Source: Thermococcus sp. JdF3
GTDB lineage: Archaea > Methanobacteriota_B > Thermococci > Thermococcales > Thermococcaceae
NCBI RefSeq assembly: GCF_012027495.1
Contig: NZ_SNUK01000003.1
Span: 310,001-374,000 of the forward strand
Direction of reading: 5' to 3'
Length of the DNA stretch: 64,000 bases
Shown: one piece after another, positions 1 to 64,000 of the stretch
How the letters are laid out: every line of letters starts with the position of its first letter
How positions within the stretch are numbered: position 1 is the first letter of the stretch
The notes under the pieces: model-generated
The model's input: the letters and a program-made list of their open reading frames with translations, nothing else
Told to the model about the DNA's origin: nothing
The model's database searches: none
Program-made: the position numbers and the translations under genes

Positions 1-117
1 GCCGCTCTGAACGCCGATTTCACGCATTGACTTGCGGTCTATTCTAACTATTCCCCTCCCAACGTCCCTCTGGTAAGCAGAGGCGACCTTGAGCTTAACT
101 TCCCTCTTTTCGGTCAT
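1..117 (-). CDS. Cdc48/VAT-type AAA+ ATPase, N-terminal fragment (cut by window edge)
   Basis: The first 39 codons of a minus-strand gene are visible; the rest lies outside the window. They begin MTEKREVKLKVASAYQ and continue with a VGRGIVRID stretch, typical of the N-terminal double-psi barrel of archaeal Cdc48/VAT (p97) unfoldases. The complete family member has an N domain and two AAA+ rings and extracts or unfolds proteins for the proteasome. The start is ATG at 117, with a GGAGGTGGTGA ribosome binding site just upstream. A second, complete cdc48 gene lies at 19625-22138, and its N terminus aligns with this one (shared [10 protein letters not shown] motif), so the organism has two paralogues. 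Assignment rests on the N domain only. Confidence 0.85.
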   Translation of the reverse strand, partial: MTEKREVKLKVASAYQRDVGRGIVRIDRKSMREIGVQSG

Positions 118-189
118 CTTTCACCACCTCCAAACTTCTCATGACCGATGATCGTGAGATTCAATGTTTTTATTTTACTTGGGGGTTGT

Positions 190-247
190 AGGGGGCGGAG
201 CCCCCTCCGGTATTAAATTAAAGCGGGGTCGTGGGGCGAAGCCCCAC
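190..247. repeat. Two look-alike GC hairpins in the cdc48-hsp20 gap
   Basis: The 196-base gap between two minus-strand genes holds two hairpins of the same design: 7-bp arms with a 3-base loop. Arms are 190-196/200-206 (AGGGGGC, GCCCCCT) and 231-237/241-247 (GTGGGGC, GCCCCAC). On the minus strand the loops read TCC and TTC. They lie downstream of hsp20 and upstream of the cdc48 start, so they could act in transcript ending, in a leader, or be a dispersed intergenic repeat. No open reading frame here is credible. Confidence 0.6.
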
Positions 248-313
248 ATCGGGGGTTTGATGGTAGAGGAAGATAAGAGGGTGTCCCCCTTGTCTTCCCT
301 TACAACGAAAGGG

Positions 314-799
314 TTACTCAATCTTGACTTCGAAGCCCTCTCCCTCCTCCTTCTTGGGGGCCTTCTTGGGTATCTCTATCTCAAGGACGCCGTTGTTGTA
401 GCGGGCCTTGGTCTTCTCCGGGATGACCTCCTCCGGCAGTCTGATGACCCTTCTGTAACCGCTGTAGTAGCGCTCGATCCTTATGGCTCCCTCGGTTTCA
501 AGCTCCTTCTCGCGCTTCACCTGGGCCTCGAGATAGACGGTGTCCCCCGTAACGCGGAGCTTGATGTCCTCCCTGCGCACTCCCGGAAGCTCGACGGTTA
601 TGATGAACCTGTCACCGCGGTCGAAGATGTCCACGAAGGGCTCGCGCCAGGTCTCGCTGACGAACTCGTAGCGCTCGGGCTCCCGGGTGCTCCAGAGCCG
701 CGGTCCATGGAAGACGTCCCTAAAGATGGCGTCGATCTCCTCCTGTATCTCCCTCATCAGGTCAAAGGGGTCCCAGTAGCGGTCCCTCCTCCAGACCAT
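314..799 (-). CDS. hsp20: Small heat-shock protein (Hsp20/alpha-crystallin family)
   Basis: This 161-residue protein is an ATP-independent holdase that binds unfolding proteins at high temperature in the cytoplasm. Residues about 50-150 form the alpha-crystallin domain, with the conserved ELPGVRREDI segment and the late NGVLEIEIPK motif. The C-terminal tail is charged and lysine/glutamate-rich. The N-terminal arm (WDPFDLMREIQEEID) is the usual Thermococcales Hsp20 start. ATG at 799 follows a purine-rich GGGGGTGGGAG binding site. The gene has its own TATA box and a near-perfect Phr-type operator at the expected transcription start (819-843), so heat-shock control is likely. Length is normal for the family. 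Confidence 0.95.
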   Translation of the reverse strand: MVWRRDRYWDPFDLMREIQEEIDAIFRDVFHGPRLWSTREPERYEFVSETWREPFVDIFDRGDRFIITVELPGVRREDIKLRVTGDTVYLEAQVKREKELETEGAIRIERYYSGYRRVIRLPEEVIPEKTKARYNNGVLEIEIPKKAPKKEEGEGFEVKIE

Positions 800-818
800 A
801 CTCCCACCCCCCTCAACC

Positions 819-860
819 TTTTGGTTACCAGTAGTTACTAAAAGGGAAGAGTTTAAAAAG
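819..860 (-). promoter_or_regulatory. hsp20 promoter with Phr-type heat-shock operator
   Basis: Read on the minus strand, a TATA element (CTTTTTAAA, 852-860) is followed by a 25-bp block at 819-843. The block fits the pattern I recall for the Thermococcales heat-shock repressor Phr: TTTA-N3-AC-N5-GT-N-A-N2-AAAA. All fixed positions match. The block lies about 10-35 bp downstream of TATA and so covers the predicted transcription start, where a repressor would block polymerase. The phr gene itself is not in this window. Confidence 0.75.
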
Positions 861-1164
861 TTTTGTGTTCATAAATGGACATTAAAGAAGAGCCAGAGAC
901 ATAGCGGGGATGTGGAAAAACTACAACATTATACGGACTGTGATTGGAAGAAGTACAAAGAGGGAGGGGGGAAGCTTGGGGCACCACCCCCTTCGTTCTT
1001 TCTTGAGGGAGACCTCAAGCTTCCGGGCAGCGGGCGTTCCTACCAGGGCCCGCAACGCTGCTACGTACAAACTTAAATGTTGGTCGCCCACTTCTCCTGC
1101 ACTGTAATGTAAGTGCAGGATATATATTAATCTTTCGCGTTCTTTGTTGTACATTCAACAACGA
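844..1164. other. Structured intergenic region, about 320 bases, no credible gene
   Basis: Between hsp20 and the metallo-beta-lactamase gene there is no ORF with a ribosome binding site. It contains a long hairpin with 9-bp arms GGAAGCTTG/CAAGCTTCC (about 970-1024). A second, interrupted hairpin with arms GCAGCG/CGCTGC lies at about 1027-1062. A perfect inverted repeat with arms CCTGCACT/AGTGCAGG and an 8-base spacer lies at 1096-1119. An AT-rich TATATATTAA tract (1121-1130) beside that palindrome resembles a minus-strand TATA box. The region may encode a small structured RNA or carry operators; I cannot assign strand or family. Confidence 0.4.
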
Positions 1165-2049
1165 TTAAAAAGTTCGGTTAAAAAATTTCCAGTACCCCGA
1201 CAATGTTGTGGTGGATTCGATAGCCGTTGATTCGTATCCAATCCCATTAAGAATCCTTGCAAACTCCTCGGCAAAGCCGTAAACTGTGAAAACCCTCTCC
1301 GGGTTTACCCGTTCCACGATCCTCATCAGCTCCCAGAAGTCGGCGTGGTTGCTGAGCTTGAGGGTTCCAAAACCGGAAACCGTCAGCTCCCAGGGCGAGA
1401 GGGAGTTCTCAACCTTGGGCGAGCGGTAGGAACGGAGGAGGACTTCACCATCTGCCGAGATGTTGCCGAAGGAAAGGCCGAACTTCGAATAAACGCGCGC
1501 CACTTTAACCATCTCCCGCGAGGCCCTGACGGTGTAGCCGTGAAGGTCGAGTATCTTCATGACTTCCTGAGCTTTCCCCATCTGGTTGACGTAAAGAACC
1601 GGTTTTTTGCCCCTCTCCAGCGCCTCCTCGACGAAGGCGATTAGCTTTTTCTCGGCTTCCCGCGGCGTTGGAAACGTGAAGTGCGGAACGCCAAAGGTGG
1701 CCTCGATTATCAGAAAGTCCGCCCTCGGGAAGCGGCTCTTCTCGGCCGTTCTGAGCTTGAACCACTTGGTGTCGCCGGTGTAGAACAGCGTCCCGTTCTC
1801 GAGCCACAGCTTTATTCCGGCCGAGCCGAGCATATGGCCGGCTGGATAGAGCTTCGCCTTGAAATCGCCGAGGTAGAAGGTCTTTCCGAACTCGATTTCC
1901 CTGTAGAAGCCGCCCTTTCGGAGGTGGCTAAGGAACTTGGTCGCCCTGGTGGAGTAGATAACCTCTCCGCTGACGAAGTGGTCCGTGTGGGCGTGGCTCT
2001 GGAAGGCAAAGCGGGCCGAGCTGTCGAGGCCTACGTTGTCTATTATCAT
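1165..2049 (-). CDS. Metallo-beta-lactamase-fold nuclease-like protein
   Basis: A 294-residue metallo-beta-lactamase-fold protein. Visible metal-binding motifs are SHAHTDH (residues about 17-23), GHMLGSAG (about 71-78), YTGDTKW (about 90-96) and a late SNHADF with a downstream V-Y-GF segment. This set resembles the COG1236-type relatives of RNA 3'-end processing/exonuclease enzymes (beta-CASP group and DNA ligase-associated exonucleases). A nuclease acting on RNA or DNA is therefore likely, but the substrate is unknown. It starts at ATG 2049 and is divergent from the ABC transporter genes. It is shorter than full beta-CASP ribonucleases, so a single compact catalytic domain is expected. Confidence 0.75.
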   Translation of the reverse strand: MIIDNVGLDSSARFAFQSHAHTDHFVSGEVIYSTRATKFLSHLRKGGFYREIEFGKTFYLGDFKAKLYPAGHMLGSAGIKLWLENGTLFYTGDTKWFKLRTAEKSRFPRADFLIIEATFGVPHFTFPTPREAEKKLIAFVEEALERGKKPVLYVNQMGKAQEVMKILDLHGYTVRASREMVKVARVYSKFGLSFGNISADGEVLLRSYRSPKVENSLSPWELTVSGFGTLKLSNHADFWELMRIVERVNPERVFTVYGFAEEFARILNGIGYESTAIESTTTLSGYWKFFNRTF

Positions 2050-2113
2050 TATTTTTGAATAAGCTCCCGAAACCCTTATTTATCTTCGTTTCGACATTCC
2101 TCTGGGTGTTGAG

Positions 2114-3052
2114 ATGTCCACTTACATCATCGAGACTGAGAAGCTCACCAAATTCTTCGGCAGGATGAACGTTGTGTATCATCTCAACCTGAAGGTTCCT
2201 AAAGGTGCAGTCTACGGCTTTCTCGGCCCCAACGGCGCCGGAAAGACCACCACAATAAAGATGCTTACCGGGGCGCTGAAGCCGACCTACGGCGAGATAA
2301 GGATTTTTGGCCTGGACATGCCGAGTGAGAGGGTTGAGATAATGCGAAAGGTCGGCTATATGCCCGAGAAGCCCCTTGCCTATGAGGACATAACGATTTT
2401 CGAGTTCCTGACCTATATGGGCCGTCTCTTAGGTCTTCCCAAGGAGGAGGCCGTGAAGCAGGCGAGGGAGCTGATGGCCTACACCGGAGTTGGAAAGCTG
2501 GCCTTCAACAGGATACGGGAGCTCTCAAGCGGTCAGAGGCAGAGGGTTACTTTTGCCATGGCCCTCCTTGGGAACCCTGAGCTTCTAATCCTCGACGAGC
2601 CGACGAGCAACCTCGACCCCCTCGGGAGAATGGAATTCATCGGCAGGGTTTTGGAACTGGCCAAGGCTGGAAAGACCATCTTCATAAGCTCACACATAGT
2701 CAGCGAGATAGAGAGGATGTGCAACCACGTCGGCCTGATTAAGGACGGCCAGCTCATCGAACAGGGGCGCGTTAGAGACCTGGTGAACGTCGAGGGGACA
2801 GATTACGACGTTGTTGTCTCGGACAACGGGAAGCTCCTGGAATTCCTGAAGGACAGGGTTTACGTGAGGGAGGCATGGGAAGAGGAGGGAATCCTCCGAG
2901 TGAAGCTCGACGAGAGGTTCGCGGAGCGGTTCTTCGTTGAGCTACCCGCCTTTCTGGCCAAAGAGGGACTCGCCCTCAAGCTCTTCAAGTCCCACACGAG
3001 TCCGCTGGAGAGGATCCTGATGAAGCGCTTCAACGTGGGGTGGAAGGAATGA
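2114..3052 (+). CDS. ABC transporter ATP-binding protein
   Basis: This 312-residue nucleotide-binding subunit powers an ABC-2 type transporter. Walker A is GPNGAGKTT (about residues 38-46), the ABC signature is LSSGQRQR (about 139-146), Walker B is LLILDEP, and a switch histidine follows in ISSH. A C-terminal extension of about 90 residues follows the NTP-binding domain, as in daunorubicin/Nat-type exporters. A TATA-like CTTATTTATC lies upstream and ATG 2114 follows GGGTGTTGAG. The stop codon overlaps the start of the permease gene (ATGA), so the two subunits are co-translated. The substrate cannot be read from the sequence. Confidence 0.9.
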   Translation: MSTYIIETEKLTKFFGRMNVVYHLNLKVPKGAVYGFLGPNGAGKTTTIKMLTGALKPTYGEIRIFGLDMPSERVEIMRKVGYMPEKPLAYEDITIFEFLTYMGRLLGLPKEEAVKQARELMAYTGVGKLAFNRIRELSSGQRQRVTFAMALLGNPELLILDEPTSNLDPLGRMEFIGRVLELAKAGKTIFISSHIVSEIERMCNHVGLIKDGQLIEQGRVRDLVNVEGTDYDVVVSDNGKLLEFLKDRVYVREAWEEEGILRVKLDERFAERFFVELPAFLAKEGLALKLFKSHTSPLERILMKRFNVGWKE

Positions 3053-3864
3053 GCGATAACGGCATGAAGCCCTTCCAGAGCGCCCTCTGGGTGGTCTTTG
3101 AGAGCGAGTTCAGGAGATTGATCCGCTCAAGGAAGCTCAAGGTCCTATTCCTCGTTACGTTCTTTCCTGCGTTCATATACCTTCTCAGCCCAAACGCATC
3201 GGGAACCGGCATTGATGCTATGCTCAAGGCGTTTCAGGCTCTCATGCTTGATCTGGTCCCCAACTACTGGCTGGGTATAATCGGCCAGCTCATCGCGATA
3301 ATCCTCATGAGCGACCTCCTCGCGGGTGAGATAGACCGGGGAACAATAAGGGTACTGCTTGCGAGGCCGGTGAGGCTCAGCGAGGTTGTAGCCGCGAAGT
3401 TTTTCGCTGGACTCGGCGCCCTTGCGATTCTCTTTGGAGTTCCCTACACCGTTATCTGGCTCTACAACCCCCTCGTTTACGATACCGGTGCGAACGGACT
3501 CTGGAAAGGCCTGCCCGACTTTCTCCTTGCCCTGGGAGCGACGCTCCTTGTTCTGGCCGCCCTCGGCGCCCTGGCGATGCTGGTTTCGGTCATCATAACG
3601 CGCCCGCTCTACGCCTCGCTGGCGACCTTTGGGATAGTCTTTCTCCTTCAGTTCCTCCTGCCCCAGATTCCCTACGTCAAAACCCCGGAGCGCTACACCC
3701 TCGGCTATCAGGCGGTGGTTCTGCTGAAGGCCGGGTTCGATAAGGTTGACCTGGGCGCCTTCATCGGGAATCCCTCCCATACGGCCGTCTTTTTTGGTGC
3801 AGTTGGGGCCATCTTCCTGGCCGTTGCCTGGGCGGTGCTCGTAGGCCGCGACTTCCCCGATTGA
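3049..3864 (+). CDS. ABC-2 type transporter permease
   Basis: A 271-residue membrane protein with about six hydrophobic segments: LFLVTFFPAFIYLL, LGIIGQLIAIILM, LAILFGVPYTVIWL, LLVLAALGALAMLV, ATFGIVFLLQFLL and a final VFFGAVGAIFLAVAWAVLV. The conserved LLAGEIDRGTIRVLLARPV segment is the cytoplasmic coupling stretch of ABC-2 permeases. I chose ATG 3049, which overlaps the ATPase stop by four bases; an in-frame ATG nine bases upstream is possible. With the preceding ATPase it forms a complete two-gene exporter. Confidence 0.85.
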   Translation: MSDNGMKPFQSALWVVFESEFRRLIRSRKLKVLFLVTFFPAFIYLLSPNASGTGIDAMLKAFQALMLDLVPNYWLGIIGQLIAIILMSDLLAGEIDRGTIRVLLARPVRLSEVVAAKFFAGLGALAILFGVPYTVIWLYNPLVYDTGANGLWKGLPDFLLALGATLLVLAALGALAMLVSVIITRPLYASLATFGIVFLLQFLLPQIPYVKTPERYTLGYQAVVLLKAGFDKVDLGAFIGNPSHTAVFFGAVGAIFLAVAWAVLVGRDFPD

Positions 3865-3951
3865 TGGATAATTTATCCGATGTCAAGCACAACCTTTAGT
3901 TATGTAAAAGCTTTTTATAGGCCGGCGCCCAAATAGGGGCAGGTGGTAGGC

Positions 3952-5640
<1,689 letters not shown>

Positions 5641-5711
5641 CGCATCGTTTCATTTTCTTCTTCCATTCCAAAACGTTTTTAATTCCATGCGATAGTTAAA
5701 TCGGTGGTGGT

Positions 5712-7653
5712 ATGAGAACCTCCCGTTTCCTTGTCCTTCTGCTCCTCATCGGTGCCATTCTCTCCCAGCAGGTTATTGCCGAACCTGCACCCGGGTATCG
5801 GTTTCCAGACCATCCGGTTATGATGCACCTCAGCGTCGCCAGCAACGGAAGCTTCGCCCTCATTGGGATTACTGTGTCCGAGTATGGAAAGCTGCCCGAC
5901 CATATGTGCCCAATAGACTCTCCCGATACTTACATCGGCTGCCGCGAGCTCTCCGGAAGGGAATATATCCTCATTCGAAGTCGGTGACGGCGTGAAGTAC
6001 GTTAATGTCACGGACTCGTTGGCGAGGTTCAACTTCACCGTCCTTTCAGTTGCTCCCCTCGGGAGGGAGTGGTTCCTCATCGGTGTCCGCCACCTTTCCC
6101 CCTGCGAGTTCGACGTCTGCACCAACGTAAGCTACACCGTCATGGAGTACCTCCCGGAGGAGGAACGGATTGGGAGGCCCGTTCGCCTTTCTCAAATTGA
6201 CTCGGACGTTCTCTTCAACCTGCCCGGTGTTATGGCTGTGAGCGGGACACTCTCCAACGGCTCGCTGGTCTTCTCCTTCCCCTACGCCAACGAAACATAT
6301 CCCGTTCCGGTTGAGGCCTTTGAGAAGTACCTCCGCCTCCTGAACTTCAGCGACTCCAGCGGCCTGAATGCGGAGAGCCTGCTGAAGCTCTTCCGGGCGG
6401 TACCCTTCCGCGGAGGAATCATCCTTTACCTTCCAAGCTACGGGCTTGAGGCCTACACTCCAGAGCCATACTCCGTCAGGGAATACCTCCTCATTGGGAA
6501 TAGGTCCAGCGTTTACTTCCCCCACATGTGGGTTGGGCACTCCGGTTTCGTCTACTCCCCCAATAACGCCAGCGCGACTCCCCTGACAGAACGACTCTTC
6601 CCGCCTTTGCTGTACTACCACAACGGAAAGCTCAGCCCCCTTCTGAACCTCTCGGTTGAGACCTATGTCCGGGCCTCCGACGGTTCCGGTGAGGCGTTTA
6701 CCTGTGCTCAGCCAGTTCTGAAGCTTCCAAACGGAACCCTTGCCCGGGTTGGGGGAAACTCTTCCGTTCCCGAGCTGGAACTTCCCCCCGATGAAGGCAG
6801 GGTCTATATCTCCATCGTCCGCACCGTACCCCATTACTCCCCAGAAAACTTCACTTTCGTGGATCTTTGCGTTAACAGAGAGGAAATCCTCCATGCCAGG
6901 CTTGGTGAGTCACCGGTGTCCTTCCTCCAGACACCTTTTCCAGGGCTGTTCCTCAACGTCAATGGCTCGTGGGTGTACGGGAGGCTGAGTAGTGGAGGAT
7001 TCAGAGACTTTTGCATCGATTACTGGGGACCAGCTTTCAACGAAACCTTCGTCTACGACCCCGTTGGGAGGATTCTCCATCCCATTGAAGTGAGCACGTT
7101 GGGACGTGATTCCTCCCATGAGTTCCATGCGTGGAAGGCCAACCGGGGCGCCGTTAGTTTCATAACGCCCTCCCTCGATATCTCCTGGATCCCTCTGGAA
7201 AACCTCTCTCGGTGTGTCCCCTCTTCAAAAGCTGCGTCAATGCTCCGCGGGATTAAAGTGGGGGAGGGGATACTCTTTTATTACCCATTCTACGTTACGG
7301 GAATCGCGCTCGAGGGGCGCGGCTGGGCAACCGTCTGGGGCGACTACTCCTCAAACGCCCCCACCACACTCGACGGTACCTGCCTGGCATTCTACTACTC
7401 AGACGGCAGAATAACTTCCGCTCTGAAGGCCGAGACCGCCGTTGTAACGGTGCCAGTCGGGAACTGGAGCGTTAAACTCGGCATTCCGTATATTGATACG
7501 GGCAACGCCCTCAACGTCTCCCCGGAGCTCCCGGAGGAAAGCACGCCCACTCAGACCCTGCCAGGGGAAGAGGGTTCGAGCGTTTGCGGTCCGGCCGCGA
7601 TAATCGGGTTCTCGGTAATCCCCCTCCTCCTGAGGAGAAAACGCCGGGGATAG
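5712..7653 (+). pseudogene. Frameshifted CGP-CTERM surface protein gene
   Basis: Two reading frames together make one secreted protein of about 645 residues. The first (5712-5987) has a signal peptide (FLVLLLLIGAILSQQ) and ends in an out-of-frame stop. The second continues from about 5974 to 7653. Reading on from GREYIL into FEVGDGVKYVNV needs one base removed near 5962-5975. The end is a Thermococcales CGP-CTERM sorting signal: CGP motif, hydrophobic stretch, then RRKRRG. Many N-X-S/T sites suggest a glycosylated exterior domain. The shorter protein at 12358-13335 shares motifs (AVPFRGGIILYLP versus AVPVAGGVLIYYVP), so they are paralogues. The break may be a real mutation, a slippery programmed shift or a sequencing error. 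Function unknown. Confidence 0.75.
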
Positions 7654-7687
7654 CTCCGGGTGGAAAACCTTAAAACCCCACGAAAAA

Positions 7688-7697
7688 GCTTAAAAAA
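7688..7697 (+). promoter_or_regulatory. TATA box of the L39e-L31e-aIF6-LX operon
   Basis: GCTTAAAAAA preceded by purine-rich AAA fits a Thermococcus BRE/TATA element. The predicted transcription start is about 7718, giving a leader of some 30 bases that carries the GGGAGGTG binding site of the L39e gene. No other TATA-like element is evident before the LX gene, so the four genes are probably one transcript. Confidence 0.55.
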
Positions 7698-7747
7698 GGA
7701 TAGCCAAAGCATCAACAGGCATCATGATAATCCCGGGAGGTGTAGTT

Positions 7748-7903
7748 ATGGCGAGAAACAAGCCGCTTGCGAAGAAGCTCAGACTTGCCAAGGCCGCCAA
7801 GCAGAACAGGCGCATTCCGGTCTGGGTCATCGTCAAGACCAACAGGAATGTCATGACCCACCCCAAGAGGAGAATGTGGAGGAGAACCAAGCTCAAGGAG
7901 TGA
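7748..7903 (+). CDS. rpl39e: Ribosomal protein L39e (eL39)
   Basis: A 51-residue, very basic protein beginning [18 protein letters not shown] and ending WRRTKLKE. It is the archaeal/eukaryotic large-subunit protein eL39, which lines the peptide exit tunnel. Length is exactly that of the family. ATG 7748 follows GGGAGGTGTAGTT. It is the first gene of a compact translation operon (L39e, L31e, aIF6, LX) with gaps of 11, 27 and 17 bases. Confidence 0.96.
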
Positions 7904-7914
7904 GGTGAGTTAAG

Positions 7915-8184
7915 ATGATCAAGCCCGGAGAGGAAGTCATATTCGTCGTTCCCATACAGAAAATAAAGAAGCGCGTTCCACGCTGGAAGAGGGCCCCGAG
8001 GGCCGCCAAGTTCGTCCGCGAGTGGATAGCCAGGCACGCCAAGGCCGACGAGGTCATCATCGGCACCGACGTCAACGAGAAGCTCTGGGAGCGCGGCGCA
8101 GAAAAGCCGCCCAGCAAGCTCCGTGTTAAGGTTATCGTCGAAGAGGAAGACGGCAAGAGAATTGCCAAGGTCGCCCTCGCCTGA
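7915..8184 (+). CDS. rpl31e: Ribosomal protein L31e (eL31)
   Basis: This 89-residue basic protein is eL31 of the archaeal large ribosomal subunit, located near the exit tunnel. Diagnostic segments are [19 protein letters not shown] and [18 protein letters not shown], followed by [20 protein letters not shown] 7915 follows GAGGTGAGTTAAG. It sits directly after L39e and before aIF6, the usual Thermococcales order, so it is co-transcribed with ribosome assembly partners. Confidence 0.96.
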
Positions 8185-8211
8185 TTCCTTTTAATTTAAC
8201 GAGGTGACGAG

Positions 8212-8898
8212 ATGCACATAGAAAGGCTCGATTTTGAGAACTCTCCGTATCTGGGCGTTTACGGTACCGCCACCGACAGGGTAGCCCTTATCAGGGAGGG
8301 CCTCGGCGAGAAGAAGCTCGAGGTTCTCAGGGAGGTTCTCAAGGTTCCGCTCATTGAAACGAGCATAATGAAGTCGCGCATAGTGGGTATATTCGCGGCC
8401 GGCAACTCCAGCACCATAGTCGTCCCCTGGTACGTCTGGGACGCCGAGCTGGAGAGGATAAACGGCCAGCTCAGAGAGCACGGGATTGACACCGAGATAG
8501 TCCCGTTCCAGAGCACCCTCACCGCCTTCGGCAACCTCATCCTCGCCAACGACAGGGCGGCGCTGGTGAGCGCGAAGTTCAGCCGCGAGGAGGCCAAGAG
8601 GCTCGAGGACGTACTCGGCGTCGAGGTCGAGAGGGGGATGATAGGTGACTTCCACGCCGTCGGGAGCGTCGGGGTCGTCACCAACAGGGGCGGACTCGTT
8701 CATCCGGAGGCGACCGACGAGGAGCTCGAGTGGCTCCGCGACCTCTTCAAGGTTGACATCTACGTCGGAACCGCCAACATGGGCGTTCCCTTCGTTGGCT
8801 CATGCATGCTGGCGAACTCTCACGGTGTCGTCGTTGGGCACCTGACCACCGGACCCGAGATAGTGAAGATTGAAGAAGCCTTGGGCTTCCTTGATTGA
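8212..8898 (+). CDS. eif6: Translation initiation factor aIF6
   Basis: A 228-residue homologue of eIF6, the anti-association factor that binds uL14 on the 50S subunit and prevents premature joining with 30S; it also takes part in large-subunit maturation. The five-fold pseudo-repeat of the family is visible: SPYLGVYGTATD, NSSTIVVPW, FGNLILANDRAALVS, GSVGVVTNRGGLVHP and TANMGVPFVGSCMLANSHGVVVG. Length is normal. ATG 8212 follows GAGGTGACG. It lies between L31e and LX in the same operon, which fits a joint role in 60S-type subunit biogenesis. Confidence 0.97.
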   Translation: MHIERLDFENSPYLGVYGTATDRVALIREGLGEKKLEVLREVLKVPLIETSIMKSRIVGIFAAGNSSTIVVPWYVWDAELERINGQLREHGIDTEIVPFQSTLTAFGNLILANDRAALVSAKFSREEAKRLEDVLGVEVERGMIGDFHAVGSVGVVTNRGGLVHPEATDEELEWLRDLFKVDIYVGTANMGVPFVGSCMLANSHGVVVGHLTTGPEIVKIEEALGFLD

Positions 8899-8915
8899 TG
8901 ATGGAGGTGTGAGCT

Positions 8916-9146
8916 ATGGAGGTTAAGGTCTTCCGCGTTAAGGGCGTTTTCGAGAGGAACGGAAAGAGGGAGAGGTTCACCAGGGAATACCGCGGCCTCA
9001 AAGCCGAGGACGTCGTTGAGATACTCTACTCCGAGGTCGGCAGCAAGCACCGCGTTCCGAGGAACAAGATATGGATCGAGAGCGTCGAGGAGATAAAGCC
9101 CGAAGAGGCCGAGAACCCGATAGTCAGAAAGCTCAGCGGGCTCTGA
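8916..9146 (+). CDS. rplX: Ribosomal protein LX (L18Ae/eL20)
   Basis: A 76-residue protein, beginning [19 protein letters not shown], corresponding to archaeal LX (half of eukaryotic eL20/L18a) of the large subunit. The [16 protein letters not shown] segment is typical. ATG 8916 follows GGAGGTGTGAGCT. It is the last gene of the L39e-L31e-aIF6-LX operon and converges with the minus-strand gene at 9156, leaving nine bases between the stop codons. Confidence 0.94.
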
Positions 9147-9155
9147 TTTCCTTTT

Positions 9156-9923
9156 CTATTCCATCCCAAGCTTCACTGAGAAAGCCATTTCTTCCCTTGC
9201 CTTTCCAACGCTGAGCCTGAGCGTGAATTTTCCGTGTCCGCTGAGGCCGATAAAGCCACTCATGGCCTTCTGGAGTCCCCGCGGTGAGAGAACTTTCTCG
9301 TGGGAGATTATGAGCGTCGGTTCCCTGATGAACTCGTAGGTGAACCTTCCCTGCTCGCTTCCGAAGAAGACGATATCCTCGACCATCTTGCCGAGCAGAA
9401 GAAGGTCAGCGTAGCCGGCCTTCTGGAGGTTTAATGCAATCGCTCCTTCAAAGCCGTTTTCCAGAGGTTTTAGGGAGACCTGGGCGTAGTCTTCCAGGTT
9501 TCCCGCCTCCAGAACATCGCCCGGGAACGTGACCCGGTAACTCGGCGTAATGTAGAGAAACAGAACACCGTTTTTGAGCCGGTATCCAGGAAGCTCGATC
9601 CTTCCGGAGCCGGGGACGTCGAGTTCGACCCTGTACTGGGCCGGAACCAATGGGAGCTCGCTGGAGAGGACGCCCTCCTCCGGCACGAACTTTCTTGATG
9701 TATTGAAGAGCCAGCCCGAGGTGTAGTACTTGGAGCCCCTTGCCCCTATCCTGGGACCCAAAAGGACGGAGCTTACCGCGTTGAACCTTCCGTATTCGAC
9801 CTCAACGCTCTCTGGGAACAGGACCGCGTTCTCCAGAACCTCAATCCTCCCGGAAACTTCCTCGACAAGTTTTCTGACTCTGCTGGAGAAAAATCGACCG
9901 CCGGAAATCGTGAGGATTCTCAT
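9156..9923 (-). CDS. Conserved hypothetical protein, 255 residues
   Basis: I do not recognise this protein. It begins MRILTISGGRFFSSRVRKLVEEV, is mostly predicted beta-strand with alternating hydrophobic residues, and has no signal peptide, membrane segment or clear catalytic motif. A middle region (VELDVPGSGRIELPGYRL) looks like a beta-sandwich or barrel. It probably shares a transcript with no neighbour: the PP-loop gene upstream ends 32 bases before its start at 9923, in the same direction, so a two-gene operon is possible. Codon use matches the window, arguing for a real gene. Confidence 0.6.
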   Translation of the reverse strand: MRILTISGGRFFSSRVRKLVEEVSGRIEVLENAVLFPESVEVEYGRFNAVSSVLLGPRIGARGSKYYTSGWLFNTSRKFVPEEGVLSSELPLVPAQYRVELDVPGSGRIELPGYRLKNGVLFLYITPSYRVTFPGDVLEAGNLEDYAQVSLKPLENGFEGAIALNLQKAGYADLLLLGKMVEDIVFFGSEQGRFTYEFIREPTLIISHEKVLSPRGLQKAMSGFIGLSGHGKFTLRLSVGKAREEMAFSVKLGME

Positions 9924-9955
9924 TCAACGTCCCCCAAAGGAGTGGGAGAGAAAAT

Positions 9956-10570
9956 TTAAATCCCTTTCTCCCTCCAGCCAAGAACCCTCGACTGGTAGTG
10001 CCTCCTCGGGAAGATTTCGAGGGGGTCGAGTCCATTCTCCCTTATGAGGTGCCTCAGCTCGACCTCGTAGTCGGCCTTCTCCAGCTCCTCGCTCTCCCTG
10101 ATTTCAACGACGAAGAGCCTCTCGGTCAGCTCGCGTACCGTCCTGTAGCCGAGGCCGAGGAGCGGGCGTACGTAGGCAACGCCAAAGCGGTCCTCCAGCG
10201 AGCGGGCCTTCGGCAGGTCGAGGAGCGGAACCCTGTCGTCCCTCCTCGTTCCGTCGCTGACCCTCTCAACCTCCGGGAGAGAAGCGAGGGCCTCCAAAGC
10301 CTTCTCGTGGATGAACTGTATCGCGTTGTTGGGATGCCCATCTTCAATGGCAATCTCAGCCGCATTTTCCAGAATTTCCCTGGGCAGGTAGAGGGTTTGG
10401 TGCTCGAAGCCCAGCCTTTCCGCGGTTTCCCTGGCGAAACGCCAGTTGTCGAGTAGGCCGAAGCTCACCGTTACGAGCTTCACCTCGTAGCCGAGCCTGG
10501 TTAGAATCCACGCGGCTAAACTTGAGTCTTTTCCACCTGAATAGAGATGATGGACGAGCACGACGATCAC
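9956..10570 (-). CDS. PP-loop superfamily ATP pyrophosphatase
   Basis: This 204-residue protein carries an N-terminal SGGKDSS P-loop of the adenine-nucleotide alpha-hydrolase (PP-loop) family. Such enzymes adenylate a substrate with release of pyrophosphate, commonly in tRNA thiolation or related modification. A conserved VSDGTRRDDRVP segment near residue 105 resembles the substrate loop of COG2117-type proteins. The C-terminal half is charged. No zinc-binding cysteines are visible, so a sulfur-relay role is uncertain. The start at 10570 (MIVVLVHHLYSGGKDSS) places the PP-loop very near the N terminus, as is normal. Confidence 0.72.
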   Translation of the reverse strand: MIVVLVHHLYSGGKDSSLAAWILTRLGYEVKLVTVSFGLLDNWRFARETAERLGFEHQTLYLPREILENAAEIAIEDGHPNNAIQFIHEKALEALASLPEVERVSDGTRRDDRVPLLDLPKARSLEDRFGVAYVRPLLGLGYRTVRELTERLFVVEIRESEELEKADYEVELRHLIRENGLDPLEIFPRRHYQSRVLGWREKGI

Positions 10571-10653
10571 CAGGGGAATGAGGTGGGGAGCCCTTATTAA
10601 GCTGACCCGAAAGGGTTTTAGGGGAGTTGGGTAATACCTGATTGGTGGATGTA

Positions 10654-10896
10654 ATGCCCGTTGTCACGAAGAAATACCAGGTCACGATACCCAAGGAGGT
10701 CAGGGAGGCCCTTGGGATCAACGCCGGGGACGAGGTCGTTTTCGTGAGAACCACGGAGGGGTATGTGATAAAACCCCTCGACGAGTTCCTGAAGGAGATG
10801 GCCGAGCTGGCAAAGGACGTGGAGAAGACCGTTGATGACCTCAGACGGGGACTCGGGAAGGGAGTGGAAGGCTCCCTGAAGGAACTGGGTGACTGA
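10654..10896 (+). CDS. vapB: AbrB/VapB-family antitoxin
   Basis: This 80-residue protein starts with a swapped-hairpin AbrB DNA-binding domain: VVTKKYQVTIPKEVREALGINAGDEVVF. A helical tail (about residues 45-80) would wrap the toxin. It likely neutralises the PIN-domain ribonuclease encoded next and represses their shared promoter. ATG 10654 follows GGTGGATGTA; a TTG twelve bases upstream in frame is less likely. The stop is one base from the toxin start, so the pair is translated together. A weak TATA-like tract lies near 10616. Confidence 0.85.
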   Translation: MPVVTKKYQVTIPKEVREALGINAGDEVVFVRTTEGYVIKPLDEFLKEMAELAKDVEKTVDDLRRGLGKGVEGSLKELGD

Positions 10897-10897
10897 G

Positions 10898-11296
10898 ATG
10901 AAGGTCGTCCTGGATACCAACGCCTTTAACAACTGGAGGTTTCTCAAGTGGCTCAAATCCTCAAGCCTAGAGCCCTTCATAAGCACAGTAACCTACACCG
11001 AGTACCTCTACCACATCGCCAAGAAGAAAGGCGACTTTGGAATCGCGCTTGAGAACTTTGAAACCCTTCTATGGGCGATTGGAATTAAGGTCATGGCCTT
11101 TGACGTCGAATCGGCCCGGCTGGCTGTTGAAAAGGCCCTCGGTCGCTGGGACTTCTCCGAGAACGCAAGGGACTACATGATAGGGGCTTTGGCCCTGAAG
11201 CTCAACGCACCGCTCATAACCTACAACAAGAAGCACTTCGAGTGGTTCCCCGAGGTCTTGACTCCCGAGGAAGCGATGCAGCATTTTGGGGATTAG
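10898..11296 (+). CDS. vapC: PIN-domain toxin (VapC family)
   Basis: A 132-residue PIN-domain ribonuclease. The acidic metal-binding residues are visible: Asp in VVLDTNAF (about residue 6), Glu in TYTEYLY (about 39), Asp in NARDYMIGALAL (about 95) and a distal acidic site near the ITYNKKHF motif. Such toxins cleave tRNA or rRNA when the antitoxin is lost. The gene begins one base after the AbrB-type antitoxin stop, the classic toxin-antitoxin layout. An in-frame GTG at 10889 inside vapB is less likely. The RNA target cannot be inferred. Confidence 0.85.
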   Translation: MKVVLDTNAFNNWRFLKWLKSSSLEPFISTVTYTEYLYHIAKKKGDFGIALENFETLLWAIGIKVMAFDVESARLAVEKALGRWDFSENARDYMIGALALKLNAPLITYNKKHFEWFPEVLTPEEAMQHFGD

Positions 11297-11302
11297 CTTT
11301 AA

Positions 11303-11325
11303 AAGGCCAACCTTTATAAGGCCTT
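11303..11325 (+). promoter_or_regulatory. Promoter of the CRM protein-S19e operon, TATA within an inverted repeat
   Basis: The TATA element CTTTATAAGG (11312-11321) is flanked by arms AAGGCC (11303-11308) and GGCCTT (11320-11325). The predicted start is about 11342, just before the AGAGGTGAG binding site of the gene at 11359. The short arms may be chance or an operator. Confidence 0.4.
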
Positions 11326-11358
11326 CAGCAAACCGCGAGAGGCTTAGAGGTGAGAGAG

Positions 11359-11775
11359 ATGGAGAAACGCTTACCGGGTAAGGTGAGACGCGCCGTGCGG
11401 GCGAGATACTACGATATCCCTCCACGGGCGTGGATAGGCAAGCGAGGGCTTGATGAGGGTGTCATCGAAGAGATAAGGACTCAGCTGGAGAAGGACGGCA
11501 TCCTCAAGGTTGAGATAAGGAAGGGCGCCCTTATCAACACTGGACTCGACAGGCAGACCCTGGCCAGAAAAGTCGCGGAAATGACCGACAGCGAACTCAT
11601 CGACGTGCGCGGCAAAAGGTTTATATTGTTCAAACCGAGGGAAGGTTGGGAAAAGTATTTAAGGAAGCTCCAGAGAAAGGAGCTTTCGAAGGAAAAGCGG
11701 GAGGAGAAGCCCGTTAAGAAAGTCAGGCTCGATATCGCTCAATTCAGGAGGAAATTCAAGAAGGGGAGGGATTGA
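11359..11775 (+). CDS. CRM/YhbY-domain RNA-binding protein
   Basis: A 138-residue protein with an N-terminal CRM (YhbY-like) domain at residues about 1-95. It shows the family's AWIGKRGLDEGVIEEI segment, the KVEIRKGAL strand and VDVRGKRFILFKP-like end (here IDVRGKRFILFKP). CRM domains bind rRNA precursors during ribosome assembly. The tail (residues 95-138) is lysine/arginine-rich and probably binds RNA non-specifically. ATG 11359 follows GAGGTGAG. The S19e gene starts three bases after the stop, so the two are co-translated, in line with a ribosome biogenesis role. Confidence 0.85.
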   Translation: MEKRLPGKVRRAVRARYYDIPPRAWIGKRGLDEGVIEEIRTQLEKDGILKVEIRKGALINTGLDRQTLARKVAEMTDSELIDVRGKRFILFKPREGWEKYLRKLQRKELSKEKREEKPVKKVRLDIAQFRRKFKKGRD

Positions 11776-11778
11776 AGG

Positions 11779-12231
11779 ATGGCGACCGTTTACGACGTTC
11801 CCGGTGATTTGCTCGTTGAGAGGGTTGCGCAGAAGCTCAAGGAGATAGAGGCTATAAAGCCGCCCGAGTGGGCCCCGTTCGTCAAGACCGGGAGGCACAA
11901 GGAGAGAATCCCGGAGCAGGACGACTGGTGGTACTACCGCGTTGCCAGCGTCTTCAGGAAGGTCTACGTCGACGGCCCGGTCGGCATCGAGAGGCTCAGG
12001 ACCTGGTACGGCGGCAGGAAAAACCGCGGCCACGCCCCGGAGCACTTCTACAAGGCCGGGGGAAGCATCATAAGGAAGGCCCTCCAGCAGCTCGAGGCTG
12101 CCGGCTTCGTCCAGAAGGTTCCGGGAGAGGGCAGGGTCGTTACCCCGCAGGGACAGAGCTTCCTTGACAAGATTGCCACCGAGCTCAAGAAGGAGCTCGA
12201 GGAGCAGATACCCGAGCTCAAGAAGTACTGA
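11779..12231 (+). CDS. rps19e: Ribosomal protein S19e (eS19)
   Basis: A 150-residue eS19 protein of the small ribosomal subunit. Family segments are [17 protein letters not shown], the [23 protein letters not shown] core and [24 protein letters not shown]. It is needed for maturation of the 16S rRNA head region. ATG 11779 follows AAGGGGAGGGATTGAAGG. It is second in an operon with the CRM protein. A run of six Ts (12240-12245) just after the stop is a probable terminator. Confidence 0.97.
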
Positions 12232-12239
12232 GCTCGGCC

Positions 12240-12245
12240 TTTTTT
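12240..12245 (+). terminator. T-run after S19e
   Basis: Six consecutive Ts follow the S19e stop by nine bases. Archaeal polymerase stops at such runs without needing a hairpin. The next plus-strand gene has its own TATA-like tract (near 12288), consistent with an end here. Confidence 0.55.
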
Positions 12246-12357
12246 CAAACCTCTGCCCCCTTCTGCCGGCTGTCTATGCCAGGAAATGTTTTTAGGGCAA
12301 CCTCGAATTTTTCTATGGGTTTCGATTGATACCCCGAACGCTACCTAAGGTGAGGAT

Positions 12358-13335
12358 ATGCCGCTGAGAAAAACCCTCACGGTCCTTGCTGTGCTGTATC
12401 TGCTCATCCTCCCTCTTGCGAGTGCCGGAGAGTTCCGTCTGAGCTCCATAACGGTCATCTCCAACGGCGAGGACGCTTTCCTGCTGGCCACCTGGTGGCT
12501 CTATGACTATCAGTGCCAGTGCCCGGGAACCGAGCCGTGCTGTTCCCCCGCACCGGTCTCCGCCTGGGTTGACATCTACCACTTCAACGGCACCTCCCTG
12601 AGCTACGTTGGAAGATCGGGATACGCCGGGGACTTGCCGGTCGCCTTTGTACCTCCGGGTTTCCCAGATCTGCCCTCCAACGCCTGGCTCGTCTTCAACG
12701 GCACCCATCTGTTCTGGTTCATGCCTGAAGAGAAATGCGTTCGCACGCTGGGTGAACTCCGCCAGGGTTTCGGAAGCGTGAGGCTCAGCCCGCCGGACGT
12801 TTACGTTGCCCACCGCAACGGGACGTTTGAGGTTTACCGCGTTACCGAAGACGCTTTCTTCAGGGTAAACGAGCCCGCCGGGGAGCACGTCTCTTACGTT
12901 CCACCCGGGTTCAACGTCAGCATCTCCGGTCAGAGCCTCGTGGTTGAGGGCGGTGGGGGGCGGTACGAGATACCCCTCGCGGAGCTGGAGGAATACTACT
13001 CCAGGCAGGACCTCGAGCATCTCGCGGCGGTTCCGGTCGCCGGTGGAGTGCTCATCTACTACGTTCCCGGTCATCACCCGGACAACAGTTCGATTCCCAT
13101 TGAGAATCCCTCCGAAGTTCCACTGCTCTTTTATCGCGGCGGAACTCTCGCGGTGTACACCCTCGTAGAACCCGCTTATACGGGGTCGTCAGCTTCTTGG
13201 CCCGGGTGGGTCAGTTTCAATTATTCCCAATGTTCCGGCGGCCCTGAACCATCCGAAGATTTCACAACGGCGGTGTGGCTCGTCGTGGCGGTCCTTGGGG
13301 CGGTGGTTCTCATCCTGACCCTGGGGAGAAGGTGA
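12358..13335 (+). CDS. Secreted membrane-anchored protein, paralogue of the 5712-7653 gene
   Basis: A 325-residue protein of unknown function. It has an N-terminal signal peptide (LTVLAVLYLLILPLASAG), an extracellular domain of about 260 residues, and a C-terminal membrane helix (AVWLVVAVLGAVVLILTL) ending in GRR. An early cysteine cluster (QCQCPGTEPCC) suggests disulfides. Two segments align with the frameshifted surface protein at 5712-7653, so both come from one family, but this one lacks the CGP-CTERM signal. ATG 12358 follows AAGGTGAGGAT. Probably an exterior cell-envelope protein. Confidence 0.7.
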   Translation: MPLRKTLTVLAVLYLLILPLASAGEFRLSSITVISNGEDAFLLATWWLYDYQCQCPGTEPCCSPAPVSAWVDIYHFNGTSLSYVGRSGYAGDLPVAFVPPGFPDLPSNAWLVFNGTHLFWFMPEEKCVRTLGELRQGFGSVRLSPPDVYVAHRNGTFEVYRVTEDAFFRVNEPAGEHVSYVPPGFNVSISGQSLVVEGGGGRYEIPLAELEEYYSRQDLEHLAAVPVAGGVLIYYVPGHHPDNSSIPIENPSEVPLLFYRGGTLAVYTLVEPAYTGSSASWPGWVSFNYSQCSGGPEPSEDFTTAVWLVVAVLGAVVLILTLGRR

Positions 13336-13394
13336 AGCCCTGAAACGCAAAGCCTTTTAACCCCCTCCCCAATCTTAACCCGGAGGTGAGGGCC

Positions 13395-13733
13395 ATGGCT
13401 GAGGACATAGAGGAGATCAGGAAGCGCAAGCTCATGGAACTTCAGAGGAAGTACCTCGAACAGCAGAAGGCCCAGGAGGAGGCTTTGAGGCAGGAGATGG
13501 AGCTTGAGGCCCAGCTCGATGCCATAATGCGGAGAATTCTTACCCCCGAGGCCAGGGAGAGGCTTGGCAGGGTTAAACTCGTCAAGCCAGAGCTCGCGAG
13601 ACAGGTTGAGCTCGTTCTGGTCCAGCTCTACCAGGCGGGCCAGATAAGGGAGCCCATCGACGACGCCAAGCTCAAGAGGATTCTGGCCCAGATAGACGAG
13701 AGAACGCGCAGGGACTACACGATTAAGTGGTGA
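13395..13733 (+). CDS. PDCD5-family DNA-binding protein
   Basis: A 112-residue helical protein of the PDCD5/TFAR19 family (archaeal MTH1615-like). The N terminus (EDIEEIRKRKLMELQRKY) and a coiled, glutamine-rich helix precede the conserved MRRILTPEARERLGRVKLVKPELA core. Archaeal members bind double-stranded DNA, though their cellular role is unsettled. ATG 13395 follows GGAGGTGAGGGCC; the in-frame GTG at 13386 is part of the binding site. The next gene starts 17 bases after the stop, so they are probably co-transcribed. Confidence 0.88.
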   Translation: MAEDIEEIRKRKLMELQRKYLEQQKAQEEALRQEMELEAQLDAIMRRILTPEARERLGRVKLVKPELARQVELVLVQLYQAGQIREPIDDAKLKRILAQIDERTRRDYTIKW

Positions 13734-13750
13734 GCCCGGAAGGTGACCCA

Positions 13751-14029
13751 ATGGACGCCAGGCAGATAGTGGAGATCCTTGACGAAAAGGGAGAGGTTAG
13801 TCTGGACACCTGGAAGGCCGTCTCGGTGAAGAAGAACAAGGACGGGACGGTCGATCTTCTCTACCGCAACCTCCACGTTGGAACCGACGACGACCCCGTT
13901 TTCCTCTGGATTTACGCGAATATCGTTGAGGAGGACTGGGACGTTCGGATTCTGGAGAGGATAACCTTCAAGCGCGAGGACCTCGCCTGGTTACTCCGCT
14001 ACGTGGTTAAAAAAGGCGAAGGTTTATAA
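13751..14029 (+). CDS. Conserved hypothetical protein, 92 residues
   Basis: A small acidic protein (start MDARQIVEILDEKGEVSLD) that I do not recognise. It has no membrane segment. A helix-strand start like EILDEKGEVSLDTW is reminiscent of winged-helix proteins, but the rest does not clearly support this. ATG 13751 follows GGAAGGTGACCC. It lies 17 bases after the PDCD5 gene and before the TFB gene, so an informational role is possible but unproven. The TFB promoter overlaps its last codons. Confidence 0.6.
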   Translation: MDARQIVEILDEKGEVSLDTWKAVSVKKNKDGTVDLLYRNLHVGTDDDPVFLWIYANIVEEDWDVRILERITFKREDLAWLLRYVVKKGEGL

Positions 14030-14047
14030 GGGCTATATAAAATAGCC
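14022..14047 (+). promoter_or_regulatory. tfb promoter region with two TATA elements
   Basis: Two TATA-like elements lie side by side: TTTATAAGG (about 14023-14031) and TATATAAAA (14034-14042). The second sits inside an inverted repeat with arms GGCTA (14031-14035) and TAGCC (14043-14047). The downstream element would give a start only a few bases before the GTG at 14068, i.e. an almost leaderless transcript. The upstream one would leave the GGGGTGTTGGA binding site in the leader. Confidence 0.45.
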
Positions 14048-14067
14048 GGCCGGTTGGGGGTGTTGGA

Positions 14068-14967
14068 GTGAGCAATCGTAGGGTTTGCCCGGTCTGCGGC
14101 TCGACGGAGTTCATATACGACCCGGGTAGGGGTGAGATAATCTGTAAGGTTTGCGGTTACGTTATTGAGGAGAACGTCGTTGATACGGGACCGGAGTGGC
14201 GCGCTTTTGACGCCAGTCAGAGGGAGAAGCGTGCCCGCGTTGGAGCCCCGGAGAGTATTCTCCTTCATGACAAGGGACTCTCAACCGACATCGGCATCGA
14301 CAGGAACCTCTCCGGACTGATGCGTGAGAAGATGTACAGGCTCAGGAAGTGGCAGAGCCGCCTCCGCGTCAGCGACGCCGCCGAGCGTAACCTCGCGTTC
14401 GCACTGAGCGAGCTGGATAGAATCGCCTCCCAGCTGAAGCTCCCGAGGCACGTGGAGGAGGAGGCCGCGAGGCTCTACCGTGAGGCAGTGAGGAAGGGGC
14501 TTATAAGGGGCCGTTCAATTGAAAGCGTAATAGCGGCATGCGTTTACGCATCCTGCAGGCTTCTGAAGGTCCCGAGAACCCTCGACGAGATAGCCGACAT
14601 CTCCCGCGTTGACAAGAAGGAGATAGGAAGGAGCTTCCGCTTCATAGCCCGGAACCTCAACCTCACGCCAAAGAAGCTCTTCGTCAAGCCAACCGACTAC
14701 GTAAACAAGTTCGCGGACGAGCTGGGCCTGAGTGAGAGGGTGAGGAGAAGGGCCATCGCGATACTCGAGGAGGCCTACGACCGCGGACTCACAAGCGGAA
14801 AGAGCCCGGCCGGCCTGGTTGCGGCTGCACTCTACATCGCCGGCCTACTGGAGGACGAGAAGAGAACCCAGCGCGAGGTGGCCGAGGTAGCGCGCGTCAC
14901 CGAGGTCACCGTGAGGAACCGCTACAAGGAGCTCGTGGACAAGCTCAACCTGAAGATACCGGTTTGA
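14068..14967 (+). CDS. tfb: Transcription initiation factor TFB
   Basis: A 299-residue archaeal TFIIB homologue that recruits RNA polymerase to TBP-TATA complexes and recognises the BRE. The N-terminal zinc ribbon has CPVC (residues 7-10) and CKVC (about 27-30). The B-reader/linker follows (DTGPEWRAFD, then ILLHDKGLSTDIG), and then two cyclin-fold repeats, about 100-195 and 200-299, the second ending in a helix-turn-helix (TEVTVRNRYKEL). The start is GTG 14068 after GGGGTGTTGGA. Thermococcales often have two TFBs; which one this is cannot be decided. The gene converges on FEN-1 with a 13-base gap. Confidence 0.96.
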   Translation: MSNRRVCPVCGSTEFIYDPGRGEIICKVCGYVIEENVVDTGPEWRAFDASQREKRARVGAPESILLHDKGLSTDIGIDRNLSGLMREKMYRLRKWQSRLRVSDAAERNLAFALSELDRIASQLKLPRHVEEEAARLYREAVRKGLIRGRSIESVIAACVYASCRLLKVPRTLDEIADISRVDKKEIGRSFRFIARNLNLTPKKLFVKPTDYVNKFADELGLSERVRRRAIAILEEAYDRGLTSGKSPAGLVAAALYIAGLLEDEKRTQREVAEVARVTEVTVRNRYKELVDKLNLKIPV

Positions 14968-14980
14968 GGAAAAGAAAAGG

Positions 14981-16006
14981 TCAGCGCTTCCCAAACCAGC
15001 TCTCCAGCGTTGCCTGCTTTCCCGCCTTTACCGCCTTTTTCAGCCTCTCAAGACCGTTCTTCACCCTCTCCTCGCTGAAGTCGTGCTCGTCGCAGAGGAA
15101 CTTGAGGATTCCTTCCTCATCCGGCTCGCGCCACTTGAGCTCGTATTCATCGGTAACCGGCGGGTTGAGGAAGAACTCCTTTATGGCGTACAAATCAACG
15201 TCGCTGTCCTTGTTGTACTTCTTCAGTGGGTCCTTGCTGCGCTTGACGATGGTTAGGGCTTTTTTCGGCCCGATGCCTTTAATCCCGCCCGGATTGTAGT
15301 CGGTGCCCACCAAGATGGCCATCTCAATGAGCTTCTCCCTGTCTATGCCGAGCTCCTTGAGAACCTCCTCCAGAACTATCAGCTCCGGCCTGACCTCGAC
15401 GTAGACGTTCTTCCCCGGGAGCTTTCTCCGCCCGGTTATCGTGACGTTTCTGACAAGCCTGGGCGCACCGAAGAGGAGCGAGTCGTAGTCCTGGCTGGCG
15501 GAGGCGTAGACCTTCTTTCTCGCCGCCATGTAGGCGGCCTGGGCCTCACCCTCGCTCGGCGCCTGGACTACCGGGATTCCCATCAGCTCAAGGAGCCTCT
15601 TGGCGTCGTTTATGAGCCCCTCGTTTACGCGGGTTGCGCGCATCGCGTACTTCTTCGCCTCTTCGAGGTCGCCCCTTTCGAGGGCCTCGTACCACTTCTC
15701 CTCGGCCTCTTCCCTTGCCTCGCGGCGCTTCTCTATCTCCCTCTTCTTGAACTCCGGCGGCTTGCCGTCGAACACGTACGCCGGCTTTATCCCAGCTTCC
15801 ATGAGGTTGATGTTCCTGTAGAAGAGCCCGCTGAGGTGGGAGGTTATCCTTCCCCGGGAGTCCATGAGCGGCGTTCCGTCGCGCTGACGAATGGTCGAGA
15901 GGAACTGGTATATCGCGTTGAAGGCATCTATCGCGACCTTCCTTCCGTAGAGGTTCTCCAGCTCTATCTCCTTCCTAGGAACGAGCTCGCCTATCTGTAC
16001 GCCCAT
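14981..16006 (-). CDS. fen: Flap endonuclease FEN-1
   Basis: A 341-residue structure-specific 5' nuclease that removes flaps during Okazaki fragment maturation and long-patch repair. N domain: [17 protein letters not shown] and the [29 protein letters not shown] arch region. I domain: [13 protein letters not shown] and [10 protein letters not shown], giving the catalytic acids. Helix-hairpin-helix: [11 protein letters not shown]. The C-terminal [11 protein letters not shown] is a PCNA-binding PIP box. I chose ATG 16006 ([14 protein letters not shown]), because the catalytic fold needs the free N terminus; an upstream extension to 16075 would add 23 unrelated residues. Confidence 0.97.
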
Positions 16007-16055
16007 ACAATCACCCCTTGATGGGAAGAACGTCACGGCCCTATTTAGGGTTTGT

Positions 16056-16544
16056 CTATTCTTCGACCTCCCCAAGGGTCTTAGTCAGCTCGTCGGCGTC
16101 CTCCTCGGTGATGCCGTGTTCGATGAGGAAGCGTTTGTAGCTGTCCTCCCGCTGCCTTTCCCGCGTGTACACCCAGCCCATAGCGGCTATGAGGGCCGCC
16201 ATCCCGAGGAGCACCCCCCAGCCGAGTTCCGTGAGGTCGAGAGTTATGAGGAGCTCCTTTACCAGCGCCAGCACGCCTATCTCAACTACGTTCTTCATCG
16301 GAACGTGGTGGTAGATGATGTACATGACGATTATCTCGAAGATTTCGAGGAAGATGAGGACGAGGACTATGCCCTGAAGAGCCTGCTCTGGCGCGAAATT
16401 GACCAGTGAGTTTATCGCCAGGTCCAGTATCATCCTGACGACATAGAGCATGGTGAGCGTGCCGAGGGCTATGACAACGAAGTCGAAGAGAATGCTCAGC
16501 AGTCGTAGGGCCCTTCGCTCGGCCCTGCTTCCGAAAGTCCTCAC
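16056..16544 (-). CDS. PsiE-like four-helix membrane protein
   Basis: A 162-residue membrane protein with four hydrophobic segments ([57 protein letters not shown] and [17 protein letters not shown]) and an acidic cytoplasmic tail. Pattern and spacing resemble the phosphate-starvation PsiE family; the function is unknown. The start is GTG 16544, preceded by AGGTGAT; the longer frame to 16628 has no binding site. It is followed in the same direction by FEN-1 after 49 bases, but no functional link is evident. Confidence 0.7.
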
Positions 16545-16742
16545 GCTATCACCTGAATTGTTGGTTTGGACGTCGGGATTAATAAGGATTTTGGAGTTTT
16601 GGCCGGGTTTTAAATCAACGGTGTCCAACCTCTGGTTCTTTTAACGTCCGTCGATTCCCTCATCGTCAAAAAGAGAGGAGAAAAGTTATAACCGCTTTTA
16701 CGGACGGGAAAATGTGACTCTCATCGGAGTGAGGTGATTGAG

Positions 16743-18137
16743 ATGGACAGGAACCTTGAGGCACTTTTCAGACCGAAGAGCATCGCCGTTATCGGCGCTT
16801 CGGAGAAGCCGGGCAAGATCGGCTACGCTGTTATGAAGAACCTCGTTGAGTACGGCTACGAGGGCAAGATATACCCGGTCAACGTTAAGGGTGTTGAGAT
16901 AGAGATAAACGGGAAGAAGTTCAAGTCCTACAAGAGCATCCTCGACGTTCCGGACGAGGTCGATATGGCCGTCATCGTCGTCCCGGCCAAGTTCGTCCCG
17001 CAGGTCGTCGAGGAGTGCGGCCAGAAGGGTGTTAAGGTTCTCCCGATCATCAGCTCGGGCTTCGGCGAGCTCGGAGAGGAGGGCAAGAAGGTCGAGAGGC
17101 AGATAGTCGAGACCGCCCACAGGTACGGCATGAGGATCCTCGGCCCGAACATCTTCGGCGTCGTCTATACCCCCGCCAAGATGAACGCCACCTTCGGGCC
17201 CACCGACGTCATGCCGGGCAACCTGGCCCTCATCAGCCAGAGCGGTGCGCTGGGAATAGCCCTCATGGGCTGGACCATCCTCGAGAAGGTCGGCCTCTCA
17301 GCCGTCGTCAGTGTCGGAAACAAGAGCGACATAGATGACGCCGACCTTCTCGAGTTCTTCAAGACCGACGACAACACCAAGGCCATCCTCATCTACATGG
17401 AGGGCGTCAAGGACGGGAGGCGCTTCATGGAGGTTGCCAGGGAGGTCAGCAAGGAGAAGCCGATAATCATCATCAAGGCCGGAAGGAGCGAGCGCGGTGC
17501 CAAAGCAGCCGCTTCCCACACCGGTTCGCTCGCCGGCGCTGACAGCATCTACACCGCAGCGTTCAAGCAGAGCGGCGTCCTGAGGGCCCTCACCATCGGC
17601 GAGGCTTTCGACTGGGCCAGGACTCTGAGCAACCTCCCGGAGCCGGAGGGGGAGAACGTCGTCATCCTCACCAACGGCGGTGGAATAGGAGTTATGGCCA
17701 CCGATGCCGCCGAGGAGGAGGGACTGCACCTCTACGACGACCTCGAGGAGCTCAAGGTCTTCGCCAACCACATGCCGCCCTTCGGAAGCTACAAGAACCC
17801 GGTTGACCTCACCGGCATGGCCGGCGCGGAGAGCTACGAGGGCGCCGTCAGGGACGCCCTTGCGAACCCGAACATGCACGCCGTGGCCGTGCTCTACTGC
17901 CAGACCGCCGTGCTCGACCCGCGCGACCTGGCCAGGATCGTCATCCGCGAGTACAACGAGAGCGGCAGGAAGAAGCCCCTCGTCGTTGCAATCGTCGGCG
18001 GCATAGAGGCCAAGGAAGCCATCGACATGCTCAACGAGGAGGGCATCCCGGCCTATCCGGAGCCGGAGAGGGCCATCAAGTCCCTCGCGGCCCTCTACAA
18101 GTGGAGCAACTGGAAGGCCAGGCAGAGGAGGGAGTGA
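16743..18137 (+). CDS. acdA: ADP-forming acetyl-CoA synthetase, alpha subunit
   Basis: This 464-residue alpha subunit of acetate-CoA ligase (ADP-forming) makes acetate and ATP from acetyl-CoA, the main energy-conserving end step of peptide and sugar fermentation in Thermococcales. It has an N-terminal CoA-binding Rossmann domain (IAVIGASEKPGKIGY) and a succinyl-CoA-ligase-like part. The catalytic phosphohistidine is the His in AAASHTGSLAGAD, near residue 257. ATG 16743 follows GAGGTGATTG. The beta subunit gene is not adjacent, as in Pyrococcus. TATA is AAGTTATAACC near 16683. A T-run follows the stop. Confidence 0.94.
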   Translation: MDRNLEALFRPKSIAVIGASEKPGKIGYAVMKNLVEYGYEGKIYPVNVKGVEIEINGKKFKSYKSILDVPDEVDMAVIVVPAKFVPQVVEECGQKGVKVLPIISSGFGELGEEGKKVERQIVETAHRYGMRILGPNIFGVVYTPAKMNATFGPTDVMPGNLALISQSGALGIALMGWTILEKVGLSAVVSVGNKSDIDDADLLEFFKTDDNTKAILIYMEGVKDGRRFMEVAREVSKEKPIIIIKAGRSERGAKAAASHTGSLAGADSIYTAAFKQSGVLRALTIGEAFDWARTLSNLPEPEGENVVILTNGGGIGVMATDAAEEEGLHLYDDLEELKVFANHMPPFGSYKNPVDLTGMAGAESYEGAVRDALANPNMHAVAVLYCQTAVLDPRDLARIVIREYNESGRKKPLVVAIVGGIEAKEAIDMLNEEGIPAYPEPERAIKSLAALYKWSNWKARQRRE

Positions 18138-18143
18138 TTTTTT
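18138..18143 (+). terminator. T-run after acdA
   Basis: Six Ts directly follow the acdA stop codon (TGA at 18135-18137), then further T-rich sequence. This fits archaeal intrinsic termination. The next gene has a separate TATA-like tract near 18207-18213. Confidence 0.55.
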
Positions 18144-18227
18144 CATTTCTTCTAAATCTCTTCGCTGTTCTCCAGTCCTCCCAAGTGTTTTTAACGTGCG
18201 TCTCCCATATAAACATAGGGGAGTGCC

Positions 18228-18935
18228 ATGCTCATCGCCCTCATAAGCGACATCCACTCCAACATCGAAGCGCTGAAAGCCGTTTGGCGGGAGGTTAAAC
18301 GGGCCGACGCGATACTCTGCATGGGCGACCTGGTCGGCTACGGGGCTTCGCCAAACGAGGTCGTTGAGTTCGTGAGGAAGCGGATGGAGAAAAGGACTTT
18401 CCTCTGCGTCCGCGGCAACCACGACAACGCTATAGCCTTCGGAGCGGAGTGGGGCTTCAACCCCTACGCGCGGGAAGCCGTCAGGTGGCACCAGCGGGTG
18501 ATGAGCATTGAAAACCTCGAATTTCTCAGAAGACTCCCAGTGAGGCAACTCTTTACGGACGACACCGGCCGGAGCTACCTCCTCATCCACGGCTCCCCGA
18601 GGGCCCCGCTGGACGAGTACCTCTTTCCATGGCTCCCGGATGAGGAGTTCAAAGCGGTTTTGAGCTACGTCCGTCAGGACGATCTCCTGGTCGGCCACAC
18701 CCACGTGCCCATGCTGAGGGTGCTGGGGGGCAGGAGGATCATCAACCCCGGAGGCGTTGGGCAGCCCAGGGACGGGGACTGGAGGGCGGCATGTGCACTG
18801 ATCGACACCGATGGGGAGCCCCCTGATAACGTTGAGTTCCGCAGGGTGGAGTACGACGTTCAGGAAGCGGCGAGAAAGATACTTGATGCCGACCTGCCCC
18901 GCTTCCTGGCGGAGAGGCTGTACGAGGGGTATTGA
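18228..18935 (+). CDS. Calcineurin-like metallophosphoesterase
   Basis: A 235-residue single-domain phosphoesterase. All metal-binding motifs are present: SDIHSN (residues 7-12), GDLVGYG (about 32-38), GNHDN (about 63-67), LIHGSPR (about 124-130) and VGHTHVPM (about 153-160), followed by INPGGVGQPRD. It belongs to the YfcE/MJ0936 group of archaeal phosphodiesterases, which use Mn or Ni; the natural substrate is unknown. ATG 18228 follows GGGGAGTGCC. The gene converges on the PRC-barrel gene with a 10-base gap. Confidence 0.88.
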   Translation: MLIALISDIHSNIEALKAVWREVKRADAILCMGDLVGYGASPNEVVEFVRKRMEKRTFLCVRGNHDNAIAFGAEWGFNPYAREAVRWHQRVMSIENLEFLRRLPVRQLFTDDTGRSYLLIHGSPRAPLDEYLFPWLPDEEFKAVLSYVRQDDLLVGHTHVPMLRVLGGRRIINPGGVGQPRDGDWRAACALIDTDGEPPDNVEFRRVEYDVQEAARKILDADLPRFLAERLYEGY

Positions 18936-18945
18936 AAAGGAGGAA

Positions 18946-19266
18946 TCACCGTCCGAGGCCGGAGGATCCCCCTGAGACCTTCACGGAGGAAGGTGGTCTT
19001 CTGAGCTTGGATTTGACGGCGAGTTTGCTCGAGTCGATGATTATGACCTCACCGATGCTCTTAACGGCGCTGACGGGGATGAGGAGCAGACCCTCGTGAT
19101 CCGTGACGAATTCGCCGGTGTCGAGGTCCTCGTCCGGCTCGGCCACTATCACAAGAATATCGCCGGTTTCCTCATCAAAGCTGAGATCGTAGACCCAGCC
19201 GAGCCTTACCCCGGTGTCGGTTATGAGCTCGACGTCCCTAAGCTTGGAAGCCATTATCTTGACCAT
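18946..19266 (-). CDS. PRC-barrel domain protein
   Basis: A 106-residue protein whose first 80 residues form a PRC-barrel: SKLRDVELITDTGVRLGWVYDLSFDEETGDI, then LLIPVSAVKSIGEVIII. Archaeal stand-alone PRC-barrel proteins are common; proposed links are to RNA metabolism and to cell division (CdpB type), but this one is not assigned. The tail is lysine/serine-rich. ATG 19266 follows GAGGTGACGAAA. The frame extends to 19416, but that part lies in a structured leader and lacks a binding site. Confidence 0.75.
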   Translation of the reverse strand: MVKIMASKLRDVELITDTGVRLGWVYDLSFDEETGDILVIVAEPDEDLDTGEFVTDHEGLLLIPVSAVKSIGEVIIIDSSKLAVKSKLRRPPSSVKVSGGSSGLGR

Positions 19267-19624
19267 TTTCGTCACCTCGATATCCCCCGGTTTAATCGTC
19301 CGGCCTCCTTTGGGAGAACATATCTCCCATCGGTTTGTGGGTTCATCACCTATTCCCGTTGCCGGTTTCGGTTCCCACCACAGGCCCGGCCCCAGGCCCG
19401 TTACCCCCACCGGCAAACCGGATTGGGGTTATCATTCGAATTCCCCGGAGTTTAGACCCTGGAAAGGGGTACGGGGAATACCATTAAAGACAGGCGGACT
19501 CCCGAGGGACTTTCCGTTGTTTAAATGACCGGGAAATATTTAAGGATTTCGACAGGATTAATTTTGCAGATGTTCCCCAAAAGATAGTTATTGGGAAAAG
19601 AACGAAATCACAGAAAATGGGAAA
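19267..19624 (-). other. Structured 358-base intergenic region: long leader or small RNA
   Basis: No credible gene lies here. Read on the minus strand, a TATA element CTTAAATATTT (19534-19544) predicts a transcript from about 19512, some 245 bases ahead of the PRC-barrel gene. Three strong stems lie in it: ATTCCCCG/CGGGGAAT (19440-19447 with 19472-19479), TTGCCGGT/ACCGGCAA (19359-19366 with 19409-19416) and TGGGAGA/TCTCCCA (19311-19317 with 19323-19329). Thermococcus leaders are usually short, so a stable RNA or a regulatory leader is likely. No K-turn plus ACA or complete C/D box set was found. Confidence 0.45.
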
Positions 19625-22138
19625 TCAGAAGGTGTAGTAGTCGGGTCCCTCCGTTTTCTTTCCGGTCCTCTTCTTCCTGTTCTCGTCGAAGTTCTGGTAG
19701 TACTCGACCATGTAGGGCGTTATGCTCGGGCGTACCTTCTTGAGGGCCGCCTCGAAGTCCTTCCTGGAAACCCTGAGCCTCTCAAGGAACTCCTCGCTCT
19801 CCTCCTCGACGACCTCCACCGGCATCTCTCCCATTATCCTGCGCATCGCCAGCAGGGCCGCTTCTCTGACGAGGGCCTCGATGTCGGCACCGGAATATCC
19901 CTCGGTCTTCTTCGCCAGCTCACGGAGGTTTACATCCCCCGCAAGAGGAACGCGCTTCGTGTGGACCCTGAGTATCTCCAGTCTGGCCTTCTCATCGGGT
20001 GCCGGAACGAGTATCAGCCTGTCGAACCTTCCCGGCCTCAGCAAAGCCGGGTCGAGGATGTCCGGCCTGTTGGTCGCCGCTATGACGACCACACCGCTGT
20101 TGCGCTCTATGCCGTCCATCTCGGTGAGGAGCTGGTTGATGAGCCTGTCCGTAACGCGGTCGCCCTCCATGCCCCTGGCGGGGGCTATCGCGTCAATCTC
20201 GTCTATGAATATCACCGTTGGAGCCGCCTGCCTTGCCTTCCTGAATATCTCCCTCACGCGCTTCTCGCTCTCGCCCACCCACTTGCTGAGAACCTCCGGG
20301 CCGCGGATACCGATGAAGTTGGCCTCGCTCTCCGTCGCCACGGCCTTGGCCAGGAGCGTCTTACCCGTTCCGGGCGGGCCGTAGAGGAGCACACCCCTCG
20401 GTGGCTCAATGCCGAGCCTCTGGAACGCCTTGGGATATTTCATCGGCCACTCGACCGCCTCTTTGAGCTCCTGCTTTACCCCCTCAAGGCCGCCTATGTC
20501 CTCCCAGCGGACGTTCGGCATCTCGATGAGCACTTCCCTGAGCGCCGACGGCTCGACCATCTTGAGGGCCTCGTAGAAGTCCGCCTTCCTCACACGGAGT
20601 TCCTGGAGAACCTCGGGGGGTATCTTCTCGTGTTCGGGGCTTATCTTGCCCTCGTTTATGAGCCTCCTGAGGACGACCATCGCGGCCTCCCTGGCGAGGG
20701 CGGCTAAGTCTGCGCCGACGAAGCCGTGCGTCTTCTCCGCGATTCTTTCGAGCATCCTGTCGATGAGCCGGGTTCTGACCTCAGGGTAAACCTCGCTCGC
20801 ACTCTTCAGGATTTCCTTTATCTCATCCCCGTCCCTGGCCCCTTCGATGCGCTCCACGAGTTTTCTGAGAACCTCCTCGTCAAAGGCTTTCTTTTTGAGG
20901 AGCTCCTTCAGAACCCTGAGGACGGTCTCCCTGTCGTAATCCGGCTCGAGGGGCATCCCCCTTGTGTGTATCTGGAGTATCTCCTTCCTGCCCTTCTTGT
21001 CGGGAACCCCCACCTCTATCTCCCTGTCGAAGCGTCCGGGCCTTCTGAGGGCTGGATCCAGGGCATCCGGCCTGTTGGTAGCTGCTATGACTATGACCTT
21101 TCCGCGTCCCTTCAGGCCGTCCATCAGAGTAAGCAGCTGGCTGACAACGCGTTTTTCAACCTCCCCAACGACCTCCTCTCTCTTGGGGGCTATCGCGTCA
21201 ATCTCATCGATGAATATGATGCTGGGGGCGTTCTCTTCGGCCTCCTTGAATATCTCCCTCAAACGCTCCTCGCTCTCACCGTAGAATTTGCTCATGACCT
21301 CCGGACCGTTGATGGCTATGAAGTGGGCGTTGGCCTCGTTGGCAACGGCCTTCGCAAGCAGCGTTTTACCGGTTCCGGGCGGACCGTAGAGGAGCACACC
21401 CTTCGGCGGTTCAATTCCAAGGCGCTCAAAGAGCTCCGGGTGCTTGAGCGGAAGCTCGACCATCTCGCGTATCTTTTGAATCGCATCGTTCAGGCCGCCG
21501 ATGTCCTCGTAGGTGACCTCTGGGATGGCCTCCTCGCGCACCTCAACCGCCTGCGGGAGGACCTCAACCTCGGTGTTGTAGGTTATCTGGACGACGCCCT
21601 TGGGGTTGGTGCTGACCACCACGAACTTCAGCTCCCCGAACCCGAGGGGCATTGTCTCGAAGAGCCCCCTGAGCAGCTCGTCAAAGGGCGAGCCGCCGTA
21701 GTAGGTCTCCCCCCTGCTGCTGGCGACCACCAGGTCCCCCTTCACCACGGGCCTTCCCAGGAGGTTCTGCTTCACCATATCGCCGGGTATCTGGATGAAG
21801 ACGCCCTTCTGGGCCGGGGCAAGGGTGACCTTCTTTGCCTCCTGCACCTCGGCCTTCGCTACCGTCACGTAGTCGCCTATGCTGACCCCGGCGTTCCTCC
21901 TGATGTAGCCGTCCATTCTGATGATGTCCAGTCCCCGGTCGTCCGGGTGCGGGTTTGCGACTATCGCGGCGGTTGTGCGGTCGCCTATCAGCTCCACGAT
22001 GTCGCCCGGCTCCACCCCAAGCTGCTTCTGGAACTTCCTGTCGAAGCGGACTATTCCCCTGCCGACGTCCCTCTTAAGGGCCTCTGCAACGCGGAGCTTA
22101 ATCTTCTCGTACCTCTCCTCATCCTTACCGAAGATCAT
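19625..22138 (-). CDS. cdc48: Cdc48/VAT AAA+ ATPase
   Basis: An 837-residue p97/VAT-type unfoldase. The N domain (about 1-190) has the double-psi barrel ([19 protein letters not shown]). Ring D1 has Walker A GPPGTGKT (about 238-245), Walker [15 protein letters not shown] and an arginine-finger region. Ring D2 has Walker A GPPGTGKT (about 571), [14 protein letters not shown] and the second sensor segment. The end carries [15 protein letters not shown]. It feeds substrates to the proteasome and remodels complexes. There is an insert of about 50 residues in D1 ([20 protein letters not shown] region). ATG 22138 overlaps the upstream gene's stop by four bases, so the two are translationally coupled. 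Confidence 0.97.
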
Positions 22139-22899
22139 CTTGACCGCCTCCTCTTCTGCCTGTCTATCGCCTCATCCAGCGTTAGATTGCCCAGCGCGAC
22201 TTCGCGGGCCAGTCTGGAAGATATCGTGATGTTTCCACTCAGCTCGCGGCTCCGCCTCTTTATATCCTCTATCTCGCGCTTTGTTGGCTCCTTAACCTCA
22301 AGCAGGTCGCCTATGGGGACTTCCTTTCCCTCGCGCAGGCCTATGTTTATGGCCGCCACGATGTCCTGCACCTGGGACACCTCTATGCCGCCCACCTTTG
22401 GGGTGGTCCTCGATTCATTCACAACTACGAGGGGGTAATCGTAGCCGAGCACGTCCGCGAGGGCCCTGAGCATGAGCACCCTCTGCCTCTTGGCGCCGTG
22501 GCCGATTTTGATTTTAGCACCGGGGTACTTGTCCAGCAGGTTGAGGATTACCTCAACGTCGCGCGGGCTCTTCAGGTGGTGAACCTCGAGCACACGGTTA
22601 TCCGCGACAACGCTCAGCCCGGGCCTCTCCCCGGGGTCTATGGCGATGTAAATCCTCTTAAACCTCTCCCTGCCTTCGAGCTTCGCCAGGAGTTCGTCTA
22701 TGAAGTTTTCATCCCTGACAATAACCGTAACCGGAAACCGGATTTTTTTGTAGTCTCTTTCCCCCGTGAGGACCACTTCAACATCGAAAGGAATCTCCTC
22801 ACCCACCTGAAGGCTGTGGAAGGGTATGCCGTACTCCTTCAGCACTTTGGTGGCGGTGTAGTAAACGCGGGCGTCGCTCGTTACGATGGCTACTCTCAT
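22135..22899 (-). CDS. Uncharacterised RNase H-like protein coupled to cdc48
   Basis: A 254-residue protein with no function I can name. Residues 1-85 ([20 protein letters not shown]) look like a small alpha/beta domain. From about residue 88 the pattern [20 protein letters not shown] resembles the first acidic strand of RNase H/RuvC-like folds, with further acidic positions near DVEVIL and [13 protein letters not shown]. The C terminus is basic (DRQKRRRSR). Nuclease activity is an inference only. ATG 22899 gives the MRVAIV start; the frame extends three codons further. The stop overlaps the cdc48 start. Confidence 0.65.
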
Positions 22900-23029
22900 G
22901 ATTCCCACTTGGTTTCATCAATTAAAAACCTTTCTAACCGGCCGAATCACAGAATTTGGCCATGAAACGCTTTAAATTGGTAGAAAAAAGTTTATAAGCC
23001 ATTATCGGGAGGTAGAAACGGGGATCGGG

Positions 23030-23188
23030 ATGCAGCCTCCTAAGAAAAAGAAGAAGGTCGAGGAGTTCGAAGGGGAAGAGCTTTTCGAGGAAGAGGAGGA
23101 GTGGGACCTGGAGGATGACGAGTTTGAGGACAATGACTGGGAATCCGAGTGGGAGGAGGAAGACTGGGAAGAGGACGAGGAATGGTGA
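23030..23188 (+). CDS. Small, highly acidic tryptophan-rich protein, 52 residues
   Basis: Residues 1-9 are MQPPKKKKK; the remaining 43 are almost all Glu/Asp with five Trp and a few Phe. The frame has a strong TATA element (TTTATAAG, about 22990-22997). That puts the transcript start about ten bases before the ATG, so the message is nearly leaderless and the GGAGGT at 23009-23014 may not be used. Codon choice (GAG-rich) matches the window. Function unknown; such polyacidic peptides could mimic nucleic acid or bind basic proteins. Confidence 0.65.
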   Translation: MQPPKKKKKVEEFEGEELFEEEEEWDLEDDEFEDNDWESEWEEEDWEEDEEW

Positions 23189-23252
23189 GTTAAACGTTTC
23201 CTTTTACGCAACCCATTTATAGCAAGCCGCCATCTTTTCTGCCGGTGATAGA

Positions 23253-24455
23253 ATGGCGTTCCTGAAGGTCGTTCCTCTGGAAAAGGCGCTTGAGGTTATT
23301 GATTCATTCCCCCTTGAACCCAATGTCGAAGAGGTTCCGCTCGAGGAGGCACTCGGCAGGGTTCTCGCTGAGGACATCAGCTCCCCCACAGACGTTCCGC
23401 CCTTCGACAGGGCAACCGTCGACGGCTACGCGGTTCGTGCCGAGGATACCTTCATGGCGAGCGAGAGCGAGCCGGTGAGGCTGAAGGTTGTCGGAGAGAT
23501 AAACGCAGGCGACACTCCGACGGTGGAGCTCAAGCCCGGTGAGAGCGTTTACATCTCCACGGGCGCACCGCTGCCGAAGGGCGCCGACGCGGTGATACAG
23601 TTCGAGGATGTGGACAGGGAAGGCGACGAGGTGGTCATCTACAAACCGGCCTACCCTGGCCTCGGCGTCATGAAGGCTGGAGCCGACATCCCGAAGGGGA
23701 AGGCCCTTCTCAAACGTGGAACCCGGCTGACCTTCAAGGACACCGCACTTCTCTCGGCGGTCGGCTTCTCGAAAGTCAAAGTCTTCAGGAAGCCCAGGGT
23801 TGCCGTGATAAGCACAGGAAACGAAGTGGTTCTCCCAGGGACTGAGCTGAGGTACGGTCAGATATACGACATAAACGGCCGCGCCATAGCGGACGCGGTT
23901 AGAGAGCTCGGTGGCGAGGCCCTTTTCCTTGGAATAGCCAGGGACGACCGTGAAAGCCTGAAGGAACTAATCCTCAAAGGCCTCGAGTGCTGCGACATGG
24001 TAATCCTCAGCGGTGGCGCGAGCGGTGGGATAAGGGACCTCACCAGCTCGATAATCGAGGAGCTCGGGGAGGTGAAAATCCACGGCATAGCGATACAGCC
24101 GGGCAAGCCCACGATAATAGGCCTCATAGACGGGAAGCCAATCTTCGGCCTTCCTGGCTACCCGACCAGCTGTCTCACCAACTTCACCCTTCTCGTTGCT
24201 CCGCTCCTCAGGAAGCTCCTTGGCAGGGAGAGCGAGGTCAGGAAGGTCAGGAAAAAGCTCGCCCACAAGGTCTTCTCGGTCAAGGGCAGGCGTCAGTTCC
24301 TCCCGGTCAGGATAGAGGACGAAAAGGCGGTGCCGATACTCAAGGGAAGCGGAGCGGTCACGAGCTTCATCGACGCCGACGGCTTCATAGAGGTGCCGGA
24401 GAACGTCGAGATACTTGATGCGGGTGAAGATGTGGAAGTTACGTTCTTCGGATGA
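23253..24455 (+). CDS. moeA: Molybdopterin molybdenumtransferase MoeA
   Basis: A 400-residue MoeA/gephyrin-type enzyme that inserts Mo or W into adenylated molybdopterin. Family segments are FDRATVDGYAVRA (about 50-62), STGAPLPKGADAVIQFED (about 109-126), VAVISTGNEV (about 184), YDINGRAIADAVRELGG, VILSGGASGG, and AIQPGKPTIIGLIDGKPIFGLPGYP. In Thermococcales the cofactor mainly serves tungsten oxidoreductases. Length is normal, with a C-terminal domain IV (from about 330). ATG 23253 follows GGTGATAGA; TATA CATTTATAGC lies near 23214. Confidence 0.94.
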   Translation: MAFLKVVPLEKALEVIDSFPLEPNVEEVPLEEALGRVLAEDISSPTDVPPFDRATVDGYAVRAEDTFMASESEPVRLKVVGEINAGDTPTVELKPGESVYISTGAPLPKGADAVIQFEDVDREGDEVVIYKPAYPGLGVMKAGADIPKGKALLKRGTRLTFKDTALLSAVGFSKVKVFRKPRVAVISTGNEVVLPGTELRYGQIYDINGRAIADAVRELGGEALFLGIARDDRESLKELILKGLECCDMVILSGGASGGIRDLTSSIIEELGEVKIHGIAIQPGKPTIIGLIDGKPIFGLPGYPTSCLTNFTLLVAPLLRKLLGRESEVRKVRKKLAHKVFSVKGRRQFLPVRIEDEKAVPILKGSGAVTSFIDADGFIEVPENVEILDAGEDVEVTFFG

Positions 24456-24529
24456 GGCTGCCGTTCTTCCAAATTTCCCATCAAAACCTTTTTTAAACTC
24501 CTCCACCTTCTTTTCCCAGGTGGAAGACT

Positions 24530-25897
24530 ATGCTGGACATAAAGCTCATCCGTGAAAATCCCGATATCGTCAGGGGCGACCTCATAAAGCGCGGGGAGAT
24601 AGAGAAGCTCAAGTGGATAGACGAGATTCTGGAGCTCGACGCCAGGTGGCGCGAGAACCTGAAGAAGATCAACGCCCTCAGGAAGGAGCGCAACCAGCTG
24701 GCGGTTCAGATAGGCAAGCGCAAGAAGGCCGGAGAGCCGATAGACGACCTCCTTGCGAGGAGCAACGAGATAGTGAAGCAGATTGAGGAGCTCGAGAAAG
24801 AAGTCGAGGAGCTGAGGAAGAAAATCGACTACTACCTCTGGCGCCTGCCGAACATCACCCACGAGAGCGTTCCCGTCGGCAAGGACGACACCGAGAACGT
24901 CCCCATAAGGTTCTGGGGCAAGGCTCGCGTCTGGGAGGGCTTCCTCGAGAGCTTTAAGGAGCAGAGCCTCGGGAAGATGGACTACGAGGTTCTCGACTGG
25001 AGGCCGAGGCTCCACGTTGATATGCTGGAGCTCCTGAGGGGGGCGGACATTGAGAGGGCCGCGAAGGTCAGCGGCGCGAGGTTCTACTACCTCATGAACG
25101 AGCTGGTCATCCTCGACCTGGCGCTGCTCCGCTTCGCCCTCGACAGGCTCATTGAGAAGGGCTTCGTCCCGGTCATACCGCCCTACATGGTGCGCCGCTT
25201 TGTTGAGGAGGGCGTCACGAGCTTCGGTGACTTCGAGGACGTCATATACAAGGTTGAGGGTGAGGACCTCTACCTCATTCCAACGGCGGAACACCCTCTG
25301 GCGGGACTCCACGCCAACGAGATAATCGAGGGCAAAGACCTGCCGCTCCTCTACGCCGGCGTGAGCCCCTGCTTCCGCAAGGAGGCCGGAACGGCGGGCA
25401 AGGACACGAAGGGAATCTTCCGCGTTCACCAGTTCCACAAGGTCGAGCAGTTCGTCTATTCGAGGCCCGAGGAGAGCTGGGAGTGGCACGAGAAGCTCAT
25501 CCAGAATGCGGAGGAGATATTCCGGGAGCTTGAGATTCCCTACAGGGTCGTGAACATCTGCACCGGCGATCTGGGCTATGTCGCCGCCAAGAAGTACGAC
25601 ATCGAGGCATGGATGGCGGGCCAGGGCAAGTTCAGGGAGGTTGTTTCGGCGAGCAACTGCACCGAGTGGCAGGCGAGAAGGCTGAACATCCGCTACCGCG
25701 ACAAGACCCACGAGAAGCCCAAGTTCCTCCACACCCTCAACTCGACGGCCATAGCCACCTCGAGGGCAATCGTTGCCATCCTCGAGAACTTCCAGACCGA
25801 GGAGGGCGTCGTGAAGCTCCCGAAGGCCCTCTGGAAGTACACGGGCTTCAGGGAGATTCTGCCGGCCCACATGAAGGAGCGCTGCTGCCAGGATTAA
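24530..25897 (+). CDS. serS: Seryl-tRNA synthetase
   Basis: A 455-residue class II synthetase that charges tRNA-Ser. The N-terminal coiled-coil arm (about 30-110) binds the tRNA extra arm. Catalytic motif 2 is in CFRKEAGTAGKDTKGIFRVHQF and motif 3 in NSTAIATSRAIVAILENF. Length and motifs are of the common (bacterial-type) SerRS, not the rare methanogenic form. ATG 24530 follows AGGTGGAAGACT; TATA is CTTTTTTAAAC near 24489. It stands alone. Confidence 0.97.
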   Translation: MLDIKLIRENPDIVRGDLIKRGEIEKLKWIDEILELDARWRENLKKINALRKERNQLAVQIGKRKKAGEPIDDLLARSNEIVKQIEELEKEVEELRKKIDYYLWRLPNITHESVPVGKDDTENVPIRFWGKARVWEGFLESFKEQSLGKMDYEVLDWRPRLHVDMLELLRGADIERAAKVSGARFYYLMNELVILDLALLRFALDRLIEKGFVPVIPPYMVRRFVEEGVTSFGDFEDVIYKVEGEDLYLIPTAEHPLAGLHANEIIEGKDLPLLYAGVSPCFRKEAGTAGKDTKGIFRVHQFHKVEQFVYSRPEESWEWHEKLIQNAEEIFRELEIPYRVVNICTGDLGYVAAKKYDIEAWMAGQGKFREVVSASNCTEWQARRLNIRYRDKTHEKPKFLHTLNSTAIATSRAIVAILENFQTEEGVVKLPKALWKYTGFREILPAHMKERCCQD

Positions 25898-25919
25898 GCC
25901 CTTTCCATTTTCTGCAATC

Positions 25920-25971
25920 TTGTACTGTACGGAGTACAAGGATTTATAAAGGGTTGTACTGTATGTAGTCC
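25920..25971 (+). promoter_or_regulatory. AAA ATPase promoter flanked by repeated operator half-sites
   Basis: A TATA box (TTTATAAA, 25943-25950) lies between two related sequences. Copy 1 (25920-25938) is an inverted repeat with arms TTGTACT and AGTACAA. Copy 2 (25954-25971) starts with the same TTGTACTGTA and ends TAGTCC, a degenerate second arm. The copies start 34 bp apart, about three helical turns. Copy 1 covers the BRE side and copy 2 the transcription start, an arrangement suited to a repressor acting from both sides of TATA. Confidence 0.6.
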
Positions 25972-25981
25972 ATGATGGGCC

Positions 25982-27238
25982 ATGATTGAAAGGGGAACCT
26001 GGGCCGAGGTGGTTCTCGATTACCGTTCACTGCCCTTCGATGGGGTGGAGCGGGAAATCGAGGTGAGAATCCCCAGCACCCAGATGGCACTGGCGATAAT
26101 CGGACCGAGGAGAGTTGGGAAGACCTACCTCATGCGCCAAATCATCGAGAAACTCAGGTCGGAGGGTGTTCCGGAGGAGAAGGTCGCCTACGTGAACCTT
26201 GAGGACCCGAGGCTTGTGGGGGCTTCCCTTGAGGATCTGATGACACTCCTGGAAGTCCTGAGGGAGATGGGTGGCGAGAGACTTCATATCTTCCTCGACG
26301 AGGTTCAGGTCGTTGATGGCTGGGAGCGCTTCGTCCGCTACCTCCTCGATATGGGTAACAGGGTCTTCGTATCAGGCTCCTCCTCAAAGCTCCTCTCGAA
26401 GGAGATAGCGACCCAGTTGAGGGGGCGCTCGGTATCGGTTCGCGTCTTTCCCTTTTCCTTCGGGGAGTTTTTGAAGGCGAGGGGATTTGCGGTTAAGCGC
26501 TACCTCTCAAGTGCTGAGAAAGCGGAGCTTAAAAGTCTTCTGCGGGAGTACCTCGAATGGGGAGGCTATCCAGAGGTTGTGCTCAACCCCCACATGAGGA
26601 TTGAAGTCCTCAGGGGAATCCTCGACCTCGCAATCTACCGCGACATCGTGGAGCGCTGGCAGGTCAGGAACATCTCGGCTTTGAGGCTTCTCCTGAAGAT
26701 CCTGGCCCGCTCAAGCCATCTCACCCTCACCAGGGCCTACTCGACGATGAAGAGCCTTGGAGTTTCGATAGGCAAGGGAACCCTCGCCGATTACCTCGAA
26801 TACCTGAGCGATGCGTTCATTCTGCACCGGCTTCCCCCCTATGTGAAGTCCTACAAGAAGGCGGAACTGCTCGGCTTCAAGCCCTACCTCGTTGATAACG
26901 GCCTGCTGAGGATTACGGGGGTAAAGGACAAGGGGAGACTGCTTGAAAACCTCGTCATGGTTGAACTTCTGAGGCGGGGCTTTGAGCCGGGAGAGGATCT
27001 GTTCTACGTTCCCGGCGATGACTGGGAGGTAGATTTCCTTGCTGGAGATGAGCTGATTCAGGTCAGCTACGAGTTCCATCCCCTCAACCGGGAGCGCGAG
27101 CTTAAAGCCCTTGTTAGTGCCTCGGAGCGGATTGGTGCGGAGAGGCTTACAGTGATTACGTTCGCCGACCGGGAGAGGGTTGAGCTGAAGGGTAAAAAAA
27201 TCGAGGTCGTGCCTCTCCACGAGTGGCTTCTCCGCTAA
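25982..27238 (+). CDS. AAA ATPase with DUF4143-type C-terminal domain
   Basis: A 418-residue member of the archaeal/bacterial ATPase group (AAA_14 plus DUF4143). The P-loop is GPRRVGKTY (about residues 39-47) and Walker B is LHIFLDEVQ (about 98-106), followed by the VFVSGSSSKLLSKEIATQLRGR sensor-like segment. The C-terminal half has winged-helix-like and restriction-endonuclease-like features (ending DWEVDFLAGDELIQVSYEF). The biological role of the family is unknown; many copies are lineage specific. Its promoter carries paired operator repeats. ATG 25982 is preceded by a short leader without a clear binding site. Confidence 0.82.
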   Translation: MIERGTWAEVVLDYRSLPFDGVEREIEVRIPSTQMALAIIGPRRVGKTYLMRQIIEKLRSEGVPEEKVAYVNLEDPRLVGASLEDLMTLLEVLREMGGERLHIFLDEVQVVDGWERFVRYLLDMGNRVFVSGSSSKLLSKEIATQLRGRSVSVRVFPFSFGEFLKARGFAVKRYLSSAEKAELKSLLREYLEWGGYPEVVLNPHMRIEVLRGILDLAIYRDIVERWQVRNISALRLLLKILARSSHLTLTRAYSTMKSLGVSIGKGTLADYLEYLSDAFILHRLPPYVKSYKKAELLGFKPYLVDNGLLRITGVKDKGRLLENLVMVELLRRGFEPGEDLFYVPGDDWEVDFLAGDELIQVSYEFHPLNRERELKALVSASERIGAERLTVITFADRERVELKGKKIEVVPLHEWLLR

Positions 27239-27939
27239 ACCCCTCCCCGCTCCCTCACCTTCCTCCTCACGTTGGGGTCGCGGTCGGCGATGAGCTTCAG
27301 CGCCTCCTCGAAGGGCATCCAGTCGGGAACTTCCTCGTTGATGTAGATTCCGGTTCTTCCTATCGCGTCCCTCCTCGTGAGCACATGGACGCGCTCGGTG
27401 ACGATGTCCACGCTCACGCCGAGGGTTTTAGCAACTTCACTCTCCCTTCCGACCACTTCCCTCTCGAGGTGGCCTTTCTCCGTCGGAATTATCAGAATGA
27501 GCTTTTTATTCACGCCGGGGACGCGCTCCTTCGTTTTCACACCCCACAAATCAACCGCCCCGCCCCACCGGTAAAACTCAAGCTCCCTGTCGGTGGGGTC
27601 GATTAACGGGAACGTTACGGTTGTTTCCCCGTCTATCTCGATGACCCCCTTGATGAGGTGCCAGGGCGTCGCCATGACTATCTTCCTCTGCCCCACGAGC
27701 CCCTCAAGGGCGAGTTCGATGAGGTAGCTCGGCACCCTGTAGGGTATGAAGATGTCCACGTCGCTGTCCCGCCTGACGTCTCCCCGGGCGACGCTGCCGT
27801 AGAGGAGAGGGTCGAACTGGGCCAGGCGTTCCATTATCTTGAGCGCCTTCTCGCGCTTCTCCCGGAGGTAGCGCCACCTCTTTGGGGGGTACGTCACTTC
27901 CCGTTCATCCCATATCCTGACGACTTTTTCCCTCGGCAT
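27235..27939 (-). CDS. Nucleotidyltransferase-fold protein
   Basis: A 234-residue protein with a Pol-beta-type nucleotidyltransferase core: GSVARGDVRRDSDVDIFI at about residues 48-65 supplies the G-S motif and the two metal-binding aspartates. The remainder has a helical DNA- or RNA-binding look (AKTLGVSVDIVTERVHVLTRRD) and a basic end. It matches the COG1665-type archaeal predicted nucleotidyltransferases; the substrate is unknown. The stop overlaps that of the convergent ATPase gene by four bases. Confidence 0.8.
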   Translation of the reverse strand: MPREKVVRIWDEREVTYPPKRWRYLREKREKALKIMERLAQFDPLLYGSVARGDVRRDSDVDIFIPYRVPSYLIELALEGLVGQRKIVMATPWHLIKGVIEIDGETTVTFPLIDPTDRELEFYRWGGAVDLWGVKTKERVPGVNKKLILIIPTEKGHLEREVVGRESEVAKTLGVSVDIVTERVHVLTRRDAIGRTGIYINEEVPDWMPFEEALKLIADRDPNVRRKVRERGGV

Positions 27940-28020
27940 CTGAGGGAGTTCGGGGGAAAGTTTAAAGCCCTACCGATAGCGTTTTATACAAACCCATCGA
28001 CTTCGAGGTGGTGAAAAAAA

Positions 28021-28443
28021 ATGCCAGTGCTCGGGTTCAACATAACCAAGGTTGAAATGAAGAAGGTTTCCTTTTCCGTCCCAGCCGGCCAGATCGAGGT
28101 CAGGCTCTCGCCGAAGATTGAGGAGATTCGCCTCGGGGAGATCAGGACCCCAACAGGCAAGCTGAACGGCATAGAAATCCTCTTCAGATACGAGATAGAG
28201 TACAACCCCAAGATCGCCGACGGTGCGATCGATGGCGTCATACTCTACCTTCCGCCGCGGAAGGAGAAGATGGACGAGATACTCAACCTCTGGGAGGATG
28301 AGAAGAAGATAGACCCCGTCACCTTCGCGGAGGTCGTCAACTTCATAACCAAAGAAGTCTCCCCGATGCTGATGCTTCTCGCGAAGGAGATGCGCCTGCC
28401 GTACCACGTACCCCTCCCAAGGGTCGAGGTCAGGTCATCCTAA
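28021..28443 (+). CDS. Conserved hypothetical protein, 140 residues
   Basis: I do not recognise this protein. It starts MPVLGFNITKVEMKKVSFSVPAGQIEVRLSP, an alternating beta pattern reminiscent of SecB-like or ribosome-associated folds, followed by a helical half (KEKMDEILNLWEDEKKIDP, then VSPMLMLLAKEMRLPYHVPLPRVEV). The leading methionine, basic N terminus and conserved-looking strands argue for a cytoplasmic protein. ATG 28021 follows GAGGTGGTGAAAAAA; TATA is CGTTTTATAC near 27980-27989. It converges on the TPR gene. Confidence 0.65.
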   Translation: MPVLGFNITKVEMKKVSFSVPAGQIEVRLSPKIEEIRLGEIRTPTGKLNGIEILFRYEIEYNPKIADGAIDGVILYLPPRKEKMDEILNLWEDEKKIDPVTFAEVVNFITKEVSPMLMLLAKEMRLPYHVPLPRVEVRSS

Positions 28444-28458
28444 TCTCTTTTAATTCTC

Positions 28459-29631
28459 TCAGAGTGAGCGATAGACTCCCTCGGCCTCATGGATTTTTTC
28501 CAGAACCTCAACGAGTCCCTCCCTCTTCATGGCGTTCTCTCCGAGTTCCAGGGCCTTCGTGTGTTTTCCCCTGTCGGTGTAGTACTCCATGTTCTCGATG
28601 TCCTCCAGCACATCCACGCGGCTGTTTAACGCGGCGAAGTGTTTAAGTGCGGCGAGCCTCACCCGCACCCTGAACTCCATACCGCTCCGGGTCTCGAGGG
28701 CGCTCCTGTACGTCTCCATAGCCTCATCAAGCTTCCCTATCCCCATTAGAGCCTCGGTCAGCTCCACGAGCTTATTCGTCGCCATCTCGTCGTTGCCCTT
28801 TGAGCGGTGGGCACTTATCACCTGGTACAGTATTCTGGCGGCGTTAAGGCCGATGAGCTTGGCCCTGTTGAAGTTCCTCGCCAGCATGTACGCGTACTGG
28901 GCCTTGACGAGGCAGGTGGTGGTGCCGTCCAGGTCACCGTCGGAGTAGGCTATCTTGCTTGCCCTCTCAAAGTTCTTTGCAGCGGTGTCCATCATCTCAA
29001 TGAAATGGATGTCGTAGCCAAACAGCGCCCGTATAAAGGCCGCGAGGCGGTAGAACGCTTCCGCCGCCCTTTCGATATCCCCGCTTTCCAGCCTGCTTTC
29101 CGCGACCTGGCCGTAGAGGGTTATCATTGTCTCGGCTATCCTCTTGTACGCCTCGATGTTGTCCACCAGCTTGTAGTACCTGTAGGCGGACTCGTACGCC
29201 TTTATTGCCATCTCTATATCATCGTTGTCCTGATAGGACGCCCCAAGGTCCTCGTAGATTCCGGCGAACTCCTCCGCATACTTTGTCAGGCTCCTGCGGT
29301 CATTCAGAGTGGCGAATATCTCAAGGACACTGAAGCAGTACTCATCGAGAACATCGACGTCAACCTCGGGTCTGGATATCTCACCGTCTATAAGGTCAAG
29401 ATAGAGGTAGGCGCTCTTCAGAAGAGAGGGCCGGGCCTTTTCAACGGACTTCGTTCTCTCCAGAAGAACGTAACCGAGGTATTTGTACAGCCTGGCCGCG
29501 TCCTCACTCATTCCGGCCTCCTCATAGCCCTTCGCGGCCCGCAGCATAAGTTTGAGCCCCTCTTTCACCTGACCGCCGTTGATTTTTTTGATGGCGAGCT
29601 GTTCGAGGTCCTCTGGCCCTTCCAGCCCCAT
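28459..29631 (-). CDS. TPR/SNAP-like helical repeat protein
   Basis: A 390-residue all-helical protein built of tetratricopeptide-like repeats, for example AIKAYESAYRYYKLVDNIEAYKRIAE and AMETYRSALETRSGMEFRVRVRLA, with repeated A-x-x-Y patterns. This looks like an alpha-solenoid similar to SNAP proteins, a scaffold for protein contacts; no enzymatic motif is seen. I chose ATG 29631, with GGTGG seven bases upstream; GTG 29652 is the alternative. A TATA-like CTTAAATATC lies near 29700, immediately after the sua5 stop. Confidence 0.75.
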   Translation of the reverse strand: MGLEGPEDLEQLAIKKINGGQVKEGLKLMLRAAKGYEEAGMSEDAARLYKYLGYVLLERTKSVEKARPSLLKSAYLYLDLIDGEISRPEVDVDVLDEYCFSVLEIFATLNDRRSLTKYAEEFAGIYEDLGASYQDNDDIEMAIKAYESAYRYYKLVDNIEAYKRIAETMITLYGQVAESRLESGDIERAAEAFYRLAAFIRALFGYDIHFIEMMDTAAKNFERASKIAYSDGDLDGTTTCLVKAQYAYMLARNFNRAKLIGLNAARILYQVISAHRSKGNDEMATNKLVELTEALMGIGKLDEAMETYRSALETRSGMEFRVRVRLAALKHFAALNSRVDVLEDIENMEYYTDRGKHTKALELGENAMKREGLVEVLEKIHEAEGVYRSL

Positions 29632-29715
29632 GCTACCCACCAAATTTCTCACCCCATATGATTCAAGTCCCTGACGGTTGCCTAAATCTTGACCCTCCAG
29701 ATATTTAAGCGTTGT

Positions 29716-30735
29716 CTATGCCCAGACTATTCTGTACCCCGCTGCCTTTCTCAGTCTGTTCATCACCGCGAATCCCAGTCCCCTCTCCTCGATTCCCTCC
29801 GCGATTATGACGTCCACACCGCGTTTATCCAGCTCCCTGAGCGCCCTGAAGAGGTTCCTCGCCACTTCCTCCTCGGTACTCCCCAGGTGGAAGAACTCGT
29901 CCGCGTCGTACTCCTCCGTGGCCATCACTCCAACGGTGAGGCCATCCGCGCGGTACTCGTGCACCAGCTCGGTTATCTTACGCCTCACGTTCTCCCTCTT
30001 TCCCTCGACCACTATAACCTGGGCGTTCGGCGAGTAGTGCCTGTACTTCATCCCGGGGGAGCGGGCGACGTCCACGAGCTTGCCCCTGACCGCAGGATGT
30101 ATCTCAATCCCGCCGATGACCTTTTCGATCTCTTCCAGCGGGAGGCCGCCGGGCCTCAGCAGGGTCGGCCTCTCCGAGCTGAGGTCTATCACCGTTGATT
30201 CTACACCTATCTTAGTCTCGCCGCCGTCGATTATGCACTCTATCCTCCCGTAGAAGTCGTCTATGACGTGCTCCGCCAGGGTGGGGCTCGGCTTTCCGCT
30301 TATGTTCGCTGAGGGTGCCGCCACGGGGGTGCTCGCTCTTATAAGCGCGAGGGCTATCGGGTGCGCCGGCATTCTGACGGCCACGGTGTCGAGGCCGCCG
30401 GTGGTGACGTCCGGGACGTTCTCATTCCTCGGCAGGACCATCGTCAGGGGGCCCGGCCAGAACCTCTCGGCGAGGAGCCTTGCCTCACGGGGAACATCCC
30501 TCGCGAGCCGCCCCAGATCGCTGAAGTCCGCTATGTGAACGATGAGTGGATTGTCCGCCGGCCTGCCCTTGGCCTCGAATATCCTCCTCACGGCCAGGGC
30601 GTTCAGGGCATCTGCACCGAGGCCGTAAACGGTCTCGGTCGGGAACGCGACCAGCTTCCCCTCCAGTATGAACCTGGCGGCTATCTTTATGCCCCTCTCA
30701 TCGACTCCGTCTCGCATGTTGATTACTACCGTCAT
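29716..30735 (-). CDS. sua5: Threonylcarbamoyl-AMP synthase (Sua5)
   Basis: This 339-residue enzyme makes threonylcarbamoyl-AMP from threonine, bicarbonate and ATP, the first step of tRNA t6A37 formation. The YrdC domain (about 15-205) contains the substrate-binding KGRPADNPLIVHI and the PSANISGKPSPT segment; the C-terminal Sua5 domain (about 225-339) starts HYSPNAQVIVVEG. Both domains make it the long Sua5 form rather than short YrdC/TsaC. ATG 30735 follows GGGGTGAGAGC. Confidence 0.95.
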   Translation of the reverse strand: MTVVINMRDGVDERGIKIAARFILEGKLVAFPTETVYGLGADALNALAVRRIFEAKGRPADNPLIVHIADFSDLGRLARDVPREARLLAERFWPGPLTMVLPRNENVPDVTTGGLDTVAVRMPAHPIALALIRASTPVAAPSANISGKPSPTLAEHVIDDFYGRIECIIDGGETKIGVESTVIDLSSERPTLLRPGGLPLEEIEKVIGGIEIHPAVRGKLVDVARSPGMKYRHYSPNAQVIVVEGKRENVRRKITELVHEYRADGLTVGVMATEEYDADEFFHLGSTEEEVARNLFRALRELDKRGVDVIIAEGIEERGLGFAVMNRLRKAAGYRIVWA

Positions 30736-30779
30736 GCTCTCACCCCTCAGCCTTCACGGAGTCGGGGCCGTTAAAAACG

Positions 30780-31817
30780 TTACCCAATCACCGAGGAGTA
30801 CACCCCCTCGACTCCCGCCGCGACGACCTCCCACGAGTAGAGCGCCGCGACCCTCCTCGCAACGGCCCCGGTTTTCCGGTTCTTTTTCGGCTCGGTAAGA
30901 ACCTCTACAGCCTCAACGAGCTCATCGAACGTCCCGAAGGTGAGTCCGTTCTTCCCCGCTCTGATCAGCTCGGGAACCGCGCTCACGCGCCTTCCCACTG
31001 CCGGGACGCCCAGGCTGTTGGCCTCTATGACGACAAGGCCAAAGCCCTCCCTCCTGGAGGGCAGGACGAGGAGAACGCTTTCCGCCAGGATCCTCCCAAC
31101 GTCCCCCCTGTACCCAAGGAACCTCACGTTTCCGGGTGCACTCGCTTCCAGACTCCCCCTGAGCGGGCCGTCACCCACCACAAGGAATTCCTTCTCCGGA
31201 AATTCCCTCGCCAGCTCTATGAAGGTTCCCGGGCTTTTGTATTCGCGGAGGGCGCCGATGAACGTGATGTACCTCCTCCCGTTCTCCGGTTCCCCGGCCC
31301 CTTCGAGTTCACGCACCCCGTTGGGTATGACACTCACCCTTCCCGCCCCGAGGGCCAGTGCCTTCCTTGCCAGCCAGTGGCTAACCGCTATTACCGCGTC
31401 CGCCTCGGCGAGGGTTTTTTTCACGTAAAACCTTCCGAGGGCCAGCTTTGCCGTGTGCTCCAGGTCGCTTCCGTGGGCCGTGACGACGAGGGGAAGGCCG
31501 GTTTTCTCCTTCGCAAGAACGCCCGCGAAGCTGGTCGTTCCAATGAAGTGGGCGTGGATCAAATCGAACCCCAGTTTCCTGTGGAGCCGGACGATTTTCC
31601 TGGAGCCCAGAAATGCGAAGCTCGTCCCCCTCAGTCCGTAAACCTGCGGAACCTTAACCTGGTGGACGAACTCCCGCTCGAACTCCCTCGGCTCAACCGG
31701 CCCGTAGGTCAGGACGTGAACCTCGTGGCGTTTTCTGAGCTCCCTTACGAGGTTGTCCAGGTGGTTCGCAACGCCTCCACCGTGCGGTGGGTAGTGACCG
31801 ACCATTAGAATCCTCAT
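30780..31817 (-). CDS. Glycosyltransferase family 4 (GT-B)
   Basis: A 345-residue retaining GT-B glycosyltransferase. The N-terminal acceptor domain starts MRILMVGHYPPHGGGVANHL; the C-terminal donor domain carries SVIPNGV, the FIGALREYKSP strand and the nucleotide-sugar motif SRREGFGLVVIEANSLGVPAV. It probably acts at the cytoplasmic membrane face in surface polysaccharide, lipid or N-glycan synthesis. The start ATG 31817 gives the canonical N terminus; the frame runs 33 codons further upstream without support. TATA is CTTTTTAACG near 31846-31855. Confidence 0.88.
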   Translation of the reverse strand: MRILMVGHYPPHGGGVANHLDNLVRELRKRHEVHVLTYGPVEPREFEREFVHQVKVPQVYGLRGTSFAFLGSRKIVRLHRKLGFDLIHAHFIGTTSFAGVLAKEKTGLPLVVTAHGSDLEHTAKLALGRFYVKKTLAEADAVIAVSHWLARKALALGAGRVSVIPNGVRELEGAGEPENGRRYITFIGALREYKSPGTFIELAREFPEKEFLVVGDGPLRGSLEASAPGNVRFLGYRGDVGRILAESVLLVLPSRREGFGLVVIEANSLGVPAVGRRVSAVPELIRAGKNGLTFGTFDELVEAVEVLTEPKKNRKTGAVARRVAALYSWEVVAAGVEGVYSSVIG

Positions 31818-31855
31818 TTTGACCGGGAAGAATGGAGAAGAGGCGTTAAAAAGAC

Positions 31856-33079
31856 TTATGGTCTGCCCCTGTCCCTTCCCCCGGGGCGGGGTGGATGGGG
31901 AACGCCGTGCTTCCACACGGTTTTCTCTGCCAGCATCTCCTTTATACGGGGTATGAGATCGTTGATTACCTCGGAGTAATCCCCCTTCAGGAGGGCATCC
32001 TCCGCCTGCTGGAGCAGGTTTTCTATCTCATCTACATCGTAACCCTTTGCCCGGAGGACGTTCACCATGACCTCAAGCTGTGAAAGCCTTCTCTGAAGCC
32101 TCACCTCCGCCGAGCCCTGGTACACGGTCCTTATTTCCACGTACGTCCTCGCTATCACAAAATCCGCCTCTCCCCCCGCACGTATGGCCAGCAGGTATGC
32201 CCTGGAGTAGTCGCCCGCGTTGTACGCACTCCACGCCTCCTCCAGCAGGCCCCTGGCGGCTTCGAGCTTTCTTCTGGCGGCGGGTATCTGAAGGCCGTCG
32301 AGCAGCTTCTCCGCCCTGTCCGTTTTGTTCTGGACTGCCGTGAGAACCTCGAGGGTGTCCCTTGGCCCCGGCGAGGTCGCTTTCTCTTCGGTGCCTATGT
32401 CATTCCCAAAGCGCTCCCGGGCAAATCCCAGAACTTCCGCCTGGTTCAGGGGAAACAGGGGCTCTCCCCCGTCAGACGTTGTCATGTACACGACTCCCTT
32501 CAGCCCGCTGAACTTTGCCAGCGCCTCAAGTGTCTCGTTGGCTTTTCCTCCGTCCGTCAGGATGAGGATGGGCCTTCCATGCGTCCCGGAGGGTCCGATT
32601 TTAACCGTCCTGGTGTACTCCCTCAGCGCGAGTCCGTCCCTGCCGTTGGCGATTACCACAGTCTCGATGCCCTCGAAAGCCTCCGGAAACTCCTTCTTCA
32701 GCCCATCTATCACGGCCAGATTTGTCTCGTACCTCGTCTCCCCATACCAGCGCTCGTAGGGGATTCCGAAGTCGTCCAGGTCGCCCGTGTAGTCCTCGGG
32801 GATTGCGACGGGTCCGCCGATTATTATCACCCTCCCCGGCTCCTCGCTGAGAATCTCCGCGCTGACCTCCGGACTGTACGTTCCCCAGGGACTTACGATA
32901 ACCCTGGCATCCAGCAGGGCGGCCACGCTGTACGCCAGCGCCGCGTCAGCCTCGTTGTCCGTCACGAGGATAACGATGCCCTGGTCCGCGGCGGAGGCGT
33001 ACCCGACGCTCCCCCCGGGGATGACGGCCAGTATGAAGATGAGTCCGATGAAAATGACGGCGGGTTTTTTCAACTCCAC
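31856..33079 (-). CDS. Secreted CWB2-domain protein with helical C terminus
   Basis: A 407-residue exported protein. Signal peptide: VIFIGLIFILAVIPGGSVGYASA. Residues about 30-230 contain a cell-wall-binding repeat 2 (CWB2)-like fold: VILVTDNEADAALAYSVAALLDA, GRVIIIGGPVAIPED, then RWYGETRYETNLAVID, a pattern common in archaeal surface and S-layer-related proteins. The C-terminal part is helical and charged (two ENLLQQAEDALLKGDYSE-like segments), ending in a Pro/Gly/Arg-rich tail. No membrane anchor is evident. Start GTG 33079, with GGTGAGAGAAC before it. Confidence 0.72.
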   Translation of the reverse strand: MELKKPAVIFIGLIFILAVIPGGSVGYASAADQGIVILVTDNEADAALAYSVAALLDARVIVSPWGTYSPEVSAEILSEEPGRVIIIGGPVAIPEDYTGDLDDFGIPYERWYGETRYETNLAVIDGLKKEFPEAFEGIETVVIANGRDGLALREYTRTVKIGPSGTHGRPILILTDGGKANETLEALAKFSGLKGVVYMTTSDGGEPLFPLNQAEVLGFARERFGNDIGTEEKATSPGPRDTLEVLTAVQNKTDRAEKLLDGLQIPAARRKLEAARGLLEEAWSAYNAGDYSRAYLLAIRAGGEADFVIARTYVEIRTVYQGSAEVRLQRRLSQLEVMVNVLRAKGYDVDEIENLLQQAEDALLKGDYSEVINDLIPRIKEMLAEKTVWKHGVPHPPRPGGRDRGRP

Positions 33080-33164
33080 GTTCTCTCACCAGCCTACCGT
33101 TGGAAAAGGGCCTATTTAAGCCTTTTTCACGAAACCGTTCGGCAGCGTTAGCCCCGCTGGCAGG

Positions 33165-33193
33165 AAAAAACGTGGAGGTGCCCCATTTGGGGC
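33165..33193 (-). terminator. Hairpin and T-run downstream of asnB
   Basis: On the minus strand, after the asnB stop, a hairpin with 5-bp arms GCCCC/GGGGC and a 4-base loop (33180-33193) is followed ten bases later by six Ts (AAAAAA on plus, 33165-33170). This looks like a terminator for asnB ahead of the gene at 31856-33079. Confidence 0.5.
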
Positions 33194-33221
33194 GGGACCA
33201 TTAAGGAACGTTCAGGAACGT

Positions 33222-34664
33222 TTATTCCCGTTTAAAAATCTCCCTGAAGACTTTCTCCGCGTATTCCCTCAGTCCCAGACCCTCGCTCTTTGCGAGTTTC
33301 TCCAGGAGCTTCTGGGAACCGCTGCCGTACTGGGCCGCCTTCTTTTCCCTCATGGCAATCTCCTTCGGCAGACCCAGCTCCAGCGCCGCTTTTCTCAGAA
33401 CGGCCTTTCTCACACCCCCGGATATCTTTGCGTCCAGAGGTGTGTTGATCGCCGCTGAGACGACGGAGAGGCTCAGGAAGGGGAAGCGTCCCTCCACCGA
33501 GTTCAACATGGCTATCTTGTCGTCCCTGGCGAGGTTCCTCTCACCCAGCCCCTTCAAATCTTCCTCCATAAGCTCGGGCCTCTCCAGGTACTTCGCGTAG
33601 CCGCCGAAGAGCTCGTCGGCCCCCTGGCCGCTCAGGAGAACCCTGACACCGTCGTCCCTCGCGAGCCCAGTGGCGAAGTACAGGGGTATCCCGATGGCCA
33701 GATTCATGGGGTTCGGTTCCTCTATCGCGAAGGCAACCCTTGGAACCGCTTCCCTCACATCGTCCAGGTTGAAAACGTACTCCCTGAGCTTCAGGCCGAG
33801 TCTGTCCGCGGCTTTTCTGGCCCATTCGATGTCGGGGCTTCCCTCCACCCCCGCGGTATAGAGGACGACGTCGGAGTACTCAGAGGCGAGGAGGGCAACG
33901 AGGGAGCTGTCCAGCCCCCCGGAAAAGAGAACCCCGGTTTTCTTCCCCACCCTGTGGCGGACGGAGCAGGTCAGGGCCCTGCCGATGGCCTTAACCGCCC
34001 TCTCCGGGTCGAGGGGCTTTCTCCGCAGTTCTTCCAGCCGGAGGACTTTCCTGACTTCAACCCCATCCCTCGAAATCGTGACAAGCTCGCCGGGTTCTAC
34101 CGGAATGGCCTCCTGCCCAATGGCCCACAGCACCTTTTTCTCGCTCGCGAAGAATCCCTCCCGGGAGCGGTACAGCGGTCTTACCCCCAGCGGGTCGCGG
34201 AAGAGGTGAATCCTCTCGCCGTCTGAGAAGGCCACGGCGTAGTCCCCCTCCATCATCAGCATCGCCTTCCGAACCGCCCCGAAGGCGTCCAGCCCGCGGT
34301 CGAGGAAGAACTCGATGAGCCTGAGGATTACCTCGCTGTCCACGTCCGTCTCGAAGGATACCCCCCTTCCCTCCAGCCACGCCCTCAGCTCGCGGTGGTT
34401 GTATATCTCGCCGTTGTGGACGAGGGCCAGCTCATTGACGAAGGGCTGGGTAAAGCCCAGGGAGCCAGTCATGGCGAGCCTGCACTGTATGAGGCCCACC
34501 CTACCGTCGGGCATTTCGGGAACCTTTGAGAAGTCGCTCGATTTCAGTACGCCCTCGTCCGTCCAGACGCCGAAGCTGTCCTCTCCCCTGTGCTTTCCGG
34601 CGTTTATCATGACGATGAACCTGTCCCTGAGATTTGAACCGAGTCCACCCGCCACAAGGCACAT
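33222..34664 (-). CDS. asnB: Asparagine synthetase, glutamine-hydrolysing
   Basis: A 480-residue class II amidotransferase. After Met removal, Cys2 (MCLVAGGLG) is the glutaminase nucleophile, with the conserved MINAGKHRGEDSFG, LVHNGEIYNHRELR and DSEVILRLIE motifs. The synthetase half has PP-loop SGGLDSSLVALL and the LSGQGADELFGGYAKY segment. It converts aspartate, glutamine and ATP to asparagine. Start ATG 34664 is forced by the need for Cys2; the frame extends further upstream. A TATA-like TTTTCTTAAC lies near 34695-34704. Length is slightly below bacterial AsnB. Confidence 0.93.
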   Translation of the reverse strand: MCLVAGGLGSNLRDRFIVMINAGKHRGEDSFGVWTDEGVLKSSDFSKVPEMPDGRVGLIQCRLAMTGSLGFTQPFVNELALVHNGEIYNHRELRAWLEGRGVSFETDVDSEVILRLIEFFLDRGLDAFGAVRKAMLMMEGDYAVAFSDGERIHLFRDPLGVRPLYRSREGFFASEKKVLWAIGQEAIPVEPGELVTISRDGVEVRKVLRLEELRRKPLDPERAVKAIGRALTCSVRHRVGKKTGVLFSGGLDSSLVALLASEYSDVVLYTAGVEGSPDIEWARKAADRLGLKLREYVFNLDDVREAVPRVAFAIEEPNPMNLAIGIPLYFATGLARDDGVRVLLSGQGADELFGGYAKYLERPELMEEDLKGLGERNLARDDKIAMLNSVEGRFPFLSLSVVSAAINTPLDAKISGGVRKAVLRKAALELGLPKEIAMREKKAAQYGSGSQKLLEKLAKSEGLGLREYAEKVFREIFKRE

Positions 34665-34839
34665 GCTCTCCCACCGCTGAAAGTTGGTCGTCGTTAAGAA
34701 AAGACTTCCCGCTTTCGAGGTGGGATAGTGATAGGAGGCGGCCGGAAATTCTGAACATCCGTCCAAATCTGTGCCGGATGGCTGAACCATGGCTCCGGGA
34801 CGCCACAGGGAGAAAAATCCAGAGGGCAGCTCACGGGCA

Positions 34840-35418
34840 TCAGAGCTTTGGCCCCATGATGCCCCTCCTTTTCAGCTCCCTGTAAGCCCTCCTGAGGGCG
34901 TCCCTGATCAGATACCTCCTGTTCATGCCCCCCAGCCGGTGGGCGGCCTTTCTGAGACTCCCCGCCTGGAGGAAGAGTTCGAGGAGCTCTCTGTCTTCTT
35001 CAGAGAGGTCAAGATGTTTGAGGGCCTTCTCGGCTATCTCCACCGGGAGGTTGCCCTCGTAGGCGTAATCCGAGCTCATGACCGGCTTATCGAACTTCTC
35101 CACGAGACGGAAGACTATAACGTGGGCGATGGAGTCGTTGTCCACGTGTTTGTAATGGCTTTTGAGGGCCCTTATAAGCTCCTCCCTGCTCGAAAAACCG
35201 TCCCAAAAGGCGTCCTCGTCGGTGAGCTCGCCAACCGTTTTACTCTCAACCCTCTCGATAACCGCCTTCCCTATCGCGTAGCCGCCCGAGTGCAGGAGGA
35301 CTTCGTCGCCGGGCTCCAGATTCGGCCTCCTGCCGAGCCTCACCGTTGCCCTCTTCCTTCCGCTCAGTATCGCATCGGCGTAGCGTCCGTCGAACTCCAG
35401 GTGGCGCACCGGGATCAC
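34840..35418 (-). CDS. ASCH-domain protein with C-terminal helix-turn-helix region
   Basis: A 192-residue protein. Residues about 1-105 are an ASCH domain ([23 protein letters not shown], then [12 protein letters not shown]), an RNA- or nucleoside-binding beta-barrel related to PUA. Residues 125-192 ([42 protein letters not shown]) look like a helix-turn-helix. The start is GTG 35418, overlapping the upstream ASCH gene's stop by four bases. A role in RNA binding or RNA-linked regulation is inferred from the domain only. Confidence 0.72.
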
Positions 35419-35765
35419 CGCCCGCTTTTCTCACCCACGAGCTTGAACCTTATGGCGATGACGCCGTAGCGGTTCTCCTTCCACTTTGGGTACATGCCGT
35501 GGAACCGCTTCACCGCCCTCTCAAAGCTCGGCTCATCCGGAAAGATCTTCTTTATGGGCTCTTCCCTCAGAACCTGACGGAACGTCTCGTATTCCTTCAC
35601 GCCCGTGATCACGGCGGGAACCTGATCGTTGAAGATTATCTTGTCACCGGGCTTCATTCCCCGGAACTGGGGGTAGGCAACCCTAACCTCTATCCTCTTC
35701 TCGCCGGACTTTATGTGGTCCAGGTATTCCTCGCGAACCCTCAACCTGTACACCCTCATCTTCAT
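35415..35765 (-). CDS. ASCH-domain protein, 116 residues
   Basis: A single-domain ASCH protein: [30 protein letters not shown], then [26 protein letters not shown]. It corresponds to the PF0470-like family of small archaeal ASCH proteins. The domain probably binds RNA or modified nucleosides. It precedes and overlaps a second, diverged ASCH gene. ATG 35765 is the chosen start; ATG 35759 and GTG 35768 are alternatives because no strong binding site distinguishes them. Confidence 0.75.
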
Positions 35766-35849
35766 CACGACCCAGATTCCATTTCCCGTTTAAAAGGCTG
35801 ATGGAAACTTTTAAATCCTTTAGCGCCGAATTAAAGTCAGGTGTAAACG

Positions 35850-36017
35850 ATGAGGCACAGGGGGCAGGGAGCGCTGGAGTACCTTTTCATGCTGGCTGCT
35901 GTTCTGATACTGGTCACGATGGCAATCCGGGTCATCATGAGTAGCGTCCACGATCTCAACAGTGCGGTCTCCAACTACACCGAGGAGGTTCGGAAGCAGA
36001 TACTCGAAGACCTGTGA
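35850..36017 (+). CDS. Class III signal-peptide pilin-like protein, 55 residues
   Basis: A tiny protein with a type IV pilin-like N terminus: MRHRG, then QGALEYLFMLAAVLILVTM. The Q(+1) and E(+5) after the glycine match the class III (QXSXEXXXL) archaeal prepilin signal, cleaved before Gln. The hydrophobic stretch would form the filament core helix; the short tail is NSAVSNYTEEVRKQILEDL. TATA ACTTTTAAATCC lies near 35808-35819. The prepilin peptidase gene follows 9 bases downstream. Likely a minor pilin or pseudopilin. Confidence 0.8.
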   Translation: MRHRGQGALEYLFMLAAVLILVTMAIRVIMSSVHDLNSAVSNYTEEVRKQILEDL

Positions 36018-36026
36018 GGTGAAATC

Positions 36027-37241
36027 ATGGAGACGGTCCCCCTGATTCTGGGTCTTTTAGCGGGAGTACTGACCTCTTACACAGATATTAAGACGGGGTT
36101 CATCTTCGACAACCACGCTTTTCCAACCCTCACTCTCATTGGACGCCTCCTCGGGTGGGAGGAAGAGGAGGAAGAGGAGAGCGAGCTTCCCACCTGGCTT
36201 GGCAGGATCGTGATTCCGGCCGCCGAAGTCGGCGTCCTGTACTATCTGTACCGGGGAATACAGGCCCATGATGGCCTGCTGGCCGCCTCCGGACTCATCG
36301 GACTGATACTGGGCTTTATCCTCGGTCTCCTGCTCTACTACATCGGGGCCTGGGCCAGCGGTGATGTGGTTGTTCTGGCGGCGTTCTCCGCCCTTCTGCC
36401 CCTCGCCCCAGCCGCCGCGGATGTCGTCCCCCCCTACGGAACGACGTACCCCCTGTACCCCCTGGCAGTGCTTTTCAACAGCATCCTGGCGGTGTTTCCC
36501 TTCATCTTCGTATACTCCCTGGCCGTCCTCGTGCTCAGGAAGAGGTTTCACGCCCTGAGGGAGGTCTTCGTGGGAGGACTGCGCACCACCGTTGAGTTCA
36601 CCCTGTGGATAGTTGCCGTCATAACCGTTCAGGCAATCATGGGAAGCGCCGGAATCTCAAGTCCCATAACCGGAATCCTCGTGGCGCTCGTCCTGCTGCC
36701 CGTCTTTATGAGGCTCCATCACCTCGGCAACGCCGCCGGAATTCTGTCCCTCGGATACCTCATGTACCTGGACCCAACGGTCGCACTCTTAACCTCCGGG
36801 AGGGTTTTTGTCCTCATCTACCTCCTAAAGGTGCTCCTCTCCACCGTCAGGTTCATGCGTGTGGAGGTGCTGATGGAAGAGGTCCCCGTGGAGGAGCTGA
36901 ACGAGTGGGACATACTCGGCGAGGTCATCCACGAGATTAACGGTGAGGTAATGCGGGACAGGGAGGACGGTCTTGAACGCATTAAGCGCACCCTAGTCTC
37001 ATGGGATCCGGGATCGCTGAAGCCCAGGCGGGGACGGATCATAGCCTCCCCCACAGCGGAGGGACTCAGAAAAGAGCAGATAGAAGAGCTCAAGCGCCTC
37101 GTGGAGGAGGGAAGGCTTGAAAACTCCTTCCTCAGGAAAAAATCAATGCCCTTCGCCCCAGCGCTTTTCATAGGGTTCCTGATGGCGTACTTCTGGGGGG
37201 ACATCTTCTGGTGGCTCGTTCTGAGGGTCGCCGGGCTCTGA
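36027..37241 (+). CDS. Prepilin/preflagellin peptidase (A24 family)
   Basis: A 404-residue polytopic aspartic protease. Residues about 17-23 (YTDIKTG) carry the first catalytic Asp and GAWASGDVVVLAAFSALLP (about residue 108) the second (GD). About eight hydrophobic segments follow. It would cleave class III signal peptides, most simply that of the pilin-like protein encoded nine bases upstream, and methylate or process filament proteins at the membrane. It is longer than FlaK/EppA peptidases because of an extra region (about 260-370). ATG 36027 follows GAGGTGAAATC. Confidence 0.8.
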   Translation: METVPLILGLLAGVLTSYTDIKTGFIFDNHAFPTLTLIGRLLGWEEEEEEESELPTWLGRIVIPAAEVGVLYYLYRGIQAHDGLLAASGLIGLILGFILGLLLYYIGAWASGDVVVLAAFSALLPLAPAAADVVPPYGTTYPLYPLAVLFNSILAVFPFIFVYSLAVLVLRKRFHALREVFVGGLRTTVEFTLWIVAVITVQAIMGSAGISSPITGILVALVLLPVFMRLHHLGNAAGILSLGYLMYLDPTVALLTSGRVFVLIYLLKVLLSTVRFMRVEVLMEEVPVEELNEWDILGEVIHEINGEVMRDREDGLERIKRTLVSWDPGSLKPRRGRIIASPTAEGLRKEQIEELKRLVEEGRLENSFLRKKSMPFAPALFIGFLMAYFWGDIFWWLVLRVAGL

Positions 37242-37253
37242 ACCAGGGTTAGA

Positions 37254-37261
37254 CTTTTAAG
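37254..37261 (+). promoter_or_regulatory. TATA box for the H/ACA RNA
   Basis: CTTTTAAG at 37254-37261 predicts a start at about 37283, which is the 5' edge of the lower stem of the H/ACA-like hairpin. The 15 bases before it end the prepilin peptidase gene, so the RNA has its own promoter. Confidence 0.6.
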
Positions 37262-37280
37262 GCCCTGCGCGGAGAAATCA

Positions 37281-37346
37281 CCGCCGGCCCGGCGTCCGCC
37301 CACCCCGCGGAGGAGTGAGGCGGGGATTCCGGCCGGGCCGACAGGG
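37281..37346 (+). ncRNA. H/ACA guide RNA, predicted 16S rRNA pseudouridylation guide
   Basis: One hairpin shows every hallmark of an archaeal H/ACA RNA. The lower stem is 9 bp (37285-37293 with 37332-37340), followed at once by ACA (37341-37343). The pocket strands are GTCCGCCCA and ATTCCG. The upper stem is CCCCGC/GCGGGG (37303-37308 with 37320-37325), capped by GGAGGAGTGAG. There GA and TGA can form the tandem G-A pairs of a K-loop for L7Ae. The pocket top is 14-15 bases from ACA, as required. TCCGCC and TTCC in the pocket pair with GGCGG(G) and GGAA of the conserved 16S segment targeted by probe Arch915 (GGAAUUGGCGG), leaving the two U residues unpaired. Confidence 0.75.
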
Positions 37347-37417
37347 GAATGAGGAGCTTTTGCTTTGCTGAGGGCGCCCGCGTGGGCGGCGTGATGAGCA
37401 CGCCCTTCACCGACCCC
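37344..37417 (+). ncRNA. Possible C/D box guide RNA
   Basis: Directly after the H/ACA element the order of boxes fits a C/D RNA: C ATGAGGA (37349-37355), 12 bases, D' CTGA (37368-37371), a 19-base self-pairing spacer, C' GTGATGA (37391-37397), 12 bases, D CCGA (37410-37413). GGGG (37344-37347) and CCCC (37414-37417) would close the terminal stem. Both guide lengths (12) are standard. However C and D each carry one mismatch to consensus, and the element runs into the 3' end of the convergent HAD gene. It is a moderate candidate only. Guide targets were not identified. Confidence 0.35.
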
Positions 37418-38051
37418 GCTCAGCGCCGTCCTCCACCAGCCCCGCTATTATCTCCATCACCTCGTGGAGGCTCTCAACGTTGTGGTCGCCTTCCACCCCC
37501 TCGTGAGGGTTTATCGCTATGCTGACGTCGGCTTCTTTAAACATGCTCAGGTCGTTGTATCCATCACCGACCGCTATTGTTACCTCAGGTTCAAGCTCCG
37601 CCTTCAGCTCCCGGAGTATGGTCCCCTTGCTCCTGAAGTCGACAAGGGGATTGACCTTCCCGGTAACGACGCCGTTTTCGTCAAATACCAGTTCGTTGGC
37701 GAAGACGTAGTCAACCCCGAGCTCCCTCGCTATCCTTCCGGCGAGGCACATGAGACCGCTGCTGAGTATCGCTATCCTGAAGTCGTTCTCCCGGAGAAAC
37801 CCGATGAGCTCCTCAGCTCCATCCATGTACTCAACCGAGTTCGCCCATTCCATGATCTCCTCCCTCGTGTGACCTCTCCAGAGGGAGGCGTCGAGTTCGG
37901 CCCACTTCACGTAGTCTATTTTTCCCGCAAAGAAGAGCTCGGCGTATTCCTTCCCCTTCTCCCAGGTTCCAAAGCGCTTGTGAAGTTCAACCCAGCCGGA
38001 GATGGATTTGACCAGAGTTCCCTCAAGGTCAAAGGCTATGAGCTTAACCAT
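37407..38051 (-). CDS. HAD-family phosphatase, phosphoserine phosphatase-like
   Basis: A 214-residue haloacid dehalogenase-fold hydrolase. Motif I is FDLEGTLV (Asp8 nucleophile), motif II is ILSSG (about 94-98), and motif III/IV is AVGDGYNDLSMF. The DLEGT form of motif I and VFANELVFDENGVVTGKVNP are typical of archaeal SerB-like enzymes, which dephosphorylate phosphoserine, though other small phosphates are possible. ATG 38051 follows GGTGGTACG (minus strand). The 3' end overlaps the candidate C/D RNA on the other strand. Confidence 0.82.
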   Translation of the reverse strand: MVKLIAFDLEGTLVKSISGWVELHKRFGTWEKGKEYAELFFAGKIDYVKWAELDASLWRGHTREEIMEWANSVEYMDGAEELIGFLRENDFRIAILSSGLMCLAGRIARELGVDYVFANELVFDENGVVTGKVNPLVDFRSKGTILRELKAELEPEVTIAVGDGYNDLSMFKEADVSIAINPHEGVEGDHNVESLHEVMEIIAGLVEDGAERGR

Positions 38052-38090
38052 CGTACCACCTGAAAAGGGAGCGAGGGGAAACTTAAAAGC

Positions 38091-38789
<699 letters not shown>

Positions 38790-40724
38790 TCATGATCTGT
38801 GGGCCTGATACCACGCGAAGATTATGACGGCCAGGGCACCGATAACGATCCCGATTACCATCCACACAACCTTGGAGGTTGTTGGTGTGTACGGAACCGT
38901 TTGGACTTCGGTCACAGTGCTTTCGATGGACGTGGTCTCTGTACTGGTCTCGGTGACGGTCACGGTTCCGTTGGAAGGTACCGTGGTCGTCACGGTGATG
39001 GTCTTCGTTATCACCTCGGTGTCGTTCCCGGTTGGGGCCACGATGTCCAGCGCAACTGTGCTTGAGTTGACGGTTCCCGCGATGGTGTTCAGGGCAACCC
39101 TGAACGTCTTTTTCCCGGGGGAGTAGGGGATTACCATGACGCTGAAGGTCACGTTTTCACCGGGTGCCAGGCTCAGAGGGGCGACCAATCCACCCCCGTA
39201 GGACTCAAAGATCCCGTCGGGCTCAACGGTCACGCCCTCCGGGACGCTCACCGTGAGGTTGGCCGGTACAGACACGTCTCCGGCGTTCCTGACGTGGAAC
39301 CTCAGGGTCACGGGATGATACACCGCAGGGTCCCCTTCCCACGATGCGTTGAGGAAGTAGGCAACCTTCGACGGCTCCACGTACGCGGTAACGGGGTTGG
39401 ATGAGAACGTGAGCCCGGTGTAGCCCCCACAGGCCAGTTCAAAGGGAGCAACAACATCCGCCACCACCCTTCCAAGCGTAACGTTACCGTCGTCCGTCGG
39501 CATGACGGTTACCTTGAAGGTTTTTTCCTCACCCGGTTTCAGGAGGGCAATCTCCAGCGCACCCCCAGAAATAACCCGCACTCCACCCTCCGGAACGAAG
39601 CGGAGCGTGACGTTCGAAAGGGCCACCGTGCCGGTGTTCTTTACCCGGAAGGCAATACTCATCGGAAGGTACCTCTTCCCGTCCCCGGCGGTACCCTCTA
39701 TCAGAAGGTTGGCCACCTTTCCCACGTCGGGAATCTTGGACCTGTCGAGAAAGACCTCAAAGGTGGCCTTTCCGTCGTCCTCCACGCCGTCCAGGATTAC
39801 GGTTGCCCCCCTGTAATACAGGCCCGTCGCCACGGCACCGCTTGAGAGTTTGGATGTGGCAAGAACCGCACCGCACGAGTTGAGCAGGGACGCCCTTATC
39901 GAACCATCGAATTTGTAGTCGTAGCGGAGCACGTATGGACCAACGTTCCGGGTCTGACCTGGGGAGAGTGAGAACACCGCATCCGGAACCGTCTCAACGT
40001 CGAGCGACGCCCCCCTGAAGAACACCGTCACCTTGGCGTACTCAACCCCGACCAGATCCTCCGCCTTGACGTGGAACGGGCCGATGTCCGCCTCCTTCCC
40101 AACGACCACGGAATACTCATTTCCATCGTATTCGAAGTAAAGCGTTTCAGTAAAGCCGTCGGCGGATTCCTCAACGGTGGCGTTTGTGAAGGTTAGCACG
40201 TGGTCCGAGACCGTCACGTTCTGGCCCCGCTGGAGGTATCCCTCAAAGGCTTTCGGGTAGGCGCTCACGGCAATCTTAAGGTTGCCGAAGGTAAACGTGC
40301 CGGAGGTGAAGTCCCTGGACTCGTTTCCCCGGGAAACGCGCACCTTCGCGCCCTTGCTCCCCACCGAGAGCAGCTCAATCGAGTAGTCCCCCAGCCTAAC
40401 GGTCTCGCCCTCAACGATGTAGGGAAACGTCACGTTCAGGAATACGACGGGCCCCTCGGCCGCGGTGACCCTGACGTACCTCACCACAACGTCCCCGGCG
40501 GTGAAACCCTCCCCAGGGCTGAGGGAGAAGTCATAGTATGACGACTGTGCGTACGCGGTGCCAACCAGGACACCGTCCAGCGAGACGTCCCTGAACTCCA
40601 GGGTCACGTTCCCGAGGGAAATCGAACCCGGCAGGGGAAACCATCCGTTGAAGGACGACGCCGAGGCGAAACCCGCCGGAAGCAGAAGCATGAGTACCAG
40701 CGCGAACACGATGGCCCGTCTCAC
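38790..40724 (-). CDS. Secreted, C-terminally anchored protein at the end of the archaellum operon
   Basis: A 644-residue exported protein: signal peptide FALVLMLLLPAGFASA, about 560 residues of beta-rich domains, a Ser/Thr-rich stalk (about 565-615, ITKTITVTTTVPSN-type) and a C-terminal membrane helix MVIGIVIGALAVIIFAW, then YQAHRS. Two stretches (about 350-430 and 465-545) resemble NEW3/CARDB-like adhesion folds (FRVKNTGTVALSNVTL; FHVRNAGDVSVPANLTV). The start GTG 40724 overlaps the arlJ stop (GTGA), so it is translated with the archaellum. Possible roles are anchoring or bracing the motor in the pseudoperiplasm, or adhesion. Function not established. Confidence 0.75.
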   Translation of the reverse strand: MRRAIVFALVLMLLLPAGFASASSFNGWFPLPGSISLGNVTLEFRDVSLDGVLVGTAYAQSSYYDFSLSPGEGFTAGDVVVRYVRVTAAEGPVVFLNVTFPYIVEGETVRLGDYSIELLSVGSKGAKVRVSRGNESRDFTSGTFTFGNLKIAVSAYPKAFEGYLQRGQNVTVSDHVLTFTNATVEESADGFTETLYFEYDGNEYSVVVGKEADIGPFHVKAEDLVGVEYAKVTVFFRGASLDVETVPDAVFSLSPGQTRNVGPYVLRYDYKFDGSIRASLLNSCGAVLATSKLSSGAVATGLYYRGATVILDGVEDDGKATFEVFLDRSKIPDVGKVANLLIEGTAGDGKRYLPMSIAFRVKNTGTVALSNVTLRFVPEGGVRVISGGALEIALLKPGEEKTFKVTVMPTDDGNVTLGRVVADVVAPFELACGGYTGLTFSSNPVTAYVEPSKVAYFLNASWEGDPAVYHPVTLRFHVRNAGDVSVPANLTVSVPEGVTVEPDGIFESYGGGLVAPLSLAPGENVTFSVMVIPYSPGKKTFRVALNTIAGTVNSSTVALDIVAPTGNDTEVITKTITVTTTVPSNGTVTVTETSTETTSIESTVTEVQTVPYTPTTSKVVWMVIGIVIGALAVIIFAWYQAHRS

Positions 40725-42451
40725 GGTATCACCCCCATAAGGTGGAGAAACATCTGGGCGGTTTCACCGCCCCCTCCCATTCCCATCATCCTCTCCATGA
40801 GTGTCTGACCCAGGTACATACCAACCGCGAATATCCACGACATTATGACGAAGTACCTGGTGGTGCCGAGCACGTGACCTCCGTCCGCGAGCTTGATAAC
40901 GAGGGAGGAGAGGAAGGAGTGCATCACCATCAGCACCAGCATTATGTACAGGAGGAACCTCATTCCCGACGGCGGGATGACGTGGATTATATCCCCTATG
41001 TACTCGGTGGGTATCTGCATCTGGGCGAACATCTGGCTTATCGAAACGGCGACCTGGAATGAGGCGGCGAGGGAAAACGCAAACGCCCCCGTCAGACCGT
41101 AGATTATTCCGACGAAGCTCGCTATGCTCTGCTGCCTCTTCCTCCTGAGACGAACGAGCCGCTCAAAGTTCCTGCTGATGATGAGGCCAACGTAGTCAGG
41201 TTCCGCACCCATGCGGAGGCTTTCACGGAATATCTCCGAGAATATACCGATGAGCCAGCTCCCGGTTCCTGTTATAAAGAAGTCCCACGCCCTGTCCCTG
41301 TCAACCCTGATGGCGAGCCTCCTGTAGAGCGCCCTGATGTCCTCAGTGAGGGAACCGAAGTCGTGGGCACTGAGGTATTTGAGAACCAGCACAAGGGAGG
41401 CGCCGCTGGCGGCAAGGGATGAGCTCAGACTCCTTATGAACGCGGGAAAATTCTCGTCCTTCCTGAATATCTTCTTCTCCTCGCTGTTGACGACGTGTCC
41501 GAGGTAAAAGAGGGGCGTCAGGATGAGGGCGAGAACGAAGGGCTCCGGTATATCAAACCTCACCCTGATGACGGTGAAGTAAAGGAGTGCAACTATAACA
41601 ACGCCCATAACCGAGTAGACCGCGGCCCTCGTTATCCTTTTCCGCCTCACGTCATCTATACCCCTGTTCTCGGCCCAGAGGGGATCCTCGGGCATCCTGA
41701 ACTTAACAACGAGCAGTATACCAACCTCGGCGGCGAGAGTCATCGCAACCGCGTACAGCCCCATCTTGCCGATGTCCATGCCGGTGATGAGGGGGCCTAT
41801 GATGACGAACGCGGCGATGAACACGACCGAGATAATTATCGACTCGTATATCTCCTTGAATATATCGAGGTCGTAGAGCGCACCCTCGTAGAAGGTCTGG
41901 TAGTCGTCCATGACCGTCTGCTGCTCCTGGAAAAGGTACTCCTTGAGGTCAACACCACTGTCGAGGGAGTAAGCCAGCCTGTCGAGGAAGTCGGCGAACA
42001 TTACACTGGGCGTCCTCCTCGCGAGAAATCGGAGGGCCTCTGGCATCGAGAGGTGAAGTCTGTTGACCACGGTGTGGACCTTTTTGAGCTCGCTCGCTAT
42101 GGCACCCAGCTTGGGGTCGTTGGCGAGGATTTTGATGAGGTCGCTCCTCCGCATTTCACTCGTCGAGAGAACCGCGAAGTACGTGATGAAGTACGGCATT
42201 TTTGAGTTTATCGAAATCTTCTTGGTATCCGCTATCACGTATGGATACACCGCGGCGTAAATCAGGAGAACAACGGGAATCAGGAACATGAGAACCTTGA
42301 GGGCGCTGGGGAGGTAGAAAATTCTTCCGATTACGCCCACCGCGAGGAACAGAACCGCCGAGATAGCCATGTACGGCAGAAGAACCTTCCTGAGGTACGT
42401 GCCCATATCCAGGTCAGCCTTCGTGAAGATGCTGATGCCCTCCTCGGCCAT
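40721..42451 (-). CDS. arlJ: Archaellum platform membrane protein ArlJ (FlaJ)
   Basis: A 576-residue polytopic membrane protein of the GspF/TadC family that forms the motor platform. Seven to nine hydrophobic segments are visible (for example YMAISAVLFLAVGVIGRIF, VLMFLIPVVLLIYAAVYPYV and GLTGAFAFSLAASFQVAVS), with two cytoplasmic GspF-like domains. It partners with ArlI to assemble and rotate the filament. ATG 42451 follows GGGGTGATGGC; 12 bases separate it from the arlI stop. Its stop overlaps the start of the 644-residue gene. Confidence 0.93.
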   Translation of the reverse strand: MAEEGISIFTKADLDMGTYLRKVLLPYMAISAVLFLAVGVIGRIFYLPSALKVLMFLIPVVLLIYAAVYPYVIADTKKISINSKMPYFITYFAVLSTSEMRRSDLIKILANDPKLGAIASELKKVHTVVNRLHLSMPEALRFLARRTPSVMFADFLDRLAYSLDSGVDLKEYLFQEQQTVMDDYQTFYEGALYDLDIFKEIYESIIISVVFIAAFVIIGPLITGMDIGKMGLYAVAMTLAAEVGILLVVKFRMPEDPLWAENRGIDDVRRKRITRAAVYSVMGVVIVALLYFTVIRVRFDIPEPFVLALILTPLFYLGHVVNSEEKKIFRKDENFPAFIRSLSSSLAASGASLVLVLKYLSAHDFGSLTEDIRALYRRLAIRVDRDRAWDFFITGTGSWLIGIFSEIFRESLRMGAEPDYVGLIISRNFERLVRLRRKRQQSIASFVGIIYGLTGAFAFSLAASFQVAVSISQMFAQMQIPTEYIGDIIHVIPPSGMRFLLYIMLVLMVMHSFLSSLVIKLADGGHVLGTTRYFVIMSWIFAVGMYLGQTLMERMMGMGGGGETAQMFLHLMGVIP

Positions 42452-42463
42452 GCCATCACCCCG

Positions 42464-44101
42464 TTAGATTCTGAAGCTCAGGCCCTCGATTCCACGCTGG
42501 TAGAACGCCTTGATCTCGCGGTAGACGTCCCAGTAGTTCGTTATGCCCAGCTCGACCATCCTCTGGAGGATCCTCGCGCGGAGGAACAGCTCGTTGTAAA
42601 TCTCCTTGGGATCCTCGTAACCGGCTATCTCGGCTATCTTCCTTTCAAGGATGTACGAGTTGTTGAAACCGCGGAACACGTGCCTGTCCGACACGGGGTC
42701 CCACTCGAAGACGTTCCTCGTAGCGACACCGCCGAGCTCCTCGTAGTAGCCTTCGATCTCGACGACGTTGACCGTCCTCCTCAGGAACTTACCCTTGATG
42801 TAGACGGCCTGCTGGAAGACCGCTATGTTGAGGTTGTCAATGAAGGTTATCGGGACGTTGATGGGATGCCCGGTGAAACGCTGTATCATCTTCTTGATAT
42901 CACCGGCGTGGAAGGTGCTCATAACGGGGTGGCCGGTCTGCATGGCCTGGAATGCGATGGCACCCTCGGCACCACGAATCTCACCAACGATGATGTAGTT
43001 CGGCCTTGAACGCAGTGCCGCCTTCAGGAGGTCGAACAGAGTAACACGGCTCTCCTCGGGACCTCTCTCACGGGTTATGAGTCTCTGCCATGTGGGATGC
43101 GGCACCTGAACCTCGGGGGTATCCTCCGCGGTGTAGATTTTGGATCCAGGCTTGATGAACGGGACTATTGAGTTGAGCAGGGTGGTCTTACCGGAAGCGG
43201 TCTCACCACAGACAAAAACACTCATACCGTACTCAAGGGCTATCCAGAGATAGGCGGCAACCTCGGCGCTCAGCGTTCCCCATGAAATGAGCTGAACGAT
43301 GCTGATGGGGGTTGCCGAGAACTTACGGATGGTGGCGCTCGGACCCTTGATGGAGATGTCCGGGGAGTAGATGATGTTGATACGCGAGCCGTCGGGGAGG
43401 GCACCGTCAACTATCGGCGTCCTGTCGCTGATCGGCCTTCCAATACGCTCGGCAATGTTCTTGAAGTAGTCCGCGAGCTTGACATCGTCGCCGAAGGTTA
43501 TGTTGGTCGGCATCATCTCGAATATCTTGTGGACGAGGGAGATGTTGTTGGCGCCGATGATGTGGATATCCTCGATGTAGGGGTCGCGGGCGATGGGCTC
43601 AAGCGGGCCGATACCGATGATGTCGCGCTTGATTAGGTAGCGGAACTTCTCCATCTCCTCCTTGGTGATCAGAAACTTCTGACCCCTGCCCATTAAACCG
43701 CCCTTACCCGATTTAACCAGCGCGAGCACGGCTTCATCAAAGAGGGCATCCAGAAAGCGCTCAAACTCTTCCTGCTCCTCGGGAATATCCCTGGTCGGCG
43801 CGAGCTCCAGGATTTTGTCCCTGATCCGGTTGTACTTCTGCTCTTCCTCGCGGTTCTCGATGCGGGGCTCGATGACGATGTACTTCTTGTCGGTCGTCAT
43901 GTCCCCGTAGATGTGGATGAAGATGGGGTCACCTACCGGGTAGAGGATGTTGGGGTACATTATGTCCTTCATGTCCCTGGTGAGCTGAGGATGAAACTCC
44001 GGAAGCTTTCCGTACTTCCTCCTGAACTGATCAACGTACTTTCTAAGGTGGGGGTTTCTCGCCATTGCCTCCTCAAGGGTGTCGCTGACCACCTGCGCCA
44101 T
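42464..44101 (-). CDS. arlI: Archaellum motor ATPase ArlI (FlaI)
   Basis: A 545-residue type II/IV secretion ATPase that drives both assembly and rotation. Walker A is GETASGKTTLLNS (about residue 268), the Asp box IYTAEDTPEV, Walker B IIVGEIRGAEG and the His box MSTFHAGD. The N-terminal region (about 1-100) is the ArlI-specific extension. ATG 44101 is one base beyond the arlH stop; the longer frame begins upstream in arlH. The C-terminal end (YQRGIEGLSFRI) is family-typical. Confidence 0.95.
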   Translation of the reverse strand: MAQVVSDTLEEAMARNPHLRKYVDQFRRKYGKLPEFHPQLTRDMKDIMYPNILYPVGDPIFIHIYGDMTTDKKYIVIEPRIENREEEQKYNRIRDKILELAPTRDIPEEQEEFERFLDALFDEAVLALVKSGKGGLMGRGQKFLITKEEMEKFRYLIKRDIIGIGPLEPIARDPYIEDIHIIGANNISLVHKIFEMMPTNITFGDDVKLADYFKNIAERIGRPISDRTPIVDGALPDGSRINIIYSPDISIKGPSATIRKFSATPISIVQLISWGTLSAEVAAYLWIALEYGMSVFVCGETASGKTTLLNSIVPFIKPGSKIYTAEDTPEVQVPHPTWQRLITRERGPEESRVTLFDLLKAALRSRPNYIIVGEIRGAEGAIAFQAMQTGHPVMSTFHAGDIKKMIQRFTGHPINVPITFIDNLNIAVFQQAVYIKGKFLRRTVNVVEIEGYYEELGGVATRNVFEWDPVSDRHVFRGFNNSYILERKIAEIAGYEDPKEIYNELFLRARILQRMVELGITNYWDVYREIKAFYQRGIEGLSFRI

Positions 44102-44102
44102 G

Positions 44103-44801
44103 TCACACCACCGCCGCAATCTCTACTATCAGCCCGACCTTCGGCTCGACACGGAACGGGATAATCTTCTGAAACAGTCCCTTGGCGTTGTTGTACTTGA
44201 CTATCGTGGCCGAGTTCTTCAGGTCACCACCGAACACCTTGACGCTCAGACGGACGAGCATGCTTGCAGCTTCCTCAAGGACGAAGAGTGAGTCCCTGTC
44301 TATCTCCTCCGTGTTCGCGGTGAGGATGATGACCTTATCCAGGGAGGCCATTTTCTTGACGTACAGCAGAAAATCCCTAACCGCACTCGGCTCCTGCTCG
44401 CGGGAGAGGAGAGATGAGAACGAATCAATTATCATTACATCGGGCTCCCACAGCCTGGGCTCGCCAAACAACCTGCTGAGGAACTTCCTTTTCTCACTGA
44501 CACCGGTGAGAAGGGGGTACAGGGAGACAAACATGAGCTTCTTCCTGATTAGAAAAGGGATTATATCGTAGCCGAGGGACTCCATCTGCTTGATGTACTC
44601 AACCGTGGTGTACTGGCTGGAGATGTAGCTGGCGGTGTAGCCGTTCATGAGAAAGCCGTAGAGGAGGCGCTGGACGAAGATGGACTTACCGCTACCCCTG
44701 TCTCCCTCGATGAGCATAATCGTCCCGGCGGGGATGCCGCCACCGAGACGCCGGTGCAGTTCATCGCCCTTGAGCTCGATCTTGAGGAGTTCCTCGACCA
44801 A
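44103..44801 (-). CDS. arlH: Archaellum regulator ArlH (FlaH)
   Basis: A 232-residue RecA-like ATP-binding protein of the KaiC group that binds ArlI and forms the motor ring. Walker A is EGDRGSGKSIFVQR (about residues 33-46); Walker B MIIDSFSSLLS (about 122). Hydrolytic residues look incomplete, as usual for ArlH, which binds ATP but hydrolyses little. Start choice: TTG 44801 with GGTGGTG upstream; GTG 44813 would add four residues. It overlaps none of its neighbours but is one base from arlI. Confidence 0.9.
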   Translation of the reverse strand: MVEELLKIELKGDELHRRLGGGIPAGTIMLIEGDRGSGKSIFVQRLLYGFLMNGYTASYISSQYTTVEYIKQMESLGYDIIPFLIRKKLMFVSLYPLLTGVSEKRKFLSRLFGEPRLWEPDVMIIDSFSSLLSREQEPSAVRDFLLYVKKMASLDKVIILTANTEEIDRDSLFVLEEAASMLVRLSVKVFGGDLKNSATIVKYNNAKGLFQKIIPFRVEPKVGLIVEIAAVV

Positions 44802-44850
44802 GATGACCACCACCGTCTCGCGTTATTTTATCCGGCGAATACTACAGTTT

Positions 44851-45330
44851 TTACGGGGCTTTGAAGACCAGGCTGCGCTTCTTGCCGTTCTCGAGGACCA
44901 CGGTAACGGTGTAGTAGTCCCCCGACGTCAGGGCGGTACCCAGGGTGACCTTTATCACACCAACCTCGTAGGCGTCGAGTGAACTTATCGAAGCCCCATT
45001 AACGTCGGTGAACGTGAGGTTGGCCGCAGGGATGAGCGATCCATCTATGAACACCTGGACGGCGTCGGGGGTAAATGCAATGGGCTCCTTTCCAATGTTT
45101 TTTATGTAAAACGTGTATGTGTACGGCCCGGTTCCACTCACCGGGATGTTGTTCGGGTCGTTTATTATAGCGAAGTCCGTCCTCAGCTGGTCGGCCAGCA
45201 TGGCACCCCTGTCGTTCATGCCGTGGGCTATGTCGGTGGTCACGTAGGCGAGACCGCCGGCGACACTGCCCGCGACGATAACTGCAACTATGAACAGTAT
45301 GAGCTCGCTCGCCGGCCCTCCTGCGGCCAT
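44851..45330 (-). CDS. arlG: Archaellum stator protein ArlG (FlaG)
   Basis: A 159-residue membrane-anchored protein with one N-terminal helix (ELILFIVAVIVAGSVAGGLAYV) and an exterior beta-sandwich (YTYTFYIKNIGKEPIAFTPDAVQVFIDG). ArlG and ArlF form the pseudoperiplasmic stator that binds the S-layer. The start ATG 45330 shares one base with the arlF stop (TGATG), so the two are coupled; GGAGGTGAG lies just upstream. Confidence 0.9.
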   Translation of the reverse strand: MAAGGPASELILFIVAVIVAGSVAGGLAYVTTDIAHGMNDRGAMLADQLRTDFAIINDPNNIPVSGTGPYTYTFYIKNIGKEPIAFTPDAVQVFIDGSLIPAANLTFTDVNGASISSLDAYEVGVIKVTLGTALTSGDYYTVTVVLENGKKRSLVFKAP

Positions 45331-45806
45331 CAGCTCACCTCCGTTGGGCACTGGATTGCATAACCATCCACCACGTAGTTCGAGTTGGTCGTGTCATAGT
45401 GGTAACTCACGAGCAGGGTGCACCCGTTGTCAAAGCCCAGCAGGACGTAGTTGAGGTTCCCGCTCGTATCGGCACCGCTGGCAACCGTTACGGTGTAATC
45501 GTTACCGGGAATCAGATATCCCAGGTCCACAGTCGACACATAACCCCCATTATGGAGGATTGTTATTCCACCAGATATGGACTGACCGAGGTATCTAAAG
45601 GTGACATTAACATCGGAGGTACCGGAAGCAGTGACACCGACATTATTGAGATTGAAGTGAAGTCTGGAAAGGCTCAGCTCGTACCAACCCTCCTGGGCGG
45701 CCTGAACATTGGAGTAGCTGCTGTCCCACGCCGTGTAGAGGGTGCTGGCCGCTATTAAAAAGGAAATAAAGATGATCGCAGCGCTCGCCGATACGCTGAA
45801 CCCCAT
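45330..45806 (-). CDS. arlF: Archaellum stator protein ArlF (FlaF)
   Basis: A 158-residue protein with an N-terminal membrane helix (AAIIFISFLIAASTLYTAW) and an exterior beta-sandwich. ArlF binds S-layer protein and, with ArlG, anchors the motor. Its start (MGFSVSASAAIIF) is family-typical. It is separated by 27 bases from arlD/E and coupled to arlG. Confidence 0.9.
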   Translation of the reverse strand: MGFSVSASAAIIFISFLIAASTLYTAWDSSYSNVQAAQEGWYELSLSRLHFNLNNVGVTASGTSDVNVTFRYLGQSISGGITILHNGGYVSTVDLGYLIPGNDYTVTVASGADTSGNLNYVLLGFDNGCTLLVSYHYDTTNSNYVVDGYAIQCPTEVS

Positions 45807-45833
45807 AGGCCGCCCCCCATTCTTCTCAGTGCT

Positions 45834-47192
45834 TCAGATGCCGTAGAACTCGTCGAGGGTCTTCTCCAGCATTTTGATTTCCCTTTCGAGCTTGTCGAGG
45901 ACGTTCCTGTTTATCCTGAGTCCCCTGAGCCTCTCGATGAAGAGAAGGCTTATGAGGTGGTCCTGAACGGTGAGCTTCTCCGCCGGCTTCCACTCGGGAT
46001 CCCTGTGGTGCGGCCTGGTGCCCTTGGCGTAGTGCAGGAGGTTGTTGAGGACCCCCTCGCTTATCCAGCCTATCTCGTAGTAGAACTCAAGGACGCGCTC
46101 GAGGTTCTGGATGCCGACCCTGTCGATGAGGAACCCGAGCCACTTGAGTGCAATCATTGTGGAGACGATGTCATCGGGCAGTTTCTCCAGCCTGGCCTTC
46201 CTCGGCTCCTCCTCGAAGAGCAGGCTTGCGATGTCCTCCGGAATCTGGAACTTCTCAGCCATCTTAACACCACCTTCCTCCTTTTCAACAGATTCTTCCT
46301 CAATTTCAATCTCGTGAGCAGGAACCTCTTCAAGGGCTTCAACCTCTTCGGTCTCCACCGCCTCAGGGGCGGCCTCTTCAACACCTTCGGGCGCTTCAAG
46401 CTCCTCGTGAGCCTCCTCCGGGAGTTCCTCAATCGGGGCCTCTTCGACCTCGATGGTCTCGACTCCCTCCTCGGGGAGTTCCTCGATTTCTTCCTCAACG
46501 GTGACCTCGGGAACCTCTTCCACCGGTGCCTCCTCAACTGCCTCCTCCGCCTCTTCCTCGGGCGGCACTTCAAGGATGGCCTCCTCGGCGGCGGTTTCGG
46601 CCTCCGCGACGGCCTCCTCAGCGGCCCTGAGCTCCTCTTCCGAAACGGCTTCCCCGGCCTCTATCTTCTCCTGAAGCTCCTCAAGCTTCTCCTGGGCTTC
46701 TTCGAGTTTTTCGGCGGCGGTCTGTGCCTCCACCTTCTCGGCTATCTCCTCCACCTTCTCCTGAAGCTCGTCGAGCTTCTGGGTCAGCTCCTCCGGAACC
46801 TCCTCCTTCTCCTCCTCTTCGAGGAGCCCCTCGAGCTTCTCGATCTTCTCGTGGACTTCCTCAACCTTCCTGGAGACCGTTTCGGCCTTCTTCTCCTGGA
46901 CGTCAAACTTGGCCGACTCCAGAGCCTCAACGAGCCTTCCAAGCTGGAGGCCGAGGTCGGTGAGCCTCTTGCCCAGCTCATCGACGCGTTTGTTGAGCTG
47001 CTCGTATTTGGTCGCCTGACTTCCGTAGGTGTCGAGCACCTTCTGAACGATCTTGTCGAGCTGGTCGTAGGTCAGATTCTCCTTCCTGGCGATGAGCTTC
47101 TCCCTGAGGTCGTTGATGACCACCGTTGGAACCCTGCCCTTGAGCTCCGCGAGCTTGGCGTTTATGTCGGCCTCCGTGACCAGCCTTGTCAT
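45834..47192 (-). CDS. arlD: Archaellum cytoplasmic ring protein ArlD/E fusion (FlaD/E)
   Basis: A 452-residue protein of the cytosolic switch/ring complex that links chemotaxis (CheF) to the motor. The N-terminal part (1-135) is coiled coil. A long acidic, Glu/Val/Pro-rich tract (about 135-305) follows. The C-terminal ArlE/D domain (about 310-452) is IPEDIASLLFEEEPRKARLEKLP with IALKWLGFLIDRVG. I chose ATG 47192; GTG 47198 is possible. An internal ATG at 46262 (MAEKFQIPED) with GGTGGT before it could give a separate 142-residue C-terminal protein. Confidence 0.9.
   Translation of the reverse strand: MTRLVTEADINAKLAELKGRVPTVVINDLREKLIARKENLTYDQLDKIVQKVLDTYGSQATKYEQLNKRVDELGKRLTDLGLQLGRLVEALESAKFDVQEKKAETVSRKVEEVHEKIEKLEGLLEEEEKEEVPEELTQKLDELQEKVEEIAEKVEAQTAAEKLEEAQEKLEELQEKIEAGEAVSEEELRAAEEAVAEAETAAEEAILEVPPEEEAEEAVEEAPVEEVPEVTVEEEIEELPEEGVETIEVEEAPIEELPEEAHEELEAPEGVEEAAPEAVETEEVEALEEVPAHEIEIEEESVEKEEGGVKMAEKFQIPEDIASLLFEEEPRKARLEKLPDDIVSTMIALKWLGFLIDRVGIQNLERVLEFYYEIGWISEGVLNNLLHYAKGTRPHHRDPEWKPAEKLTVQDHLISLLFIERLRGLRINRNVLDKLEREIKMLEKTLDEFYGI
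46262..46275 (-). promoter_or_regulatory. Internal ribosome binding site and ATG in arlD
   Basis: Within arlD, AAGGTGGTG lies six bases before an in-frame ATG at 46262 (minus strand), immediately after the acidic linker and before the conserved C-terminal domain. Such a site would produce a 142-residue ArlE/D C-terminal domain alone. A short form of FlaD from an internal start has been described in Methanococcus. Confidence 0.5.
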
Positions 47193-47201
47193 CTCCACGC
47201 C

Positions 47202-47681
47202 TCACACCTCCGCGAGCACCTCGTAGATTATCGAGTCAAGGTCAACACCGTAACCGGCGAGCACCTTAATGTCGTTCTTCAACTGCGCTATCTCCAGCTT
47301 TAAGTCTTCCAGTTCCTTTCTGAGGTCCTGAATCTCACTGGTGAGCGGGTTCTCCTGACCCATCTGCTCCTTGAAGGGGTTTATCTCCTGGCTGATGACC
47401 TCGTAGAGCATCATGACGTCCTTGATGGTCTTGTCGAGCCTGTCGATGTCGTCGCGGAGCTCCTGAATCTGCTTCTTGAGGGTGTCGATGCTTATCTTTA
47501 TCCTCGGGATGTCGTTCTCGATCTCGTTGACGCGCTCCAGCACCTGGGTCAGCTGCTCGTTCTCCTCCCTGTTCTCCACGCGCTCCTCAAGCTCCTCCTC
47601 AAAGACGGGCTCCACTGCCTCAGGGGTGGCCTCCTCCTTGGGCTTTTTCTTGAATAATGATGAAAGGAAATCCAGCGCCAC
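47202..47681 (-). CDS. arlC: Archaellum cytoplasmic ring protein ArlC (FlaC)
   Basis: A 159-residue protein. After a basic N terminus (MALDFLSSLFKKKPKEE) comes an acidic region and then a long coiled coil (about 45-140) that contains ERVNEIENDIPRIKISIDTLKKQIQELRDDIDR. ArlC forms the cytosolic ring with ArlD/E and binds CheF. The start is GTG 47681, after GGGGGTGGCGTAG. It lies nine bases before arlD and 13 bases after the last archaellin gene. Confidence 0.9.
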   Translation of the reverse strand: MALDFLSSLFKKKPKEEATPEAVEPVFEEELEERVENREENEQLTQVLERVNEIENDIPRIKISIDTLKKQIQELRDDIDRLDKTIKDVMMLYEVISQEINPFKEQMGQENPLTSEIQDLRKELEDLKLEIAQLKNDIKVLAGYGVDLDSIIYEVLAEV

Positions 47682-47694
47682 CTACGCCACCCCC

Positions 47695-48477
47695 TCACTG
47701 GAGCTCCATCAGGTTGTCGGTGTACGTGCTCGGCGAGGTGAAGTCTATGACACCACCCGCACCGTTCTCGGGTATGACCTTGCCCGTGACCTTGGTGCCG
47801 GGGCCGATGCCGTAGCCGTTGGTAGGCGTATTATCGCTGTCGAACGGTATAGTCCAGATGGCTATGCCCGCTATGTCGCCCCAGCTGAGGGTCGGGTGCT
47901 GCCAGCTGCCGCTGAGGCTCTGGTCGGCATCGGCGACGACGACGATGCCGAAGAGCATCTTGTCTCCGACTGTGGCGTTGTAGAGGTTCTTCCAGAGGGT
48001 GTTTAGATCATTATTAGTTCCAGTCAGCTCGGTAAGTGAAGGTGTAGGTGAGATGCCCCCTGTAGAGTTCTCAACCTCTGGGAACACGTTGCTGACGTCA
48101 CCGGAGTAGAGGAAGTAATTCGCACTGATACCGTCCCCCTGCGGGTCAACGTACCTGTAGACCGCCATCCTCTTTCCGTCGCTGAGGACGACCTTGACGT
48201 GGGCGAGGTCTATGCCGCCGCTTCCCGCGTTCGGGGAAACGTAGATGACCATCCTGGTTATCTTGCCGCTTCCGGGCGGGTCGGCCGGGGTGTAGCCGTA
48301 GACGTTCATCACCTTTATGCCACTGGCAACCTCCTGGGTGGTCTGCCTTCCGGTGGCCATGGCCTTCTGCTGGAGGTAGCCGCTGGTGCTGATGAGCACT
48401 CCCGCGGCCACTGCAGCTACCAGCACCATTGCAATGAAGACGATGAGCGTTCCAATACCGATGGCACCGCGCCTCAT
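47695..48477 (-). CDS. arlB5: Archaellin ArlB5 (flagellin)
   Basis: A 260-residue archaellin. The signal MRRG precedes [25 protein letters not shown], cleaved after the glycine by a preflagellin peptidase. The globular domain contains [12 protein letters not shown] and ends ...[19 protein letters not shown], the archaellin signature. It is last of five archaellin genes, followed 13 bases later by arlC. Numbering follows the order from the promoter. Confidence 0.93.
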
Positions 48478-48486
48478 GTTCTCACC

Positions 48487-49152
48487 TCACTGGAGCACCA
48501 TCACGTTGTAGTTATACGTCGCGGGGGTCGTGAAGTCTATAACTCCCGCGGCACCAACCTCGGGTATGACCTTTCCGACCATCTTGGTGGCGGGGCCTAT
48601 ACCTTTCTCGCCGTTCTCTGCCTTAAATACTGTGGTCTTCACGAGGAGCGCCACCATGTCGCCCCACTCGAGGTTCGGGTGGTTCACGTCCATCTCGCTC
48701 GCGCCGTCGTGGATGACCACTATGGCAAAGCTGGTGTCGGCAAAGCTGGTGTTGTCCCAGATTTTGCTCGCTATCTCCGTGCTGTTGAAGAGGTCATCGA
48801 CGACACCCTTGTAGAGTATGCCGCTGTAGTTGTAGACCACGAGCTTGATGCCGTCGCTCAGGACTATTTTGACGTTGCTGAGGTCGATTCCCTCACTGCC
48901 GGAGTTGGGGGCTATGAATACCGCCATCCTGCTTATCGTCCCCTTGCTCGGCGGGGTCGCGTTGGTGTAGCCGTAGATGTTGATGACCTTAAGGCCGCTC
49001 GCAACTTCCTGGGTGGTCTGCCTCCCGGCGGCCTGGGCCTTCTGCTCGAGGTAGCCCGCTGTTCCTATGATGACACCCGCTGCAACCGCTGCCACGAGGA
49101 CCATTGCGATGAAGACTATGAGCGTGCCGATGCCTATTGCTCCCCTCCGCAT
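48487..49152 (-). CDS. arlB4: Archaellin ArlB4
   Basis: A 221-residue archaellin with signal MRRG and [25 protein letters not shown]; the N-terminal helix is almost identical to ArlB5, pointing to recent duplication. The globular part is the shortest of the set ([22 protein letters not shown]), and the end is [19 protein letters not shown]. The gap to arlB5 is nine bases, so the pair is tightly coupled. It has one more signal-type sequence identity with arlB5 than with arlB1-3. Confidence 0.92.
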
Positions 49153-49207
49153 AGCACCACCTCCTGAAAATTCTCAAAGAACGAAAGGGAAAGAGAAGCG
49201 CTGGGCT

Positions 49208-49936
49208 TCACTGGAGCTCCATGACGCTCTCGGTGTAGGTGCTGGGAGTGGTGAACTCGATGACGCCGGGGGCGCCGAACTCTGGGACAACACGGCCGAT
49301 AATCTTGGTGTTGGGCTGGATACCGGTTCCGAACACACCGCTAGTGGCGTAAGTGGTAGTTCCGTCGTTCTTTATGTTTCCAACCCTGACCGCGATTATC
49401 GCGAGGTCTCCCTTGGTGAGGGTCGGGGTGGACTGCTTGAGAGAGCCGTCGCTATCCTGGACGACGATAATTCCGAAGTTGGTGCTGCTGAGGTTTGCCC
49501 AGTTGATGTACTGGTCACTGTCATAGGTATTGGCGGTATCATCTGCAAAGACGTTGTCGGGCATACCAACTGAGAACACGTCACCGGCGTTGGGGTCGTA
49601 GTTCAGCGTTGCCTCCTTGGTTCCGTCGCTGAGGACGACGCGAACCTTCTTCATGTCGATGCCGGCGCTGCCGGCGTTCGGGGAAACGTAGATGGCGAGC
49701 TTGCTTATGTCTTTGTAGGTGGTGCCGTCGTACGGGGAGTAGCCAACGACGCTTTCAACCTTTACTCCGCTCGCGACCTCGTTGGTGGTCTGCCTCCCAG
49801 TGGCCTGGCTCTTCTGCTGGAGGTAACCGCTCGTGTTGATGAGCACCGCGGCGGCCACTGCTGCAACCAGCACCATGGCTATGAACACGATCAGGGTACC
49901 AATCCCAACGGCACCTTTCCTCTTCCTACCGAACAT
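49208..49936 (-). CDS. arlB3: Archaellin ArlB3
   Basis: A 242-residue archaellin. Signal MFGRKRKG precedes [25 protein letters not shown]. The end [18 protein letters not shown] closely matches ArlB1. The spacer upstream (49937-49971) carries the conserved archaellin-gene spacer block also found ahead of arlB2. ATG 49936 follows GAGGAGGTGGTGTGA. Confidence 0.92.
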
Positions 49937-49942
49937 TCACAC

Positions 49943-49968
49943 CACCTCCTCAGATAAATTTGGAAAGG
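49943..49968 (-). repeat. Conserved spacer block between archaellin genes, copy 2
   Basis: The spacer before arlB3 contains a 26-base block (CACCTCCTCAGAT-AAATTTGGAAAGG on plus) that differs by one base from the block before arlB2 (51020-51045). On the minus strand it reads CCTTTCCAAATTTAT followed by TGAGGAGGTG. The last ten bases serve as ribosome binding site. The AT-rich part may modulate termination or add a promoter. Confidence 0.65.
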
Positions 49969-49971
49969 GCA

Positions 49972-51012
49972 TCACTGCAGGCTGATAACGTTGCTGGTGA
50001 AGCTCGTTGGAGTGGTGAACTCGATGATGCCCGGGGCACCGAACTCCGGGACGACCTTGCCGGTTATCTTCTGCCTCGGCTGGAAGCCCTTGCCGAAGAC
50101 CGCTGAAACACCTATCTTGTCTGCACTGTCTGAATTGGTACCGTCGGTTATCGTTACAGTCGCAGTACCCACGTCAAAGTAGGTCGTGTCGCCGACGAAA
50201 AGGGTCATGGCGACGAGGTCTCCCTTGTTGAGGGTCGGGTAGTCAGCCTTCACAGAGCCGTCACTGTCCTGAAGGGCGATAAGGCCAAAGCTGGTCGGGG
50301 CAGTTATGTTCTTCCATGCGTTGAGGGTGGCACTAAAGATGTTGCCCACAACTCCAGCATCGTGTGCGTACCCGGCGAAGGCGTTGAGGTTAGGATCGAC
50401 CTGGATAGTGACGGTGGTACTGCTGGTAGGATCGTAGTAGATGGTAACATTGTTGTTACCGATTGTTCCACCAGCTATCGTTGCATTGCTGAGTGTCACA
50501 TTGTAAAGACCAGCGGTGCCGTCGTAAACAACATTGACGGCGCCCGTGAAGTTAGCGATGACCTTGACCCACCTGTTGTTGGCAGTATTATAGAAGGTTA
50601 TGTACTTGCTAGTGTCGTTGAGCTGGAGGTACGTGGCTATGTAGCTGGTCCAGTTGAAGGCGTCGGTCCTGTAGTTGAATATAGCCTGGGAGTCACCGTC
50701 ACTAAGGACAATCTTGGTCTTGCTGAGGTCAATTCCGGCGCTGCCGGCGTTCGGGCTGACGTAGACGGCGAGCTTGGTTATCCTGCCGCTGGCCGGCGGG
50801 TCGTATGGGTCATAGCCGACGACCTTGGCAACCTGTATTCCACTGGCAACCTCCTGGGTGGTCTCCCTGCCCGTGCTGGAAGCCTTCTGCTGCAGGTAGC
50901 CGCTGGTGTTGATGAGCACTGCAGCGGCCACTGCAGCTACCAGCACCATGGCAATGAAAACTATCAGGGTACCGATACCCACGGCACCTCTCTTCTTCAG
51001 TCTCCCAAACAT
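49972..51012 (-). CDS. arlB2: Archaellin ArlB2, long form
   Basis: A 346-residue archaellin, roughly 90-125 residues longer than the others. Signal MFGRLKKRG precedes [13 protein letters not shown]. The extra sequence is in the globular half (about 110-215: threonine/asparagine-rich, with repeated N-X-S/T sites such as [19 protein letters not shown]). The end is [18 protein letters not shown]. The insert could make a bulkier, more glycosylated filament surface. ATG 51012 follows GAGGAGGTGAGAGGCC. Confidence 0.92.
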
Positions 51013-51019
51013 GGCCTCT

Positions 51020-51045
51020 CACCTCCTCAAATAAATTTGGAAAGG
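51020..51045 (-). repeat. Conserved spacer block between archaellin genes, copy 1
   Basis: Spacer before arlB2: CACCTCCTCAAAT-AAATTTGGAAAGG on plus, one mismatch to the copy at 49943-49968. It is not needed for coding and includes the GAGGAGGTG binding site plus an AAATTTATTT tract that could weakly terminate or start transcription. Confidence 0.65.
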
Positions 51046-51048
51046 AAA

Positions 51049-51732
51049 TCACTGGAGCTCCATAACGGCCTCAGTGTAGGTGCTCGGGGTGGTGAACTCT
51101 ATAACACCGGGAGCGCCGAACTCCGGAACGACCTGACCGGTTATCTTGATTCCCGGCTTAATACCGTAGCCAAAGACACCGGTATTCTGGTCGGTTCCAA
51201 CCTTGACGGTGAGGACAACGAGATCTCCCTGGCTGAGGGTCGGGTAGTCGTCGCTGAGGCTACTGTCGGAGTCCTGGAGGACTATGATACCAAACTCGGT
51301 GGCGTTGTTTACTATGTTACTCCACGCGGTTTGGGTGGTGTCAAAGATGTCCGCAACAGGGCCTGTGGTGAAAGCGTCGTTAGTCTCGCTGGGGCCACCT
51401 TTGTACTTCAGAACAGCCTCAAGAACACCGTTGCTGAGAACAAGCTTGGTGCTACTGAGGTCAATTCCGGCGCTGCCGGCGTTCGGGCTGACGTAGATGG
51501 CAAGCTGCTGGATGTATTCAAGGCTACCGTTCGCCTTACCAACAACCCTCTCGACCTGTATGCCGCTGGCAACCTCCTGGGTGGTCTCCCTGCCCGTGCT
51601 GGAAGCCTTCTGCTGCAGGAAGCCGCTCGTGTTGATCAGCACGGCCGCCGCAACAGCGGCAACCAGCACCATGGCAATGAAAACTATCAAGGTCCCAATA
51701 CCAACCGCACCTTTCCTTGTCCTGGCTTTCAT
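51049..51732 (-). CDS. arlB1: Archaellin ArlB1
   Basis: A 227-residue archaellin, promoter-proximal and so probably the first made. Signal MKARTRKG precedes [25 protein letters not shown]; mature Ala at +1. Globular domain with [14 protein letters not shown] and end [21 protein letters not shown] 51732 is preceded by CCAGGGGGTGCATGGAGA. The five archaellins share the helix but differ in the surface, suggesting filament segments of different composition. Confidence 0.93.
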
Positions 51733-51780
51733 TCTCCATGCACCCCCTGGGGGTTCTTTGCGCTGGGGATTACGTTGTGT

Positions 51781-51839
51781 AAATATAAAGGCCTTTTTTG
51801 TTCTTAGTAGTGTAGGTGGTTGTGTAGGTACATGTGTAG
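51781..51839 (-). promoter_or_regulatory. Archaellum promoter with three 12-bp-spaced CTACACA motifs
   Basis: On the minus strand TATA is CTTTATATTT (51781-51790). Upstream are three copies of a 7-mer: CTACACA (51833-51839), CTACACA (51821-51827) and CTACACT (51809-51815), each exactly 12 bp apart, on nearly the same face of the helix. The pattern resembles the repeated TACA-type sites bound by the archaellum activator EarA in Methanococcus maripaludis. The EarA-like gene is at 56538-56867. Confidence 0.7.
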
Positions 51840-51876
51840 GTACTGACCACGATGGCCCCGACGAACCATCGCCAAG

Positions 51877-51886
51877 GTATATAAAG
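51877..51886 (+). promoter_or_regulatory. TATA box of the large CARDB protein gene
   Basis: GTATATAAAG at 51877-51886 with a G-rich downstream flank; predicted start near 51908, ten bases before the ATG at 51918 with GGTGAT inside the short leader. The EarA-like repeats lie 38 bp upstream, so they could act on both divergent promoters. Confidence 0.6.
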
Positions 51887-51917
51887 GGGACAAGGGCATA
51901 AGGTTACGGTGATTCCC

Positions 51918-54900
51918 ATGGGAGGAAGGCAGAGGGCAATAGTGCTGGGATTGATACTGTTGCTCCTCGGCAGTGGTATCCCCACCGTCATGGGTGTGAG
52001 TTACGCATACAGCGAGGCCAGCAACGTCCAGCTCTTCCTCTGGCCGTCAGGCAGACTCGTCGCCCCCAACCAGACGGTGACGATTGCGGTCGTGCTCTGG
52101 AAGCCCGGCGAGGGTGGAGTAGCGAACGCAACGGTAACCATCGAGGTCGAGGACAGGCTCTACAACGTCACCACCAACGGGGACGGCTTCGCGAGCCTGA
52201 ACCTGACGTTCACTGAGGAAGGTGGCTATGAAGTCAGGGCCCTCTACGGTGAGGTCTCAACGGGCACGTGGATTGACGTTAAAGCCGTCCCCGAGTACCT
52301 TTTCATCGAGAAAGACCTCGAGCTCCAGGTCAACAGGGCATACACCGTCGAGTGGAACCTCGTAACTCCGTACCTTTTCACGCCCTACAGCGGAACCGTC
52401 AACGTGACGGTGCTCTTCAACGACAGAGCGGTTGAGAGCCGTCCCATCAACGTCACCGGTGGAAAGCTCAGGCTCAGCCTTCAGTTCAACGAGACCGGAA
52501 CTGGTTCGATACTATTTGACGGCAGGACGGCTTCATACTTTGAGGTTCGCAGCAGGGTAATCCTCGCCAAGCTCATGGCACCGGACAGGGCATACGTCGG
52601 CCAGAACGTGACGGTTCACATCCTGGCCCTGGACGCCGGAAGAAACACCCCCTACAGTGGAAACGTCACGGTTAAGACTATCTCCTTCAACGGCACCGAG
52701 GAAACCGTTGACAGATTCACCATCGAAATCGAGAACGGCTACGGTAACTTCACGGTAACCGTCCCCGAATGTGACCATCTGACTGTCTCTGTGGAGCTGG
52801 GCAGGGGGCCGAGCCACACAATATGGGTCGAGAGGCCCGCTCAGGCACCCACGAATGGGGGCAACGGCAACGAGACGCCGCTAATATTCACGATAACTCC
52901 AGACAGGGTGCTCGCCGAGCCCGGGCAGAGCATCTCATTCGTCGTCAACACGACCAGAGAGGGAACCTATAACATGACCGTCACCTGGTACGGCTGGAGG
53001 TTCACGAGCTGGGACGTCTGGGACGGGGAAACCAATACCACCCTCGTGACCTTCAACGGCACCAAGAGCGTCCTCAAGAGGATAAAGGTCCCTGAGTGGG
53101 CCTACTACGGCGAAATCAGGATTGGAAACGCAGTGGCCAGAGTTTACACCCTAAGGCCGAGCGTCTGGGCCGACGCCTGGGTTAACCTCACCTACAGCCC
53201 GGAGATAGGGCTCGAGACAGGAGACGTCATAATGGTCAGTGGCGACCTCAAGAACAAGACCAAGGACTGGTTCTTTGAGTGGGAGGAGTTTTACAGGGGT
53301 CTCGTCAACGAGACCGTGCACATATTCACCCCCTGGGGCGTTAAGGCCGTGAAGACCGGGGAGGATGGCAGGTTCAGCGCCAGCATTCCGGTTCCTTCGG
53401 AGAGACTGCCCGACATGGTCTGGGACAGGCACCCGGAGGTTCTCGTCATCCACAGGTCGGGAGCGTACGCGGACAGGACCGTTGACACGCCAAGGGGCAG
53501 GGTCTTCGTCAACATCACCTCCGACGGGGTCAGGATAAACGTTGAACCCGACAGCGACTGGAGGTATTACCCGAACCTGACGACCCCAACGGTGGTCGAG
53601 TTCGGCCAGTCCTTTGACTGGTACTACATCGGGAACGTCACATCCGTCTACGTCAACTCGACGAACGCCACGATTCCGGGCAACATAAGCGCCGGGGTTT
53701 ACATGTTCAAGATCCTCCCCAACCACTGGCTCTGCCTCAAGGAGCCACATGGGACCTCCTGCGGGGCGGGAAGCCACAGCACCGAGAGGGTTTACTACGT
53801 GACGGGCGGGCTTGAGCTCCCGGACAGCGCGACCTACAGCGGTGGGGAGCTCGAGGTTCCGATAAAGCTCCCGGGAAGGGGCGTGTTCTACTACTCCTAC
53901 GACTCAAACGGCCAGAGGCACTACGGGGTAGGGTTCACAGATGAGAACGGAAGCGGAGTCGCCAGGATAGAGGTAGGGAACCTCCCGCTGGGAGGACCGG
54001 AATGGCTCATCATCAAGTTCGGCTTTGTGAGCGACAGGGGATCCCTCTTTGACATTAACTGGAACCTAATTGTCAGAAACGAGGCTGACGTCCTTCCGCC
54101 GGCGATTACCGCGGACGTAACGCCGGAGGTTCAGGAGGTAGGAAAGAACGTGACGGTTTACATAGACGTGAGGGACGATGGAAAGCTCAGGCAGGTCAAC
54201 TTCACGATAACGAACGTGACCGACATCATCAGGGCGGAAAGCTTCAACGTATCGACGAGCGGGTTCGTGCACAGGTTCAACTTCACCGTAAGGGGCCTCG
54301 AAGACTACATCCTGAACGTTACGGCGGTTGATGAAGCCGGCCACGTCTCGACCAGGCTGGTCAACTTCTACGGCAAAGCCGTCGAGACGAGGGAGCTCAA
54401 CCTCACCGCCAACGAGACCCACGAGCTCAACGTGGCCAACCAGACCCGGATAGTGGTTGCCCCAGCCCAAAACGAGAGTGTTGCCATGAACATCACCGTC
54501 GCCTCGGCCGTTGAGAACGAGAGCGCGAGGGTGAAGATGACGGCCAAAGGCTACGAAGACCTCAAGTACGTTAAGGTCGAGACCAACGGGACGGTAGAGT
54601 ACTCGTGGGTAATCCTCAACCTGACCTACAGCGACGAGATGCTCAGGAGGCTCGGCATAAGCGAGAACGCCGTGACGCTCCTCTACTGGAACGGAAGCGA
54701 GTGGATTGACCTCAGCAAGCACGTCGGAGAGACAATTCCTGACAACTCGCCCTACGGCAACATAACGGTCTTCGGCTTCGGAAGGGACCCGGTACACAAC
54801 TACGCCTGGGCCAACGTGAGCCACCTCAGCGAGTACAGCCTGGGCGTCATGCTGCCGGACCTGAGGGTGGTCGGGATAAGCGCGGAGAACGCTGTGGCCG

Positions 54901-55472
54901 GGAAGGAGACAGAGGTGAGCGTGACCCTGGTCAACAATGGCGGGGCCGTTGATGGGGAGTTCACGGTGTCCCTCTACGCAAACGACACCCTCGTGAAGAC
55001 CGAGAGGGTCAGCGGGATCGGCGCCGGAGAGGAGAAGACGGTGAAGTTCACGTGGACGCCGGACAAGAGCGGCACCTACATCCTCAGGGCCACCGCAGAC
55101 GGAGATGACGCCATCGTCGAGAGCAACGAGACAAACAACGAACTGTCCGCTGAGGTTCGGGTCACCCCCGCGCCGAAGGTGAGCAAGGGCACAGCGGTCA
55201 CACGTATGAACTACATCGGCTACATGTACTACCACATGCTTTCGAAGAGGTTTGAGGAGCTGTACAACGAGTCCCTGCGGAAGGGCGTGGACAATGAGAC
55301 CCTAACCGCGGCCCTGGAGCACAGGAAGCTGGCCGAGGAGTACTACGAAAAGGCGGAGGAGTTCGGCCCGGTGCTCCAGAACCTCAACAACCCGCAGATA
55401 CTCGCCCCGCTCAGGAGGGCGTACCTGGAGATGCTGAAGGCCGTCAGGATACTGGAAGAGGCCCTCGGATGA
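51918..55472 (+). CDS. Giant secreted CARDB-domain protein, 1184 residues
   Basis: An exported protein of 1184 residues with signal peptide IVLGLILLLLGSGIPTVMG. The rest is beta-rich: several Ig-like or adhesion-type domains, a stretch that contains DVTPEVQEVGKNVTVYIDVRDDG, a region of many N-X-S/T sequons, and a CARDB domain near 970-1080 (DLRVVGISAENAVAGKETEV, then ETNNELSAEVRV). The C-terminal 90 residues are helical and charged, with no membrane anchor or CGP-CTERM signal. ATG 51918 is preceded by GGTGAT. Being divergent from the archaellum operon and near its control repeats, it may be a surface or filament-associated protein; function not established. Confidence 0.72.
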   Translation: MGGRQRAIVLGLILLLLGSGIPTVMGVSYAYSEASNVQLFLWPSGRLVAPNQTVTIAVVLWKPGEGGVANATVTIEVEDRLYNVTTNGDGFASLNLTFTEEGGYEVRALYGEVSTGTWIDVKAVPEYLFIEKDLELQVNRAYTVEWNLVTPYLFTPYSGTVNVTVLFNDRAVESRPINVTGGKLRLSLQFNETGTGSILFDGRTASYFEVRSRVILAKLMAPDRAYVGQNVTVHILALDAGRNTPYSGNVTVKTISFNGTEETVDRFTIEIENGYGNFTVTVPECDHLTVSVELGRGPSHTIWVERPAQAPTNGGNGNETPLIFTITPDRVLAEPGQSISFVVNTTREGTYNMTVTWYGWRFTSWDVWDGETNTTLVTFNGTKSVLKRIKVPEWAYYGEIRIGNAVARVYTLRPSVWADAWVNLTYSPEIGLETGDVIMVSGDLKNKTKDWFFEWEEFYRGLVNETVHIFTPWGVKAVKTGEDGRFSASIPVPSERLPDMVWDRHPEVLVIHRSGAYADRTVDTPRGRVFVNITSDGVRINVEPDSDWRYYPNLTTPTVVEFGQSFDWYYIGNVTSVYVNSTNATIPGNISAGVYMFKILPNHWLCLKEPHGTSCGAGSHSTERVYYVTGGLELPDSATYSGGELEVPIKLPGRGVFYYSYDSNGQRHYGVGFTDENGSGVARIEVGNLPLGGPEWLIIKFGFVSDRGSLFDINWNLIVRNEADVLPPAITADVTPEVQEVGKNVTVYIDVRDDGKLRQVNFTITNVTDIIRAESFNVSTSGFVHRFNFTVRGLEDYILNVTAVDEAGHVSTRLVNFYGKAVETRELNLTANETHELNVANQTRIVVAPAQNESVAMNITVASAVENESARVKMTAKGYEDLKYVKVETNGTVEYSWVILNLTYSDEMLRRLGISENAVTLLYWNGSEWIDLSKHVGETIPDNSPYGNITVFGFGRDPVHNYAWANVSHLSEYSLGVMLPDLRVVGISAENAVAGKETEVSVTLVNNGGAVDGEFTVSLYANDTLVKTERVSGIGAGEEKTVKFTWTPDKSGTYILRATADGDDAIVESNETNNELSAEVRVTPAPKVSKGTAVTRMNYIGYMYYHMLSKRFEELYNESLRKGVDNETLTAALEHRKLAEEYYEKAEEFGPVLQNLNNPQILAPLRRAYLEMLKAVRILEEALG

Positions 55473-55488
55473 GGGCCTCAAGCCCCAA

Positions 55489-55522
55489 TTTTTCAGGTTT
55501 TCCGAAATTTTTGAGAACCTGA
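55489..55522. terminator. Stem-loop and T-run between convergent genes
   Basis: Five Ts (55489-55493) after the large gene are followed by an inverted repeat with arms TCAGGTT (55493-55499) and AACCTGA (55516-55522), with AAATTTTT between them. The 100-base gap separates convergent transcripts, so a terminator serving one or both is plausible. Confidence 0.45.
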
Positions 55523-55572
55523 GGGCTTAGAACCCGAAGCTATCGGAAATTAGAAACAGAAAAGGAAAGTTC

Positions 55573-56526
55573 TCATCTCTTTCTGATGACCATTATGCTC
55601 CTGGCGGGCCGGGTTATCTCGACATCGAAGCCCTCCTCCAGGATAACGTCCCTGATCTCCGCCGCAGAGGGGAAGCCAATGAAGTCCTTGTTGAGGCTCT
55701 CAAAGAACTCGAGGGCCTGAATGTGGGCAAAGGCGTCCCTGAACGGCTCAAGCACCACCATCTTCCCACCGGACTTGAGCGTCTCAAGGGCACCCCTGAG
55801 AACCCTCTCCCTATCCTTGGCGTACTCAAGGACGAAGCTCATGAGGACCACGTCGTACTCGTTAACCGGACGGATGAGCTTTGCGTCCATCTCCTTCAGC
55901 TCAACGGGCAGGTTTTTCATCTCCACCCTGGCCCTCGCTATCTCCAGAAGCGCCGGAGAGTAGTCGATTCCCAGATAGAAGCCATTGTAGCCTATCATCT
56001 CGGCGAACTGGACAGGAGACACCGAGCCGCAACCGATGTCGAGCACGTGCATACCCGGCCTTAGGCCAGCGGCCTGGGCCATGGCGTTGCGGTACACCGC
56101 GGAGAAACGGGTGCTCATGCGCATGTCCCAGAAGTCGGCGTCCTTATCGAAGTCCATGAGAACGTGCGGATGGACCGGGGTTATGAAAGCGTAGTCAACC
56201 ATGCGGTATATCTCCTCCAGAACGGGCACCCAGTCATGAATCAGGAGGTCGTACCTCTCACCTGGGACATGCACGGTGTACGTAAAGCCGTTGAGGTGAA
56301 GCCTGCCGCCCTTTTCGGCCACTATTCCCAGGCGCTCCAGCGTGTCGATAAAGTCCAGAAGAAGGCGCCTGTTGGGCAGGCCCACGTGGTCAACCAGCTC
56401 CTGCACCGTTGGGGCCCTGGAGAGCAGAGGAAATATGCCGTGCTTTGTTCCGAGTCCGATTATCTGGAGCACGGAAAACTTGACCATCTGCTCGATGTTG
56501 GCATCGACGATATCGGCGGGATTCAT
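55573..56526 (-). CDS. AdoMet-dependent methyltransferase next to the archaellum cluster
   Basis: A 317-residue protein: an N-terminal winged-helix region (about 15-90: FSVLQIIGLGTKHGIFPLLSRAPT, then TLERLGIVAEKGG) and a methyltransferase domain (VLDIGCGSVSPVQF at about 161-174, then YLGIDYS, ALLEIARARVE). This layout is that of the O-methyltransferase-like group. Similar methyltransferase genes are reported beside Pyrococcus archaellum genes. Target unknown; archaellin or glycan modification is possible. ATG 56526 follows GAGGTGTGG, 11 bases after the earA stop; the pair is an operon. Confidence 0.8.
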   Translation of the reverse strand: MNPADIVDANIEQMVKFSVLQIIGLGTKHGIFPLLSRAPTVQELVDHVGLPNRRLLLDFIDTLERLGIVAEKGGRLHLNGFTYTVHVPGERYDLLIHDWVPVLEEIYRMVDYAFITPVHPHVLMDFDKDADFWDMRMSTRFSAVYRNAMAQAAGLRPGMHVLDIGCGSVSPVQFAEMIGYNGFYLGIDYSPALLEIARARVEMKNLPVELKEMDAKLIRPVNEYDVVLMSFVLEYAKDRERVLRGALETLKSGGKMVVLEPFRDAFAHIQALEFFESLNKDFIGFPSAAEIRDVILEEGFDVEITRPARSIMVIRKR

Positions 56527-56537
56527 GGCACCACACC

Positions 56538-56867
56538 TCACATGAACCTCCGGTAGTAGCGATAGTACTCCTTAAGATAATCCACGACCTTTTTACCGTA
56601 GTCCGTCAGACGGTAGTACTTAAAGCCATTGTTTGAGACTTCCTCCACAAGACCCAGGTAAACAAGGGAACTCTCTCCGTTGTACCTGTTACCCAAACCA
56701 ACCAGTGCCCCCCTAACGTTGGATGGATCAGAACTGACGACCCTGGCGATCTCAGAAAGGTACGTCGCTGACGGATATATTTCGCTCAGGTACATCAGTA
56801 TCTTCTTCCTGAGTTCGCTACGATGAAGGGAGCGCAACACCTGCGGATCCACGATTACTGTGTCCAT
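56538..56867 (-). CDS. earA: EarA-like archaellum transcriptional regulator (winged helix)
   Basis: A 109-residue protein with a winged-helix DNA-binding fold: IVDPQVLRSLHRSELRKKILMYLSEIYPS, then TYLSEIARVVSSDPSNVRGALVGLGNRYN, with the recognition helix in the middle, and a C-terminal DYGKKVVDYLKEYYRYY segment. Size, sequence style and genomic position match EarA, the euryarchaeal activator of archaellum genes. ATG 56867 follows GGGAGGGGGGAGT. It precedes the methyltransferase gene in the same transcript. The motif upstream of the arl and che promoters is the likely target. Confidence 0.72.
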   Translation of the reverse strand: MDTVIVDPQVLRSLHRSELRKKILMYLSEIYPSATYLSEIARVVSSDPSNVRGALVGLGNRYNGESSLVYLGLVEEVSNNGFKYYRLTDYGKKVVDYLKEYYRYYRRFM

Positions 56868-57244
56868 ACTCCCCCCTCCCAAAGTCGGTGGTTCCAGGAT
56901 CAATCACTGTGATTATAGCAAGGCAGCCACTGAAACCCCTCTGGATATCAATGCCTCCATGTGCAGGGGATGGTTGTAGCCCCGTATATTAGATGTGAGT
57001 TGTAGAATATATAACGTTTTTGGTTTATCCCTGGGTATAATTCCGCATAAATTTGCCCCATTTGTAGAATCCCCACCCAAAAATTGTATAAATCGGGCTA
57101 ACGGACAAAGAATCCAATTGATTGAAAATTATCCAACAGACGGCAATCCGGACAAAGGTTTTCGCCCCCTCCAGCCGGAGAACATTCATAAAATCTTAAA
57201 TACCATCGAAACAAATTGGAGTACGTTGAAGTCAGGTGAGAGTA
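56868..57244. promoter_or_regulatory. 377-base divergent intergenic region between earA and the coiled-coil gene
   Basis: No gene is evident. Near the earA start, a perfect palindrome AATCAC-T-GTGATT (56902-56914) overlaps a minus-strand TATAAT, a possible self-operator. Further right are the TATA elements GAATATATAACG (about 57004-57015) and ATTGTATAAATC (about 57083-57094), and TCTTAAATACC (57194-57204), the last giving a start near 57230, about 15 bases before the ATG at 57245. TTGTAG occurs three times (near 56969, 57000 and 57061), a weak relative of the CTACAC motif. The middle part is AT-rich and non-coding. Confidence 0.5.
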
Positions 57245-58324
57245 ATGCTGGTCGAAGTGACAATCACCGCGGCGGTCGCAGTGGTTCTGGCGTATTACGT
57301 CAAAGACGTCACCAGCAAAGTTCTGGCCAGGCACTTCGAGCTGAAGGAAGAACTCGGGGAGCTGGAGTCAAAATTCTCAAAGCTCAAAGAGGAGCTTGAA
57401 TCGGAGATCCGGGAGGTTCGAACCAACGTTTCTTCCGGGGAGGAGGACGTACGCGGGGAGTTCATCCAGAAGCTGAACGAACTCCAGAAGAAGCTCAGGG
57501 GAGTGGAAAAGGGGCTCAGGGACCTCCAGAAGCTCGAAACCAGGGTGGACTACGAAATCGGCAGCCTGAAGAGGGAGCTGGACAGAACTGGGCGCAGGGT
57601 GGAGGAGCTGGAAGACGCGGTGATGGCCACAAAGGACGAGCTTAAGGAGGAGCTTAAAAGGGAGATTCTGGCGGAGCTTGAGGAGGAGATAGAACACCTG
57701 GAGGACGTCATTGAGAGACGGAAGCAGTCCGAAGTTGAGGAGTTCCTGGAGATTATAACGGCCGCCGTGACGCTTCAGCCGGAGAAGCTCAAGGATGGAA
57801 TGGCCGAGGCGAAACGGGCCCTCCTCTCAATGCGGGATATAGCCAAGGTCTACGTGCTCACCGGGCAGGGGCAGAGGGAGTTCCGGGGGTTGAAAGAGAA
57901 CCTCATAGAACTCCTCAAGAACCTCCGCAAACTCGCGGTTGTCTCGGTTCCGGATGAGAGCGTTTACTCCACTTTCAACGAGATAGTGGTTCGCGTGAAG
58001 CGCCTCGATCTGCCAATGAGGGTTGTGAGGGACGGCAAGGAGAAAGAGCTGAACCCGGAGAAGAGCTTTATTTACATCCACCGGGCGGTCTACGAGCTGG
58101 CAGGGGAGCTGGACAGGATAGCAGAGGGACTCCAGGAGCCGATACCGGTAACCCCGGTTGAGAAGGAATTCTACGAAAAGCTGCGGCACCAGTTCGAGGA
58201 GCTGCAGAAGCTGGAAGAACAGGTCCAGAGGCTCATGCTGAAGCTCGGCGCGGAGAAAGAGGAGACGGAAGACACGAAAGACCGGGACGTTGAAGACCTG
58301 CTGAAAGAGCTGAACCTGCTGTGA
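57245..58324 (+). CDS. Membrane-anchored coiled-coil protein, 359 residues
   Basis: An unrecognised protein. Residues 5-20 (VTITAAVAVVLAYYV) are a single membrane helix, followed by about 150 residues of heptad-rich charged coiled coil (ELKEELGELESKFSKLKEELES to ELEDAVMATKDELKEELKREILAELEEEIEHLED). A globular part (about 165-330) and a final coiled-coil, acidic tail (DVEDLLKELNLL) follow. Membrane-tethered coiled coil with a cytosolic tail suggests a structural or signalling scaffold. Between earA and the chemotaxis genes, it converges on cheW with nine bases between stops. ATG 57245 after AGGTGAGAG; GTG 57236 is part of the binding site. Confidence 0.65.
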   Translation: MLVEVTITAAVAVVLAYYVKDVTSKVLARHFELKEELGELESKFSKLKEELESEIREVRTNVSSGEEDVRGEFIQKLNELQKKLRGVEKGLRDLQKLETRVDYEIGSLKRELDRTGRRVEELEDAVMATKDELKEELKREILAELEEEIEHLEDVIERRKQSEVEEFLEIITAAVTLQPEKLKDGMAEAKRALLSMRDIAKVYVLTGQGQREFRGLKENLIELLKNLRKLAVVSVPDESVYSTFNEIVVRVKRLDLPMRVVRDGKEKELNPEKSFIYIHRAVYELAGELDRIAEGLQEPIPVTPVEKEFYEKLRHQFEELQKLEEQVQRLMLKLGAEKEETEDTKDRDVEDLLKELNLL

Positions 58325-58333
58325 GTCCCGGGA

Positions 58334-58774
58334 TTAGAACTCCTCCCCCAGGAGTTTGTCAAGGTCGACCATTATGAGGAGCCTCTCTCCATCGTTTATC
58401 TTCGCTATGCCCTTTATGTAGCGGATGTCCACGCGGCTTGTGAGGGTCTTGGGTGGCTGGTCGATCTGGTCGTCGGTCAGGGTTATGACGTCCGAGACGG
58501 AGTCGACTATAATGCCGATAATCTCGTCCTTAACCTCCGCGATGATTATCTTCTTCGTGGAAAGGTCCTCGTCCATGTCGTAATACCCGAGGAGTTTCTT
58601 GAGGTTGACGACGGTGGTGATCTGACCGCGGAGGTTTATGACGCCCTCAACGAAGTCCGGGGAGTTGGGCACGCGCGTTATGGGCATCATTTCCTTGATT
58701 TCCCTGACCTTCGAGATATCCAGACAGAACTCCTCGTTTCCAACCATAAAAGCCACTACCTGAATTTCGGCCAT
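58334..58774 (-). CDS. cheW: Chemotaxis adaptor CheW
   Basis: A 146-residue CheW: VVAFMVGNEEFCLDISKVREI, ITRVPNSPDFVEGVINLRGQI, and the conserved IGIIVDSVSDVITL segment. It couples chemoreceptors to CheA. ATG 58774 follows GAGGTGAATGG; the gene starts five bases after the chemoreceptor stop, so receptor and adaptor are co-transcribed. CheA is in the separate plus-strand operon. Confidence 0.95.
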   Translation of the reverse strand: MAEIQVVAFMVGNEEFCLDISKVREIKEMMPITRVPNSPDFVEGVINLRGQITTVVNLKKLLGYYDMDEDLSTKKIIIAEVKDEIIGIIVDSVSDVITLTDDQIDQPPKTLTSRVDIRYIKGIAKINDGERLLIMVDLDKLLGEEF

Positions 58775-58779
58775 TCACC

Positions 58780-60006
58780 TCACCTCCGGGCACTCCTAAC
58801 GTTTTCCAGCAGGGTTCTGGATTCGTCTATAGATTCCTCAAGGGCCTTAAGACCCTTTCGTATTTCATCCAAACGCAGCTGGAGCGTTGAGAGGAAGTCC
58901 ACGAGGGGCAGCATCACGTCCGAGATGTCGTTCTGGATGGCGTAAACACCGTCTATGGTGTCCATGAGCATCTGCACCGACTGGGCCTGTCCGTCTATGC
59001 TGTCCGAGAGGTCTTTTATCATGCCCGCGGTCTCATTGGCGCGCCTGGCGATGTCGTCAAAGGCGGCTATGAGTTCCTGAACGGCATCCTTTATTTCCTC
59101 CGTGACACGGAACTCCTGTTTGATGGAGCTGACGACGGTGTCTATGCTCTCCTGCATATCCCTGATGAGTTCGGTTATCTGGTCGGTGGACTTCTTGGAC
59201 TGGTCGGCGAGCTCACGGATGTTCTCTGCAACAACCGCGAAGCCCCTGCCGTGCTCCCCGCTCCTGGCGGCCTCAATGGCGGCGTTGAGTGCCAGAAGGT
59301 TGGTCTGGTCAGCGATGCCCCCTATGACCTCAACTATCTCCCCGATGCGCTTGGAGTGCTCGACGAGAATGGAGACCGCCCGCTCCATGTCCTGGTTAAC
59401 CTCTGTTATGCTGGCCACGTTCAGGGCAACGTTGTCGGAAATCTTCTTACCCCTCTCGGCCATGTCAGCAGTTTCGAGGGCGTAGTCGGTCAGCGCCTGG
59501 GCCTGCGTGTTCATCTCCTCTATCCCCGCGGTGAGGGTCTGGATGTAGTCCCCCAGCTCGGCGATGCTGGAGCGCTCCCTCTCCACCAGACTGGCCAGGG
59601 AATCGGGATCCGCCGAGGCATCCATCTCCAACATGGGGAGGAGGGAGGAAATCTTTTCCCGGACGTTCTCAAGATTTTTCAGGGCGGTATCCATCCCCTC
59701 GAAGGAACAGGGCTGTGAAACAGTCACCCTGCGTTTTCTTAGGGCCTCAGCCTTGTGTTCGATGGAGATGAGACGGGCTGCAATTTCCTCATCGATGCCC
59801 CCTACATCGGGATGTCTTCCCTCCAGGATGTCCTCAACCGCCCCGAGAATCCGGAGGGAGTTATCCCTCGTTTTTGAGACGTACGCGCCAACGATTGCGG
59901 ATGCACCCAGACCCAGAATGAGACCCACGGATGGAGCCACCAGGGTGCCGGCGAGGGTTATCAGAGGGATTGAGCCAACTGCCGTTATGGCAACGATGCG
60001 GTTCAC
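58780..60006 (-). CDS. Methyl-accepting chemotaxis protein without a sensor domain
   Basis: A 408-residue chemoreceptor. Two adjacent membrane helices lie near residues 3-40 ([35 protein letters not shown]), with hardly any exterior loop. A linker (about 45-170), then the signalling coiled coil, whose tip [37 protein letters not shown] interacts with CheA/CheW. With no ligand-binding domain it probably reads the membrane or cytosol, for example temperature, energy or partner proteins. Start chosen at GTG 60006 with GGGAGGTG upstream; GTG 60015 is closer to the AG run. It precedes cheW. Confidence 0.9.
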
Positions 60007-60050
60007 TGGCCACACCTCCCAGCAGCACTATTTAACCATGGAGACAGGGA

Positions 60051-60072
60051 GATAAAAGAGTTTCGCATGTAG
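60051..60072 (-). promoter_or_regulatory. Chemoreceptor-cheW promoter with one CTACAT motif
   Basis: On the minus strand TATA is CTCTTTTATC (60051-60060). CTACATG (60066-60072) lies upstream, its first base 15 nt before TTTTAT. The same 15-nt distance is seen at cheR. A second AT-rich element (TTAAATAG, about 60029-60036) is nearer the gene but would be too close to give a leader. Confidence 0.55.
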
Positions 60073-60135
60073 GTAATAACCCTTAATACGCGTTACAATA
60101 ATAACCGGGGAAGTCGTAACAATATACCTATGCAC

Positions 60136-60169
60136 CTACACAACCATCTACACACAAAGATTTTTTATG
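60136..60169 (+). promoter_or_regulatory. cheR operon promoter with two CTACACA motifs
   Basis: CTACACA at 60136-60142 and 60148-60154, 12 bp apart as in the archaellum promoter; the seven bases between (ACCAT context) are also almost the same as there (ACCAC). TATA is TTTTTTATG (60161-60169), 15 nt from the start of the nearer motif. The transcript would start near 60190, within or just after a stem CAAAAGC/GCTTTTG (60171-60190), about 60 bases before cheR. Confidence 0.65.
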
Positions 60170-60248
60170 CCAAAAGCGCAAGGCTTTTGTGGAGTCTGCA
60201 ATATCCAGTCCAACACCTGGGAGACCCCCCAACGGATGCGTGAGGTAA

Positions 60249-61112
60249 ATGATGGATGTTAAGGATCCCGGCTATATAAGGATCAAGCGGGAGCTGTTCC
60301 GCCACCTCAAAGTTAGTAGTGACGCCTACAAGGACACGTACCTCGTGAGACGCATACGGGCAAGGATGAGGAAACTGGGAATCGCAAGCTACACCGAGTA
60401 CTACAGACTTATAAAGGCAAACAGGAGCGAGCTCGACGAGCTCCTGCTGACCGTGGCCATCAACGTCACGGAGTTCTTCAGAGACCCGGTGGTCTGGAAA
60501 ACCCTCGAAAAGAAAATCCTGCCCGAGCTGGTCGAGTACAAGCGGGAGATTCACAGCAATTCCCTCAAGATATGGAGTGCGGCCTGCTCAACGGGACAGG
60601 AGCCGTACTCGATCGCCATGACACTGTACGAGACGCTGGGCGAAAACCTCGACGGATTCCGGGTCAGCATACTGGCGACGGACATAGACAGGGAGGCCCT
60701 GTCGGTGGCCATGAAGGGAGAATACCCCGTGGATGTCATTGAGAAGCAGATACCCAGGAGCATGATACCGAAGTACTTCACCCGCGTAAGCGACGAGCGG
60801 TACAGGGTCTCACCGAAGATAAAACGCCTGGTCAAGTTCCGGCAGTTCAACCTCTTCAGCACCACGTACCCGAAGGGGTTCGATATTATATTCATCCGCA
60901 ACGTGCTCATATACATAAAAAGGGACGCCCAAGAGGAGATATTTGCCAAACTTTATGATTCGCTGGAGGATCACGGGTATCTCGTACTCGGCAAGACCGA
61001 GACGATCCTCGGCAATGCCGCCAGGATGTTTAGGTTGTATGACCTCGTTGCAAGGATCTATCGCAAAAATCTGGAGGTGAAAAAACATGGCAAAGGTTTT
61101 GGTGGTGGATGA
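60249..61112 (+). CDS. cheR: Chemotaxis protein methyltransferase CheR
   Basis: A 287-residue AdoMet-dependent enzyme that methylates glutamates on chemoreceptors. N-terminal helical domain (YLVRRIRARMRKLGIASYTEYY), then the catalytic domain with IWSAACSTGQEPYSIAM, ILATDIDREALSVA, and FIRNVLIYIKRDAQ. The start ATG 60249 follows GAGGTAA; the next codon is also ATG. The 3' end overlaps cheY by 26 bases, showing tight operon packing. Confidence 0.95.
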   Translation: MMDVKDPGYIRIKRELFRHLKVSSDAYKDTYLVRRIRARMRKLGIASYTEYYRLIKANRSELDELLLTVAINVTEFFRDPVVWKTLEKKILPELVEYKREIHSNSLKIWSAACSTGQEPYSIAMTLYETLGENLDGFRVSILATDIDREALSVAMKGEYPVDVIEKQIPRSMIPKYFTRVSDERYRVSPKIKRLVKFRQFNLFSTTYPKGFDIIFIRNVLIYIKRDAQEEIFAKLYDSLEDHGYLVLGKTETILGNAARMFRLYDLVARIYRKNLEVKKHGKGFGGG

Positions 61113-61449
61113 TGCCGCTTTCATGCGCATGTTGCTGAAGAAGATACTGACCCAGGGCGGCCACCAGGTCGTTGGGGAGGCAGGCAACGGAAAGGAAGCG
61201 GTCCAGAAGTACCAGGAACTGAAGCCGGACGTGGTCACCATGGACATTGTCATGCCAGAGATGGACGGCATTACGGCGGTTCAGGAGATAAAGAAGCTCG
61301 ACCCCAACGCCAAGATAATAATGATCACCGCGGTGGGGCAGGAAGGAAAGGTCATGGAGGCCCTCAAGGCAGGGGCTTCGGGGTACATAGTCAAGCCGTT
61401 CCAGGCCCCCAAGGTGCTCGAGGAGATAGCCAGAGTACTGTCCAGCTGA
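61087..61449 (+). CDS. cheY: Chemotaxis response regulator CheY
   Basis: A 120-residue single-domain receiver. Acidic pocket VVDDAAFMR (about residues 7-9), phosphorylated Asp in VVTMDIVMPEMDG (about 55), Thr in MITAVGQ (about 83-87) and Lys in YIVKPFQAP (about 105). It carries the signal from CheA to CheF/archaellum motor in archaea. ATG 61087 follows GGAGGTGAAAAAAC inside cheR. Confidence 0.96.
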   Translation: MAKVLVVDDAAFMRMLLKKILTQGGHQVVGEAGNGKEAVQKYQELKPDVVTMDIVMPEMDGITAVQEIKKLDPNAKIIMITAVGQEGKVMEALKAGASGYIVKPFQAPKVLEEIARVLSS

Positions 61450-61461
61450 GGGTGGATTTTG

Positions 61462-62574
61462 ATGCCACTGAGCTCCCCCTCTCGAAAAATCCGGGTACTG
61501 GTCGTCGACGACTCCGCGTTCATGAGAAAGATACTCCGGGACATCATAAATTCGGATCCCGAGCTGGAGGTCTGCTGCGAAGCCAGGGACGGTATTGAGG
61601 CCATCAGTCTGGCAAAGCTCCACAGGCCGGACGTCGTGACGCTTGACATTGAAATGCCCAAGATGAACGGCCTCGACGCCCTCCGGGTTATAATGAAGCA
61701 GACCCCCCTCCCGGTCATAATGGTGAGCGCCCTGACCCAGGAGGGCGCCGAGGCCACCATCAAAGCCCTGGAGTACGGGGCGATAGACTTCATTCCCAAG
61801 CCGAGCTCCTCCATCTCCATCAACATGAAAGAGATGCGGGACGAGATAACGGCGAAGATCAAAGAGGCCGCCAGAGTTCCAAGACGGTTCCTGGAGCTCA
61901 GAAGAATGAGACTGCTCAGGTCACAGAAGGTCAAAACCAGAAAACCCAGTGTCCCGGCAAAGACCGTTGTCACCATAGCGTCCTCCACAGGGGGCCCGCA
62001 ATCTCTGCTGAGGATCTTTCCAAAATTCCCCGAGAACCTGAAAGCCGCGATACTGCTCGTCCAGCACATGCCACCCGGATTCACAAAGTCCTTTGCGAAG
62101 AGACTCGACAGTCTGAGCAGGATAGACGTCAAAGAGGCGGAGGACGGGGATACAATAGAGGAAGGGAAGGCCTACGTGGCGCCCGGGGATTACCACATGG
62201 AGGTGCAGATGAGGGCAGGAAAGCCCGTCATAACGCTCAACAAGAAACCGAAAATACACGGCGTGCGGCCTGCCGCCGACCCCATGATGATAACCGCCGC
62301 GGAGGTGTTCGGGCGCAGGACGGTCGGTGTCGTCATGACCGGAATGGGCAAGGACGGTGCCCAGGGAATCATTGCCATCAAGAAGAAAGGGGGCATCACG
62401 ATAGCGCAGGACAGGGAAACCTCAATAATCTTCGGAATGCCCAAGGCAGCCATAGAGACCGGCATGGTGGACCATGTCGTCCCCCTGGATAAAATCGCCG
62501 AGACTGTGGTGATGGCAGTAAACAAAGTTAACCGGGGTGGTGCCGGTGGAAGATCTTTCGCAGTATCTAGATGA
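61462..62574 (+). CDS. cheB: Chemotaxis protein-glutamate methylesterase CheB
   Basis: A 370-residue protein with receiver (1-130: [28 protein letters not shown], phospho-Asp near 66) and a C-terminal methylesterase domain (about 175-360) with the catalytic triad Ser in [10 protein letters not shown], His in VQHMPPGFT and Asp in [11 protein letters not shown]. It removes methyl groups and deamidates glutamines on chemoreceptors, giving adaptation. ATG 61462 follows GGGTGGATTTTG; cheA starts inside its last codons. Confidence 0.95.
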
Positions 62575-64000
62575 GTTCCTCGCCGACGCGAGGGATAGGA
62601 TAGACAGCCTGAGCAACGCCATACTAACGCTGGAGAAAATCGTCAGGGACGGGGGCAGCGAGGAAGAGAAGAAGGCCATGATAGACCAGATTTTCCGCGA
62701 TGCCCACACACTAAAGGGCACGGCCGCCACGATGGGCTTCATGAAGCTCAGCGAGGTTGCCCACAAGATGGAGAACCTCTTTGACCTCGTGAGGAGCGGA
62801 AAGGTGGAGCCGACGCCTGGACTCATCGACGTACTTCTGGAGTTTCTCGACGCCATTGAGGCAATGGTCGACAGCATAGAGGAGAACGGCAACGAGGGAG
62901 ATTTTGACGTAGAGGAGCTGTTCGCCAAGGCGGAGAGGTTCTTTGGCGGAGGAGAAGGTGCCAAACGCGAGAGTGGCCCCGCAGAGGAGGCGGCACCCCC
63001 TGCGGAACCTCCCACAGGGGAGGAGAGCGAGGGAGGAGGCGAAGCCCCCGGGAGTGAGGCCCCTGAGGGAAGCATCCCGGGCAGGGTATACCGTGTTAGA
63101 GTCCACTTCCACAAAGACGCCCAGCTGAGGGGCATCAGGGGATTCCTGATACTCTCCGACCTGGAAGGCATCGGCGAAGTCCTCGAGACCACCCCCGATC
63201 GGAGCGTCATTGAAGACGGAAAAGCCGATGTGGATGTACTTGAATTCGTAATCGCGACCGAAGAGAGCCCCGAGAAGATAAAAACTATCGTGACCCGGCA
63301 TCCCGAGGTCAAGGATGCCGAGGTCGAGGTGCAGGGACAGGCCGCAGGCGAGGGTGCGAAAACGTACACGGTCACAGTGTACGTGCAGAAAGACGCCCCC
63401 CTCAAAGGGGTGCGCTCGTATCTGGTCCTCCAGGATCTTCAAAAGATAGGGGACGTTCAGAGAACCATCCCCGACCCCATTGCGATTCAGAACGGAGAGC
63501 TAATCGACGGGCACTATTTCAGGGTTCTGCTCGTCTCGAACGTTTCTCAGGAGGAGATATCCAAGACGGTTCTCAAGCATCCCGATGTTCAGGACGTTGA
63601 AATCACCGAGGGCGATGTCATCGATGCCCAAAGGCCCGTCCAGGAGAGCCCATCAAAAGAAAAAGCTCCCAGCACTACGGAAACCAAGACCCCCAAAAAG
63701 AAGAAACCTCCCTCGACCCCCAAGGTGAAGGTCTCCAAGATAATCAAGGTCGACGTCGGCCATCTGGACAGGCTGATGAACCTCGTCGGTGAGCTGGTCA
63801 TCACGAAGGGCAGGCTGGAGCAGATAGCGGAGAGGCTCGGCGACAGGGAACTCCTGGAGACCCTCTCAACCCTCTCAAGGCTCCTCACCGAGCTTCAGGA
63901 CGAGATCATGGAGATGCGCCTCACGCCGGTGGCGGAAGTCTTCAACAAGTTCCCGCGTATGGTTCGCGAGCTGGCGAGAAAGATGGGCAAGGAGGTCGAG
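62546..64000 (+). CDS. cheA: Chemotaxis histidine kinase CheA (cut by window end)
   Basis: The first 485 codons of CheA. Start GTG 62546, with GGGTGGTGCC upstream and 29 bases of overlap with cheB. The HPt domain (1-115) has the phosphorylated His54 in [11 protein letters not shown] Glu/Pro/Gly-rich linker (about 135-175) follows. Then come two tandem alpha/beta repeats of about 85 residues (178-265 and 271-353; [20 protein letters not shown] and [20 protein letters not shown]), probably P2-like domains that bind CheY and CheB. After a Lys/Pro linker comes the dimerisation domain ([21 protein letters not shown], about 405). The ATP-binding and CheW-binding parts lie outside the window. Confidence 0.93.

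Follow-up and report, generated by a model that had tools for sequence, protein, structure and literature searches.

The Rfam family RF00065 (snoR9) corresponds to the Pyrococcus abyssi H/ACA sRNA Pab21, which opens a transcript that continues on its 3′ side as the C/D sRNA snoR9, an arrangement that agrees with the P. abyssi transcriptome (PMC4652768). This transcript is reported to be ~127 nt long, with an H/ACA part of 59 nt; the label “C/D snoRNA snoR9” conceals an H/ACA guide. The Pab21 sRNP has been reconstituted in vitro with L7Ae, aCBF5, aNOP10, and aGAR1; its activity was modest, reaching less than 50% of the substrate in 80 min, and the base 3′ to the target uridine is itself a U (PMC3726423). 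In archaeal H/ACA sRNAs, 14–15 nt separate the ACA from the upper (GA) stem (PMC4652768). HgcE (RF00060), HgcF (RF00058), HgcG (RF00064), Pab19, Pab91, and Pab160 share the H/ACA architecture and machinery with the locus described here and differ from it in their pocket sequences.

We analyzed a 64,000-nt stretch of the Thermococcus sp. JdF3 genome (the window), in which an intergenic element can be identified with high confidence as the Pab21-sR9 ortholog of Thermococcus, a composite guide RNA comprising a 5′ H/ACA and a 3′ C/D guide module (Table 1). Its modules, stems, K-loop, ACA, guide cores, C/D boxes, and guides occur as in the P. abyssi RNA, from which it differs by one G-U pair in the 5′ guide duplex and by a D′-C′ spacer enlarged to a 19-nt hairpin. 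A standard Rfam scan at gathering thresholds returned no match in the window. A permissive Rfam scan of the locus did recover RF00065 (79.2 bits, E 7e-19, 37285–37371), though the match spans only model positions 1–87 and stays below the gathering score of 90. We attribute this low score to the altered 3′ half and the D′-C′ spacer insert; G024, a close relative without the insert, scores 107.1. The standard scan thus overlooks this copy owing to a lineage-specific insert. Across the genus, RF00065 was found in 52 of 61 genomes (above the gathering score in 45), and relatives passing the threshold carry the H/ACA part, the D′ and D guides, and the C/D boxes in the same order. The structure, conservation, and family identity of the composite RNA are established by this analysis. 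The initial annotation had described an unannotated H/ACA guide: its assignment to the H/ACA class holds, while its newness does not, since the RNA is already known as Pab21, and as the ortholog of a described RNA it is of low novelty.

Table 1. Elements of the composite guide RNA locus (window coordinates).
Feature	Position	Strand	Basis or remark
TATA-like promoter element, TTTTAA within GACTTTTAAGG	37252–37260	+	~27 nt 5′ of lower stem
H/ACA lower stem P1, 5′ strand CGGCCCGGC	37285–37293	+	partner 37332–37340
5′ pocket strand; guide core TCCGCC 37295–37300	37294–37302	+	predicted to pair with 16S GGCGGG, one G-U
H/ACA upper stem P2, 5′ strand CCCCGC	37303–37308	+	partner 37320–37325
K-loop GGAGGAGTGAG, 11 nt, predicted L7Ae site	37309–37319	+	GA and TGA unchanged across the 37 homologs
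H/ACA upper stem P2, 3′ strand GCGGGG	37320–37325	+	covariation
3′ pocket strand; guide core TTCC 37327–37330	37326–37331	+	predicted to pair with 16S GGAA immediately 5′ of U920
H/ACA lower stem P1, 3′ strand GCCGGGCCG	37332–37340	+	covariation
ACA box, directly 3′ of lower stem	37341–37343	+	ACA in 36/37 homologs
C/D sR9 terminal stem, 5′ strand GGGG	37344–37347	+	complementary to CCCC 37414–37417
C box ATGAGGA	37349–37355	+	aligned to RF00065 C box; ATGAnGA in nearly all relatives
D′ guide GCTTTTGCTTTG	37356–37367	+	11-nt exact 23S complement AAAGCAAAAGC
D′ box CTGA	37368–37371	+	sequence
Expanded D′-C′ spacer, 19-nt hairpin GGGCGCCCGCGTGGGCGGC	37372–37390	+	usual spacer 2–5 nt
C′ box GTGATGA	37391–37397	+	sequence comparison of loci
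D guide GCACGCCCTTCA	37398–37409	+	10-nt exact 23S complement GAAGGGCGTG
D box CCGA	37410–37413	+	CTGA in 30/54, CCGA in 20/54 relatives
C/D terminal stem, 3′ strand CCCC	37414–37417	+	complementary to 37344–37347

The H/ACA hairpin occupies positions 37285–37343 of the forward strand and consists of a 9-bp lower stem, a pocket, a 6-bp upper stem, a K-loop, and the ACA. All parts previously read from the letters, namely a 9-bp lower stem followed by ACA, an open pocket, an upper stem, and an 11-base K-loop cap, are present; the end of the element had been placed at 37346 and has to be moved to ~37417, where the C/D guide terminates. From the ACA, 15 nt lead to the first Watson-Crick pair of the upper stem (37326–37340), or 14 nt when the A37302-A37326 opposition is counted as a layer, and the hairpin conforms to the published 14–15-nt spacing. 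The ten stacked layers that characterize the GA stem of archaeal H/ACA sRNAs are reached if this opposition, which is U-G in about half of the homologs, is counted; otherwise there are nine. Folding of the single sequence yields approximately the described shape plus some extra pocket pairs. The folding energy is unexceptional (z = -1.58; 13 of 200 shuffles were equally stable), and its z-score was discarded as uninformative.

A DNA search of 61 genomes produced matches in 33, all within the same genus. The comparative alignment comprised 37 distinct homologs. Standard pairs occupy 97.8% of the pair cells as opposed to 90.5% after shuffling, and 39 cells carry changes on both sides compared with 12.4 ± 2.5 in shuffled alignments, none of which reached the observed covariation. 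Two-sided changes affect seven pairs in total, six of them among the nine pairs of the lower stem, and the top pair of the upper stem is swapped from C-G to G-C in 15 of the 37 homologs. Sliding the partner strand by a single column lowers pairing to 55–57%. The GA and UGA of the K-loop are invariant, and the only deviation in the box following the lower stem is one ACG. This combination of covariation with an invariant K-loop, a conserved ACA, and conserved guide cores identifies the element as a structured RNA under selection rather than a chance inverted repeat, and supports the classification of the hairpin as an archaeal H/ACA guide.

The guide cores lead to a predicted target in 16S rRNA. 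The site AGGAATTGGCGGGGGAGCAC is encoded in the same genome (G000:C6:729–748) and is identical in this genome and the seven others tested. The pocket can pair with 16S GGAA-UU-GGCGGG through nine Watson-Crick pairs and one G-U pair (UUCC with GGAA and UCCGCC with GGCGGG), leaving U920-U921 unpaired; U920 in Escherichia coli numbering corresponds to residue 864–870 in the complete relatives read. The pairing of TCCGCC and TTCC with the segment read by probe Arch915, including the single G-U pair, had been proposed in the initial annotation, and the conservation of both guide cores supports it. The core TTCC is found in 36 of the 37 homologs, and most homologs carry the 5′ guide CCCGCC, a full Watson-Crick match to 16S rRNA. 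The variants UCCGCC, UCUGCC, UUCGCC, and CCUGCC retain the pairing via G-U, one pair is lost in two sequences with GCCGCC, and close to a guide core, two loci (L028 and L030) carry an indel or a shift. Complementarity as such was rejected as proof of a target, as 46 of 300 shuffled operons (15%) offer an equal 10/10 match when G-U pairs are allowed; a match as good as the actual 16S one arises in only 1.6% of shuffles. It is the conservation of the guides, with substitutions that nearly all keep the pairing, that supports the assignment, and 16S U920 within the Arch915 segment is a well-supported candidate for pseudouridylation and the best supported of the predicted targets. Of the two uridines originally considered, U920 and U921, the former is favored: the pocket geometry points to U920, and the U that follows the Pab21 target uridine (PMC3726423) agrees with the sequence U920-U921.

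It is conceivable, though unlikely, that the RNA is a functional Pab21 ortholog whose variant TCCGCC guide is directed, additionally or predominantly, at the 23S uridine of TCGGGG[U]AGGCGGACC. This site (L077 operon position 3319) pairs 10/10 with the guide of the window, and its computed 5′ duplex is stronger than that of the 16S site (-13.7 vs. -10.1 kcal/mol), but two G-U pairs fall into the 3′ guide duplex. With the majority guide CCCGCC the order is reversed, as the 23S site then contains a mismatch (-9.8 vs. -13.0 kcal/mol for 16S). Moreover, in the published Pab21 substrate the target uridine is followed by U (PMC3726423), whereas A occupies this position at the 23S site. As a separate observation, the same 23S uridine could be a second target for the variant guide of this clade.

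With 16S U920 as the preferred target, the following mechanism can be proposed. The K-loop would provide the L7Ae binding site, and Cbf5-Nop10-Gar1 would assemble on the stems and ACA of 37285–37343; the pocket would clamp 16S GGAA-UU-GGCGGG, and Cbf5 would isomerize U920 to pseudouridine. In the 3′ module (37344–37417), the D′ and D guides would direct the 2′-O-methylation of two 23S residues. Transcription, RNP assembly, and the modifications themselves are expected in this organism by analogy with the work on Pyrococcus. A gene of the Cbf5-type DKCLD and a Nop10 gene are present in the same genome, their PF08068 and PF04135 matches exceeding the cut-off.

The C/D guide, which the initial annotation had missed, is complete and follows directly on the ACA. 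For both its D′ and D guides, the 23S rRNA contains exact complements in each of the six rRNA operons read; complements of these lengths arise in 0.4% (D′, 11 nt) and 2.6% (D, 10 nt) of Markov shuffles. According to the box-plus-five rule, both predicted 23S methylation sites would be G. Every relative used has CTGA or CCGA as its D′ box; the search anchor that retrieved them included this box.

The short D′-C′ spacer is typical of the sR9 family, 48 of 54 distinct loci having 2–5 nt, and the window departs from it with 19 nt. A hairpin-capable spacer of 19–20 nt is shared by this genome (G000) and its close relatives G012 and G031, while the spacer measures 20 nt in a separate group (L092 and L100) and 14 nt in L141. 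The expanded spacer in this species and its two close relatives may be a new detail, as may the loss of the H/ACA half with retention of the C/D half in several related genomes. The C/D half stands alone in L084/G082, L091, L092/G025, L100/G021, and L156/G029, and the H/ACA half looks decayed in L081/G081 (also listed as L157/G081); these losses were read from assemblies, some of which are incomplete. The insert may convert the C′/D′ K-loop into a stem-extended K-turn. A scenario in which the 19–20-nt hairpin brought about this conversion in the clade of this species, a separate group underwent a comparable change, and other relatives discarded the H/ACA half is tentative and somewhat less probable than its negation. 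If true, the composite RNA would constitute a natural series on how far guide modules tolerate re-spacing and loss. Hairpins of 19–20 nt in the spacer were seen in the window and at L002, L003, L092, and L100, that is, in two Thermococcus groups.

Since the H/ACA half has been lost in several genomes that keep the C/D half, it is dispensable somewhere, and one could suppose that in the window, too, it is a degenerate remnant next to a C/D half that alone is functional. This is very unlikely, as all invariant positions, guides, the K-loop, and the ACA are intact in this genome, where the H/ACA model gives the hairpin 85.1 bits. The genomes that lack only the H/ACA half offer a natural experiment on whether 16S U920 depends on Pab21 as its only guide. 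In two of them (L092 and L100), the stop codon of the peptidase gene upstream marks the start of the C/D half, for which no promoter of its own was visible. Beyond the genus, the H/ACA model gave strong matches in nine genomes of sister genus g12 and in several of g14, and weak matches or none in g13 and g11. Secondary matches of the model are weak (roughly 17–40 bits) and have other pockets. They were considered as relocated Pab21 copies in genomes without Pab21 and rejected, since with their different pockets they look like other H/ACA guides, a comparison made by eye in which the 40-bit match in G073 was not viewed in register.

According to the gene map of the window, the RNA lies in the intergenic space between two convergent genes. 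The upstream gene ends at 37241 and encodes a product with an archaeal A24-peptidase C-terminal domain, as found by domain search; its downstream counterpart is a HAD-hydrolase gene (37407–38051). That the hairpin is instead a GC-rich intergenic inverted repeat, such as a terminator, can be practically dismissed despite its position, GC content, and ordinary folding energy, because conservation in the unpaired guide, K-loop, and ACA positions about equals that of the stems, no T run follows the hairpin, and P. abyssi transcribes this RNA (PMC4652768). The TATA box noted earlier upstream of the hairpin is present as the TATA-like TTTTAA, and TATA-like words lie 22–29 nt upstream in nearly all relatives bearing the H/ACA half. 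The de novo reading of the guide RNA in the initial annotation is confirmed, and that of its probable target is supported. At the opposite end, the last nucleotides of the guide RNA (37407–37417) are antisense to the end of the HAD-hydrolase gene, an overlap that takes in its last codon.

Follow-up and report, generated by a model that had tools for sequence, protein, structure and literature searches.

Upstream of the archaellum (arl) operon in the 64-kb window, which is the whole stretch of DNA analysed here, three short repeats follow one another at a fixed distance. The question raised by this locus is which protein would read them and whether it would act on the archaellum alone. How archaea coordinate the building of the archaellum with the production of the chemotaxis system is a question posed in Stöckl 2023 (PMC10665913). 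The comparison of this locus with its relatives makes it probable that the arl repeats are an EarA array and that EarA activates a motility-plus-chemotaxis regulon in chemotactic Thermococcaceae.

Three-box array at the arl promoter

Direct reading of the sequence showed three exact copies of CTACAC with a 12-bp period on the minus strand (51810-51839). The plus strand reads AGTGTAG at 51809, TGTGTAG at 51821 and TGTGTAG at 51833, that is, CTACACT, CTACACA and CTACACA on the minus strand, which is also the strand of the first archaellin gene of the arl operon (51049-51732; PF01917, 1.1e-41). The three EarA-type boxes, each of them ACCTACAC, are located at 51810-51817 (box 1, nearest to the arl promoter), 51822-51829 (box 2) and 51834-51841 (box 3), and were defined by sequence reading and a pattern scan. 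The triple pattern, allowing up to three mismatches, matched three times within the window, against a mean of 0.03 and a maximum of 1 in 100 dinucleotide shuffles, and the exact triple occurs only once in the genome. Apart from the array itself, the matches are its register shifted by 12 bp and a separate paired array upstream of cheR (60124-60153). Both the direct reading and the shuffle control thus bear out the three CTACAC-type repeats with an exact 12-bp period that the earlier note had described. Cooperative binding at this predicted array is suggested by the strict spacing.

The core promoter of the operon, recognised by eye on the minus strand (51782-51799), consists of a weak A-run BRE, AAAAAAGGCC, and a TATA box, TTTATATT. 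The end of box 1 lies 10 nt upstream of AAAAAAGGCC-TTTATATT, and its first base is 28 bp upstream of the TATA element. The BRE position is occupied by a run of six A, and box 1 is likewise separated from AAAAAAGG by 10 nt. Other arl loci present the same BRE/TATA layout.

These features are those published for EarA sites of Thermococcales, for which Stöckl 2023 (PMC10665913) gives the consensus A(C/G)(C/G)TACA(T/C), with as many as three copies side by side and a distance of about 9-11 nt to a weak A-run BRE, and describes EarA as essential for archaellation in Pyrococcus. The window array fits in box consensus, in its three adjacent copies and in BRE distance, and the regulator proposed is the same. 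Hence, the three repeats are a known type of predicted EarA binding array in Thermococcus-like archaea, of which the window provides a further example. The original finding is sound, and for the arl promoter it was mostly known already (Stöckl 2023). Methanococcus maripaludis likewise carries several short sites, four in this case, just upstream of the weak BRE of its archaellum promoter (Ding 2017, PMC5512572); the Methanococcus consensus is given as TACATA (Stöckl 2023, PMC10665913). The available text of Ding 2017 describes no chemotaxis targets of M. maripaludis EarA.

The search of relatives' arl promoters proposed in the earlier note found boxes at all 49 promoters examined, 30 as strict pairs and 19 in looser or palindromic form. 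At some of them the box is inverted, e.g. ACCTACATATGTAGGT; this palindrome replaces the direct pair at L313, L314, L317-L319, L321, L324, L325, L327 and L329, and suggests dyad binding there.

The array also lies upstream of a large surface protein (CARDB) gene found by profile search, which diverges from arl (51909-55472, plus strand) and has a TATA box about 36 bp downstream of the array. This proximity is what could be said for an array serving chiefly the surface protein. Nevertheless, a relative of this gene is found beside the arl promoter in only 3 of the 49 arl loci (the window counted), and the boxes are present at 49 of 49, so this reading is very unlikely and the gene was rejected as the main target. 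The position noted earlier was correct, but the neighbour appears to be a local accident, and the surface protein gene is probably a bystander of the array.

The earA gene and its locus

An EarA-like gene had been noted 5 kb from the repeats, and it proved to be a true member of the family. The earA gene (56538-56867, minus strand) encodes 109 aa from a conserved start, within a longest ORF that extends to 56903, and its product matches the EarA profile (PF07381, 8.6e-34) with 115.7 bits versus a cut-off of 22. Its identity to 43 other aligned EarA proteins is 68-99%. Together with the published site consensus, this neighbour supports the reading of the repeats as an EarA-type array.

In the window, the arl promoter is at 51782 and earA at 56538, and earA adjoins arl at the majority of the 49 loci. 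The usual order in relatives is earA, methyltransferase, arl promoter. The window's methyltransferase gene, assigned by a profile match (55573-56541, minus strand), overlaps the end of earA, and its counterpart lies between earA and arl in most relatives.

A structure model of EarA showed helices plus two strands, arranged as would fit a winged helix-turn-helix. Its mean pLDDT of 57.3 is of low confidence, too weak for the model to serve as evidence of this fold, and it was dropped. A sequence search of solved structures (PDB) with EarA gave no match. Autoregulation was also considered and rejected, as no EarA-type box was seen in the window stretch upstream of earA (56841-57110).

Boxes at the chemotaxis genes of the window

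The arrays at chemotaxis promoters form a larger pattern that was absent from the earlier note. In the window, paired EarA-type boxes ACCTACAC and ATCTACAC, 12 bp apart, were located by the pattern scan in the cheR promoter (60134-60153, plus strand), where the site is kept in relatives; a degenerate third register begins at 60122. A candidate TATA element, TTTTTTAT, follows 15 bp past the start of the proximal box (60161-60168, plus strand), and cheR itself (60249-61112, plus strand; PF01739, 2.4e-56) is the first gene of the che cluster. A CheR profile search of the genome contigs returned this type of gene at one locus.

A methyl-accepting chemotaxis protein (MCP) gene diverges from cheR (58780-60015, minus strand; PF00015, 6.7e-39). 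A single EarA-type box, ACCTACAT, faces it (60067-60074, minus strand), 17 bp before mcp TTTTATCT, and such a single mcp-facing box was also found in several relatives. Moreover, the paired box occurs near other MCP genes of the window genome.

Family-wide survey of paired boxes

The paired box was surveyed as YCTACAYNNNNNYCTACAY in 61 Thermococcaceae genomes, with the reversed pattern as control; the phylum-level search covered few genomes beyond this family. The pattern gave 134 matches versus 15 for its reverse. The 134 matches merge to 121 distinct places, which were classed by their neighbouring ORFs, and 89 of them are located just upstream of motility or chemotaxis genes: arl (30), cheR (12), an operon of an oxygen-sensor-like ODP and an MCP (18), and other MCP genes (29). 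Two places of this last class (L007 and L153) adjoin genes cut by a contig end, and their MCP was recognised by eye.

The remaining places are inside ORFs (25/121) or in other intergenic stretches (7/121). Taking all strict matches as genuine sites was rejected on account of those 25, many of which are in a sugar-nucleotide transferase; the ORF at one of them (L142) may be spurious. Such matches indicate that some pairs are coincidental, and this is what favours attributing the repeats to chance. That explanation is hardly credible for the arrays under study, considering the shuffle expectation of 0.03 in the window and the conservation of the boxes at the same promoters throughout the family.

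Concerning the receptors, a strict pair lies no more than 2.6 kb away on the 5' side of 57 of the 141 MCP domains listed (those of at least about 96 bits). Chance would place 0.6% (0.0061) of the places in MCP 5' zones, about 0.6 of the 91 in MCP-bearing genomes, and a formal probability would be meaningless because the genomes are related, so that their places do not count as independent. Among the 84 MCPs with no strict pair, 23 lie on the same strand as cheR up to 11 kb downstream of it and are possibly part of the che operon, and another 12 adjoin cheR and diverge from it. Upstream regions were fetched for 40 of the 84; apart from one of G016, the MCPs located downstream of cheR or next to it were set aside, as were those of G036, G042 and G046 and three from G000.

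Box-to-TATA geometry and orientation

Distances were counted between the start of the proximal strict box and the TATA-like element. At arl promoters they are 28 bp (n = 13), 40 bp (n = 11) or 52 bp (n = 6), and at cheR promoters 15 bp (n = 4) or 27 bp (n = 4), with no element found in the other four. Forward-oriented MCP genes present 15-17 bp in 17 of 19 cases and no TATA-like element in the remaining two. The ODP promoters, where the boxes are reversed, show 15-16 bp in 18/18, and small MCPs with reverse-oriented boxes show about 60 bp in 8/10, which is off the 12-bp series. Overall, the distances are mostly about 16, 28, 40 or 52 bp, in 12-bp steps except for the small MCPs. Such steps suggest that bound protomers would keep one face towards the promoter machinery.

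The ODP of the window genome belongs to PF19583. The arrangement of a gene of this family followed by a soluble MCP gene is seen at L005 (1568-2335) and is conserved in its relatives, always with the boxes in reverse orientation.

Held-out matrix analysis

A matrix trained on 73 arl boxes alone was run on promoters without strict matches and on all 27 clear cheR loci, from which the weak CheR match of G005 was excluded. An array was detected at 25 of the 27 cheR loci, among them one (L228) visible only from the mcp side. In G003 and G004 the matrix found no boxes at cheR, though the arl promoters of both genomes carry them. The 40 further regions comprised five ODP operons, four of which score at least 9, and 35 other MCP regions, 15 of which score at least 9 and 20 below 3. 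As regards specificity, 377 other promoters, taken from these loci and from the window, gave 11 scores of at least 14, all of them in sequences with a strict pair, and several of these 11 share their intergenic stretch with a divergent target.

All 12 examined members of one receptor class, MCPs of about 468-500 aa, score below 3 and are among the 20 low-scoring regions (L274, L278, L285, L288, L292, L294, L296, L298, L304, L305, L307 and L311). This class may lie outside the regulon, with a function apart from the archaellum. One member, L296, is from G028, where archaellin was not found and the EarA-like match is only a distant, long one.

Predicted regulon

Considering these results, a single mechanism can be proposed. 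EarA protomers would bind the ACCTACA(C/T) boxes spaced 12 bp apart at arl, and the promoter-proximal box would put EarA beside TFB at the weak BRE, leading to the start of transcription. An array in the same 12-bp register would also drive the che operon (from cheR), several chemoreceptor genes, and the operon of the oxygen-sensor-like ODP and soluble MCP. A single regulator for swimming and steering is probable because 12-bp arrays also precede many chemotaxis genes of related genomes, and EarA would probably be its master activator in chemotactic Thermococcaceae. What was observed here at the chemotaxis promoters is the presence, conservation, placement and geometry of the arrays, from which we infer binding and activation by EarA. 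Several observations count against this reading: the receptors and the two cheR loci that lack boxes, the boxes in genomes without a detected EarA, the opposite orientation at ODP and one class of small MCP genes, the latter also off the 12-bp series, and the low-confidence EarA model.

Control of motor and steering genes by a single master regulator is also the logic of bacterial flagellar-chemotaxis regulons such as those of FlhDC and sigma-28, whose proteins and promoter machinery are, however, unrelated to the EarA system. In archaea, the sites in the available text of Stöckl 2023 are reported at arl only, whereas the arrays described here also occur at cheR, MCP and ODP-MCP promoters. That work calls for the transcriptome of an EarA knockout (PMC10665913), and the present analysis supplies concrete targets, a site model and a predicted geometry for the EarA regulon.

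The 23-bp motif of T. kodakarensis

Villain 2021 (PMC8643681) described a 23-bp motif common to those T. kodakarensis genes with the strongest rise upon gyrase expression and a fall in histone mutants, carried by fla, che, TK0156, TK2147, TK1139 and TK1605. In its available text the function of the motif is termed unclear and EarA is unmentioned. This motif reverse-complements to ACCTACATAAVCASVTACACAAA, the paired box, and has two matches in the window (51807-51829 and 60134-60156), each with three mismatches. It was known from one species; here it extends family-wide and is assigned to EarA as a predicted site. The literature search, which did not reach most subscription journals, found no paper joining the motif with EarA.

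The T. kodakarensis fla, che, MCP and ODP genes change expression together (PMC8643681, PMC8155482), and Sanders et al. 2021 found that the motif-carrier genes, along with TK1606, are less expressed in a histone mutant. In that study TK1605 carries the annotation metallo-beta-lactamase hydrolase and adjoins an MCP; judging by this annotation, it fits the ODP-MCP operon.

Villain 2021 speculated that the motif acts through DNA topology, and the paired box could be a topology or chromatin element with no dedicated activator, given that its T. kodakarensis genes rise with gyrase and fall in histone mutants (PMC8643681, PMC8155482). This seems improbable, since the motif coincides with the arl EarA site described by Stöckl 2023 and varies hardly at all in sequence or TATA register, as is typical of protein sites; moreover, topology could work via EarA. 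A transcription factor would thus be an ordinary cause for a motif formerly linked to DNA topology. The new elements of this work are the extension of the regulon to motility and chemotaxis and the identification of this orphan motif as the predicted EarA box. We lean slightly towards the fullest form of the proposal, a master EarA regulon with boxes in both orientations and registers of about 16, 28, 40 and 52 bp, which would include the ODP-MCP operon, leave the receptors of about 468-500 aa outside, and explain the response of T. kodakarensis fla and che genes to supercoiling and histones.

Boxes in genomes without detected EarA

Four genomes in which neither EarA nor archaellin was detected have kept boxes: G040 (at cheR; 96% complete, 5 contigs), G094 (at ODP and MCP; 96% complete, about 90 contigs), and G027 and G042, both incomplete (<80%). 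These cases, together with the helicase-side paired box of the EarA-less G045 and the variation of orientation and TATA distance among target classes, are compatible with EarA acting only at arl and another winged-helix regulator that prefers CTACAY reading the chemotaxis boxes. We regard this as unlikely, although it is the alternative to be taken most seriously. The arl and che promoters share box and spacing, and the matrix built from arl boxes alone finds the cheR sites. The low completeness of G027 and G042 weakens these two cases, and earA and arl occupy one locus, therefore a single assembly gap would lose both, as could have happened in G040 and G094; the presence of G040 in only 5 contigs counts against such a gap. 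EarA reading both kinds of promoter is still the preferred interpretation. Nine other EarA-less genomes (G010, G051, G056, G058, G084, G088, G089, G101 and G105) presented no strict pair outside ORFs.

The helicase-side paired box occurs in five strict-match loci, one of them in G045, which shows that the box is not exclusive to motility. In these loci (L101, L104, L119, L131 and L150, near 3001-3019) it is conserved and intergenic, with an uncharacterised small gene on one side, a DUF5658 gene on the other and the helicase gene nearby, and the window genome has a looser version of it (L012, 1501-1520). Furthermore, G050 and G037 have a paired box close to an HTH gene and a prefoldin-like gene, and G047 has a similar one (L098, L145 and L142, near 3001-3019).

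Follow-up and report, generated by a model that had tools for sequence, protein, structure and literature searches.

Results

The window, that is, the whole 64-kb stretch of DNA analysed here, carries the archaellum (arl) operon and the chemotaxis genes, and earA is encoded between them (Table 1). An uncharacterised coiled-coil protein of 362 aa is encoded between earA and cheW. The hexamers upstream of the first archaellin gene belong to the same motif class as the EarA sites described in PMC10665913. They sit in a divergent intergenic region (51810-51908), and the gene on its other side, which encodes a CARDB-domain surface-type protein of 1187 aa, could share the array.

Table 1. Features of the window and promoters with an exact intergenic array in the same genome (positions are those of the window)
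Feature	Position	Strand	Basis or remark
First archaellin gene (arlB0) of the arl operon	51049-51732	-	N-terminus of archaellin type, location with respect to the array, published work
Array of three hexamers (12-bp period) before the first archaellin gene	51810-51839	-	Last one 26 nt from TTTATAT
CARDB-domain surface-type protein	51909-55472	+	1187 aa
earA, proposed array reader	56538-56903	-	PF07381, 8.6e-34; single copy
Coiled-coil protein, uncharacterised	57236-58324	+	362 aa
cheW	58334-58774	-	Pfam
Chemoreceptor gene, divergent from cheR, cheW next	58780-60015	-	PF00015, 6.7e-39
Lone hexamer site (CTACATG) of the chemoreceptor promoter	60066-60072	-	15 nt from TTTTAT (60052-60057, -)
Degenerate third 12-bp unit of the che array, ATACCTATGCAC	60124-60135	+	Intact in G030, G072, G001 and G076
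Proposed EarA array before the che operon: two TACAY hexamers with a 12-bp period (CTACAC...CTACAC)	60136-60153	+	Kept in 30/32 cheR promoters
TATA-like element, che promoter	60160-60168	+	TTTTAT 60163-60168, 15 nt past the second hexamer start; by inspection
cheR	60249-61112	+	PF01739, 2.4e-56
cheY	61087-61449	+	Pfam
cheB	61459-62574	+	Pfam
cheR-cheY-cheB, target operon of the che array	60249-62574	+	Pfam
Array promoter, cheR	own genome		Exact intergenic pair
Array promoter, arl	own genome		Exact intergenic pair
Array promoter, 421-aa chemoreceptor (L001)	own genome		Exact intergenic pair
Array promoter, ODP-family gene then cytoplasmic chemoreceptor (L116)	own genome		Exact intergenic pair
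Array promoter, PilJ-domain chemoreceptor (L118)	own genome		Exact intergenic pair
Array promoter, dCache-HAMP receptor start (L122)	own genome		Exact intergenic pair

The initial annotation had described two CTACACA motifs 12 bp apart before cheR, and both are present on the forward strand (60136-60142 and 60148-60154, 12 bp from start to start). Its statement that the motif begins 15 nt from TTTTAT at both the cheR promoter and the divergent chemoreceptor promoter is exact for each. The array context that it held to be common to the che and archaellum promoters, CTACACAACCAYCTACAC, is identical at the two; this 18-bp sequence has two exact copies in the window, at these promoters, and none in 100 shuffles. 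With a mismatch-tolerant script a degenerate third unit (ATACCT, 60124-60129) was recovered, so that the che array consists of three units. Two features of an EarA-type promoter are found before cheR: adjacent TACAY hexamers repeated with a 12-bp period, and their position directly upstream of the BRE/TATA (13-15 nt to the TATA).

Taken singly, the heptamer CTACAYR shows no enrichment in the window (17 observed versus 12.2 expected), whereas the pair CTACAYN6CTACAY occurs four times versus 0 expected. Two of these pairs overlap at the arl promoter, one lies at the che promoter and one within an arl gene (44103-44813). The spacing is specific: in two genomes a gap of 6 yielded 11 and 14 pairs, compared with 8 and 6 for the runner-up gaps, which mostly follow the three-base rhythm expected of coding sequence. 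Chance placement of the array is ruled out by the pair counts, the specificity of the 12-bp spacing and the third unit.

On the other strand, the single CTACATG reported before the chemoreceptor gene of the window was confirmed. The block around it, ATTAYCTACATNCGAAA-TCTTTTATC, is retained in several Thermococcus; in the G022 group the hexamer reads ATACAT instead of CTACAT. This promoter has one hexamer in place of adjacent repeats, and its TATA distance and conservation fit those of an EarA-type promoter. Because the single heptamer is not enriched, the lone site carries little weight by itself, and it may be due to chance. A function of this site is plausible but weakly supported on its own; it is the weakest case, and from the sequence alone we would not assign this receptor gene to the EarA-regulated promoters.

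In the genome as a whole, the exact pair occurs 11 times versus three for a reversed control pattern. Four of the 11 are within genes and seven are intergenic, in six promoters, and the genes behind every one of these serve motility or taxis: arl, che and four chemoreceptor loci (Table 1). Seven chemoreceptor signalling domains score above the Pfam cut-off in this genome, two of them cut at contig ends so that their promoters lie outside the sequence. The L122 receptor is cut by a contig end ahead of its signalling domain. An array with one mismatch, CTACCCCCCACCCTACAC, accompanies one more receptor (C1:287730).

At the che, most receptor, ODP and AAA-ATPase promoters the promoter-proximal hexamer starts 13-15 nt upstream of a TATA-like sequence picked by eye. 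At the arl promoter the distance is 26 nt, one 12-bp unit further (26 = 14+12). The array of the ODP promoters is inverted with the TATA distance unchanged, also in genus g3, which we take to be very probably Pyrococcus. The array of the 421-aa receptor is inverted as well and stands about 59 nt from the TATA, an exception to the rule that the sites adjoin the TATA; its mode of action may be different.

Three other groups of genes have the array in their neighbourhood. An ODP-family gene (metallo-beta-lactamase fold) followed by a cytoplasmic chemoreceptor gene (L116:1501-2335 and L139-L144) is preceded by a conserved array, inverted and adjoining the TATA, and the two genes are likely to be a sensor pair for oxygen or redox taxis. 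A Vps4-like AAA ATPase gene (PF00004, Vps4_C; L068:2596-2613 = G022:C1:1640595, L072, L078, L168 = G024:C1:996966) adjoins a probable serS. Its array is intact in the G022/G025/G018 group, in G030 and in G024 (TK1139 type) and was found in none of genus g3, and we regard the ATPase gene as a candidate new motility-related gene. The array is also found near a small DUF5658 membrane-type gene (L085:2524-2541, L166:1501-1518) with no known motility role. In G024, which we presume from gene order to be very probably T. kodakarensis KOD1, arrays precede cheR, the ODP gene, the AAA ATPase gene and a dCache-type receptor gene.

cheR was detected in 33 of 94 Thermococcales genomes; the match in G063 (33% identity) was left out as a distant homolog, which leaves 32. 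A scan for named cheR loci returned one MAG only. All 30 cheR promoters read (best matches, from several genera) have a 12-bp-period TACAY-like array adjoining the BRE/TATA, and the array stands upstream of cheR in 30 of the 32 cheR genomes. In G019 and G030, whose che operon begins with cheY, an array stands before that gene. The mean conservation of the two hexamers over 19 non-redundant cheR promoters is 1.66 bits per base, versus 0.35-0.38 for the flanks. The array of the che promoter is genuine and conserved, and it very likely has a function. A promoter duplication confined to close relatives is unlikely: the cheR array is kept across several genera while the flanks diverge, and it recurs at unlinked receptor genes. 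The cheR promoters of G002 (L135) and G093 (L136) were inspected and have no array; both genomes have EarA and an arl-type array. These two represent divergent genera, in which EarA control of che may have been lost or never gained.

EarA was detected in 72 of the 94 genomes, including 31 of the 32 with cheR (Fisher p = 3e-4, uncorrected for phylogeny). This co-occurrence does not separate EarA from other factors that follow motility, because EarA-positive genomes usually carry arl too. Counted over all 94 genomes, the array pattern occurs 438 times versus 173 for the control pattern. It is mainly the genomes with a close EarA that account for the excess (309 versus 82); EarA-negative genomes show some excess too (72 versus 41, coding and intergenic pooled). 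These EarA-negative genomes are not decisive as a clean negative control: most of them are without che too, and two keep arrays. One of the two, G076, has cheR with an intact three-unit array (L138:6394-7338), no neighbouring che genes were seen and EarA was not detected; its che locus looks like the relic of a lost motility system. The other, G049, in which EarA was likewise not detected, keeps the array at the AAA ATPase gene; it is a draft genome near G057, which has EarA.

A second EarA paralog as the array reader was rejected: the genome has no other EarA-family gene. A search of solved structures gave no match for EarA. The phylum search for EarA-family proteins reached a set of genomes without Methanococcus, where EarA was first studied. 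EarA-like domains inside longer frames of 435-470 aa (G073:C1:1416892, G077:C1:2174727, G085:C22:1159) represent a distinct EarA-family architecture.

Discussion

The motif at the che promoters has already been published, with no function assigned. In T. kodakarensis expressing gyrase, fla is up-regulated about 54-fold and che about 6-fold, and the receptor genes TK0156 and TK2147, the AAA ATPase gene TK1139 and the FprA-type gene TK1605 rise together with them (PMC8643681). The gyrase-responsive genes share a 23-bp motif, in most cases about 35 bp before the TSS. In that study, a FIMO search gave no further high-scoring copy of the motif; its function was called "unclear", and EarA goes unmentioned (PMC8643681). 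The same genes are down-regulated in histone mutants (PMC8155482). Reverse-complemented, the 23-bp consensus reads ACCTACATAAVCASVTACACAAA and consists of two of our hexamers at 12 bp, and the two best matches of TTTGTGTABSTGBTTATGTAGGT in the window are the che and arl promoters, with three mismatches of 23 each. Our genome-wide list (arl, che, dCache receptors, the ODP-receptor pair and the Vps4-like AAA ATPase), compiled before that paper was known to us, is essentially the same set. Literature searches gave no paper linking the 2021 motif with EarA and no che expression data for an earA deletion. What is new, as far as the literature shows, is the assignment of the motif to EarA, together with the geometry of the promoters and the conservation of the motif across Thermococcales.

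EarA is needed for archaellation in P. furiosus, where A(C/G)(C/G)TACA(T/C) repeats precede arl; the authors propose that TFB is recruited to a weak BRE there, and they call for a test of a wider EarA regulon, naming chemotaxis (PMC10665913). In M. maripaludis, loss of every EarA site has the same effect as deleting earA, and a mutation in the BRE removes the need for EarA (PMC5512572). We propose that 60124-60153 is an EarA-type activator array and that EarA co-activates the motor, the relay and the sensors, a reading to which we give a probability of about three in four. EarA would bind TACAY hexamers that recur with a 12-bp period just before the BRE/TATA, and the same array stands before the arl operon, the che operon and most chemoreceptor genes. 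Since the array is common to these genes, one activator would co-express motor, relay and sensors. It is close to certain that the motor and taxis genes have a common regulator; the shared regulon put forward in the initial annotation is supported by the conservation, by the genome-wide placement of the array and by the published co-expression in T. kodakarensis. As to which protein reads the che array, the hexamer and spacing seen at the EarA-dependent arl promoter, the single EarA gene of this genome and the presence of EarA in 31 of 32 cheR genomes argue strongly for EarA. On these sequence comparisons, EarA is likely to bind the receptor arrays as well as that of che.

A different factor may read the che and receptor arrays, perhaps sharing the arl array with EarA. 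The persistence of arrays in G076 and G049, where EarA was not detected, would agree with this, but the hexamer, the 12-bp period and the flanks match the EarA-dependent arl promoter, and a second EarA-family gene is absent from the genome; we consider such a factor rather unlikely. It is far less probable that the motif is mainly an element responsive to DNA topology or chromatin, as the 2021 gyrase study would suggest, and not an activator site. The opposite responses of these genes to gyrase and to histone mutations fit that reading. However, arl with the same array depends genetically on EarA in P. furiosus, arl of M. maripaludis depends on its EarA sites, and a hexamer in which each base is conserved and whose distance from the TATA is constant looks like a protein site; topology could also act through EarA. 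That the repeats are merely part of A/C-rich promoter sequence is scarcely credible, for although single heptamers are not enriched in the window and 4 of 11 genomic pairs lie inside genes, four window pairs stand against none expected, the hexamers carry 1.66 bits against 0.35 in the flanks, and the six promoters with intergenic arrays all belong to motility or taxis genes.

If EarA is the activator of these promoters, it most likely recruits TFB to a predicted weak BRE, a step that would extend from arl to the che and receptor arrays. A bolder form of the proposal has three parts: EarA would be the master regulator of the whole Thermococcales motility-taxis programme (arl, che, most chemoreceptors and the ODP oxygen-sensing receptor pair), the uncharacterised Vps4-like AAA ATPase (TK1139 type) would, by its place in the regulon, be a new component related to the archaellum or to taxis, and DNA topology and histones would influence motility via EarA at these promoters. 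We regard this combination as worth entertaining but doubtful.

One of the earlier studies asks which genes besides arl are regulated by EarA (PMC10665913), and the other describes genes that are expressed together and share an orphan motif (PMC8643681). Read as one EarA array, the two give a concrete regulon that is testable in a tractable strain. If this is true, a euryarchaeon co-expresses its motor, signalling relay and sensors via one small activator. The promoter code, namely 12-bp units, orientation and distance from the TATA, is offered for finding further motility genes.

Among known systems, CsmR of Haloferax volcanii is likewise a small winged-helix regulator of archaellum-based motility, but it is non-homologous to EarA, belongs to another lineage and couples motility to cell shape (PMC13286277). 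The fla promoter of M. maripaludis has several 6-bp EarA sites directly upstream of the BRE, as here, and activation is thought to act by helping TFB at a weak BRE (Ding et al.; PMC5512572). The EarA sites of that organism differ in their consensus, TACATA, and in lineage, and che genes were outside the scope of that paper. The 23-bp motif of T. kodakarensis covers the same gene set (fla, che, receptors, ODP and AAA ATPase), but it was read as possibly topology-sensitive, without a link to EarA and in one species (Villain et al. 2021, PMC8643681). The EarA sites of arl have the same TACA(C/T) hexamer, in up to three adjacent repeats just upstream of the BRE/TATA, in the same genus-level lineage (Stoeckl et al. 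2023, PMC10665913). Those sites were described for arl only, 9-11 bp from the BRE, whereas the arrays of the che and receptor promoters stand one 12-bp unit nearer to the TATA and are inverted at the ODP gene and at one receptor gene.
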